Assembly (NCBI GenBank): GCA_021840555.1
Contig: JAKBXW010000006.1
Location: forward strand, 1 to 41,605
Origin: Nitrospirota bacterium
GTDB taxonomy: Bacteria > Nitrospirota > Leptospirillia > Leptospirillales > Leptospirillaceae
Length of the DNA: 41,605 nt
Direction of reading: 5' to 3'
The position numbers and the translations under genes are program-made. The notes beneath the pieces are model-generated. The model was not told where the DNA came from, searched no databases, and saw only the letters and a program-made list of their open reading frames with translations. Below, piece by piece: positions 1 to 41,605 of this stretch (within the stretch, counting starts at the first letter, position 1; every line of letters begins with the position of its first letter).

Positions 1-1
1 G

Positions 2-148
2 CACCCCTCTTCGTCCAAAATCCACAAAGATCTCCATGCCATCGCCTGGCTCATGGCGCAGGCCACCGCAGACCATCTGGCCGGCCACCTCGCCGCGGCG
101 AAGGTGCTCTCCAATTCCCAGCAGGCAAAGCTTTCCACCCTCAAATAG
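2..148 (+). CDS. C-terminal fragment of a CDS entering the window; possibly a Spy/CpxP-like periplasmic protein
   Basis: Open frame from base 2 ...HKDLHAIAWLMAQATADHLAGHLAAAKVLSNSQQAKLSTLK* ending TAG at 146-148, directly followed by a terminator hairpin. LSNSQQAKL resembles the LTPEQ..KL motif of Spy/CpxP proteins (weak). Confidence 0.5.
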   Translation, partial: HPSSSKIHKDLHAIAWLMAQATADHLAGHLAAAKVLSNSQQAKLSTLK

Positions 149-155
149 TTTCTCC

Positions 156-182
156 GGGGCCGGCGACGGCCCCTTTATTTTT
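156..182 (+). terminator. Rho-independent terminator
   Basis: GGGGCCG-GCGA-CGGCCCC followed by TTTATTTTT, 8 nt after the TAG of the upstream CDS. Confidence 0.85.
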
Positions 183-272
183 CCTTCTGGGCTCACTCCC
201 TCCGTATCTGCACGGAAACCATCGATTACAAAAGACTTCCTTGACCAATCCGACAGAAAGCCCCGACCTCTC

Positions 273-301
273 TTGACTTTCGGAACAGACCGGTTGATAA
301 T
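273..301 (+). promoter_or_regulatory. sigma70-type promoter for the DEAD-box helicase gene
   Basis: TTGACT (273-278), 17-nt spacer, GATAAT (296-301). Confidence 0.55.
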
Positions 302-453
302 AAACAGCAGATATACGTCGGGCATCATGGATTGTGTATCGCGTCGCTAGCATGCGCCGAATTTGCCGGAACTCATTGAATTGACCCTGCCAGATGGACC
401 AACGTCCGACCGCGTGTTCAAGTCTCTGCAAACCTTCCCGGCACTCTGTTGAC

Positions 454-510
454 AAGGACAGGTCCTTTCGGCGTCCGATATCCGATTCCGCTCCATTGCG
501 GCTCGGACGC
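454..510 (+). promoter_or_regulatory. Candidate structured 5' leader RNA upstream of the DEAD-box helicase
   Basis: AAGGA/TCCTT hairpin (454-467); perfect 8-bp helix GCGTCCGA (471-478)/TCGGACGC (503-510) enclosing CCGC (488-491)/GCGG (498-501). Confidence 0.4.
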
Positions 511-612
511 GTCGCGGTGCCATATGGCTCCAAGCTTCCAGTCGGACTTGTCTTGTCCCCGAATCGATTCCCGCCGCCACCAATCATGTTAGGTTATCCA
601 TTAGGAGCAACA

Positions 613-2001
613 ATGTCTTTTGAGTCCCTCGGCCTCAACCCGGATCTTCTGCGCGCGCTTTCCGACCTCAACCACAACTCCCCGACTCCGATCCAGAAAC
701 AGACCATCCCTCCGATCATCGAAGGGCGCGATGTTCTGGGTGTCGCCCAGACCGGCTCCGGGAAAACGGGCGGATTCCTTCTCCCCTCGCTCCACAGGAA
801 CAAGCGCGCCCAGGGGGACCGGATCCGACACCAGATTCTTGTCCTCTCCCCGACCCGGGAGCTGGCGGGACAGATTGAACGGTCGGCCCGGGAATACGGC
901 AAGTACCTCAGGAGCCGGACGGTCCTTCTTGTAGGAGGGACCGACATGCGTCGCCAGATGGACAATCTGAGACGTCCGTGGGATCTGGCCATAGCCACCC
1001 CCGGACGCCTGATTGACCACATGCAGCGGGGCACGATCTCCCTCTCCCACGTCCACACCATCGTCCTCGATGAAGCCGACCGCATGCTCGACATGGGATT
1101 CCTTCCCGATGTCGAAACCATTCTCAAGGCACTTCCTGCGGATCGGCAGACCCTCCTTTTCACGGCCACACTTCCGACCCGGATCCAGAACCTGACAAAA
1201 ACCTACCAGAAAGACCCTGTTTTGATCCGGCTTGAGACATCCGGCGCCCCCCCCGTCTCCATCGACCAGGAGGTCGTCTCGATCGGCCATGGATCCCAGA
1301 AGTGGGGACTTCTGAAAACCATTCTGACGGAACCTCAGACCACGGAAGGGCAGACACTGATCTTCACCCGAACCAAGCGGAGCGCGGAAGAACTTTCGGA
1401 GGCCCTTCTGAGGGATGGATTCCCGAGCGACGCCCTCCACGGGGACAAGAGCCAGTCCCAGCGAAACCGTGTCCTTTCACGGTTCCGCGCCGGACAGACC
1501 CGGATCCTTGTCGCGACCGACGTCGCCGCCCGCGGACTCGACATCGATACGGTGACTTGCGTCGTCAACTATGACCTGCCACAATCCCCCGAAGACTATG
1601 TCCACAGGATCGGAAGAACCGGACGAGCCGGTCGCTCCGGTCGGGCCATTTCCTTTTGCCATCCGGCGGACAGGCCCCTTCTCCGGGACATCGAGCGCCT
1701 CCTTGGCAACTCGGTCCCGGTTTCTCCGCTCTCCCCTCCCCCCTCCTCTTCGGCAAACCGCCCCTTCCGGAGCGCCGGCCCCCGGGCCGGCCAACGATCC
1801 GACCGGCCCTATCGGACCGAAGACCGCAGAGGGGATTCCCGCCCGCCCTTCCGCTCGGGCAATCGACCGGATTCGACGAGAGATGGCAGTTCCGACTGGA
1901 AGCGGGACCGTCCGCTTTCCGGGCCGCGAAAGCCCTATTCCTCTTCGGGCTCACGACCTTTCCGGCCTGCCTCACGTCCGGCGTCGAACCAGGATTCCTG
2001 A
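613..2001 (+). CDS. DEAD/DEAH-box ATP-dependent RNA helicase (RhlE-like)
   Basis: MSFESLGLNPDLLRAL..., AQTGSGKT, PTREL, DEADRMLDMGF, SAT-like (FTATLP), HRIGRTGRAG; RG/S-rich C-terminal tail. ATG at 613 preceded by AGGAG; the track's upstream extension (394) is not helicase-like. Confidence 0.95.
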   Translation: MSFESLGLNPDLLRALSDLNHNSPTPIQKQTIPPIIEGRDVLGVAQTGSGKTGGFLLPSLHRNKRAQGDRIRHQILVLSPTRELAGQIERSAREYGKYLRSRTVLLVGGTDMRRQMDNLRRPWDLAIATPGRLIDHMQRGTISLSHVHTIVLDEADRMLDMGFLPDVETILKALPADRQTLLFTATLPTRIQNLTKTYQKDPVLIRLETSGAPPVSIDQEVVSIGHGSQKWGLLKTILTEPQTTEGQTLIFTRTKRSAEELSEALLRDGFPSDALHGDKSQSQRNRVLSRFRAGQTRILVATDVAARGLDIDTVTCVVNYDLPQSPEDYVHRIGRTGRAGRSGRAISFCHPADRPLLRDIERLLGNSVPVSPLSPPPSSSANRPFRSAGPRAGQRSDRPYRTEDRRGDSRPPFRSGNRPDSTRDGSSDWKRDRPLSGPRKPYSSSGSRPFRPASRPASNQDS

Positions 2002-2016
2002 GGGGCCGTTCCCCCC

Positions 2017-2751
2017 ATGAACCCCCTTCTTATCGGGATCACGACCGATTACGCTCCGGCGGAACCCGGCCGTGATCCCCGTTTTTTTCTGAAAACCTCC
2101 TACGTTACCTACTTTCAAAACGGCGGTGCGCTGGTTGTTCTCCTCCCATTTTCCTATGCCCCACATCAGGAAGACTTTGGTTTCCTGGACGGTATCGTCC
2201 TGTCAGGATCCGGCCCCGACATTCCCCCCCGCTTCTACAACGAAGAGACGACATTTCTTCCGGGTAACTGGATGCCGGAGGAGAGGGTGGAATTCGAATT
2301 CTTCCTGATCTCCCTGTCGGAGCGAAAAGGGATTCCTCTCTTCGGGATCTGCGGTGGATTCCAGACCATGAACGTCTTTCGGGGAGGGACGCTGGTCCAG
2401 GACCTTCCGTCGATGCGTCCGGACGGGAACGCCCATCAGGATTCGGAACATGATGTTACCCTGGGCGACGGCTGGAGGGAACTGGCGGGGTCAAAAGGCA
2501 TTGCGGGACTTGATCGTGTCAGGGTCAACAGCTTCCATCACCAGGGAATCAACCGGCTGGGGAAGCAGCTGAAGGTCGAGGCGGTCTCCGGAGACGGCCT
2601 CGTCGAGGGATTCCGGGATCCAGACCATCCTTTTTTTGCGGGAGTGCAATGGCATCCTGAGCGGATGCCGTCCGGGGATTCCTTCAGCCAGAGCCTTCGG
2701 AACCACTTTCTTGACGCCTGCCGGCTCTACCGGAACGGACGCCGGAGCTGA
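2017..2751 (+). CDS. Gamma-glutamyl-gamma-aminobutyrate hydrolase family (peptidase C26, class I GATase-like)
   Basis: GITTDYAP..., LFGICGGFQTMNVFRGGTLVQDL, VNSFHHQGINRLG, GVQWHPE. Confidence 0.9.
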   Translation: MNPLLIGITTDYAPAEPGRDPRFFLKTSYVTYFQNGGALVVLLPFSYAPHQEDFGFLDGIVLSGSGPDIPPRFYNEETTFLPGNWMPEERVEFEFFLISLSERKGIPLFGICGGFQTMNVFRGGTLVQDLPSMRPDGNAHQDSEHDVTLGDGWRELAGSKGIAGLDRVRVNSFHHQGINRLGKQLKVEAVSGDGLVEGFRDPDHPFFAGVQWHPERMPSGDSFSQSLRNHFLDACRLYRNGRRS

Positions 2752-3690
2752 TCACCCCCGTCCGGGCCGAAAGGGAGGTTCCTGATCTTTTCTCCGCCCG
2801 GGGGGACGGCCTCCAAAGGGGATCTGTCCGGATTTTCCGGCCCTTCGCACGGCATTCCGCCGCCACCTGGCGATGGTCTCGGGCGTTATTTTAAGGACGG
2901 CCTCCGGGTCATAAAGGCGCCGTTCCCGGAGTCTTCCGTTTCTTATCGATTCGATGCGGAGAACGACCGGAATCCGGCCTCCCTCCACCCATTCCTCGAA
3001 CTCCTTTGGACGCAATCCCAGCTCACGCCTGACTTCCCTATCCCCCCAGAGAGAACGGACCCAGTCCTGAAAATCCCGCTCCATCCGGCGTTCCCTTTCG
3101 GCCTCCAGTCGGACCCTCTTTTTTTCCTCCCTCAGGAAGGCCCGGGCCTTTCTGAAATTCTCGATGATCTCTTTCCGGGGAAGCAGGTTTCCATGGTCCG
3201 CCATCATCCGTTCAACTCCCAGAGCGATCGGCCGATCCAGATTCCCTGTGAAACGAATCTTTTCCGGAGGAAGTCCGGAGAGAGCCAGGGCATAGGTCCG
3301 CCACGGCTCCTGGGTAAGAAGGATGAAGCGAACGACCGGATCGGGTTCTCCCCCGACCTTGTCGTACAGAAGCCTGGAGATGGCGGCTCTGATGTTGTCC
3401 AGCGTTTCGGGAGAGGCAAGGTCGATGATCTCTCCCGACACCCGGCCAGCGACAGCCTTCAGGTGGTCCTCCGACACGCGCCCGGGGTCAACCCCCAAAA
3501 GGGAGAGGTCACGGGCCACCGAGGCCGTCTTCAATGCCTCATAGACAGTCTCAAGAAGGGCCCTGTCGGAGGGGGCGCGGATGGTCCACGCTTCGATCCG
3601 GGAAGGTGAGGGAAGGGGGAGTGCACGTCTTTCGAAGGCCTGGAGAATCCAGACAGAATCTTGCACGTTGGCAGAACCCCTGGCGCTCAT
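2752..3690 (-). CDS. Hypothetical protein
   Basis: 313-codon frame; ATG at 3690 overlaps the stop of nagZ (ATGA), arguing for translational coupling; no family recognised. Confidence 0.7.
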   Translation of the reverse strand: MSARGSANVQDSVWILQAFERRALPLPSPSRIEAWTIRAPSDRALLETVYEALKTASVARDLSLLGVDPGRVSEDHLKAVAGRVSGEIIDLASPETLDNIRAAISRLLYDKVGGEPDPVVRFILLTQEPWRTYALALSGLPPEKIRFTGNLDRPIALGVERMMADHGNLLPRKEIIENFRKARAFLREEKKRVRLEAERERRMERDFQDWVRSLWGDREVRRELGLRPKEFEEWVEGGRIPVVLRIESIRNGRLRERRLYDPEAVLKITPETIARWRRNAVRRAGKSGQIPFGGRPPGRRKDQEPPFRPGRG

Positions 3691-4673
3691 CGGCCCACTC
3701 CCCGGAAGGGGTTCGCCCGCATCCATTCATCAAAGCGTTCGACGGCGCGGATCGCTGGACTCCAGCCCTCCCGAATCTTGTTCTCCACAGTGTCGAAAAC
3801 CTTCAGCGCGGCATCCCTGTTCCGTAGGACGAGCAAACCGTCGCACCCGGCCGCAAGCGCCGATTCGGCGGCAACGGAGACACCGCTTCTGGCGACGGCC
3901 TCCATCAGGAGGTCGTCAGACAGAACCAGACCTTTGTAACCGAGCCGATCCCTGAGAAGACCGGAGACGATCGGTCGGGAGAGAGTGGCCGGAAGACTCG
4001 CGTCCAAAGCCGGATAGACAACATGGGCTGTCATCATCAGCGGAATGCCCGCGTCGATGGCCATCCGGAAGGGGACCAGTTCCCTGTTCTCGAGGATCTC
4101 CCAGGGAGCGGAAACGACCGGAAGGGCCAGATGGGAGTCGAGATCGGTATCGCCATGGCCCGGGAAATGCTTGCCACAGGGAAGAATACCTTCCGAAGCG
4201 AGCCCTTCGGCGAAGGCCATGGCCAAAAGGCCCACCGACCGGGGGTCTGAGGAAAAGGACCGGTCCCCGATGACGGGATTGGCGGAGTTGGAATCAACAT
4301 CCAGCACAGGAGCGAAATCCACGTCGAACCCCAGACCCCGGAGGGCGCGACCGAGATCACGGCCAGCTTCCCTGATAAGAACCGTATCCCCGGTTTTCCC
4401 CAGGGCTCGCATGGGGGGGAGGGCGGGAACCCCTTCCCTGAGCCTGGCAACGCGCCCCCCCTCCTGATCGACCGCGATCAAAACCCTTCCCGATGGACAG
4501 CTCTGCCGGATTGCCATATTGAGCTCCCGGACCTGATCGGCAGAACGGACATTCTCCCGGAAGATCACCACTCCCGCCGGATCGATCCTTTCAAGGAATC
4601 TACGGTCTTCGGATTCAAGCTCCGGCCCGGGAACGCTGACCCACAAAAGAGTCCCCGGACGCCCCCCCTTCAT
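3687..4673 (-). CDS. nagZ: Beta-N-acetylhexosaminidase (GH3 family)
   Basis: DPAGVVIFRENV, IAVDQEGGRVARLREG, GKHFPGHGDTDLDSHLALP, GLVLSDDLLMEAV; ATGA overlap with rdgB stop. Confidence 0.93.
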   Translation of the reverse strand: MKGGRPGTLLWVSVPGPELESEDRRFLERIDPAGVVIFRENVRSADQVRELNMAIRQSCPSGRVLIAVDQEGGRVARLREGVPALPPMRALGKTGDTVLIREAGRDLGRALRGLGFDVDFAPVLDVDSNSANPVIGDRSFSSDPRSVGLLAMAFAEGLASEGILPCGKHFPGHGDTDLDSHLALPVVSAPWEILENRELVPFRMAIDAGIPLMMTAHVVYPALDASLPATLSRPIVSGLLRDRLGYKGLVLSDDLLMEAVARSGVSVAAESALAAGCDGLLVLRNRDAALKVFDTVENKIREGWSPAIRAVERFDEWMRANPFRGVGR

Positions 4674-5293
4674 GGCCTCTCCAGCGCCAGGCACAACCTT
4701 TGGAAGGCCCGGAATCGATGCGAGATTTTGTTCTTTTCGGAGGTCGCCATGACACCGAAACTTGCCCGGTATCCGTCGGGAATGAACAGGGGATCGTAGC
4801 CGAATCCGCCGTCCCCCATGGGTCCATTGGCGATTCGTCCCGGAACCCGGCCCGCGGAGGCGGCCCGGAGAGCTCCGGTGTCGATGTCCACTGCCACCAG
4901 CACACACACGAAGAAGGCCTGACGATCGGAGCCTGAAAGGCCCTTCATGTTTTTGAGAAGGAGCTCGCGATTTTCCTGATCGGTCGCATCCAGTCCGGCG
5001 TAACGGGCCGATCGGACCCCAGGGGCCCCGGAAAGGGCCGGAACCACCAGACCGGAATCATCGGCAAAGAGAATGCCGGATCTTTTTCCTGACAAGGCGC
5101 GTGCGAAGGCCTGGGCCTTCAGACAGGCATTGCCGAAAAAGGTCTCCGCCTCCTCCTCGATCGCCGGTGGCGGACAATTGGAAGAAAAGGCTGTCTCCAC
5201 AGATACGAAGGGAGGGGCCATATTCCGAAACTCCTCTGCTTTGTGAGGATTGCCGGTACCCAGAAAAAGGAGAAGGCCCCTTTTCTTACCCAT
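4670..5293 (-). CDS. rdgB: XTP/dITP diphosphatase (RdgB/HAM1)
   Basis: LFLGTGNPHKAEEFRN, GILFADDSGLVVPALSGAPGVRSARYAG, GFGYDPLFIPDG. Start at 5293 (MGKKRG) preferred over the longer ORF. Confidence 0.93.
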   Translation of the reverse strand: MGKKRGLLLFLGTGNPHKAEEFRNMAPPFVSVETAFSSNCPPPAIEEEAETFFGNACLKAQAFARALSGKRSGILFADDSGLVVPALSGAPGVRSARYAGLDATDQENRELLLKNMKGLSGSDRQAFFVCVLVAVDIDTGALRAASAGRVPGRIANGPMGDGGFGYDPLFIPDGYRASFGVMATSEKNKISHRFRAFQRLCLALERP

Positions 5294-6239
5294 TCCCGGC
5301 TTTCCCGGAGGAACCATCGCCGCAAAAGACGGGCCGAAGCTGTCCATCGGGTCCCTCGACCTCGTGAACGGGAACGTCCGACAGGAAGCCGGCCGCCTTG
5401 GCATGTCCTCCCCCGCCGTACCGGGAGGCAATTTTTGAAAGATCGGGGCCTCCATCGCTTGCCCGCAGACTGTACGAAAGACGGCCATCCTTCCGGACGG
5501 ACCAGATGACGACAAAAGGGGTGTCGGACTTCATCGCACCACCGATCTCCGAAGTCAGGAGCGGGGAGTTGACGAAAAAGGCCCGCTCTCCCGATGAAAA
5601 ACGGCCCCACACACCGGTCTCCCGAATGGCCGTCTTCAGTAGCATCGACTGGTAGCGGAGAATGGAGCGTCCTTCGACAACGAGGGGGTTCTCTTCCGAG
5701 AGGGTGCCATATCCGAGGGTTCGACAGAGCCTGTCCCAGACCTCGAAATCGAAGGCGTAGGAGGCCATCGCCGTCGTCACCTCCAGCGAAAGCGGAAGAT
5801 TCCATTTCCAAAGATCCCGGTCCTCGACGTAACGGATCAGGTTGGGGACCGGCTCCCCCGGAAAGAAACGCTCCCAGGCGATCATGGCTCCCGAGCGGCC
5901 CATGTCAAAGACGATGTCGGGATCCCCCGGATAAAGGGGGGCGATCTTTTCCATGGCGCTCTTGTGATGATCGAGAAGAACGACATGATGGGCCCTGTTC
6001 CGAAGAAGAGCCAGATAGACGGGATCGAAGGAGAGGTCGAGGATGAAGACATCCTGGCCAACGGGAATCTCCGGAAGGGGATCCCCGTAGTTGTAGGGGA
6101 CGAACGACAGGGGAAGTCTTCCGGAATAACGTTTCCAGGCGGCCCAGGCGGCCCCGAATCCATCGGAGCAGTTACGGTGGTAGAAAATCGTGACGGGTGT
6201 TGGCTCTTTTCTTTCGGTATCGATGGTGGCGGAACTCAT
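5286..6239 (-). CDS. DHH/DHHA1-family phosphoesterase
   Basis: IFYHRNCSDGFGAAWA, VLLDHHKSA, C-terminal GGGGHAKAAGF (DHHA1). Confidence 0.9.
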   Translation of the reverse strand: MSSATIDTERKEPTPVTIFYHRNCSDGFGAAWAAWKRYSGRLPLSFVPYNYGDPLPEIPVGQDVFILDLSFDPVYLALLRNRAHHVVLLDHHKSAMEKIAPLYPGDPDIVFDMGRSGAMIAWERFFPGEPVPNLIRYVEDRDLWKWNLPLSLEVTTAMASYAFDFEVWDRLCRTLGYGTLSEENPLVVEGRSILRYQSMLLKTAIRETGVWGRFSSGERAFFVNSPLLTSEIGGAMKSDTPFVVIWSVRKDGRLSYSLRASDGGPDLSKIASRYGGGGHAKAAGFLSDVPVHEVEGPDGQLRPVFCGDGSSGKAGNG

Positions 6240-6287
6240 ATTGTCCTTTTCTCCCTGCCGTTCCCGACCTCCGATCGAATGAAGGGA

Positions 6288-8186
6288 TCAGGAAGGGCGT
6301 TGGACAGATCGTTCGAGCAGGCTCCCTAGGCGCTCCCATTCTGCGGTTCTGTCCGACAGTTTTTTCCTCGCGACGGAGAGTTTCGAGGAAGCCCGACGGG
6401 CCTCGGGCCCGGAGCCGGAGGCGGCCCTGGACAGGCGCTCCACCTCTTCCTCCAGCTCAAGCACCTCCTTCTCGACCCAGGAGAGCCTCTTTTCAACCAT
6501 CTCCGGATCTTCTCCCCCTTTTTCGCGCTCCTCCCCCACCGAAGCCGATATATTTTTCGACGATCCCTGCGGCACGGGTGACGAAACATTCAGGACTCCG
6601 TCACGCTTGGCGCGGTAGGTCTCGAAACGGTGGTTCATGAAGAGACGGATCGACCCCGGAAGAACTTCGATGATGTCGGTGGCTATTTTTTCGATGACAT
6701 AGCGGTCGTGGGTGATGAACACCAGCGTTCCCCGGTAGGCTTCCAGAGCGCCGACGAGAGCCTCCCGGGAGGGAAGGTCGAGATGGTTGGTCGGCTCGTC
6801 CAAAAGCAGAAGGTTGGCCGGGGCGAGTAGAAGGCGGGCCAGGGCCAGCCGGCTTTTTTCTCCTCCCGACAGGACTCCCACCTTCTTGAAAACCTCCTCC
6901 TGACGGAAGAGGAATGCTCCGAGCAGTCCCCTGATCCGGGTCTGGGACTCCGAGTCAGGGGCCACAGACTCCATGCTGGCCAGAACGGTGTGGGAAGGAT
7001 CGAGAATTTCGAGCTGGTGCTGGGAGTAGTAGGCGGTCGTGACTCCCGTGCCGGTCCGGTAGCTTCCGGCATCGGGAACGACGGCTCCCGCCATGATCTT
7101 GAGCAGGGTCGACTTCCCGGCTCCGTTCGGACCGATCAGGGCCACCTTCATGCCCCGGCGGAGGACCCAGTCGAAGGGATGGACAATCGTGCGTCCGTCG
7201 TAGGATTTTTCGATCTCGGAAAAGGTGGCGACGATCTCTCCGGAGCGCACCGGCGCGGGGAAGGTGAACCGGACGGTCTTCTCGGTCGCCTCCTTTTCCA
7301 GGCGCTCGATTTTTTCGAGAGCCTTGATCCGGCTCTGGACCTGAGTGGCTTTCGTGGCCTTGGAGCGGAAGCGGTCAATGAACTCCTGGGTCTTTGCGAT
7401 CTCCTCTTCCTGACGGGCAATGGCCGCGTCAAGCGCCAGAGCCCGCCGCTCCTTCTCGGCAAGGTAGGCGTCGTAGTTGCCGGTAAAGACGGTCGCCTTC
7501 CCTCCGGAAAGCTCGATGACTCCCCCCACGACCCCGTTCATGAAGGATCGGTCATGGGAGATGAGGAGAACCGCTCCCGGAAAGTCAAGAAGGAAGGATT
7601 CCAGCCACTCGATAGACGGAATGTCGAGATGGTTGGTCGGTTCGTCCAGAAGCAGGAGGTCGGGGTTCGTGACCAGGGTTCGGGCCAGCGCCACTCGCAT
7701 ACGCCATCCTCCCGAAAGATCGGAGACGCGGGCGTCCATCCGCGCCTGGTCGAATCCGAGCCCCGCCAGAACCTTTCTCGCCGTGGTTTCCTGTTCGAAC
7801 CCCCCCAGGAGTCCAAAACGCGCCTGGACCTCTCCGTACCGATCCAGGACCCTGGCATCCCCCGCCTCCAGCTTCTTTTCGAGGAGCCGCATCTCTTCTT
7901 CAAGACGCATGAGCTCCGCATCCCCGCTCATGACGCACCCGACAGCGGTCATCTCCCCCTCGATGTGGACCTCCTGGGGCAGGTAGCCCACCCGGTATCC
8001 GGGAGGCATGCTCACCGCCCCGTCATCGGGCTCAAGGACCCCGGCCAGAATTTTCATCAAAGAAGACTTTCCTGCTCCGTTCGGACCGACAAGGGCCATC
8101 CGTTCCCGAAGGGAAATGCGGAGAGAAAGGTCGGAGAAGAGTGTTTTTGTCGGATAATGCTTGGAGATGCCTGACAGGGTAATCAT
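6288..8186 (-). CDS. ABC-F family ATP-binding protein
   Basis: Two ABC cassettes: GPNGAGKSSLMKIL/LSGGWRMRVALARTL/LLLDEPTNHLDI and GPNGAGKSTLLKIMAG/LSGGEKSRLALARLLL/LLLDEPTNHLDL; C-terminal coiled coil. Confidence 0.95.
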   Translation of the reverse strand: MITLSGISKHYPTKTLFSDLSLRISLRERMALVGPNGAGKSSLMKILAGVLEPDDGAVSMPPGYRVGYLPQEVHIEGEMTAVGCVMSGDAELMRLEEEMRLLEKKLEAGDARVLDRYGEVQARFGLLGGFEQETTARKVLAGLGFDQARMDARVSDLSGGWRMRVALARTLVTNPDLLLLDEPTNHLDIPSIEWLESFLLDFPGAVLLISHDRSFMNGVVGGVIELSGGKATVFTGNYDAYLAEKERRALALDAAIARQEEEIAKTQEFIDRFRSKATKATQVQSRIKALEKIERLEKEATEKTVRFTFPAPVRSGEIVATFSEIEKSYDGRTIVHPFDWVLRRGMKVALIGPNGAGKSTLLKIMAGAVVPDAGSYRTGTGVTTAYYSQHQLEILDPSHTVLASMESVAPDSESQTRIRGLLGAFLFRQEEVFKKVGVLSGGEKSRLALARLLLAPANLLLLDEPTNHLDLPSREALVGALEAYRGTLVFITHDRYVIEKIATDIIEVLPGSIRLFMNHRFETYRAKRDGVLNVSSPVPQGSSKNISASVGEEREKGGEDPEMVEKRLSWVEKEVLELEEEVERLSRAASGSGPEARRASSKLSVARKKLSDRTAEWERLGSLLERSVQRPS

Positions 8187-8405
8187 GGCTTTACCGGAGC
8201 GGCCACGACGAATTCGTCCGGCTTCCGCTTCAGGAGATTCCTGAAATCGGGACGGGGCATTTTAAAGGTCCTCATTCGGTTCTTGTCGGGTATCCGCCGG
8301 GCCTTTCGCGGAAAGATCGGTGCGGCATGGGCTTTCGGAGGAAATTTCATACATCTGATCAAATCATACCGGACTTTCGGCCCGAGAACAAGCCCCCAGG
8401 AGATC

Positions 8406-8945
8406 TCAGAGGGGAATCCGAACGGAAACCCCTTCCCCCCAGGGGTTATGGTCGCCTTTCACCTGCCCCCGTGCATTTTCGGCGAGGACCGTCTCCGGCG
8501 GACGACGTCCATTCTCCAGACGGTACTGGGGCAACGCAGGCTCGATTGTCCGGGCATACTCGTCGATCCCCCCCTCCAGATTCCGGACCTTTTCAAAACC
8601 GTTCTGTTGCAGCAGGTAGCAGGCGAGGAGGGAACGGATCCCCGTATGGCAGTAAACGACAACGATTCTGTCGGACGGTATCTTGTCGAGGCTTTCGGGG
8701 AGGCGGGAAAGCGGAATGTGAATGGCTCCCGGGAATCGGACGTACCTGTATTCCCAATCCTCGCGAACATCAAGGAGCAGCGGATCCGAATGCATCCCTT
8801 CCTTTCCGGATCGGCCGGAAAGGATCTCCTTCATCTCCCTGCAGGAAAGCCTGATATCCTCGCGGCCCAGGAGACGCTCGAATTCCCGGACCCGGTTTTT
8901 CTGTTCCTCATCCGATTGAGACGATCCTTTTCTGGAGGTCGACAA
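8406..8945 (-). CDS. Rhodanese-like domain protein
   Basis: [64 protein letters not shown]. Confidence 0.9.
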
Positions 8946-9627
8946 TTTCCGAAATCCCTTTCCATGCCAGATCCAAGAGACGATCCATGTCCTTGCGAGA
9001 GAAGGAACGGTGCTCGGCCGTCCCCTGCACCTCCACGAGCTCTCCCCGGCCGGTCATGACCACATTCATGTCCACATCCGCCGTCGAGTCTTCGACATAG
9101 CAGAGATCGAGACAGGGCTCCCCCTCCACGATGCCCACCGATACGGCCGCCAGGTAGTCCTTCAGGGGAATCCCGGTCAGGACCCCCGCCTTTTTAAGAT
9201 TGGAAAAGGCGAGCGCGAGCGCCACGAAGGCTCCACCGATCGAGGCGCAACGCGTTCCGCCGTCAGCCTGGATCACGTCGCAGTCGATCGTCGCCGTCCG
9301 GACTCCCATTCCTTCAAAGTCCACCACTGACCGGAGACTTCGGCCGATGAGCCGCTGAATTTCCTGGGTTCGCCCACTCTGCTTTCCCCTTGCCGCCTCA
9401 CGAGGAGAGCGCTCGTGGGTCGAACGGGGCAGCATCCCGTATTCGGCCGTCACCCAGCCCCGGCCCTGATCCTTGAGAAAGGGGGGAACCTTTTCTTCCA
9501 TGCTCACAGTCGTCAGGACATGGGTGAACCCCATCCTGACGAGCGACGACCCTTCGGCATACCTGTTCGGAGAAGGATCGATGGCGAGGGCTCTCAGTTG
9601 GTCCGGCATTCTTCCGTCGTGTCTCAC
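8908..9627 (-). CDS. rph: Ribonuclease PH
   Basis: [67 protein letters not shown]. Confidence 0.96.
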
Positions 9628-10490
9628 TAATACCTCCCTGATTTTTCCACTATCGGAAAATCACCCGAAATGGTGATCTCCCGGACATTGTCGATCGTTC
9701 TTCCCAGAAGATGCTGTCCAACCCGCTGGAACCGGCGACATCCGTCCGTCACGAAATAGGAGACACGACCCTGGCCACTTCCGTGCCCCTCCTCGACGTG
9801 GATCCGTTCCGACATCGCCAGCTCATAGCCGGGATCGATGAAGGTGATTCCCGGAAAGAGGCGGGTCAGGAGGGGCAGAAGGGGGGGATAATGAGTGCAC
9901 CCCAGGATCACGGTATCCACCCCGGTGTCGCGGCTGTCCAGAAATACAGACAAATATTCCCGGGCGACCCGTTCGGGAATGTCGCCGTCGATCCATCCTT
10001 CCTCGACCATGGGAGCAAAGAGGGGACAGGCAATTCCCAGCATTTCGGCATCACGGCCCGACAGGCGGCGAAGGATCGCGGGATAGGCACCGCTCTGGAT
10101 GGTTCCTTCCGTCCCGAGAACGCCGATTCGTCCTGTTTTTGTCCTGGAAAGCGCGGCAAGGGCTCCCGCCTCGACCATCCCGACGACTCTCACGGGGGAG
10201 CAGAACGCGACCAGGTCGTCCAGAGCCTGGCTGGACACGGTGAAGCAGGCAGCCACGAGAGTCCTTGGGCGAAAGGCCATCAGGGATGCGGCATCCTCGA
10301 TTGCGAATCTCCGGATTGTTTCCCGCGACTTCGACCCGTACGGGAAACGGGCCATGTCTCCAAGATAGACGAAATCCTGACGGGGGAAAAAATCGAGAAA
10401 ATGCCGAAGAACGGACAAGCCCCCCATCCCGGAATCAAACAGGGCGAACTCGGGGGAAAAATTGATGTCATCCTTTGTCGGAGCGAACAA
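9627..10490 (-). CDS. murI: Glutamate racemase
   Basis: [51 protein letters not shown]. Confidence 0.93.
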
Positions 10491-10559
10491 AAAAAACCCC
10501 CTCCCAACTTTGTGTCAAGGAATCAAACAGCTGCAGGGCGATTATCGCACAAACACAAC

Positions 10560-10583
10560 AAAAAGGGGGACACGAAGTCCCCC
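10560..10583 (-). terminator. Rho-independent terminator downstream of hsp20
   Basis: On the minus strand GGGGGAC-TTCGT-GTCCCCC followed by TTTTT. Confidence 0.8.
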
Positions 10584-10666
10584 TCCAATCCATTCCGGAT
10601 TTCTGATCCCTTCAAAAAGGGATCTCTACGGGCTCATGCCCGGATCGAACGCGCCTTCCCTGTCCG

Positions 10667-11119
10667 TCATTCGACGTTGATTTCGACGGCAAGGGGTTTC
10701 GCCTCCGCCAGCTTTTCGATCCGGACTGTCAGAACCCCGTCTTTCATGTTGGCGGAGATCTTCTTCGGGTCTGCGTCCTCGGGAAGGGTGAAAGAGCGCA
10801 GGAACGCCCCATACTCCCGCTCCACCCGATGATAGCGGACACCCTTGTTTTCAACATTCCGGGTCCTCTCTCCGGATATGGTCAGGGCGCCGTTTTCAAT
10901 GACGACCTTGACGGCTTCCTTCTGGATCTCGGGAAGCTCGGCCTTGACGATATAGGCCCCTTCTTCCTCGGATATATCGACGCTCGGAGTCCATTCCACC
11001 GTTTTTCTCCCCTGCCTCTCCTCGGTCCGGCCATCCGGATTCCGAAGCACAAAAGGGGTGAAACGACGTGCGAGATCATCGAATTCCTTGACGGGATCCC
11101 AACGCAACAGACTTGTCAT
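10667..11119 (-). CDS. Hsp20/alpha-crystallin family small heat-shock protein
   Basis: MTSLLRWDPVKEFDDLARRF, SVDISEEEGAYIVKAELP, ALTISGER, GAFLRSFTLPEDAD, ANMKDGVLTVRI; SD AAGGAG before ATG 11119. Confidence 0.95.
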   Translation of the reverse strand: MTSLLRWDPVKEFDDLARRFTPFVLRNPDGRTEERQGRKTVEWTPSVDISEEEGAYIVKAELPEIQKEAVKVVIENGALTISGERTRNVENKGVRYHRVEREYGAFLRSFTLPEDADPKKISANMKDGVLTVRIEKLAEAKPLAVEINVE

Positions 11120-11206
11120 GGCTTTCTCCTTTTTTGAGGCCGGGCGAAAACCCGGCGAAGATGGATTTCCTGGATGTTTCATGGTCTGTGGTTCCTTTCA
11201 ATTCAA

Positions 11207-11234
11207 AATATATCGTCATTTTTCACCCTGTCAA
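11207..11234 (-). promoter_or_regulatory. sigma70-type promoter for hsp20
   Basis: Minus strand TTGACA (11234-11229), 16-nt spacer, TATATT (11212-11207). Confidence 0.65.
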
Positions 11235-12004
11235 GGACTCCCCGCCCAGGAGATCCAGCGCACACCCGCTTCCTCCTCGCGCCCCGTCAGGTCTTCGATC
11301 GCCCCCGGAAGCAGCCCGCCAAGGAAATAGGGACCGAAGGAGGTCCGGATCAGATGAATGACCCGGTATCCGTACCAGGAGAGAAAATTTCGGATTTCCC
11401 TGTTCTTTCCCTCCGACAGACGGACATGAATCCATTCCGAGCGAAGGGAACGCTTTTCGGGAGCGACTTCGATTTGTCCGTAGCCGGGCGCTTCTCCTCC
11501 ACGACCTTCAAAAAACATGATCCGGTCGGATTCCCTGAGCGGGGGAGAAATCTGAACCCGGTAGCTCCGGAGAGTCCGCGACGCGGGGTCGAGAAAGTCA
11601 CTGAAAAGTTCTGGAAAGTTGGTGAGAAGGATCAGCCCCGCCGAGGCCTGGTCAAGACGACCGAGGGGCCTGATCGCCCCGAAACCGGTTCCGCTCCAAG
11701 GGCTTTGGGCGACAAGGTCCCCGATCACCCGGCGCCCCCCGGGATCGTTTCGCGTCACAAGGACGCCCCGGGGCTTGTTGAGTCCAAGGAGAATAGGTTT
11801 GGGCGGAACAAGACGGATCCCGTCGAGAGAGAAAGGGGGCAGGATCATTTTTTCCCGCGTAGACCGGGGTGAGGGAACGGCCTTGTCCGAATCAACCGGC
11901 CGCCCCCCCAGTGAGAGCCTGCCTTCGGCAATCCACTCGAGAACCTCTCCACGGGAGGCCAGGCCGGCCTTTGACAACCATCTATCCGGAGTATGGGTTA
12001 TCAT
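11231..12004 (-). CDS. Pseudouridine synthase of the RsuA/RluB/E/F family
   Basis: S4-like N-terminus (WLSKAGLASRGEVLEWIAEGRLSLGGRPV), LLGLNKPRGVLVTRND, IRPLGRLDQASAGLILLTN, RLSEGKNREIRNFL. Confidence 0.92.
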   Translation of the reverse strand: MITHTPDRWLSKAGLASRGEVLEWIAEGRLSLGGRPVDSDKAVPSPRSTREKMILPPFSLDGIRLVPPKPILLGLNKPRGVLVTRNDPGGRRVIGDLVAQSPWSGTGFGAIRPLGRLDQASAGLILLTNFPELFSDFLDPASRTLRSYRVQISPPLRESDRIMFFEGRGGEAPGYGQIEVAPEKRSLRSEWIHVRLSEGKNREIRNFLSWYGYRVIHLIRTSFGPYFLGGLLPGAIEDLTGREEEAGVRWISWAGSP

Positions 12005-12120
12005 AAGATAATGCCATTAAATAATAAAATATAAGGCCCTTCAAAAAGGTGACGGCCGTCACAGTACGAAAGCAAACATTTCTATTTATATCAACATATT
12101 AGCGACAAATAATATTTTTA

Positions 12121-12149
12121 TTGACCTCAGACAAGTCTGATTCTATACT
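12121..12149 (+). promoter_or_regulatory. sigma70-type promoter with a dyad in the spacer, upstream of the lytic transglycosylase
   Basis: TTGACC (12121-12126), 17-nt spacer, TATACT (12144-12149); spacer contains TCAGAC-AA-GTCTGA (12127-12140). Confidence 0.65.
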
Positions 12150-12169
12150 AAACATGTCAATCGTTCCTG

Positions 12170-12347
12170 CCATCGAACGGGGATTGAGACACACTTCCGC
12201 GGGGCCATGCACCCCGTCGGGAGCGCCGGAGTCCGGTCGGGCTCACGGCTCGATGGAGGTCCGGTCATTATTTCGCAGCCCCGCAATTACGGGCAAACGA
12301 ATAGAAGTGACCGGCTCGGGAATGGATCAGCCATCCTCATCCGGAGG
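12170..12347 (+). promoter_or_regulatory. Candidate structured leader RNA / cis-regulatory element upstream of the lytic transglycosylase
   Basis: Helices CCATCGA (12170-12176)/TCGATGG (12250-12256) enclosing CCG-CGGGG/CCCCG-U-CGG (12197-12220) and CCGG/CCGG (12226-12236); second domain CCGGTCA (12261-12267)/TGACCGG (12308-12314) enclosing TTCG/CGAA and GCCC/GGGC; CCTC/GAGG hairpin over the SD (12335-12347). Confidence 0.45.
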
Positions 12348-12354
12348 TTGCGCA

Positions 12355-12975
12355 TTGAATTGGATGATTCATCAATCCGTGGCATGGTGCCTGAGCGCCC
12401 ATCTTCTATCACCAACTGTTCCCTATTCGCACCTCATCACACAAATCTCGTGCAAACACCACATCGACCCGGTCCTCGTGGCGGGAATCGTCGCGCAGGA
12501 ATCGCGGTTCGACCCCCGCAAAAGTCGTGTGGAAGAACGCATTCATGATGTCTCACTGGGACTGATGCAGATAACGACCCGAACCGCCCGGTGGATGGGC
12601 CTCCGGGGGTCCGTCAAAAAACTCTACGATCCAGCTGTCAACCTTACCTACGGAGTCAGATACCTGGCCTGGCTGCTTCAGAAGCACCCTTACGGAGCTG
12701 ATGCCGTAGCCGCCTACAATGCCGGAAAAGCCCGGTGGCGCCATGGCGGATATGTCAACAGCCGGGGGGCTCACACCGTTGAACGGTATGTCGTTCGCGT
12801 CGTCAGCTGGGCTCGCCGCTTCAGGTTACAGTCCCAACGCGAGGAACGGGAACTGGTCGCCCTCGAGAAACGTCAGCGAAAAGCGGGGCTAGTGCCCCAC
12901 GACAACCGGCTTCTGGCCTGGCTTGACTGGGCTCCCGGCACCCTTTATCCGGATATTGGGCGAATGCCGAACTAG
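12355..12975 (+). CDS. Lytic transglycosylase (SLT domain)
   Basis: ISCKHHIDPVLVAGIVAQESRFDPRKSR...SLGLMQITTRTARWMG...NLTYGVRYLAWLL...AVAAYNAG. TTG start at 12355 is 7 nt after GGAGG; an upstream ATG (12322) is possible. Confidence 0.88.
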   Translation: MNWMIHQSVAWCLSAHLLSPTVPYSHLITQISCKHHIDPVLVAGIVAQESRFDPRKSRVEERIHDVSLGLMQITTRTARWMGLRGSVKKLYDPAVNLTYGVRYLAWLLQKHPYGADAVAAYNAGKARWRHGGYVNSRGAHTVERYVVRVVSWARRFRLQSQREERELVALEKRQRKAGLVPHDNRLLAWLDWAPGTLYPDIGRMPN

Positions 12976-13218
12976 GTGGCGGTTCCGATAGTTGAAGTAG
13001 TGTTCCGCATTGACGATGACGTCATCGGCCCGACCTGCGAGCTTCTTGTGCTGAAGAGACTTGTAAAGGAGCGTCACGCCGGCCAGGACGACAAGACCGC
13101 CTATGGTCAGGGCGACCGCCCCCCTGACCGGATGGCGGATTCCCAGGCCCAGGGAGATCGACACGCCTCCCAGCGCAATCACGATGGTCGACAAAAGAAC
13201 GAGAACCAGAAGTGTCAA
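12889..13218 (-). CDS. Small hypothetical membrane protein
   Basis: TTG start at 13218 placed 8 nt after AAAGGAG; two hydrophobic segments (TLLVLVLLSTIVIALGGVSISLGLGI, AVALTIGGLVVLAGVTLLY). Overlaps the 3' end of the transglycosylase gene. Confidence 0.55.
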   Translation of the reverse strand: MTLLVLVLLSTIVIALGGVSISLGLGIRHPVRGAVALTIGGLVVLAGVTLLYKSLQHKKLAGRADDVIVNAEHYFNYRNRHLVRHSPNIRIKGAGSPVKPGQKPVVVGH

Positions 13219-13431
13219 GGGACAGCTCCTTTTGATCGGCGTGGCCCAGCGTGGCCCAAGTGACCCAGATTGGAAAGCCCGCACATGTTCTGTCTAACTC
13301 ATCAGAACACGCCTACAGGATAGACCGAATTTTCCAAAAGGGCAATGTGTTTCCGGTCAATGCGGCCGGACGCCCCACCCCCCCGAACCCTTCCTCCCCG
13401 CTTTTCGCCGAATCTTTCCCTTATTGCCGGA

Positions 13432-13942
13432 CAGGCCCCCGTCAAAGTCGGGGCAAGGAGCCGAAGGATCGAACCCAAAGAAGCCCATCGCCTTTGAAAG
13501 CAGGGAGTTTTTATTTGAAGGGAGAATTTTTCAGGAATTATCGGGGAAAAGTCAGAAACAAGAGAGAAAAAAAGACGCAGAACGCCTGTGTTCCTTTAAC
13601 GTCTCCGGAGGATGCATGGCCGAGCTCCGAAGATTAGAGTCCGAGGAAGCGTAAGGTCCGGAAAGACTTGTTGGCGAACGTGTCGAGCACGGGGGCGATG
13701 GAGGGAGCCCCCGCCCCGACGAGACGACGAACCCCAAGTAGTGGTGTTCCTGCATGAGGGCATTCCAGCGACAGGTCTCATCCGGAGAGATCGGTCGGAC
13801 GGTCATCGATTGGAGATCCAGGGGACGAGAGGAAGGGGAGTCGCTCATGACTCCCATGGAAACGAAGTCTTTTTCAAAAAGCCAGCGGGAGGCAAAAATC
13901 CCAAATACAAGCCATTCCCAGCTTAACTATGACGGAGCCCTG
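13432..13942 (-). mobile_element. 511-bp internally deleted copy of the DUF4338/ISAs1-type element
   Basis: Terminus at 13432, 229-bp 5' segment identical (2 mismatches) to the other copy at 13714-13942, and a short open tail ...PVLDTFANKSFRTLRFLGL* that may be the transposase C-terminus. Confidence 0.55.
13714..13942. repeat. 229-bp direct repeat, copy 1
   Basis: Aligns to 17695-17923 at constant offset 3981 with 2 mismatches noticed. Confidence 0.93.
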
Positions 13943-13953
13943 TATTAAGATTA

Positions 13954-14933
13954 GGCTATGTTACCTATTCGTGTTGCAAGGCTCCTGATCAGGTGTAGAC
14001 CTGATTCAGGAGATGATTCCCATGAAGAAATGCACATTCCAACGATGTCTTCGAGCTGTTCCGACCATGACATCGGCGCAGAGACATGATTTGCGGATTG
14101 CGATCGATCATCGAGACAAGAAAGACCTGGTGGCCGAGGTGTCCTCGCTGGTGGGAACCCCCACGGCCTGTCCCCATTGCCACCATCCGGAGATCCGGCC
14201 GTGGGAACAGGCCGCCGGGCTCCCGCGCGTCCGGTGCCGGGGATGTCCTCGCACCTTCAATGCCTTGACGAACACGCCCCTCTCGGGACTGCACCACAAG
14301 GATCGGTGGATGTTTTACCTGGAGACATTCAGCGAGGGGGAATCGGTCCGGAAGGCGGCCGGACGGTGCGGGATCAACACGAAAGCGGCCTTTCTGTGGA
14401 GACACCGGTTTCTGGCCTTGCCCGCCTGTTTGAAAGCCCGACAGGAAAGCGGCATCGTCGAAACCGACGAAACCTGGTTTCTGAGATCCTACAAGGGACA
14501 ACGGGGCGGGCTCCCGAGACGGGCCCGAAAACGGGGCGGTCGGGCTCAAAAGCGAGGGCCCTCCCGGGAACAGGTTCCCGTCCTGGTGGTCCGGGACCGG
14601 TCGGGTGCGACCGCCGATGCGATTCTTCCCAAGGACGGCCACCGGGAGACCTTCGCGGTGCTGAAACCCCTTTTGGCCCGGGATGCGGTCCTGTGCTCGG
14701 ACGGGAGAGGGAAAGGTCCTATCGCCCTGGCGGCTCGGGAGAGGAGCGTGGCCCATCGGGCGGTGAACCTGAGCAAGGAGATCCGAGTCTTGACCGGGGT
14801 CTACCATATCCAGCAGCTTCCGCCTACCATTCGCGGCTGAAAGAGTGGATGCGACGATTCCACTCAACTCCAAACTTTGGTTGACTTTATCCCTCGGTCG
14901 CCACGGACTGCAATACGAATTGGCAACTTAGCT
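13954..14933 (+). mobile_element. IS1595-family insertion sequence
   Basis: Imperfect terminal inverted repeats GGCTATGTTACCTATTCGTGTTGCA / AGCTAAGTTGCCAATTCGTATTGCA; near-perfect 8-bp target duplication TAAGATTA (13946-13953) / TAAAATTA (14934-14941). Confidence 0.8.
14013..14840 (+). pseudogene. IS1595-family transposase, C-terminal frameshift
   Basis: Zn-ribbon CPHCHHPE...RVRCRGCPRTFNALTNTPLSGLHHKDRW, DETWFLRSYKGQRG; frame ends VYHIQQLPPTIRG* but the expected tail AYHSRLKEWMRRFH continues in the adjacent frame (to 14884). Confidence 0.85.
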
Positions 14934-15283
14934 TAAAATTAAGTTGCTTTTTCGTAAAGCCAACATCAGCATCTAGAACTGGCGCCACTTTTACTCTAAA
15001 AATGGCTCATTTTTCTCAAGTTTGACGATTTACCTCGAAAGATGGGTTAGGCTCCCCCCTGTTTTTTGTCTAGTTTTACGGGTCCATCATAGAGGCTGGG
15101 TACTGTCGAACCACCTTCGAGAACAATCGCGAGAGAATGAGAAATCCGGAGTCTCGGGCTCAGGGCTTGTCGGCCTCGATTGGGGTCGTGGAGGGCGGCT
15201 GCACGTCGATTGTCGGGGGACGCCTGAAAAAGTCCGGCATGCAGGAGGAGGAGCCGACAGCCTCCTGCCCCTTCGATGTGCCA

Positions 15284-15571
15284 TCAACCGACCGTGGCAT
15301 GAAGTCGTAATCCAAGGGATCGCAGAACTTTGAGAACCGTTGCAAACTCGGGATTTCCTTCTGCAGAGAGAGCCTTATAAAGGCTTTCACGGCCAAGCCC
15401 GGTTTCGCGGGCAATTTGTGTCATTCCCTTGGCCCGGGCTATATCTCCAAGAGCCGCTGCCACAAGGGCAGGGTCTCCATCTTCGAGAGCCGCTTCAAGA
15501 TAAGCGGCCATATCTTCTTCGGTTTCCAGATGTTCTGCCGAATCCCAAAGTCGGGTTTTTGTTTTTTGCAT
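15284..15571 (-). CDS. HigA-like antitoxin (addiction-module antidote protein)
   Basis: MQKTKTRLWDSAEHLETEEDMAAYLEAALEDGDPALVAAALGDIARAKGMTQIARETGLGRESLYKALSAEGNPEFATVLKVLRSLGL: typical HTH antidote. Confidence 0.92.
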   Translation of the reverse strand: MQKTKTRLWDSAEHLETEEDMAAYLEAALEDGDPALVAAALGDIARAKGMTQIARETGLGRESLYKALSAEGNPEFATVLKVLRSLGLRLHATVG

Positions 15572-15581
15572 CTTAATCCCC

Positions 15582-15872
15582 CTAAAGTTTGTCGGCAAGT
15601 TCATGGGCCGTTCTGATATCCTTTTCCTGTGTACTCTTGTCTCCCCCGGCCAGAAGAATAACAATCGTGGGCCCGCATTGCGTGAAATAAATGCGATATC
15701 CTGGTCCGTAGTCAATTCGCATTTCGGAGATACCGGACCCTACCGGTTTCACATCTCCAGGATTTCCGAGGGAAAGCCGGCGAATCCGAATATCGATTCT
15801 GGCCTTTGCGGCTGGATCCCGAAGTTCTGAAAACCATTCGGAATAAGTATCAGTCTGACGGACTTCGATCAT
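15582..15872 (-). CDS. RelE/HigB-superfamily toxin (addiction-module killer protein)
   Basis: MIEVRQTDTYSEWFSELRDPAAKARIDIRIRRLSLGNPGDVKPVGSGISEMRIDYGPGYRIYFTQCGPTIVILLAGGDKSTQEKDI. Confidence 0.93.
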   Translation of the reverse strand: MIEVRQTDTYSEWFSELRDPAAKARIDIRIRRLSLGNPGDVKPVGSGISEMRIDYGPGYRIYFTQCGPTIVILLAGGDKSTQEKDIRTAHELADKL

Positions 15873-15877
15873 GATTG

Positions 15878-15906
15878 ATTGTATCCTGTAAAATACGATT
15901 TTTCAA
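15878..15906 (-). promoter_or_regulatory. Promoter of the toxin-antitoxin operon
   Basis: Minus strand TTGAAA (15906-15901), 17-nt spacer, TACAAT (15883-15878); GTAT...ATAC dyad overlaps spacer/-10. Confidence 0.65.
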
Positions 15907-16003
15907 TTGAGCTTTCAGATCCTCTGGCTTTAGATGCGGATACTGTTAGCATTTGAAGAGCCTTGTGTCCAGTTATAGCGTAATCTTGCATGAAGCATAG
16001 GCC

Positions 16004-16293
16004 CTTCTCAAACGCCCCGAAAACTTGACCGAAAAACAAACGGTCCGCCTTTCCGAATTTCTTAAACTGAATCTGTCGACAGTTCGCGCCTATCTCTTAC
16101 GGGAGGACTTCCAGCGTTTCTGGTCGTTCACCGATGTAAAAGTCGCCGAATACTTTCTTCATACCTGGTGCAATCGTACCATGCGCTCCGGTCTTGAGCC
16201 ATGAAGAAAGTGGCCCAAATGACCCGTCGGCACAAGGATCTCATTCTCAATTGGTTCGCCGCGCAAGGCGCACTCTCAAGTGGCTCCGTTGAG
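16004..16293 (+). pseudogene. ISL3-family transposase C-terminal fragment, frameshifted
   Basis: LTEKQTVRLSEFLKLNLSTVRAYLLREDFQRFWSF...CNRTMRSGLEP then in the adjacent frame MKKVAQMTRRHKDLILNWFAAQGALSSGSVE. Confidence 0.88.
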
Positions 16294-16860
16294 GACCTCG
16301 GGAGCTTTACGGCCAACGTCTACGAGATGCTGGAGTGGTTGAAGACGTGCCGGGTCCGGAAGGTGGTCATGGAGTCGACGGGGTCTACTGGATCCCGGCG
16401 TACGACATCCTGGAGGCGTCGGGATTCGAGGTGACGCTGGTGAACGCCCGCCATGTGAAGAACGTGTCGGGACGGAAGTCGGATGTGATGGACTGCCAGT
16501 GGATCCAGCAACTCCACTCGTTTGGCCTTCTGAAGGGGGCCTTCCGTCCGGAACGTCAGATCGTGGCGCTGCGGACGATGGTGCGGACGCGGGACAATCT
16601 GGTGCGGGACCAGAGCCACCAGATCCAGCTGATCCAGAAGGCGTATACGGAGATGAACATGCCGCTCCAGAATGTGCTGTCGGATATTGGAGGAGTGAGC
16701 GGGATGGCGATCACGCGAGCGATCGTGAAGGGGGAGCGGGACCCGAAGAAGCTGGCGGCGTTGTGTGACGTTCGGGTCCAGGCGAGCTCCGAGGAGGTCG
16801 CCGGAGCATTTTTGGGGGAGTGGCTCCCGGAACATATCATGGCGATGGCCTTCCCGGAGG
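16294..16860 (+). pseudogene. IS110-family transposase fragment, frameshifted and truncated at both ends
   Basis: DLGSFTANVYEMLEWLKTCRVRKVVMESTG | VYWIPAYDILEASGFEVTLVNARHVKNVSGRKSDVMDCQWIQQLHSFGLLKGAFRP...LSDIGGVSGMAITRAIVKGERDPKKLAAL. Confidence 0.9.
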
Positions 16861-17838
16861 AGTGCGCAACGATGTACTGCGAGAGAACGGTGTCGAGGGC
16901 GGTGGCATCAACGTTCGAAAGGACTCTCCGGATCGTAGGCTCGCTGGGAGGGAGTAGGACTCCCTGGTGGGCGACCAGCGGCACCCCAGACGCTTGAGCT
17001 GGTTTTGGGAGAGATCCTTGGCCCAGCGGAAGATCCCTTCATAGGAGCGCTTTCCAGAAAGGACCGCGGCGAGGGCGAGAAGGAGAATGGAGAGAGAGTT
17101 GTGCCGGATCCCTCGGGGTTTTCGGAGATCCTTCACCGTCTCCTTGAGGAGGGTGAAGAGTCCGTTTTTTTCCCTCGAGGTCCAGCGAGGAAAAGGGAAT
17201 CGCTGACATGGAACCTCCGGTTAAAAGAGGGTCATCAAGAGGGGCGGCCAGAATCGCGCACGCCCGGGAGTGAAGCGGACGGACCCAGATGGTTTTCGTG
17301 CGACCATGCGCATAGTAGACCCCGCCATTTCGTCCAAACCCTCGGGCCTCGCCCAGACAGATCCACCCGGCCGCTTTGTAACAGGTTCCGGTAAACCGGG
17401 AGGGGTCCACGAAGGTCTCGGCCAGAAGAATCGGGTGATTGTAGATCTTGATCCAGTCAGACGACAGGCGGCGCAGACAGAGTCCCAATACGCGAGACGC
17501 CAAATTGGGGGTGCGGGTCGTCGAAGGAAGAATGAGAAAACGCTGGTTGTTCGCAATGAAGCGCAACCGGCGAAAGTGCTCGGACGGAACCCAGCCAATA
17601 AAGCGATCCCGGTCGGCACATTTGAAGGCGGCGGCTCCCCACCCCAAAAGGGCCACCCAGGTGGAACCGGAGAGAGCGACATACTTGAGCGTCTCCCCGA
17701 CGAGACGACGAACCCCAAGTAGTGGTGTTCCTGCATGAGGGCATTCCAGCGACAGGTCTCATCCGGAGAGATCGGTCGGACGGTCATCGATTGGAGATCC
17801 AGGGGACAAGAGGAAGGGGAGTCACTCATGACTCCCAT
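16860..17838 (-). pseudogene. DUF4338 (DruA-like) coding region followed by ISAs1-type transposase N-terminus, with at least three frameshifts
   Basis: MTVRPISPDETCRWNALMQEHHYLG + ETLKYVALSGSTWVALLGWGAAAFKCADRDRFIGWVPSEHFRRLRFIANNQRFLILPSTTRTPNLASRVLGLCLRRLSSDWIKIYNHPILLAETFVDPSRFTGTCYKAAGW; then LFTLLKETVKDLRKPRGIRHNSLSILLLALAAVLSGKRSYEGIFRWAKDL and PPSEPTIRRVLSNVDATALDTVL in other frames. Confidence 0.82.
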
Positions 17839-17923
17839 GGAAACGAAGTCTTTTTCAAAAAGCCAGCGGGAGGCAAAAATCCCAAATACAAGCCATTCCC
17901 AGCTTAACTATGACGGAGCCCTG
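17695..17923. repeat. 229-bp direct repeat, copy 2
   Basis: See copy 1 at 13714-13942. Confidence 0.93.
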
Positions 17924-18045
17924 ATTGCCGGAATTTGCGGCTTTTCCGAATGCATGTCCTGTGATATCCTCGAAAAATAAGCCTTTCGCTCACCGCGGGG
18001 ACTCAAAGCCCCCGCCTCAAGAAAAACCAATTAAAGGAGGTATTC

Positions 18046-18480
18046 ATGGATTTGAGGAAATCCTTTCCAAGAAGCCCGGTCGACAGGCTGCACGGCATCG
18101 ACCATCTCAAAAGAATCATCGACAAGGCGAGGGCCTACAATGCCGGGACCCTCGGAGAATACTCTTACAACTGCCCCCTCGACCAGATGTTTTTGAACCA
18201 TATCGGGATTTCCGCGGAGGATTTCGCCCGGATTGTCCAGACACACTCTTCGGACGAAACCGTCTACGCCGAACTCTGGAAGCGGTTTCCGAAAGCCCTT
18301 TCCCCTGAGGCCGCAAACGCCTTCAACCACACTTACGAATCGGCCGCTCCCGACACTCCCGAAAAAAAGGCCTGGTTCGACTCTGTCCTCAAATCGCTCG
18401 ATCCCGACCGGACAGACATTACCACCTGGGTCCGCCTCCTCGATCTGGAGGAGAAACGTCCGGTTCCCCATCTGAAGTAA
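18046..18480 (+). CDS. DUF5069 domain-containing protein
   Basis: MDLRKSFPRSPVDRLHGIDHLKRIIDKARAYNAGTLGEYSYNCPLDQMFLNHIGISAEDFARIV; SD AAAGGAGG. Confidence 0.88.
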   Translation: MDLRKSFPRSPVDRLHGIDHLKRIIDKARAYNAGTLGEYSYNCPLDQMFLNHIGISAEDFARIVQTHSSDETVYAELWKRFPKALSPEAANAFNHTYESAAPDTPEKKAWFDSVLKSLDPDRTDITTWVRLLDLEEKRPVPHLK

Positions 18481-18562
18481 CCGTGGAGGCCTTCCTGCCC
18501 ACACCTTTATACCGGGAGGCCGGAATTACTCTGATCTTTATCCTATCAAAGGGAGCCTGCCC

Positions 18563-19990
18563 ATGACTGACCGTTTCCCCCGTCAAGCCCGTCCTGCTTT
18601 CCAGCTTTTTTTCCGGCTTGTGCTCCCGATATTTCTCCTTTTTTCCGGAAATCAGGCTCATGCCACGACTCCTCCGACTGCCGGTTCTCCACTCTCTCTC
18701 GCCCTAAAGCCTCATCTCCATCATTTCAAAAACGGGTTGACTCTCGTGACTGTGAACGATCCCTACAGCCCTACCCTGACCTTCCAGATCTGGTACCGTG
18801 TCGGCTCCAGGAATGAACACAGGGGCCGGACCGGTATCTCGCACTTCAATGAACATATGATGTTCACGGGAACGAAAAAGTTCCCCCATGGAAAGCTCGA
18901 CACCCTCATCAACGGCGTGGGTGGCCAGCTGAACGCCTTTACCGACTATGATTTCACGGCCTACTTCGAAAACGTGGCACCGGACAGGATCGATCTCCCG
19001 CTGGCCATCGAATCCGACCGGATGACCCACCTCCTGCTCTCCCCCGACCAGGTCGAACGCGAACGCAATATCGTTCTGGAAGAACGGCGGAACGACTATG
19101 ACGACCCGACTCAGAAGCTCGTGGAAAAAGTCTATGCCACGGCTTATGCCGTACATCCCTACCACAACCCGGTCATCGGATGGGAAAAGGACATCCAGCA
19201 TACCACCCGAAGGGACATTCTGAACTATTACCGGGCCCACTACATGCCGAACAATGCGACGATCGTGGTGGTCGGACCGGTCGACGAAGAGACTCTTGTC
19301 AAAAAGATACGCTCCTATTTCGGGAGCATTCCCCGGGGACGGCTTGCCAAAGTCCGGATCCCCGCCGAACCTCCCCAGCATCACCTCCGGATGACGGTCG
19401 TCAGAAAACCGGCCATGCTTCCCATCACCATGATGGCCTTTCATACCCCCAACTTCAGGAGCCGGGATGCCATGGCCCTCGTGGTGCTCGCCCAGGTTCT
19501 TTCCGGAGGCCGGACCTCACTCCTCTATCAGGACATGATCTACCGACATCCCGTCGCTGTGGATGCCGAAGGGTCCTACGATCCGTTGACGGCGGACCCC
19601 GGCCTTTTCTATTTTTATGCCCAGGGTCTTCCGAAGACCTCTCCACCGCTCCTCAGAAAACGACTCGACGCCGTCATCAAAAAGGTCAAAACGACCCCGG
19701 TCTCCCTGGATCTTCTCGAATCGGCCAAGAAACAGATCCTCACCCAGTTCGTCATGAACCAGGAGTCGGCCTTCGGTATGGGAATGCTTCTCGGCATGAT
19801 GTCTGCCGACAGGGTTCCCATGAGCTATCTCACCCATTACGTCCGGAACATCCAGGCCGTGACGGCAGGGGATGTGATGCGGGTCGCCCGAAGGTATCTC
19901 CGGAAAACAAACGAGACGGTCGGCTATCTTTTTCCGACCGGGCCCCTGCGCCGGCCCACCTTTTCGCATCCGGGACGGATCGTACGATAA
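18563..19990 (+). CDS. M16-family zinc metallopeptidase, catalytic-type subunit
   Basis: Signal peptide; GISHFNEHMMFTGTKKFPHG contains HxxEH; PNNATIVVVGPVD. Confidence 0.93.
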   Translation: MTDRFPRQARPAFQLFFRLVLPIFLLFSGNQAHATTPPTAGSPLSLALKPHLHHFKNGLTLVTVNDPYSPTLTFQIWYRVGSRNEHRGRTGISHFNEHMMFTGTKKFPHGKLDTLINGVGGQLNAFTDYDFTAYFENVAPDRIDLPLAIESDRMTHLLLSPDQVERERNIVLEERRNDYDDPTQKLVEKVYATAYAVHPYHNPVIGWEKDIQHTTRRDILNYYRAHYMPNNATIVVVGPVDEETLVKKIRSYFGSIPRGRLAKVRIPAEPPQHHLRMTVVRKPAMLPITMMAFHTPNFRSRDAMALVVLAQVLSGGRTSLLYQDMIYRHPVAVDAEGSYDPLTADPGLFYFYAQGLPKTSPPLLRKRLDAVIKKVKTTPVSLDLLESAKKQILTQFVMNQESAFGMGMLLGMMSADRVPMSYLTHYVRNIQAVTAGDVMRVARRYLRKTNETVGYLFPTGPLRRPTFSHPGRIVR

Positions 19991-20051
19991 ACATTGAAAA
20001 ACCGGAGACCCTGGGATACGCCGGGACGGATTTTTATAACAGGAGAGAACC

Positions 20052-21524
20052 ATGGCCCCTCTGAACACACCTGCATCCACCAGAACGCTGTCAGGAATTC
20101 TGTTAGGCTCCCTGGCTTTTCTTTCGGCATGCGCCCATACCCCATCTTCCCCGTCTTCCGTCGGGGCTGGGAACAAATCGCAACCCGTCTCCCCGGAGGC
20201 CGTCGTCCGGTATCCCGTTCCGGCGATGCACACATCCATCTACTCGTCCCGCCTGCCCAATGGGCTTGCCGTCTATGTGGTGCCCCGCCCCGATCTTCCC
20301 CTGATCTCCTTCCGGATCGGCATTCGTGCCGGATCGGCGGAGGATCCGCCCGGAAAGGGTGGAACGGCGGCGCTTGCGGCGGGTCTTTTGGGGAGAGGCA
20401 CCCGGAATCACGACGCGCTTTCGATATTCCGGATCGTCGACGGAACGGGTGGCTCCCTTGAGGCGTCCGCAGGACGGGATTTCACCACCGTTTCAGGGGA
20501 CAGTCTTTCGACGGAAGCTCCCACGCTTCTTTCCCTCGCCTCGGAAATGGTTGCAAGCCCGACATTCCCTCAACGGGAGTTCGACGTAAAGAAAGCGAGC
20601 ACCATCGCTTCCCTGATCGATGCCGAGAGCCACCCGGGGCCGAAGGGAACCGACCTTTTCTACCGCCTGCTCTTCGGCCATGGTCCTTATGGCCATCCTC
20701 CCGCGGGAACATCCGGATCCCTCAAGGGGATTACCCGCAGCGACCTGGCGGAATTCGTGGCGGCCCGCTATCGTCCCGACCGCTCCGTTCTGATTCTGGC
20801 CGGGAACATTTCCCCCAGGGAAGGACTGGATTTGGCCCGGCGCTATTTCGGAAGTTGGGCCCCTCAACCCGTCTCTTCTCCCGCCCCGCACACCCGGGTG
20901 GCGATGACCTCTCCCAAAACAGGGATCTTTCTCGTCGACAAACCCGAACTGAGACAATCCACCGTCTTTTACGGAACACCCGGCATCGCGCGGCAGGATC
21001 CCTCCTTCTATAATGCACTGGTCTTCAACATGATTCTCGGAGGCACCAACACCTCAACCCTGAACCGCGTCGTCCGCCAGAAGATGGGGCTGGTCTACTA
21101 CATCCACACCGGCCTCGATGCCGAACGCCGCCCCGGCCCGTTCCTCGTCAATTTTCAGACCCACGCGCCGAACACGAAAAAGGTCATCACGGCAATGAAC
21201 AAAGTTCTCGCCGCGGCCGCGACCACTCCTCCCTCCCCGGAAAAGGTGAAGGCGGTCAAGGACGAGCTTGTGGGTGGCTTCCCCTTCCTGATGAACACCA
21301 CATCGAAGCTCGCCTCTCTCCTTCTCGTCGTCTGGAGCGACAACCTGAAACTCACCTATTTCACCGATTATCCGGACCAGGTGCGCCGGGTGACACCTGA
21401 ATCGGCCCTGGCGGCTGGCCGGCATCTCCTTCGCGACAAGCCCTTCGTCACCGTCATCGTCGGACCCCAAAAAATCCTGCAAAAGACCGGGATCAAGGGT
21501 CAACCCGCCCCACAATCATTCTGA
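20052..21524 (+). CDS. M16-family peptidase-like protein lacking HxxEH (non-catalytic-type partner), probable lipoprotein
   Basis: Signal/lipobox-like LAFLSACAHT; LPNGLAVYVVPRPDLPLISFRIGIRAGSAEDPPGKGGTAALAAGLLGRGT (no HxxEH); YRPDRSVLILAGNIS. Confidence 0.92.
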   Translation: MAPLNTPASTRTLSGILLGSLAFLSACAHTPSSPSSVGAGNKSQPVSPEAVVRYPVPAMHTSIYSSRLPNGLAVYVVPRPDLPLISFRIGIRAGSAEDPPGKGGTAALAAGLLGRGTRNHDALSIFRIVDGTGGSLEASAGRDFTTVSGDSLSTEAPTLLSLASEMVASPTFPQREFDVKKASTIASLIDAESHPGPKGTDLFYRLLFGHGPYGHPPAGTSGSLKGITRSDLAEFVAARYRPDRSVLILAGNISPREGLDLARRYFGSWAPQPVSSPAPHTRVAMTSPKTGIFLVDKPELRQSTVFYGTPGIARQDPSFYNALVFNMILGGTNTSTLNRVVRQKMGLVYYIHTGLDAERRPGPFLVNFQTHAPNTKKVITAMNKVLAAAATTPPSPEKVKAVKDELVGGFPFLMNTTSKLASLLLVVWSDNLKLTYFTDYPDQVRRVTPESALAAGRHLLRDKPFVTVIVGPQKILQKTGIKGQPAPQSF

Positions 21525-21535
21525 TCGTGTCGGAG

Positions 21536-21557
21536 AGGCCCCCTCGAGGGGCCTTTT
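21536..21557 (+). terminator. Rho-independent terminator after the M16 pair
   Basis: AGGCCCC-CTCGA-GGGGCCT followed by TTT. Confidence 0.75.
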
Positions 21558-21706
21558 CCTTCCTTACTCCCCGCTCTCCCGGCAAGAAACATCCGCACGG
21601 CGGTCTTTTTTCGACAGGGGTCGTTTTTTTAAGGGCTCTTTCGACGGATGCAATGAGACGCATCCGAACAGACGGGAATGGGCGAACTTAAGTAAAGGAT
21701 TATCGG

Positions 21707-22159
21707 TTAATGCGTTGAAAAGGAGTAAAGATACCGCCAGGAAACGGGAGTTTCCGGATCCTCGACATTGAAAAGAACCGGAATGGTGTGGCCCTTCTTG
21801 TCCTGCAGCTCGAAGACGACGAGATGATAGGCGACAAAGCGGACCTGGGACCGATGGCTGAGCGCAAGAGAACGCCCTTGCGAAACCATGGTCGGCAGTA
21901 GGGTGGAAAAATCCTTGATTCCCATCGCCGTATTGACGGTGTCTGACTCGAAACTCGACGCCCCGGAGGGATTTTGGGACGCGGCCGGAGAGGAGGGGGA
22001 AGGGGAGGGGACAGCGCGGACGCCCGCCTTCATGAGAATCTTCAGGTGGCGAAGTTGTCCCTGCAGATTTCCGATCTGGATCTGCTCATAGGTGACGATG
22101 CCCGACGCGACAAGGAACAGGAAAAACGTTCCTCCGATCACCAGCCTCCGCTCATTCAC
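21707..22159 (-). CDS. Hypothetical protein with N-terminal transmembrane segment
   Basis: RRLVIGGTFFLFLVASGIVTYEQIQIGNLQGQLRHL... Confidence 0.65.
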   Translation of the reverse strand: MNERRLVIGGTFFLFLVASGIVTYEQIQIGNLQGQLRHLKILMKAGVRAVPSPSPSSPAASQNPSGASSFESDTVNTAMGIKDFSTLLPTMVSQGRSLALSHRSQVRFVAYHLVVFELQDKKGHTIPVLFNVEDPETPVSWRYLYSFSTH

Positions 22160-22192
22160 GACGAATCCCCTTCCAGCCTGACCAGACCGACG

Positions 22193-22282
22193 CTACTTCT
22201 TCTTGTGACGGGATTGTCTCCGAAGCTTCTTGTATTTGTGTTTCCGGATCTTCTTGCGACGCTTTTTGATGACACTCGACAT
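22193..22282 (-). CDS. bS22/AURKAIP1-COX24-like small ribosomal protein, 29 aa
   Basis: Codon-by-codon reverse-strand reading: MSSVIKKRRKKIRKHKYKKLRRQSRHKKK*; GGGAG upstream of ATG. Below the ORF-track length cutoff. Confidence 0.85.
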   Translation of the reverse strand: MSSVIKKRRKKIRKHKYKKLRRQSRHKKK

Positions 22283-22438
22283 GCGCTCGTTTTCTCCCAG
22301 GAACGCCTCCCGGTCTTACCGGAAGGCTCCTCTAACGCCTTGACCGTTTGACTGTCGCGTAAGACTCATGCGCGACACCGATTTGGAATGAACACAACAA
22401 GCCATGATCCTAACGCAATCTCACCTAAAAAATCAACG

Positions 22439-22765
22439 TCATTCCTGGGCCCTTCGGGGCAGCACGAGGATTTCACCCGGACGCAGTCGGTGCTCCCTTT
22501 CGCGAGCCTGACGCTCCAGTGCGAAGGGATCCTTGCGCAAAGAACTGACACGGGATTCAAGAAGATGGACGCGCCCCTGGATCCGCGAGAGTGCGTGGCT
22601 CGCCTCCCTTTCCTTCAAGACATAGGAAATGAGAGGAAGGATTCCCGTCGTGGATGAGAGGAGAGCCCCTCCCGTCCAGAGCCAGAGAGCGGCCCCGACG
22701 ATCCAGTAGAACCAGAGCTGGCCATTTCCCTTTTCACGAACCAGTTTTTGCGCGGGAGATCCCAT
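22439..22765 (-). CDS. Septum formation initiator (FtsB/DivIC family)
   Basis: Single TM followed by coiled coil: YWIVGAALWLWTGGALL...LLESRVSSLRKDPFALERQAREREHRLRPGEILVLP; adjacent to enolase. Confidence 0.85.
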   Translation of the reverse strand: MGSPAQKLVREKGNGQLWFYWIVGAALWLWTGGALLSSTTGILPLISYVLKEREASHALSRIQGRVHLLESRVSSLRKDPFALERQAREREHRLRPGEILVLPRRAQE

Positions 22766-22773
22766 GAACGGTC

Positions 22774-24550
<1,777 letters not shown>

Positions 24551-24593
24551 GGTCTCTCCGGCGGTGAAGAAAGAATTCGGGCCCGCAAACGGA

Positions 24594-25235
24594 TCAACCG
24601 GAAGCGCCCGACACCATTTTGAAGGAAAGAAGGCGTTTTGACCAGTGCCACTTTCCGGTGGCCGACCACCCCCCCTCCCCGACAAAGCCGACGCCCTTGG
24701 CGTAATATTCGTAGAGGTACTGGGTCGACCGGCGACTGATCAGATCGTAGGTCAGCTTTCTCCGGACAACCCAGCATATGAAGGTTCCGGCCGGAAGAGT
24801 GATCCGGACCTTTCCCCAGACCCGGTCACGGATTGTGTTCTGGCCGTCCTCCCCATCCCAGCGGTCACCCTTTTTGAAGGGAAGATGCGCCCGGACAAGC
24901 GGAGGGTGGTAATGGAAAACGGCCTTCGAAAAGGCCGAGGTGCTGGAGAGCTTCGCATAGTTTCCGGTTGAGGGATCAAAGGAATATGTGGAGACGATCG
25001 TCTTCGCCGGAAAGTTCAGGTAGGCGATTTTCCGGACCACCTCGATTGTTCGGGGAGCTCCCGAAGACGCGGCCAGGGGCCGGATCGACTCGTCGATCCG
25101 GATCTTTCCGCCCAGCCCTTCGTAGACCTTTTTCATGGGAACAAGGGGAAGATAGGCGAAGGGGTCCTCCGAGGCCGCCGCGGGCGAACCGGCGGCAAGA
25201 ATCCCCAAAGCCAACAAGGAAAACAAAAGACGCAT
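24594..25235 (-). CDS. Hypothetical secreted protein
   Basis: Signal peptide MRLLFSLLALGILAAGSPAAA; ...YLYEYYAKGVGFVGEGG. Confidence 0.65.
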   Translation of the reverse strand: MRLLFSLLALGILAAGSPAAASEDPFAYLPLVPMKKVYEGLGGKIRIDESIRPLAASSGAPRTIEVVRKIAYLNFPAKTIVSTYSFDPSTGNYAKLSSTSAFSKAVFHYHPPLVRAHLPFKKGDRWDGEDGQNTIRDRVWGKVRITLPAGTFICWVVRRKLTYDLISRRSTQYLYEYYAKGVGFVGEGGWSATGKWHWSKRLLSFKMVSGASG

Positions 25236-25239
25236 CGAC

Positions 25240-26730
25240 CTACCCTTTCAGCTTGGCCCGGAGAATCTCGTTCACCTTCTCCGGATTGGCTTTTCCCCGG
25301 GACTTCTTCATCACCGCTCCGACAAAAAATCCGAACAGGCGGTCCTTTCCACTCCTGTAGGAGTCAACCTCCGCGGGATTCTCGGCAAGGACGGCCTCCA
25401 CCAGGGCAGTCAGCTCGTCGTCTCCGGAAAGCTGCACCAGGCCGAGTTCCTCGACGAGCGAAAGCGGACTTCTGTTTTCCTCGACCGCCCGACTGTAGAC
25501 CTCCTTGGCCTGGGAAAACGACAGGGAACCTCCAAGGACCTTTTCGAGAAGTCGAACCGCGTGGGAAACGGAGGTCTCTCCCTCGAGCACCGCCTCGCCG
25601 CGACGATTGACCTCCCGAAGCACTTCGGAGAGGACAAAGGATGTCCAGCGCTCCCGGGCTTTTCTGAATGGTTCCCCGGGAGCCAAAGAGGCGCGGAAGA
25701 GAGAGAGCCCCTCCTCGAAGTAACGGGCAAGCTCTTCTTCGGCCACGAGGATCTCCGCATCCGCACGAAGGAGTCCAATCTCGGTGCAAAAACGTTCGAC
25801 CCTCTCCTCGGGAAGTTCGGGAAGGGCCTTCCGTTCCTCCTCGACCAGTGCGGGTGGGAGGACGAGGGGCGGAAGATCCGGCTCGGGGAAGTAACGGTAG
25901 TCGAGGGCCTCCTCCTTGCTCCTCATGGGTTTTGTCCGGCCCGAGACAGGATCGAAGAGACGCGTCTCCTGGACGATCTTCTCCCCCGCCTCCACTGCCT
26001 CGATCTGGCGTTCGATCTCGTGGACCATGGCCTTGTGGACAAACCGGAAGGAGTTGACATTCTTGATTTCCACCCGCGTCCCGAAGGTTGTGGAACCCGG
26101 GCGGCGGATGGAAAGATTGATGTCGCAGCGGAAGGAGCCTTCCTCCATGTTCCCGTCGGAGACCTTTGTCGCCCGCAGCAACTGGCGCAGCCTCTTGAGG
26201 TAATCGACCGCCTCGTCGGGACTCCGGATATCGGGCTCGGAAACGATTTAAAGGAGGGGAACGCCGGCCCGGTTCAGATCGACATGGCTTCGGTCCGGGA
26301 TTCCGGCGTGAAGGTTCTTTCCGGCGTCCTCCTCGAGATGCATCCGGTGGATGCGAATCGTCCTCTCTCCCGCCCCGGTCCGGATCCGGAGCCCTCCCCC
26401 GGTCAAAAGGGGGGTGGCGTACTGGGAAATCTGATAGCCTTTCGGCAAATCCGGATAGAAATAGTGTTTCCGTTCGAAGACGCTGACCGGCGAGACCCGG
26501 CAACCGGCCGCCAGCCCGGCCCTCACGCCAAGGCGCACGGCCTCCCCGTTCAGGACGGGAAGGGTTCCCGGATGGCCCAGGCAGACGGGACAGACCAGGG
26601 TATTGGGTGAAGCCCCGAAGCGATTTTCACAGCGGCAGAAAAGCTTTGTTTTCGTCAGAAGCTGGGTGTGTACCTCGAGTCCCACCACAACCTCCCACTC
26701 TCCGAAGCGCACACCAGAAGCAACGCTCAT
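25240..26730 (-). pseudogene. gatB: Aspartyl/glutamyl-tRNA(Asn/Gln) amidotransferase subunit B, interrupted by an in-frame TAA
   Basis: [24 protein letters not shown]..., [43 protein letters not shown]...ATKVSDGNMEEGSFRCDINLS; TAA at 26250-26248 in one otherwise continuous frame. Confidence 0.93.
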
Positions 26731-28226
26731 CGGCGACCTCCTTCGGGGGATCCGGCGACATGACCGGCGTGAACCTCCGGCAGGGGCATGGGATAAAGTC
26801 CGGCAATCCGGTCCGCCATTTTGAGAAGACGCCCTTCCGACCAGGGGGGACCTATCAGATGGGCTCCCACCGGCAACCCCTGGGAATCGACCCCCACGGG
26901 AACGGACAGGGCCGGAAGACCGGCCAGGTTGGCCGTGATGGTGTAGACGTCGGAGAGATACATCGACAGGGGGTCTCCGGTTTTCTCCCCGAAGGCGAAG
27001 GGAGGCGTGGGCGAGGTGGGGGTCAGGATCATGTCGCACCGTTCAAAGGCCTCGATGAAATCCTTCCGGATCAGAGCCTGCACCTTACGAGCCTTGCGGT
27101 AGAAGGCTTCCTGGTACCCGGCCGACAGGGCGAAGGTTCCCAGGAGAATTCGTCTTTTCACCTCGTCTCCGAAGCCCTGGTCCCGGGTTTCCTCGTACAT
27201 TGCCCGAAGGTCGGCGGGTTTTTTGACCCGAAAACCGTAGCGGACCCCGTCGAAACGGGAAAGGTTCGAGGAGGCCTCGGACGTGGCCACAAGATAATAG
27301 ACATTGATCCCGAACCGGGAATGGGGAAGGGTCACCTCCATTTCCCGGGCGCCCTCGCCGGTCAAGGCTTCCCGAACCTCCATCAGGCGCTCCCGGATGG
27401 AGGGGTCTAGTCCCTCCCCGAACAGGGCCTCCGGAATTCCGATCCGCAGTCCCCGGACCTCCGTCGACTGGTACTCGGAATGCATTTCGGAGGGATCCCT
27501 CTCGACGGTGGTCATATCCAGGGGATCCTTTCCGGACATCGCCACCAGGGCCTCCAGTGCATCGGCCCCCGATCCTGCAAAAGGCCCGATCTGGTCGAGC
27601 GAGGAGGAAAAGGCGACCAGACCGGAGCGGGAGATCCGTCCGTAGGTCGGCTTCACCCCCAGAACCCCGCAAAAGGCGGCGGGCTGCCGGATCGATCCTC
27701 CGGTGTCGGATCCCAGGGCAAGCGGGGCGAGACCTGCGGCCACAGCCGCTGCCGATCCCCCCGATGAGCCTCCTGGAACCCTGGCGGGATTCCAGGGGTT
27801 TTTTGTCGGCCCGAAGGCGGAGTTTTCCGTGGACGACCCCATGGCGAACTCGTCGAGATTTGTTTTTCCCAGAACCACGACTCCCCGGGAAAGGAGACGC
27901 GCAACCGCAGTCGCCGTGCGCCGGGAGATGTATCCCGACAGGATCCGGGAGGCGCATGTCGTCGGGTAGCCTTCCATCTCCAGATTGTCCTTGACCATGA
28001 CAGGATAGCCGGTCAAGGGCGAGTCGGCCCTGTTGCGGACGAGGCGCGCGTCGATCTGGCGGGCCCGGTTGACGGCGTTTTGATTGATCGACAGACAGAC
28101 GTTCAGGGAAGGGTTGAGGGCCTCCGTCCGCGAGAGAAAATAGCGGGTCACCTCCTCGATCGAAAAACGCCGTTCGTCACGCCCCCGGACAAAGTCGGCG
28201 ACGGAGGAAAAAAAGGGATTTTTCAC
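26727..28226 (-). CDS. gatA: Asp-tRNA(Asn)/Glu-tRNA(Gln) amidotransferase subunit A
   Basis: [98 protein letters not shown]. Confidence 0.97.
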
Positions 28227-28609
28227 CGTCCCTCCCCGATGTCCGGCCCCGCAATTTTCCGGGACTTGACCGCATTCTTCGCATCGACCATCACGATGAC
28301 GGGATGATGATGTGGCACCTCCTCCGGAGTCAGCAACCCGTAGGAAAAAATGATGACCCGGTCTCCGACGGCTCCCTTGCGGGCGGTCGGCCCGTTAAGG
28401 CAGATCGTCCCGGAGCCTTTCTTCCCCTCGATGACGTAAGTGGAGAAGCGTTCTCCGTTGTTGAGGTTGCTGATCACAACCTCTTCGTAGGGCAGAATTC
28501 CCGCCGCCTCCATGAGATCGGTATCAAGGGTCAGGCTTCCCTCGTATTCAAGTTCGGACTGGGTCACTGTCGCCCGGTGGATCTTGGAACGCAAAAAGGA
28601 TCTCAACAT
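28223..28609 (-). CDS. panD: Aspartate 1-decarboxylase
   Basis: MLRSFLRSKIHRATVTQSELEYEGSLTLDTDLMEAAGILPYEEVVISNLNNGERFSTYVIEG...GDRVIIFSYGLL; GS processing site present. Confidence 0.95.
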   Translation of the reverse strand: MLRSFLRSKIHRATVTQSELEYEGSLTLDTDLMEAAGILPYEEVVISNLNNGERFSTYVIEGKKGSGTICLNGPTARKGAVGDRVIIFSYGLLTPEEVPHHHPVIVMVDAKNAVKSRKIAGPDIGEGR

Positions 28610-28612
28610 TTT

Positions 28613-28912
28613 TCACCGACCTTCTTCAAGAATTCGTGGGACTTGAAAAAATGAGCCGGAACGATCTGGAGCTCCCGCCAGGGCCACATCGGGGGAAAGG
28701 GACGGAACCGGAACGTCCGGTGCAAGGAGGGTCGGGGAAAGCGAAACTTCCTCCAGCGTTTTGTCAGAAATATCCACCGCGGAGAGTCCTTCGACATAAT
28801 TCAAAATGGCGGAAAGTTCTCCGGTCATTCTTTCCGCCTCCGCCTCCGTGAGAGCCAGTGCCGAAAGCCTGGCCACATGAAGCACATCGGCTTTTGAGAG
28901 AATCACGCTCAC
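28613..28912 (-). CDS. gatC: Asp-tRNA(Asn)/Glu-tRNA(Gln) amidotransferase subunit C
   Basis: VLHVARLSALALTEAEAERMTGELSAILNYVEGLSAVD. Confidence 0.92.
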   Translation of the reverse strand: MSVILSKADVLHVARLSALALTEAEAERMTGELSAILNYVEGLSAVDISDKTLEEVSLSPTLLAPDVPVPSLSPDVALAGAPDRSGSFFQVPRILEEGR

Positions 28913-29006
28913 GTCCTTTCGAGTTCAAGTCTGCGTGTTGGACCTCCCGTCGGGAGATCCTCCAACAATTCGATTATAGCAATTTTTCCCGACCCCCGGA
29001 GCTCTG

Positions 29007-31376
29007 TCAGGATTTCGGGAGGGGATCACCCTCAGTGAGGGTCAGGTTCGCCACGCGGGCGAGGAGTGTCCTGGATGCGCCATCGGCGAACCGTATGACC
29101 ACCTCGAGATCGGGGTCCGGAGAAAAGGCATCTGTCACCACGCCCTCACCGAAACGAGGATGTCGCACCTTTCGTCCGACCCATTCGGGACGGCGGATCC
29201 GGATCTTTTCCGGCTCGCCCCGGGCCGGGGGTTCCCGCCGGAAAGAGGAGACGGCGGGTCGGGCTTCCCGCTCCCGCCCCGAGGAGGGGGCGACCCGGCG
29301 AAACGTTCCCCCAGCAGAGGCTCCGGCCGGAGAAGGAGAGGGCGACCGGGACTCCCATGGCCTGGCGGAGGGCCGTCCCGTGGAGCGTCCCGGAACCGGA
29401 CCCGGCCGGTCCCCTTCGACCAGGTGCTCCGGAATGTCCCGAAGAAAGGGAGAGGGAGGATTGGACTGGGTCCGGCCGTACAGGCGCCGTGTCTGGCACC
29501 AGGTGATGTGGAGTCGGAGACGGGCCCGGGTCATCGCCACATAAAAAAGGCGCCGCTCCTCCTCGATGTCGGTGGGCGACTTTCCCCGGACCGGAAGGAG
29601 CTGGTCTTCCAGCCCCACGACGAAAACCTGATCGAACTCCAGCCCTTTGGACTGGTGAATGGTCATCAGCGCGACGGCACCCCCTTCCCCGGCCGTCCCG
29701 GGCTCCTGCTGGGCCAGGGCGATCTCCTCCAGAAAGCACGACAGCGGCGCGCGATCTTCTCCCGCGGAGATCCCGAAAGACTCCGTCATCCGGACGAGCT
29801 CGGAAACGGCCCCGAGCCTCCTGTCGCGTTCTTCGGAATCACGACTCGAAGTCGTCACCCATCCTCGATAATCCGTCCGGTCCAGAACCTCTTCGAGAAG
29901 AACCCTGGGAGCATGGTTTCTCCGGGCCCGCTCGCCGCCTTCCCGGAGAAGTGCGGCCAGGTCCGGAAGAGCCCCCGGCTTCCTCTGTTCGAGGGCGAGG
30001 CGATCGAGGAGCTCCGGTGCCGGCACTCCGGGGAGGGACTCGCCCAGGGCCTTGAGCGATTCGAGGGACTTTTCCCCCAGCCCTCTCGGGGGCACATTCA
30101 GAAGGCGGGATAGACTCACCCGGTCGAAGGGATTGGCCATCACCCGAAGATACGACAGGAGGTCCTTCACCTCCCTGCCTTCGAGAAATCCCCCCCCTCC
30201 CTTCCGGAAAAAAGGGATTCCCGAAAGGGAGAGGGCCTTTTCGAGAGGCAGGGCCTGGGCATGGGTCCGGTAAAGAATGGCCGATTCCCCTAGGCGTCCC
30301 CCCGCCTTTTGCCAGTCCCGTATTTTTTGACAGACGTAGTCCGCCTCCGCGTCCTCGGACGAAAACTCCTTCATGAGGACGGGAACGCCGCCATCCCGGA
30401 CGGCGCGGACCGTCTTGTCGTACCGTTGTCCGTTCCGCGCGATCACCGAAGAGGCGGCCGATACGATCGTCGGGGTGGAGCGGTAGTTTCGGGAGAGGAC
30501 GACCCGGCGGGCTCCGGGATAGTGCTCTCCGAAGGAGCGGATATGGGAGATGTCCGCCCCCCTGAACTGATAGATGCTCTGATCGTCGTCTCCCACGACC
30601 GTCACGTTGGTCCGGTTCCGGGAGAGGAGACGGATGAGCTCCTCCTGGAGCGGGTTGGTATCCTGGTATTCGTCAACCAGAATATGATCGAACTGCTCCC
30701 GCAGCTCCCCGGCAATCCCGGGAGAGCCGGAGAGAAGGGCGACAAGACGGAGCAGTAGATCGTCGTAGTCCAGGGCGCGATTGGCCGCAAGCCCCTTTTC
30801 GTACTCCTCGTAACAGGTGGCGAGCCACCGGTGCGTTCCAAACAGGCGCTGGGCCAGTTCGGCTCCCGGTTTTTGCCTGGCGTTTTTCCAGCGTCCGATC
30901 TGGCGGAGGACATCCTGGGGATTCAGATCGTCTTCGGTGATGCGGTGGCGCTTCATGATCTCCCTGACAAGGGCCTTCTGGTCTCCGGAGTCGAAGATGG
31001 TAAAGTCGGAGGAAAGCCCCGCCTGCCCGGCATATTTCCGTAGAAGCCTCGCCGAAAGGGAATGAAAGGTCCCCACCCAGGGAAGGCGCGCCCCTGGGAT
31101 CTTTTTGGAAATCCGGTCCACCAGCTCTCCCGCCGCCTTTCTGGTGAAGGTGGCGACGAAAAAATGTTCCCCGCCCTTTCCCGACCGGTCGACCAGGGTC
31201 AGAAGGCGCTCGATCACGACACGGGTTTTTCCGGAGCCCGCCGGTGCCAGTACGAGCAGGGGGCCGCCTTCATGGAAGACGGCCGCCTCCTGTTCGGGAT
31301 TGAGGGGAATGTCGCGGCTGTCGGAAGCGTTCAAGAGGACGGAGCTCCAGGGGAATCGAGAATCCGCGATCGCCAC
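29007..31376 (-). CDS. UvrD/Rep/PcrA-family superfamily-1 DNA helicase
   Basis: LNPEQEAAVFHEGGPLLVLAPAGSGKT, ILVDEYQDTNPLQEELI, VVGDDDQSIYQFRGA, LSRNYRST, MTIHQSKGLEFDQVFVVGLED, RRLFYVAMTRAR. Confidence 0.96.
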   Translation of the reverse strand: MAIADSRFPWSSVLLNASDSRDIPLNPEQEAAVFHEGGPLLVLAPAGSGKTRVVIERLLTLVDRSGKGGEHFFVATFTRKAAGELVDRISKKIPGARLPWVGTFHSLSARLLRKYAGQAGLSSDFTIFDSGDQKALVREIMKRHRITEDDLNPQDVLRQIGRWKNARQKPGAELAQRLFGTHRWLATCYEEYEKGLAANRALDYDDLLLRLVALLSGSPGIAGELREQFDHILVDEYQDTNPLQEELIRLLSRNRTNVTVVGDDDQSIYQFRGADISHIRSFGEHYPGARRVVLSRNYRSTPTIVSAASSVIARNGQRYDKTVRAVRDGGVPVLMKEFSSEDAEADYVCQKIRDWQKAGGRLGESAILYRTHAQALPLEKALSLSGIPFFRKGGGGFLEGREVKDLLSYLRVMANPFDRVSLSRLLNVPPRGLGEKSLESLKALGESLPGVPAPELLDRLALEQRKPGALPDLAALLREGGERARRNHAPRVLLEEVLDRTDYRGWVTTSSRDSEERDRRLGAVSELVRMTESFGISAGEDRAPLSCFLEEIALAQQEPGTAGEGGAVALMTIHQSKGLEFDQVFVVGLEDQLLPVRGKSPTDIEEERRLFYVAMTRARLRLHITWCQTRRLYGRTQSNPPSPFLRDIPEHLVEGDRPGPVPGRSTGRPSARPWESRSPSPSPAGASAGGTFRRVAPSSGREREARPAVSSFRREPPARGEPEKIRIRRPEWVGRKVRHPRFGEGVVTDAFSPDPDLEVVIRFADGASRTLLARVANLTLTEGDPLPKS

Positions 31377-32662
31377 AGTCCGGCGAAACGGTCAGGGCTT
31401 TCCTCCTCCTCGTCCTTCGCGACAAAAAGGATTTCCCGACCCGACGGGGAGAATGCCGGACGGCAGTTGACCAGCTTCGCCGTGGCGTCGACGGGCAGTA
31501 TCCGGCTCGGGGCACCTCCCGACACGCGCTGGAGAAAGGGCTCGGTGGGCCAGGTCCAGAATGGCTTGGAATCGGGCTTCGTCCTCAGATAGAGGAAGGC
31601 CTCTCCCGTGGGGGACCAGAGAGGGTAGAGGCTGTAGCCTGTTTTGACTACGGGCACCGTAGAGCCGCTCTCCGGATGGAAGAGTGCGATGCCTCGCCCC
31701 CCCGACTCAAGCTGCATTTCCATCAGAACCTCCGTTCCCGCTCCGGCGAGAAGGGGATAGAAAAACTCCCGGTGCTCGAGAAGAATGTGATCCTCCCCGG
31801 TCTCAAGATCGAGACGGTGGATGGTATTTCTCTTCTGGGGATTTTCCACCCGGCGGTCCCGGGTGTGGAACCAGAGCGACCGGCCGTCGGGGGAAAAGGA
31901 GAAGTGGTCGAGGTGTTCGGAGGTGCGAAAAATTTCCCGGGAAGGGGATCCCGGCTCCCAGAGCTGAAGAAGACACTCCTCCCGGAATCGGCCCTCCTTG
32001 AAACGGACGATATAGACAAGCCGGTCTCCCGCCGGAGACCAGTGGAAGTCGCCCAGGGCCTCTTCCTGGGCGAAGCGCTCCGGAGGCCAGTCGATCACGT
32101 TGACCGGGTTCTCCCCGTGTGGGCCGCAGACCGTGAGCTGATCCCCCAGCACCATATGTTGTGTTGTCTTCCAGAGGATCTTCCGGGTATATGGCTTCCA
32201 GCGCTGGCGGGTGTGGATGGCGAGGAGGCGACCCGAGGGAGAGGCAAGCAGCGACTGGGGACGGATGGCGTCCGGATCGAACGGGAAGGGCTCGACCGTT
32301 CCTGTCATGGTGTCGAGCCGCTGCAGGGACCACCGGGCTCCGTGATGCTCCCAGTTGGGGCGATCCTGATGGTACGTGATGTAGCGGCTGTCCGGAGACC
32401 AGGCGTAGATCAGTTCGTTCGCCCCGCGTCCCCGTTCCCGGTAGTTCACCGCCACCAGATTCTTCCCCACGTCATGGAGAACTTCCCGGGACTTGGCGTC
32501 AAGGACGGTCAGGCAACCCAGATCACGCGTCTCGTGAATGGTGTCCGGATCTGTCAACCGGACGAAGGCGATTTTGGAGCCGTCCGGAGAAAAGGAGGGA
32601 ACAACCACCTCCACTTTTCCGGGAACCAGAGGTTCTGTTTCGATCGTCCATTCATGGGCCAT
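31331..32662 (-). CDS. TolB/PD40-type WD40-like beta-propeller protein
   Basis: Repeated PSFSPDGSKIAFVR, WSPDSRYITY, WSPAGDRLVYIV, FSFSPDGRSLWF, PAFSPSGREILFV motifs. Confidence 0.8.
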   Translation of the reverse strand: MAHEWTIETEPLVPGKVEVVVPSFSPDGSKIAFVRLTDPDTIHETRDLGCLTVLDAKSREVLHDVGKNLVAVNYRERGRGANELIYAWSPDSRYITYHQDRPNWEHHGARWSLQRLDTMTGTVEPFPFDPDAIRPQSLLASPSGRLLAIHTRQRWKPYTRKILWKTTQHMVLGDQLTVCGPHGENPVNVIDWPPERFAQEEALGDFHWSPAGDRLVYIVRFKEGRFREECLLQLWEPGSPSREIFRTSEHLDHFSFSPDGRSLWFHTRDRRVENPQKRNTIHRLDLETGEDHILLEHREFFYPLLAGAGTEVLMEMQLESGGRGIALFHPESGSTVPVVKTGYSLYPLWSPTGEAFLYLRTKPDSKPFWTWPTEPFLQRVSGGAPSRILPVDATAKLVNCRPAFSPSGREILFVAKDEEEESPDRFAGLWRSRILDSPGAPSS

Positions 32663-32683
32663 GGCAAAGAACTCCTCAGTGTG

Positions 32684-34498
32684 TTATTCGACGGTCACCG
32701 ACTTGGCCAGATTCCTGGGCTGGTCGACGTCGTTTCCCGTCAGGGAAGCGGCCCGGTAGGCCAGAAGCTGAAGCACCGCCGAAGCCAGAAAAACCCCGTC
32801 CCATCCCTGACAGGCGGGAAGCGGGAAGGAGGGGGAGGGATCGCTCGGATCGGGGCTTGCCGGACCGATAGTCAGAACCGTCCCGCCCCGGGCCTCGATT
32901 TCCCGTATGTTGGACATCTCCTTCGGGCGGAGCGACGAATCCGCCAGCGGGGCCACGACAAGGACCCCCCGTTCCACAAGGGCGATGGGGCCGTGCTTGA
33001 GCTCTCCTCCGGGATAGCCGTCGGCGGGACGATAGGTAATCTCCTTGAGCTTGAGGGCGCCTTCGATCGCCAGAGGGTAATCCATCCCCCGTCCGATGAA
33101 GATGACAAACCGTGAATCCAGAACCTGACGGGCCATCCGTTCGATCGCAGAAGAATCAACCGATCCCAGGAAGCCTTCCAGCCTGGCCGGAGAGCGCACG
33201 AGCGCCGCCAGGGATTCCCGAACCTCCGGAGACTCCCTTCGTCCGAAGTAAAGCGCCAGCAGCCACACCAGCGTCACCTGTGCGATGAAGGCCTTGGTCG
33301 AGGCGACTCCGATTTCGGGACCTGCCCGCGTCAGGAGGGTCGCATCGGTCTCCCGGGTTATCGAGGATCCTCCGACGTTGGTGATGCCCACCGTCAGATA
33401 CCCTTCCTTTCGGGCCAGCTCCAGGGCTCCCAGCGTGTCGGCGGTCTCCCCGGACTGGCTGATCCCGATGACCCAGGCCCCTTTCCGGGCGCGCAGGGGC
33501 CGGTAGCGGAACTCGGAGGCGATCTCCACCCTGACGGAGATCGGGGAAAAGGATTCGATCATGAGGCGCCCGAGTAGACCGGCGTGATAGGAGGTCCCGC
33601 AGGCGACGAAGACGATCTCGGTCGGATTGGGGCCGAGACGCAAAAGCTCCGGAAGGATCACCCGGCTGTTTTCCTCTGCCAGCCGGCCCTCGAGCGTATC
33701 GATGATCGCCCGGGGCCCTTCGAAGATTTCCTTTTCCATGAAATGCCGGTAATGTCCCTTTTCGGCCTGGACAGGATCCCAGGGGACCTCCTCGAAAACG
33801 GCCGGTACAGGCTGTCCGTCTTCGAGACGGCACAGGGAAAGCCCTTCCGGAGAAAGAATGGCGAGGACCTCCGGAGGAAGCGGCATGACCCGCCGCGTCC
33901 ACTTGAGAAAGGCCGGAATGTCGGATGCCGCGAAAAACTCCCCTTCCGCCTCTCCGAGAATCAGTGGCGCCCCCTTGCGCACAGCCACGAGCTGGCCGGG
34001 AGACTCTTCACACATGACGGCCAGAGCGTAGCTTCCCTCCACGCCGCTCAATCCCTTGCGCACGGCGGCCTGGAGATCGCCTTCCTCCCGGTAGGCACGG
34101 TGAATGCGGTGGGCCAGCACCTCGGTGTCCGTTTCAGAGGAAAAAACGCACCCTTCCCCGATCAGCTCCCGGCGAAGGGCGCGCTCATTCTCAATGATGC
34201 CGTTGTGCACCAGGACGATCGGCCCGGAACGATGGGGATGGGCGTTTTCTTCGGTGGGGGCCCCATGGGTCGCCCACCGGATATGGCCGATCGCCGCTCC
34301 CGGAAGACCAGTCGCTCCCTGAAGGGCCTCGACGAGGCGGGAGAGCTTTCCGGAGGCACGGACGACAGAGATGGATCCTTTCTTGTCGAAAAATGCGACT
34401 CCCGACGAATCGTATCCACGGTACTCGAGACGGGAAAGCGCCTCCGAAACCACCCCCACGGGTTCGCGCGACCCTGCATAGCCGATGATGCCGCACAT
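32684..34498 (-). CDS. glmS: Glutamine--fructose-6-phosphate aminotransferase (isomerizing)
   Basis: MCGIIGYAGSREPVGVV, LEYRGYDSSGVAF, HIRWATHGAPTEENAHPH, CGTSYHAGLLG, GISQSGETADTLGAL, C-terminal RNLAKSVTVE. Confidence 0.97.
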   Translation of the reverse strand: MCGIIGYAGSREPVGVVSEALSRLEYRGYDSSGVAFFDKKGSISVVRASGKLSRLVEALQGATGLPGAAIGHIRWATHGAPTEENAHPHRSGPIVLVHNGIIENERALRRELIGEGCVFSSETDTEVLAHRIHRAYREEGDLQAAVRKGLSGVEGSYALAVMCEESPGQLVAVRKGAPLILGEAEGEFFAASDIPAFLKWTRRVMPLPPEVLAILSPEGLSLCRLEDGQPVPAVFEEVPWDPVQAEKGHYRHFMEKEIFEGPRAIIDTLEGRLAEENSRVILPELLRLGPNPTEIVFVACGTSYHAGLLGRLMIESFSPISVRVEIASEFRYRPLRARKGAWVIGISQSGETADTLGALELARKEGYLTVGITNVGGSSITRETDATLLTRAGPEIGVASTKAFIAQVTLVWLLALYFGRRESPEVRESLAALVRSPARLEGFLGSVDSSAIERMARQVLDSRFVIFIGRGMDYPLAIEGALKLKEITYRPADGYPGGELKHGPIALVERGVLVVAPLADSSLRPKEMSNIREIEARGGTVLTIGPASPDPSDPSPSFPLPACQGWDGVFLASAVLQLLAYRAASLTGNDVDQPRNLAKSVTVE

Positions 34499-35952
34499 CA
34501 GTCCTGTCCTTTTTTCTCGGGGGAGGACTGTCCGCTCCGGGAGGAGCGTCTCTCCTTCCTCCGGCGGTGATAGCGGATCCCCCCTTCAGTCCGGATTTCC
34601 GCTGGCGCCCGAGCTATGAGGAGCGCATCCTCGGGGAGGTCGGAGACCACCGTCGAACCTGCGGCGATGACCGAGCGGTCCCCCACGCTGACAGGGGCCA
34701 CGAGCTGGGTGTCGCTCCCGATGAAGACTCCGGATCCGATCCGGGTCTTGAACTTGTCGTAGCCGTCGTAGTTGCAGGTGATGGTTCCCGCTCCGACATT
34801 TGTGTCGCTCCCCACCTCCGCGTCTCCAAGGTAGGAAAGATGATTCACCTTGGACCTGGCCCCGACAACCGTCTTTTTGGTCTCGACGAAGTTTCCCAGA
34901 TGGGCCCCCTCACCCAGATCGGTCCCCGGGCGAAGGTGGGCGAAGGGTCCGGCCACCGAGCGGTCCCTGAGGGTCGCCCCGGTCGCGACCACATAGTCCC
35001 TGACCGTGACCCCGTCGCCCACGACCGTGTCGGTGAGGTGGACCCCGAGACCAATCCGGCAGGAGCGTCCGATCCGCGTCTTCCCTTCGAGAACGGTCTG
35101 GGGCATGATCACTGTCCCCGACCCGATCGAGACACGAGGTCCGATATCGGTCCGGGAAGGATCCCAGAGGGTGACTCCCTGGAGCATATGGGTCCTGTTG
35201 ATGCGGGTCCTCAGGTGGGCCGTCACCAGCGCGAGCTCTTCCTGGGTATTGACCCCCAGCATGCACTCCGGCGACATCGGGAAGGTCAGGATGGATCCGC
35301 CTTCCCGAACCACGAGGGATATGAGTGTCGTAAGGAAGCGCTCATTCTTGACGGGGTCGTGAGGAATCCGGGAGACCGCCGACAGGAGGAGGTCCCTGGG
35401 AATGAGATAGATCCCGGCGTTCACTTCCTCAATTTTTTTTTCGTCCTCCGAGGCCCGGCTCTCCTCCCGGATATCGACCACGCGGCCTGCGGCGTCCCGT
35501 ATGATGCGGCCATAGCCCCGGGGGTTCGAGAGAAGGGCGGTGGCCACACAGAGGGCACCGGGAGACTCCTGTCCCATGCCGGCGAAACGCGCCAGAAGCC
35601 CCTCGTCGAGCAGGGGGCCATCCCCGTTCACCACCAGAAGGTGGGAGGCCTTTCCCGAGAGGAAGCGGGGACTTGTGGCGACAGCCTCCACCGCTCCCCA
35701 GGTCCCGTCCATGACGGGCTGAACGACCAGGGCCGGCTCCCGTCCGGCGGGATCCTCGAGACCCGGATTTCCCGCGAAGCCTTCGGGGCGGACGACGACA
35801 TGGATCTGGCCCATCAGAGAACCAAGCGAAAGGAGGGCCCGCCAGGGATAGGAGACAAGGGTCTCGCCGAGGACGACCGATTCGACCTTGGGAACGGGAG
35901 AGGCCATCCGCGTGCCGAATCCGGCGGCCAGAATCGCACCGTCAATGATCAT
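34498..35952 (-). CDS. glmU: Bifunctional UDP-GlcNAc pyrophosphorylase / GlcN-1-P N-acetyltransferase
   Basis: AILAAGFGTRMASPVPKV, LLVVNGDGPLL, EVNAGIYLI, left-handed beta-helix hexapeptides, GAGTITCNYDGYDKFKTRIGSGVFIGSDTQLVAPV. Confidence 0.96.
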   Translation of the reverse strand: MIIDGAILAAGFGTRMASPVPKVESVVLGETLVSYPWRALLSLGSLMGQIHVVVRPEGFAGNPGLEDPAGREPALVVQPVMDGTWGAVEAVATSPRFLSGKASHLLVVNGDGPLLDEGLLARFAGMGQESPGALCVATALLSNPRGYGRIIRDAAGRVVDIREESRASEDEKKIEEVNAGIYLIPRDLLLSAVSRIPHDPVKNERFLTTLISLVVREGGSILTFPMSPECMLGVNTQEELALVTAHLRTRINRTHMLQGVTLWDPSRTDIGPRVSIGSGTVIMPQTVLEGKTRIGRSCRIGLGVHLTDTVVGDGVTVRDYVVATGATLRDRSVAGPFAHLRPGTDLGEGAHLGNFVETKKTVVGARSKVNHLSYLGDAEVGSDTNVGAGTITCNYDGYDKFKTRIGSGVFIGSDTQLVAPVSVGDRSVIAAGSTVVSDLPEDALLIARAPAEIRTEGGIRYHRRRKERRSSRSGQSSPEKKGQD

Positions 35953-36631
35953 GAAACACCTCTTCGGGCATGCGGACGACCGGAAGGCGGGACGGCATTC
36001 CCAGGCCACCCGAGAGAATCATCCGGATCCCTTCCTCGACCGGAAGCTGGGTTTCGACCACCATGGATTCGGGGATGAAGGCCTGGACTCCGATATAAAG
36101 GTTGTTGCTAGGAAAGAAGACGGACGCATAGCGGACGGGATCTCCGTCCATCGTGACCCACGCCGTCAGAAATCCCATCGTATAGGCCCCTTCTCGTGGG
36201 TATTCCGCCAGAACGACCTTCTTGAACCCTTTGCCGCCGGACGGGGAAAAAGCGTCAAGAATCGTCTTGATCGCGGTATAGAGCTTCTTGAAGATCGGGA
36301 TGTGACCGAGGAGGCCTTCGACCATGCCCAGAAGTTTCCGGCCGATCACATTGGTCGCGATGACGCCAACCGCAAAAATCACCAGAAGAAGAACGGCCAC
36401 CCCCAGGCCCGGGATGGAGCGACCCGCCAGCAGGATTACAAGGGGATCGAGCAGGGAGTCGAGAAATACGAAAATTCTATAGAGAATGTAAGCCGAAAGC
36501 GCGACCGGCAGAACGATGAGCAGGCCGGTGATGAATTGCGTCCTGAGCGTGGTCTTAATCCTGTCACCGCTTGCCTGGATCCACCCCAAATGGGCCCCCT
36601 TCAGAATAATCCCGGACTCTGGAACATCCAA
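35942..36631 (-). CDS. DUF502 family membrane protein
   Basis: LRTQFITGLLIVLPVALSAYILYRIFVFLDSLLDPL...GLGVAVLLLVIFAVGVIATNVIGRKLL...IPIFKKLYTAIKTILDAF. Confidence 0.92.
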   Translation of the reverse strand: MDVPESGIILKGAHLGWIQASGDRIKTTLRTQFITGLLIVLPVALSAYILYRIFVFLDSLLDPLVILLAGRSIPGLGVAVLLLVIFAVGVIATNVIGRKLLGMVEGLLGHIPIFKKLYTAIKTILDAFSPSGGKGFKKVVLAEYPREGAYTMGFLTAWVTMDGDPVRYASVFFPSNNLYIGVQAFIPESMVVETQLPVEEGIRMILSGGLGMPSRLPVVRMPEEVFHDH

Positions 36632-36666
36632 TCATCGTACTCATTTTCCGATCCTCTGGGCAAGCT

Positions 36667-37134
36667 TCAGCGAACCCAGTGATCGATGGCCGTATGGAGG
36701 GCCACCCGACGGGCGCCTTCCCTGAAGACAATCGCAGGCTCGCGGTGGCTCTTCATTTCCTTCTGCCAGACAGGCACATAGCGGGCGGACACGAAATCCA
36801 CCAGCGCCTGCCGCCGGGTCCTGGCGAGCCGGTCCCATCCGGACCCCACATGAACGCGCAACACTTCTCCCTCGAATCGAAGGGACGACGCAAGCAACAA
36901 GGGAGCTCCTTGAGTCGAAAAATTCTGGTTCGCCACCGTCAGGATCGCTCCCGCCTTTTCACGAAGAGCCGCTTCCCTGTTCTGAATCCCCCGATTGCCG
37001 CTGGATCCGGCCGCAGGTCCCGAGATCCTGACCATCGTCACGACAAGGGAAACCAGCAGAGCTCCTCCCAGAACAAGAATGACCACTTTCTTCCCCACAG
37101 CGCCTCCCGCGGATGGATCTTTTTCGCACTTCAA
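36667..37134 (-). CDS. Hypothetical protein with N-terminal TM segment
   Basis: VVILVLGGALLVSLVVTMVRISG; no family recognised. Confidence 0.65.
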   Translation of the reverse strand: MKCEKDPSAGGAVGKKVVILVLGGALLVSLVVTMVRISGPAAGSSGNRGIQNREAALREKAGAILTVANQNFSTQGAPLLLASSLRFEGEVLRVHVGSGWDRLARTRRQALVDFVSARYVPVWQKEMKSHREPAIVFREGARRVALHTAIDHWVR

Positions 37135-37206
37135 AAGACATCGTCCGAGCTTTTATTGTATCATTCGAGGGAGTGCGATGCCGATGCCCGCCAACCCCCC
37201 ATACCT

Positions 37207-38802
37207 ATGGAGCCTCGGGAGATGTTCCGATTCTGTTTATGCCATAATGGCTTTTTTGCTGTCCTGATCCAGACCTTTCTTATCCTGGCGGCCCCGGCAG
37301 CCCTTCATGCGGAGTCAAGGAGCCACCGCTATTACCCGAGCCCGAGCCCCCAGTTCGCCTCCCAGCTCGAGATCGAAACCGTCTCCCTTCTTTTTCGCAA
37401 CAACAACATCCTCGTCTCGGACACCCGCCACAACCTGATATTCATGAACGCCAGCGGCCTCACCGAACGGGTTCCCCAGGTCTCGGCCTCGGGGATCCAG
37501 CTTCTCCCCGTCGAATCCGGACAGGCCGTGGTGGTCGCGGGGAACACCCACACCGCACCTGTCTCCACCTCCATTCCCCAGCCGGCCCTTGAGGTGGGGA
37601 TCGCTCCCCTTTCCGTGGCAGAGTCCGGGAATCTCGTCTATATCGCCGACGGGTCCGGCCGCATCGACGCCCTGAATCTTACTTCCGACGAGCAGGACCT
37701 GATCCTGATTCCCGATTCGAAGATCCGGATCAATGCCGGAGCCCACATCTCCAAGCTCCTCAAAAGATCCCCCACCATGGGCAAGCTTCTGGGAATGGCC
37801 ACCACACTTCCCATCAGGCCGGGGTATCTGTCGGCCATCGCCGGCGGAGGAAACATCGCCCTGGGCACCGCACCCGTCGATGCCCTCCGGGCGCGGATCA
37901 GCCCGATCGCGCTGTCGGCCAATTCCTACGGACTCTTCATCGCGGGGGAAACCGGACATCTCCTGTATCTGAACAACACGGCGACTCCCAGAACCATTCC
38001 CGTCGCCGAAGGACAAACCCTTCGCCATGCGAAGGTCCGGCCTGGCCAGATCTTTCTTGCGGCCAGCCGGGGGGATGAATCCGATCCGAGGCCGGGAGCC
38101 GAACCCGTCCCGGCGCTGGCGTCGACGATGAACCCCATCACCCTCGTCGCCAGCGGAGACCGTCTCTTCACGGCGGATCAAGGAGGGGAAATCTTTGAAA
38201 TAAACCTCTCATCCAGACCATTCTCCCTCCCATCCGGCGACGGAGGGAACCCGCCGAAATTTCTAGATCCCGGGATGGCCATCCGGATCGCGGGAGGCGG
38301 AACCCATCTCGTTCAGGGGACGCCTCTTCCGGCTCTTGAGGCCATGCTCCGCCCCCGTTCACTCGCCTACGACCCACGGGGCATCCTGTACACAGGCGAC
38401 ATCGAAGCCACCCTCGAGGCCGGCCGGATCCTCGCGATCAACGTCTCCGACCACCCCATCCCTCTTCCCGTCATGAAACACGGCACATTCCGGAAGATCA
38501 TCCTTGCCCCGGGCAAGATCCTTTCCGTGGCTGGCAATTCCCGCCGCCGGCCCGTCGCCCCCACCTCTCCCACCCCTGCGGGGGACGTGGGCATCGAACC
38601 GGTCCAGCTCTCCTACCGGAACGGTCTTCTGGCGGTAGGCGACCTCCTCGGATCCATCGACCTCATGAACATGACCTTCCGGAACAGGCGGGCCTTTCCA
38701 AACGACCGGCAAAAATCCCTGATCCTTCCCCCCGGGACGATCCTGTCCCTGATGGGCAACGGATTCGGATCCTCCGAAAAACCCAGCGACGAGGTCCCCT
38801 GA
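37207..38802 (+). CDS. Secreted NHL-like repeat (beta-propeller) protein
   Basis: Signal peptide MFRFCLCHNGFFAVLIQTFLILAAPAALHA; about five repeats of the form AGGGT...G.PLPAL.A.L.P.SLA.D..G.LY.AD..G.I..INLS...IPLP. Confidence 0.75.
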   Translation: MEPREMFRFCLCHNGFFAVLIQTFLILAAPAALHAESRSHRYYPSPSPQFASQLEIETVSLLFRNNNILVSDTRHNLIFMNASGLTERVPQVSASGIQLLPVESGQAVVVAGNTHTAPVSTSIPQPALEVGIAPLSVAESGNLVYIADGSGRIDALNLTSDEQDLILIPDSKIRINAGAHISKLLKRSPTMGKLLGMATTLPIRPGYLSAIAGGGNIALGTAPVDALRARISPIALSANSYGLFIAGETGHLLYLNNTATPRTIPVAEGQTLRHAKVRPGQIFLAASRGDESDPRPGAEPVPALASTMNPITLVASGDRLFTADQGGEIFEINLSSRPFSLPSGDGGNPPKFLDPGMAIRIAGGGTHLVQGTPLPALEAMLRPRSLAYDPRGILYTGDIEATLEAGRILAINVSDHPIPLPVMKHGTFRKIILAPGKILSVAGNSRRRPVAPTSPTPAGDVGIEPVQLSYRNGLLAVGDLLGSIDLMNMTFRNRRAFPNDRQKSLILPPGTILSLMGNGFGSSEKPSDEVP

Positions 38803-38815
38803 GCAAAAGAGCGGG

Positions 38816-39748
38816 TCAGGGAGTCTCGAAGGGGGAATCCAGAAGAACAAGGTACGGAGGATCTCCGGGGGAGCATCCAAGGTGGACCGGTACATTCAGG
38901 GGCCAGGTCGCCATCGGCGTCCCGTGGCCCGGCAAGCTGGCCTCCATGACAGGCACCTTCGCCACGAGAGAAAGAACAAGGTCGGCCACCGACGGGGCCG
39001 GATCGTCATCCCGGGGGCTCCACCCCGAAAAAGGCCCCACCACAATGCCGGCAAGGCGGTCGAGTGCCCCCGAAAGAGAGAGCGTGCGAAGGGCCCGGTC
39101 GACAGCGTAGAGCGGTTCGTCCACATCCTCGATCAGCAGAATGGTCTCCGAAAGATCCGGGAAGAAAGGAGTTCCGGCCAGGTGGGCTAGCGATTCGAGA
39201 TTTCCTCCGGCAAGCCGGCCGCGGGCGTGACCGGGACGCAGGACCCTTGCGGCACCCAGGGGAAGGGGATCCCCTTCGCGAACCTTCCCCGAGACCATCT
39301 CCCACCAGAGCCCGAATGTCACGTCGTCCCGAAGCTCCCGGGCGTTGGGTCCCCAGAAGGTGCCAAGCGACAGCTTCCGGGTGAGGGCGGCATGGAGATA
39401 GGTCATGTCCGAAAATCCGCAGACGACGGGAATCCCGCGCAAAAAGGGGGATCCCGGTGTCTCCCAGGCTCCGAGGAGGCGGATCGCCCCCGCTCCGCCA
39501 CGATATGAAAGCACTCCCGCCGCTTCGCCCTCCGTGACGGCCGCGAGAAATTGACGCATTCGCGCCCGTTCAGGGGAGTCGCGGGACGAGGAAGCCGGGG
39601 AATCGCAAAAGACTGGGGAAAGTCCAACGGAGGAGAGCCGGTCATGGACCGGGCCCCATCCCTCGAAAGGAGCGGTCAGACCTGTCCTGACGACAAAAAG
39701 GGAATCACCGGACCTCAGGGGACGGGAAGGGCGGAGAATCCGGCCCAC
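38816..39748 (-). CDS. LD-carboxypeptidase (peptidase S66 family)
   Basis: SYRGGAGAIRLL, VVCGFSDMTYLHAAL, GRLAGGNLESLAHLAGTPFFPDLSETILLIEDVDEPLYAVDRAL, LPGHGTPMATWPLNVPV. Confidence 0.9.
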   Translation of the reverse strand: MGRILRPSRPLRSGDSLFVVRTGLTAPFEGWGPVHDRLSSVGLSPVFCDSPASSSRDSPERARMRQFLAAVTEGEAAGVLSYRGGAGAIRLLGAWETPGSPFLRGIPVVCGFSDMTYLHAALTRKLSLGTFWGPNARELRDDVTFGLWWEMVSGKVREGDPLPLGAARVLRPGHARGRLAGGNLESLAHLAGTPFFPDLSETILLIEDVDEPLYAVDRALRTLSLSGALDRLAGIVVGPFSGWSPRDDDPAPSVADLVLSLVAKVPVMEASLPGHGTPMATWPLNVPVHLGCSPGDPPYLVLLDSPFETP

Positions 39749-39750
39749 AC

Positions 39751-40005
39751 TCAGGTCTCTTTCATGAGGTAGTCCAGGAACATCTCCCGGATCGCTTCCG
39801 GAAGGGAGAGTCCCCTCTCCGAGATTCTCAACAGAAAGGCCTCGTAGAGCTCGGGGGGGACGGGAATACGCAACAGGGAATCTTCCGCGCTTCCTTCGGA
39901 CGCGGAAGCGGGAACAGACGGGGGAGAAACCTCCCCCGTCTCGATGAAGTCGGAGATACGGGGAGGACGGACGATGTCCCTGAGCGACGGCCTGGGTTGC
40001 TTCAT
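39751..40005 (-). CDS. Small ribbon-helix-helix-like protein, ParA partner candidate
   Basis: C-terminal RIPVPPELYEAFLLRISERGLSLPEAIREMFLDYL; start overlaps parA stop. Confidence 0.65.
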   Translation of the reverse strand: MKQPRPSLRDIVRPPRISDFIETGEVSPPSVPASASEGSAEDSLLRIPVPPELYEAFLLRISERGLSLPEAIREMFLDYLMKET

Positions 40006-40643
40006 GGGGATTCCCCCATCCCGACGGTAACGATTTCTTCCACCAGTGCCCTGTATTCCGATGCAGAAGGTCCGTCGGGAAAGTAGTCGACGATCGTCTT
40101 TCCGGCCGTCACCGCCTCCGCAAGGGCAATTCGCTGGTGGATGGCCGTTTCAAAAAGCGGGAAGGGGAATTCCCGAAGGGCCTCCACCGATTCGCGCGAT
40201 AGGCGCGTCCCGTGAATCTTCCGGTTCAGCAACAGCCGGGTCAGGAGCCCCGGGTTGAGCTGCTGGGCCTTTCGGATTAAGCCGACGATGTCGGTCCCCG
40301 ACCAGAGGTCGAGCGGACTCGGCTGGAGGGGGATGATGGCCAGATCGGCAACGACCAGCGCCGAACGGGTGATCGTCTCCATCCCCGGCGGGGTGTCGAT
40401 GACGACCAGGTCGTACTTCTTGGCCATCTTGGGGATTTCCTGGTCCAGAACCGGCATCGGAAGGGCGATGGTGCCCACCGGAAAGGGGCCGGATGCGAGC
40501 CCCCGCCATTTCATGGCCGATCCCTGGGGATCGGCGTCGACGAGGAGCACGTCCATTCCCCGATGGGCAAAGGCCCCGGCCAGGTTGACGGCCGTGGTCG
40601 TTTTTCCACATCCGCCCTTCTGGTTCGCGATAACGAGGATCAC
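40002..40643 (-). CDS. ParA/MinD-family ATPase
   Basis: MILVIANQKGGCGKTTTAVNLAGAFA, LLVDADPQGSAMKW, YDLVVIDTPPGMETIT. Confidence 0.95.
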   Translation of the reverse strand: MILVIANQKGGCGKTTTAVNLAGAFAHRGMDVLLVDADPQGSAMKWRGLASGPFPVGTIALPMPVLDQEIPKMAKKYDLVVIDTPPGMETITRSALVVADLAIIPLQPSPLDLWSGTDIVGLIRKAQQLNPGLLTRLLLNRKIHGTRLSRESVEALREFPFPLFETAIHQRIALAEAVTAGKTIVDYFPDGPSASEYRALVEEIVTVGMGESP

Positions 40644-40660
40644 CGAACCTCTCCTTTGTA

Positions 40661-41386
40661 TCAGGGGGCGATTCCGAACTCCCGGACCCGGTCACGGATA
40701 ACACTGAAGGCGATGTCATAAAGCACCTGGCCTTTTTCCCCGGTCGCGAGAGAGGGATCCGAACCCATGCGTCCGTCCGGATAGAGGGAACGGAACCGCT
40801 CCGCCCCCAGGGGCCATTCATGATGCGGATCGGGAGCCTGTCCAGGAGGAATGGGCGACTGGCGGTCCGGGAAAAGATGCCAGGTCACCGAGATCTCCCC
40901 GCAGGTCGCGTGATAGCCGTTCACCCCGCCGAAAAACTCCTTCTCCTTTTCCATGACCTCCGGCAGAAGCCACCAGTTGGCCAGGGTTGTCCGCCCCTCC
41001 GGGTGATTCAGGAGAAACTCCGAAAAGGCGGCCTTCAGGGAAGAATCGTTTCCGCCGTGGCCGTTGACAAAGAAAAAACGGCGGAATCCGTTCCGGTAGA
41101 AGTTGGAGAGGATTTCGCTCACGACGAGGATGAGCGTCCGGGGAGAGAGGGAGGTGCTCCCGGGAAAGGCGAGATGATGGTGCGACATTCCGTAGGCGAG
41201 GGTCGGGGCGACCATGACCCCCTCCGACTCTCCCACCCTCAGGGCCAGCGCCTCCGCCACGAGATGGTCGGTCCCGATGAGGCCGTTGGGACCATGCTGC
41301 TCGACCGATCCCACGGGAATGACCAACAGCGACGACCGTTCGAGATACCGCGCTACGTCCGGCCAATTTGTCCTGGCGAGTTCCAC
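40661..41386 (-). CDS. Creatininase family amidohydrolase
   Basis: LLVIPVGSVEQHGPNGLIGTDHLVAEALA, YGMSHHHLAFPGSTSLS, FRRFFFVNGHGGNDSSLKAAF, CGEISVTWHL. Confidence 0.92.
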   Translation of the reverse strand: MELARTNWPDVARYLERSSLLVIPVGSVEQHGPNGLIGTDHLVAEALALRVGESEGVMVAPTLAYGMSHHHLAFPGSTSLSPRTLILVVSEILSNFYRNGFRRFFFVNGHGGNDSSLKAAFSEFLLNHPEGRTTLANWWLLPEVMEKEKEFFGGVNGYHATCGEISVTWHLFPDRQSPIPPGQAPDPHHEWPLGAERFRSLYPDGRMGSDPSLATGEKGQVLYDIAFSVIRDRVREFGIAP

Positions 41387-41605
41387 CCGTCCTCCCGATG
41401 CATAAGGTTCTGTTTCAAATGCCCGATTTTCCCTATCCTACCATAACCGGACATGAACTGACCTCACCTTACCCGGATATTCCGCCGCAAAGCCCATTCC
41501 GACTCCTTAAATTTCAGATAACTCTATTGCATTATTATTTTTCCTGAAATATCATCTGAGGGGCTCCGAACCCAGGCAGTTTCCCGGATCACCGACAAAC
41601 CCCCA

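Follow-up and report, generated by a model that had tools for sequence, protein, structure and literature searches.

A decayed 4.5-kb insertion in a Nitrospirota genome, bordered by DruA-ISAs1 element copies and enclosing a toxin-antitoxin pair

Background

Insertion sequences of the ISAs1 family generate target duplications of about 8–10 bp, and the usual member consists of a single uninterrupted transposase gene without an extra domain. The element described here resembles this family in the DDE_Tnp_1_assoc domain and the match to model NF033564 seen in its intact relatives, and in inverted ends starting with CAGG. It differs in a DruA domain of about 200 aa fused in front and in a conserved frameshift that splits the gene; DruA-ISAs1 elements measure 1.9–2.1 kb, and both copies reported here are defective. 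DruA itself is known from the Druantia anti-phage system. In contrast to Druantia, where druA is accompanied by other dru genes, the DruA of our locus sits before transposase domains, and the protein had no PADLOC match.

With respect to its architecture, the locus is comparable to composite transposons, in which other genes lie between two copies of one IS and the target duplication is found at the outer ends; however, its interior consists mostly of decayed IS fragments, and neither IS copy is functional. Pseudo-compound transposons and translocatable units, as described for IS26 (PMC7986276) and for the IS1595-family element ISApl4 (PMC12561309), likewise have direct copies, and one repeat plus the interior can be gained or lost by recombination. 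The transposase family of the present element is a different one, and no sign of circles or cointegrates was seen. Finally, the toxin-antitoxin pair inside the locus corresponds to the HI1419/HI1420 (HigBA-like) type II modules in its toxin-first order and in scoring well above both model cut-offs, and differs from them only in its setting among IS fragments.

Outer ends, target duplication and empty site

The window, i.e. the whole stretch of 41,605 nucleotides that was analysed (GenBank GCA_021840555.1, contig JAKBXW010000006.1), contains a 4.49-kb segment whose two outer ends are directly adjoined by the same 9-mer.

13423–13431, no strand: target duplication ATTGCCGGA, left copy (window sequence; one 9-mer-like site at the equivalent place in G001 and G003)
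17924–17932, no strand: target duplication ATTGCCGGA, right copy (window sequence)

On the forward strand of the window, the 9-mer occurs at these two places only. The terminal 17 bp of the segment, CAGGCCCCCGTCAAAGT and the reverse-complemented CAGGGCTCCGTCATAGT, form an inverted repeat with 14 of 17 positions identical. Both features had been proposed in a sequence-only reading of the window, and their exact positions and alignment hold. The probability that 9 nt agree by chance at any one specified pair of positions is about 5e-6, and only 2 of the 36,985 position pairs at the exact insert spacing in the window, this pair included, have such a match. Together with the empty sites in two related genomes (see below), these match statistics rule out a chance origin of the duplication.

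With the left flank (12121–13422) as query, 40 related genomes were searched. In the two sister species that are the closest relatives (G001 and G003, 85–86%), the two flanks directly adjoin each other and the junction reads ..TTTTCCGGCATTT and ..TTTGCCGATTTT, respectively, in place of the ATTGCCGGA-insert-ATTGCCGGAATTT of the window; the flanks are contiguous as well in the more distant G007 and G009. Since G001 and G003 have a single 9-mer-like site between contiguous flanks, the 4.49 kb represent a net insertion with a duplicated target, and the proviso made beforehand that the flanks might never have adjoined each other falls away. As judged from these alignments, the insertion was acquired after the split from the species with contiguous flanks. 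The empty site demonstrates the insertion, not the number of steps by which it arose.

At the equivalent intergenic region, G013 carries 2.5 kb of DNA encoding two lipoprotein/OmpA-like genes (L039, G013:C36, about 3361–5913), and G005 is likewise different there. A role of this region as a hotspot for the DruA-ISAs1 element was considered and rejected, as by ORF reading the G013 insert consists of the lipoprotein/OmpA-like genes and includes no IS.

A search for ends and duplications yielded three clean full-length relatives of the element, of 2031 bp (L004), 1904 bp (L005) and 2127 bp (L076). Their ends follow the pattern CA[GC]G..C.YGTCAAAGT, and each is flanked by an exact 10-bp duplication. 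Because the ends in the window fit the same pattern, both termini of the block are genuine ends of the element, and the concern that intact members might have other termini is answered by their agreement. The duplication in the window reads 9 bp as against 10 bp in the three relatives, both within the ISAs1 range of about 8–10 bp; a 10-bp duplication that has since lost one base is possible. In sum, the outer duplication of this 4.5-kb foreign block is a genuine target duplication.

Two defective copies of a DruA-ISAs1 element

The block is bordered by two copies of one element, which share a direct repeat, R.

13432–13942, minus strand: left element copy, 511 bp, with both ends and about 1.5 kb of the middle deleted (repeat alignment; C-terminal match to contig C108)
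13714–13942, no strand: 229-bp direct repeat R, left copy (self-comparison)
16848–17923, minus strand: right element copy, with 5' end, DruA and the start of the ISAs1 transposase (PF14236, PF13808; frame changes by tblastn)
17695–17923, no strand: 229-bp direct repeat R, right copy (self-comparison)

The left copy joins a 3' end encoding the transposase C-terminus (13432–13713) to a 5' end (13714–13942), i.e. it has both ends without the middle, as the sequence-only reading had it. The two copies of R are in direct orientation and 99.1% identical, with two mismatches (13827/17808 and 13843/17824). Thus, the segment lies between two copies of the same IS, which share 229 bp at 99% and their ends in direct orientation, with ATTGCCGGA on both outer sides and an empty site in the sister species. 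The right copy encodes, on the minus strand, a DruA domain (PF14236, formerly DUF4338; 7.9e-17; 17039–17838 in the window) followed by DDE_Tnp_1_assoc (PF13808, 8.1e-10), which identifies an ISAs1-type transposase that is incomplete in the window. This copy has several frameshifts by tblastn, lacks its inner (3') end and stops abruptly at an IS110 fragment (16847).

Relatives in public genomes and in the genus encode DruA, DDE_Tnp_1_assoc and DDE_Tnp_1 and match the ISAs1 model NF033564, the three full-length elements among them, in agreement with the DUF4338/ISAs1 type first suggested. However, all intact relatives checked depart from the usual single-gene form by DruA in front and a frameshift, and the element is therefore named here as a DruA-fused branch of ISAs1 and not as a typical ISAs1. 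It belongs to a little-described kind of element carrying an extra DruA domain.

In the block's own genome (157 contigs, 81.6% complete) no other copy of the block was found, and only a related 3' fragment is present on contig C108. This fragment (G000:C108:16501-16773, L155) is a remnant of a second DruA-ISAs1-like element, comprising the 3' half only and located near the contig end; no DruA part was found on that contig. Among 20 genomes of the family, no copy of the left element DNA was detected beyond a 67-bp C-terminal match in G007. As no intact transposase of the DruA-ISAs1 kind was seen in the 81.6%-complete genome, the element is probably immobile; the 4.5-kb block, too, is probably immobile now, and its movement would need a transposase from elsewhere.

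A patchwork interior with a toxin-antitoxin cassette

Between the two copies lie the following features.

13946–13953, no strand: TAAGATTA, probable left target duplication of a nested IS1595 element (sequence; partner TAAAATTA at 14934–14941, 7/8)
13954–14933, plus strand: IS1595-family element with recognisable ends (NF033547; 91% to G002:C25)
15120–15243, plus strand: fragment of a transposase gene, presumably ISKra4-like (77% to G004 L095, there within a longer ORF)
15283–16012, minus strand: toxin-antitoxin cassette common to the window and G015 (95% identity, without a DruA-ISAs1 element around it in G015)
15284–15571, minus strand: antitoxin, dnstrm_HI1420 family, HTH (TIGR02684 1.6e-39, PF21716 1.6e-32)
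15582–15872, minus strand: toxin, RelE/ParE superfamily, upstrm_HI1419 family, HigB-like (TIGR02683 5e-40)
15997–16297, plus strand: transposase fragment, presumably ISL3-like (reading frame; 82% to G000:C73)
16298–16847, plus strand: IS110 transposase fragment, truncated at both ends (PF01548, NF033542)

The junction of the left copy with the interior reads CCCTGTATTAA. A matching IS1595 element in L089 is flanked by an AT-rich 8-bp duplication; the copy in the window has lost about 70 bp of the transposase 3' region at about 14863, a gap relative to the copies in G002, G003 and G012. The ISKra4-like assignment is our reading of the protein, and the ISL3-like one follows from its motif. The IS110 fragment has abrupt edges and is 86–87% identical to intact IS110 elements in G004 and G011. 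That the ISKra4-like and IS110 pieces in L095 form one split element was rejected, as they are two separate neighbouring genes there. The interior, then, is a patchwork of mostly truncated IS fragments and no tidy cargo. In the plasmid collection, only the toxin-antitoxin pair and IS110 were found among the matches listed, at about 64–70% identity.

Both models of the HI1419/HI1420 module, TIGR02683 and TIGR02684, match in adjacent genes, and with NF033547 for the IS1595 element this bears out the presence of both inside the block. The cassette is 95% identical in G015 (L090 1501–2232) and 86% identical in G016, both of other genera. The flanks of the G015 cassette were read and are different, so the cassette travels without the DruA-ISAs1 element; its sharp-edged 95% match in another genus suggests that it was transferred recently and independently of the element that flanks it here.

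History of the block

Directly observed are the outer duplication, the empty site in the sister species, the decay, and the agreement of the ends with those of intact relatives; that the block moved in a single step, and in what order the events took place, we infer, as insertion of one element into another, recombination between repeats and misassembly leave identical sequence. The weights given below to three histories and to an assembly artefact are judgements, not computed values.

The best single history, which we adopt tentatively, is that of a decayed composite (compound) transposon of the DruA-ISAs1 element whose block moved in one step. Two direct DruA-ISAs1 copies would have flanked older junk DNA with the toxin-antitoxin pair and IS fragments, and the transposase, using the outer end of each copy, would have brought the whole block into the intergenic site with duplication of 9 bp (or of 10, one being lost). 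Before or after this move, the left copy would have lost its middle, the right copy would have become frameshifted and shed its inner end, and IS1595 would have inserted just inside the left copy, likewise before or after. In favour of a one-step move we count the exact duplication, the 14/17 ends, the contiguous flanks in G001 and G003, and the matching ends with 10-bp duplications in L004, L005 and L076. In addition, repeats 99.1% identical beside a much-truncated interior suggest that the borders are younger than the interior, and young borders around an old interior mildly favour the pickup of decayed DNA over later filling. However, the left copy, with both of its ends, could on its own account for the duplication, the right copy has lost its inner end, no second copy of the block was found in the genome, the three intact relatives have 10-bp and not 9-bp duplications, and the difference of 2 in 229 positions may reflect gene conversion instead of youth. 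Of the transposition proposed in the sequence-only reading, a single insertion event that set the outer ends thus survives, given the duplication and the empty site, whereas a single step for the whole block goes beyond them. The same applies to the toxin-antitoxin pair as cargo moving with the outer ends, in view of a left copy with both ends, a repeat through which recombination or misassembly can exchange the right-hand duplication, and a cassette that another genus has, 95% identical, outside any such element.

A somewhat less probable account, and on balance an unlikely one, begins with one full-length DruA-ISAs1 element that inserted and made the duplication. A second copy then entered, a deletion joined the 3' end of the first element to the 5' end of the second, creating the 511-bp left piece, and the now inactive element collected the other IS and the toxin-antitoxin pair. 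The simple insertion of one element is the commonest event, the deletion-fused left piece requires no composite move, and unrelated IS fragments are nested in the interior, where IS1595 has its own degenerate duplication. However, 13943–13953 and 14934–15119 have no match to the missing middle of the element by tblastn, and a repeat divergence of only 0.9% leaves little time for the many insertions and truncations required.

That the 511-bp deleted (MITE-like) element inserted alone with a duplication of its own, and that a circle or segment with one repeat and the 3.75-kb interior later recombined into the repeat, in the manner of IS26-type structures (PMC7986276), appears improbable. The left copy is complete at either end and the repeats can be exchanged: removal of one repeat and the interior would leave ATTGCCGGA-511 bp-ATTGCCGGA. 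The direct orientation of the repeats fits as well; but a circular donor or a second homology would be needed, and no replication gene was seen in the 3.98-kb unit. Least probable of all is an assembly artefact joining an interior from another locus through the 229-bp repeat. The genome is a fragmented draft, and the stretches of perfect identity within the repeat, 113 and 99 bp, exceed the length of short k-mers; however, the two mismatches tell the copies apart, so that the repeat can be resolved with paired reads or a large k-mer.

DruA domains, transposases and a conserved frame break

In every DruA-ISAs1 gene examined, the frame is broken at the equivalent point of the DDE domain. A +1 break where a run of T passes into a run of C (e.g., GCTTTTTCCCCCTC) is found in L004 (at about 6110), L005 (about 5090), L006, L008 (about 6130), L076 (about 3600) and the C108 fragment (L155, about 7110), and in L010 and L011 the −1 frame continues, at another T/C run. 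The half downstream of the break is intact and matches the remainder of NF033564. On sequence grounds, the break looks like programmed frameshifting.

In most examined cases among genomes of the phylum, DruA lies within or beside transposases. It is fused to ISAs1-type transposases (L076, and in other phyla L004, L005, L008 and L010), to IS701-type (L071, L118, L136) and to IS4/Tn5-type transposases (L072, L120, L121, L086), and adjoins IS66 transposases (L115, L129, L130); stand-alone forms also exist (e.g., L108). The structure predicted for the L004 domain (mean pLDDT 82) has its best match in phage Mu Mom, followed by many GNAT acetyltransferases (E 4e-7, TM about 0.55, 16% identity), which in the predicted model amounts to a fold resemblance and not to proof of shared chemistry. 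A search of the DruA profile against the sequences of solved structures returned nothing. DUF4338 has already been named a GNAT domain (PMC10853773); a link between DruA/DUF4338 and transposase fusion was not found in open-licence PMC papers, at the level of titles and abstracts apart from that paper. It is conceivable, although we put it forward with reserve, that DruA-transposases form a broad class in which a domain of Mom-like fold, joined repeatedly to unrelated families (ISAs1, IS701, IS4/Tn5, and beside IS66), may serve to protect or guide the element by modifying or marking DNA, with the ISAs1 branch using a conserved ribosomal frameshift.

Meaning of the insertion

The 4.5-kb insertion is a real, decayed relic of a known kind, and a one-step origin is the most probable of the histories considered. 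It documents, in decayed form, a toxin-antitoxin pair enclosed by DruA-ISAs1 copies, and its use lies chiefly in annotating genomes and in dating insertions within the genus. Of broader interest is that the DruA domains encountered here mostly belong to transposases: should the domain modify DNA in the manner of Mom, its nearest structural match, a defence protein would be tied to the biology of transposons and would gain a function open to test.
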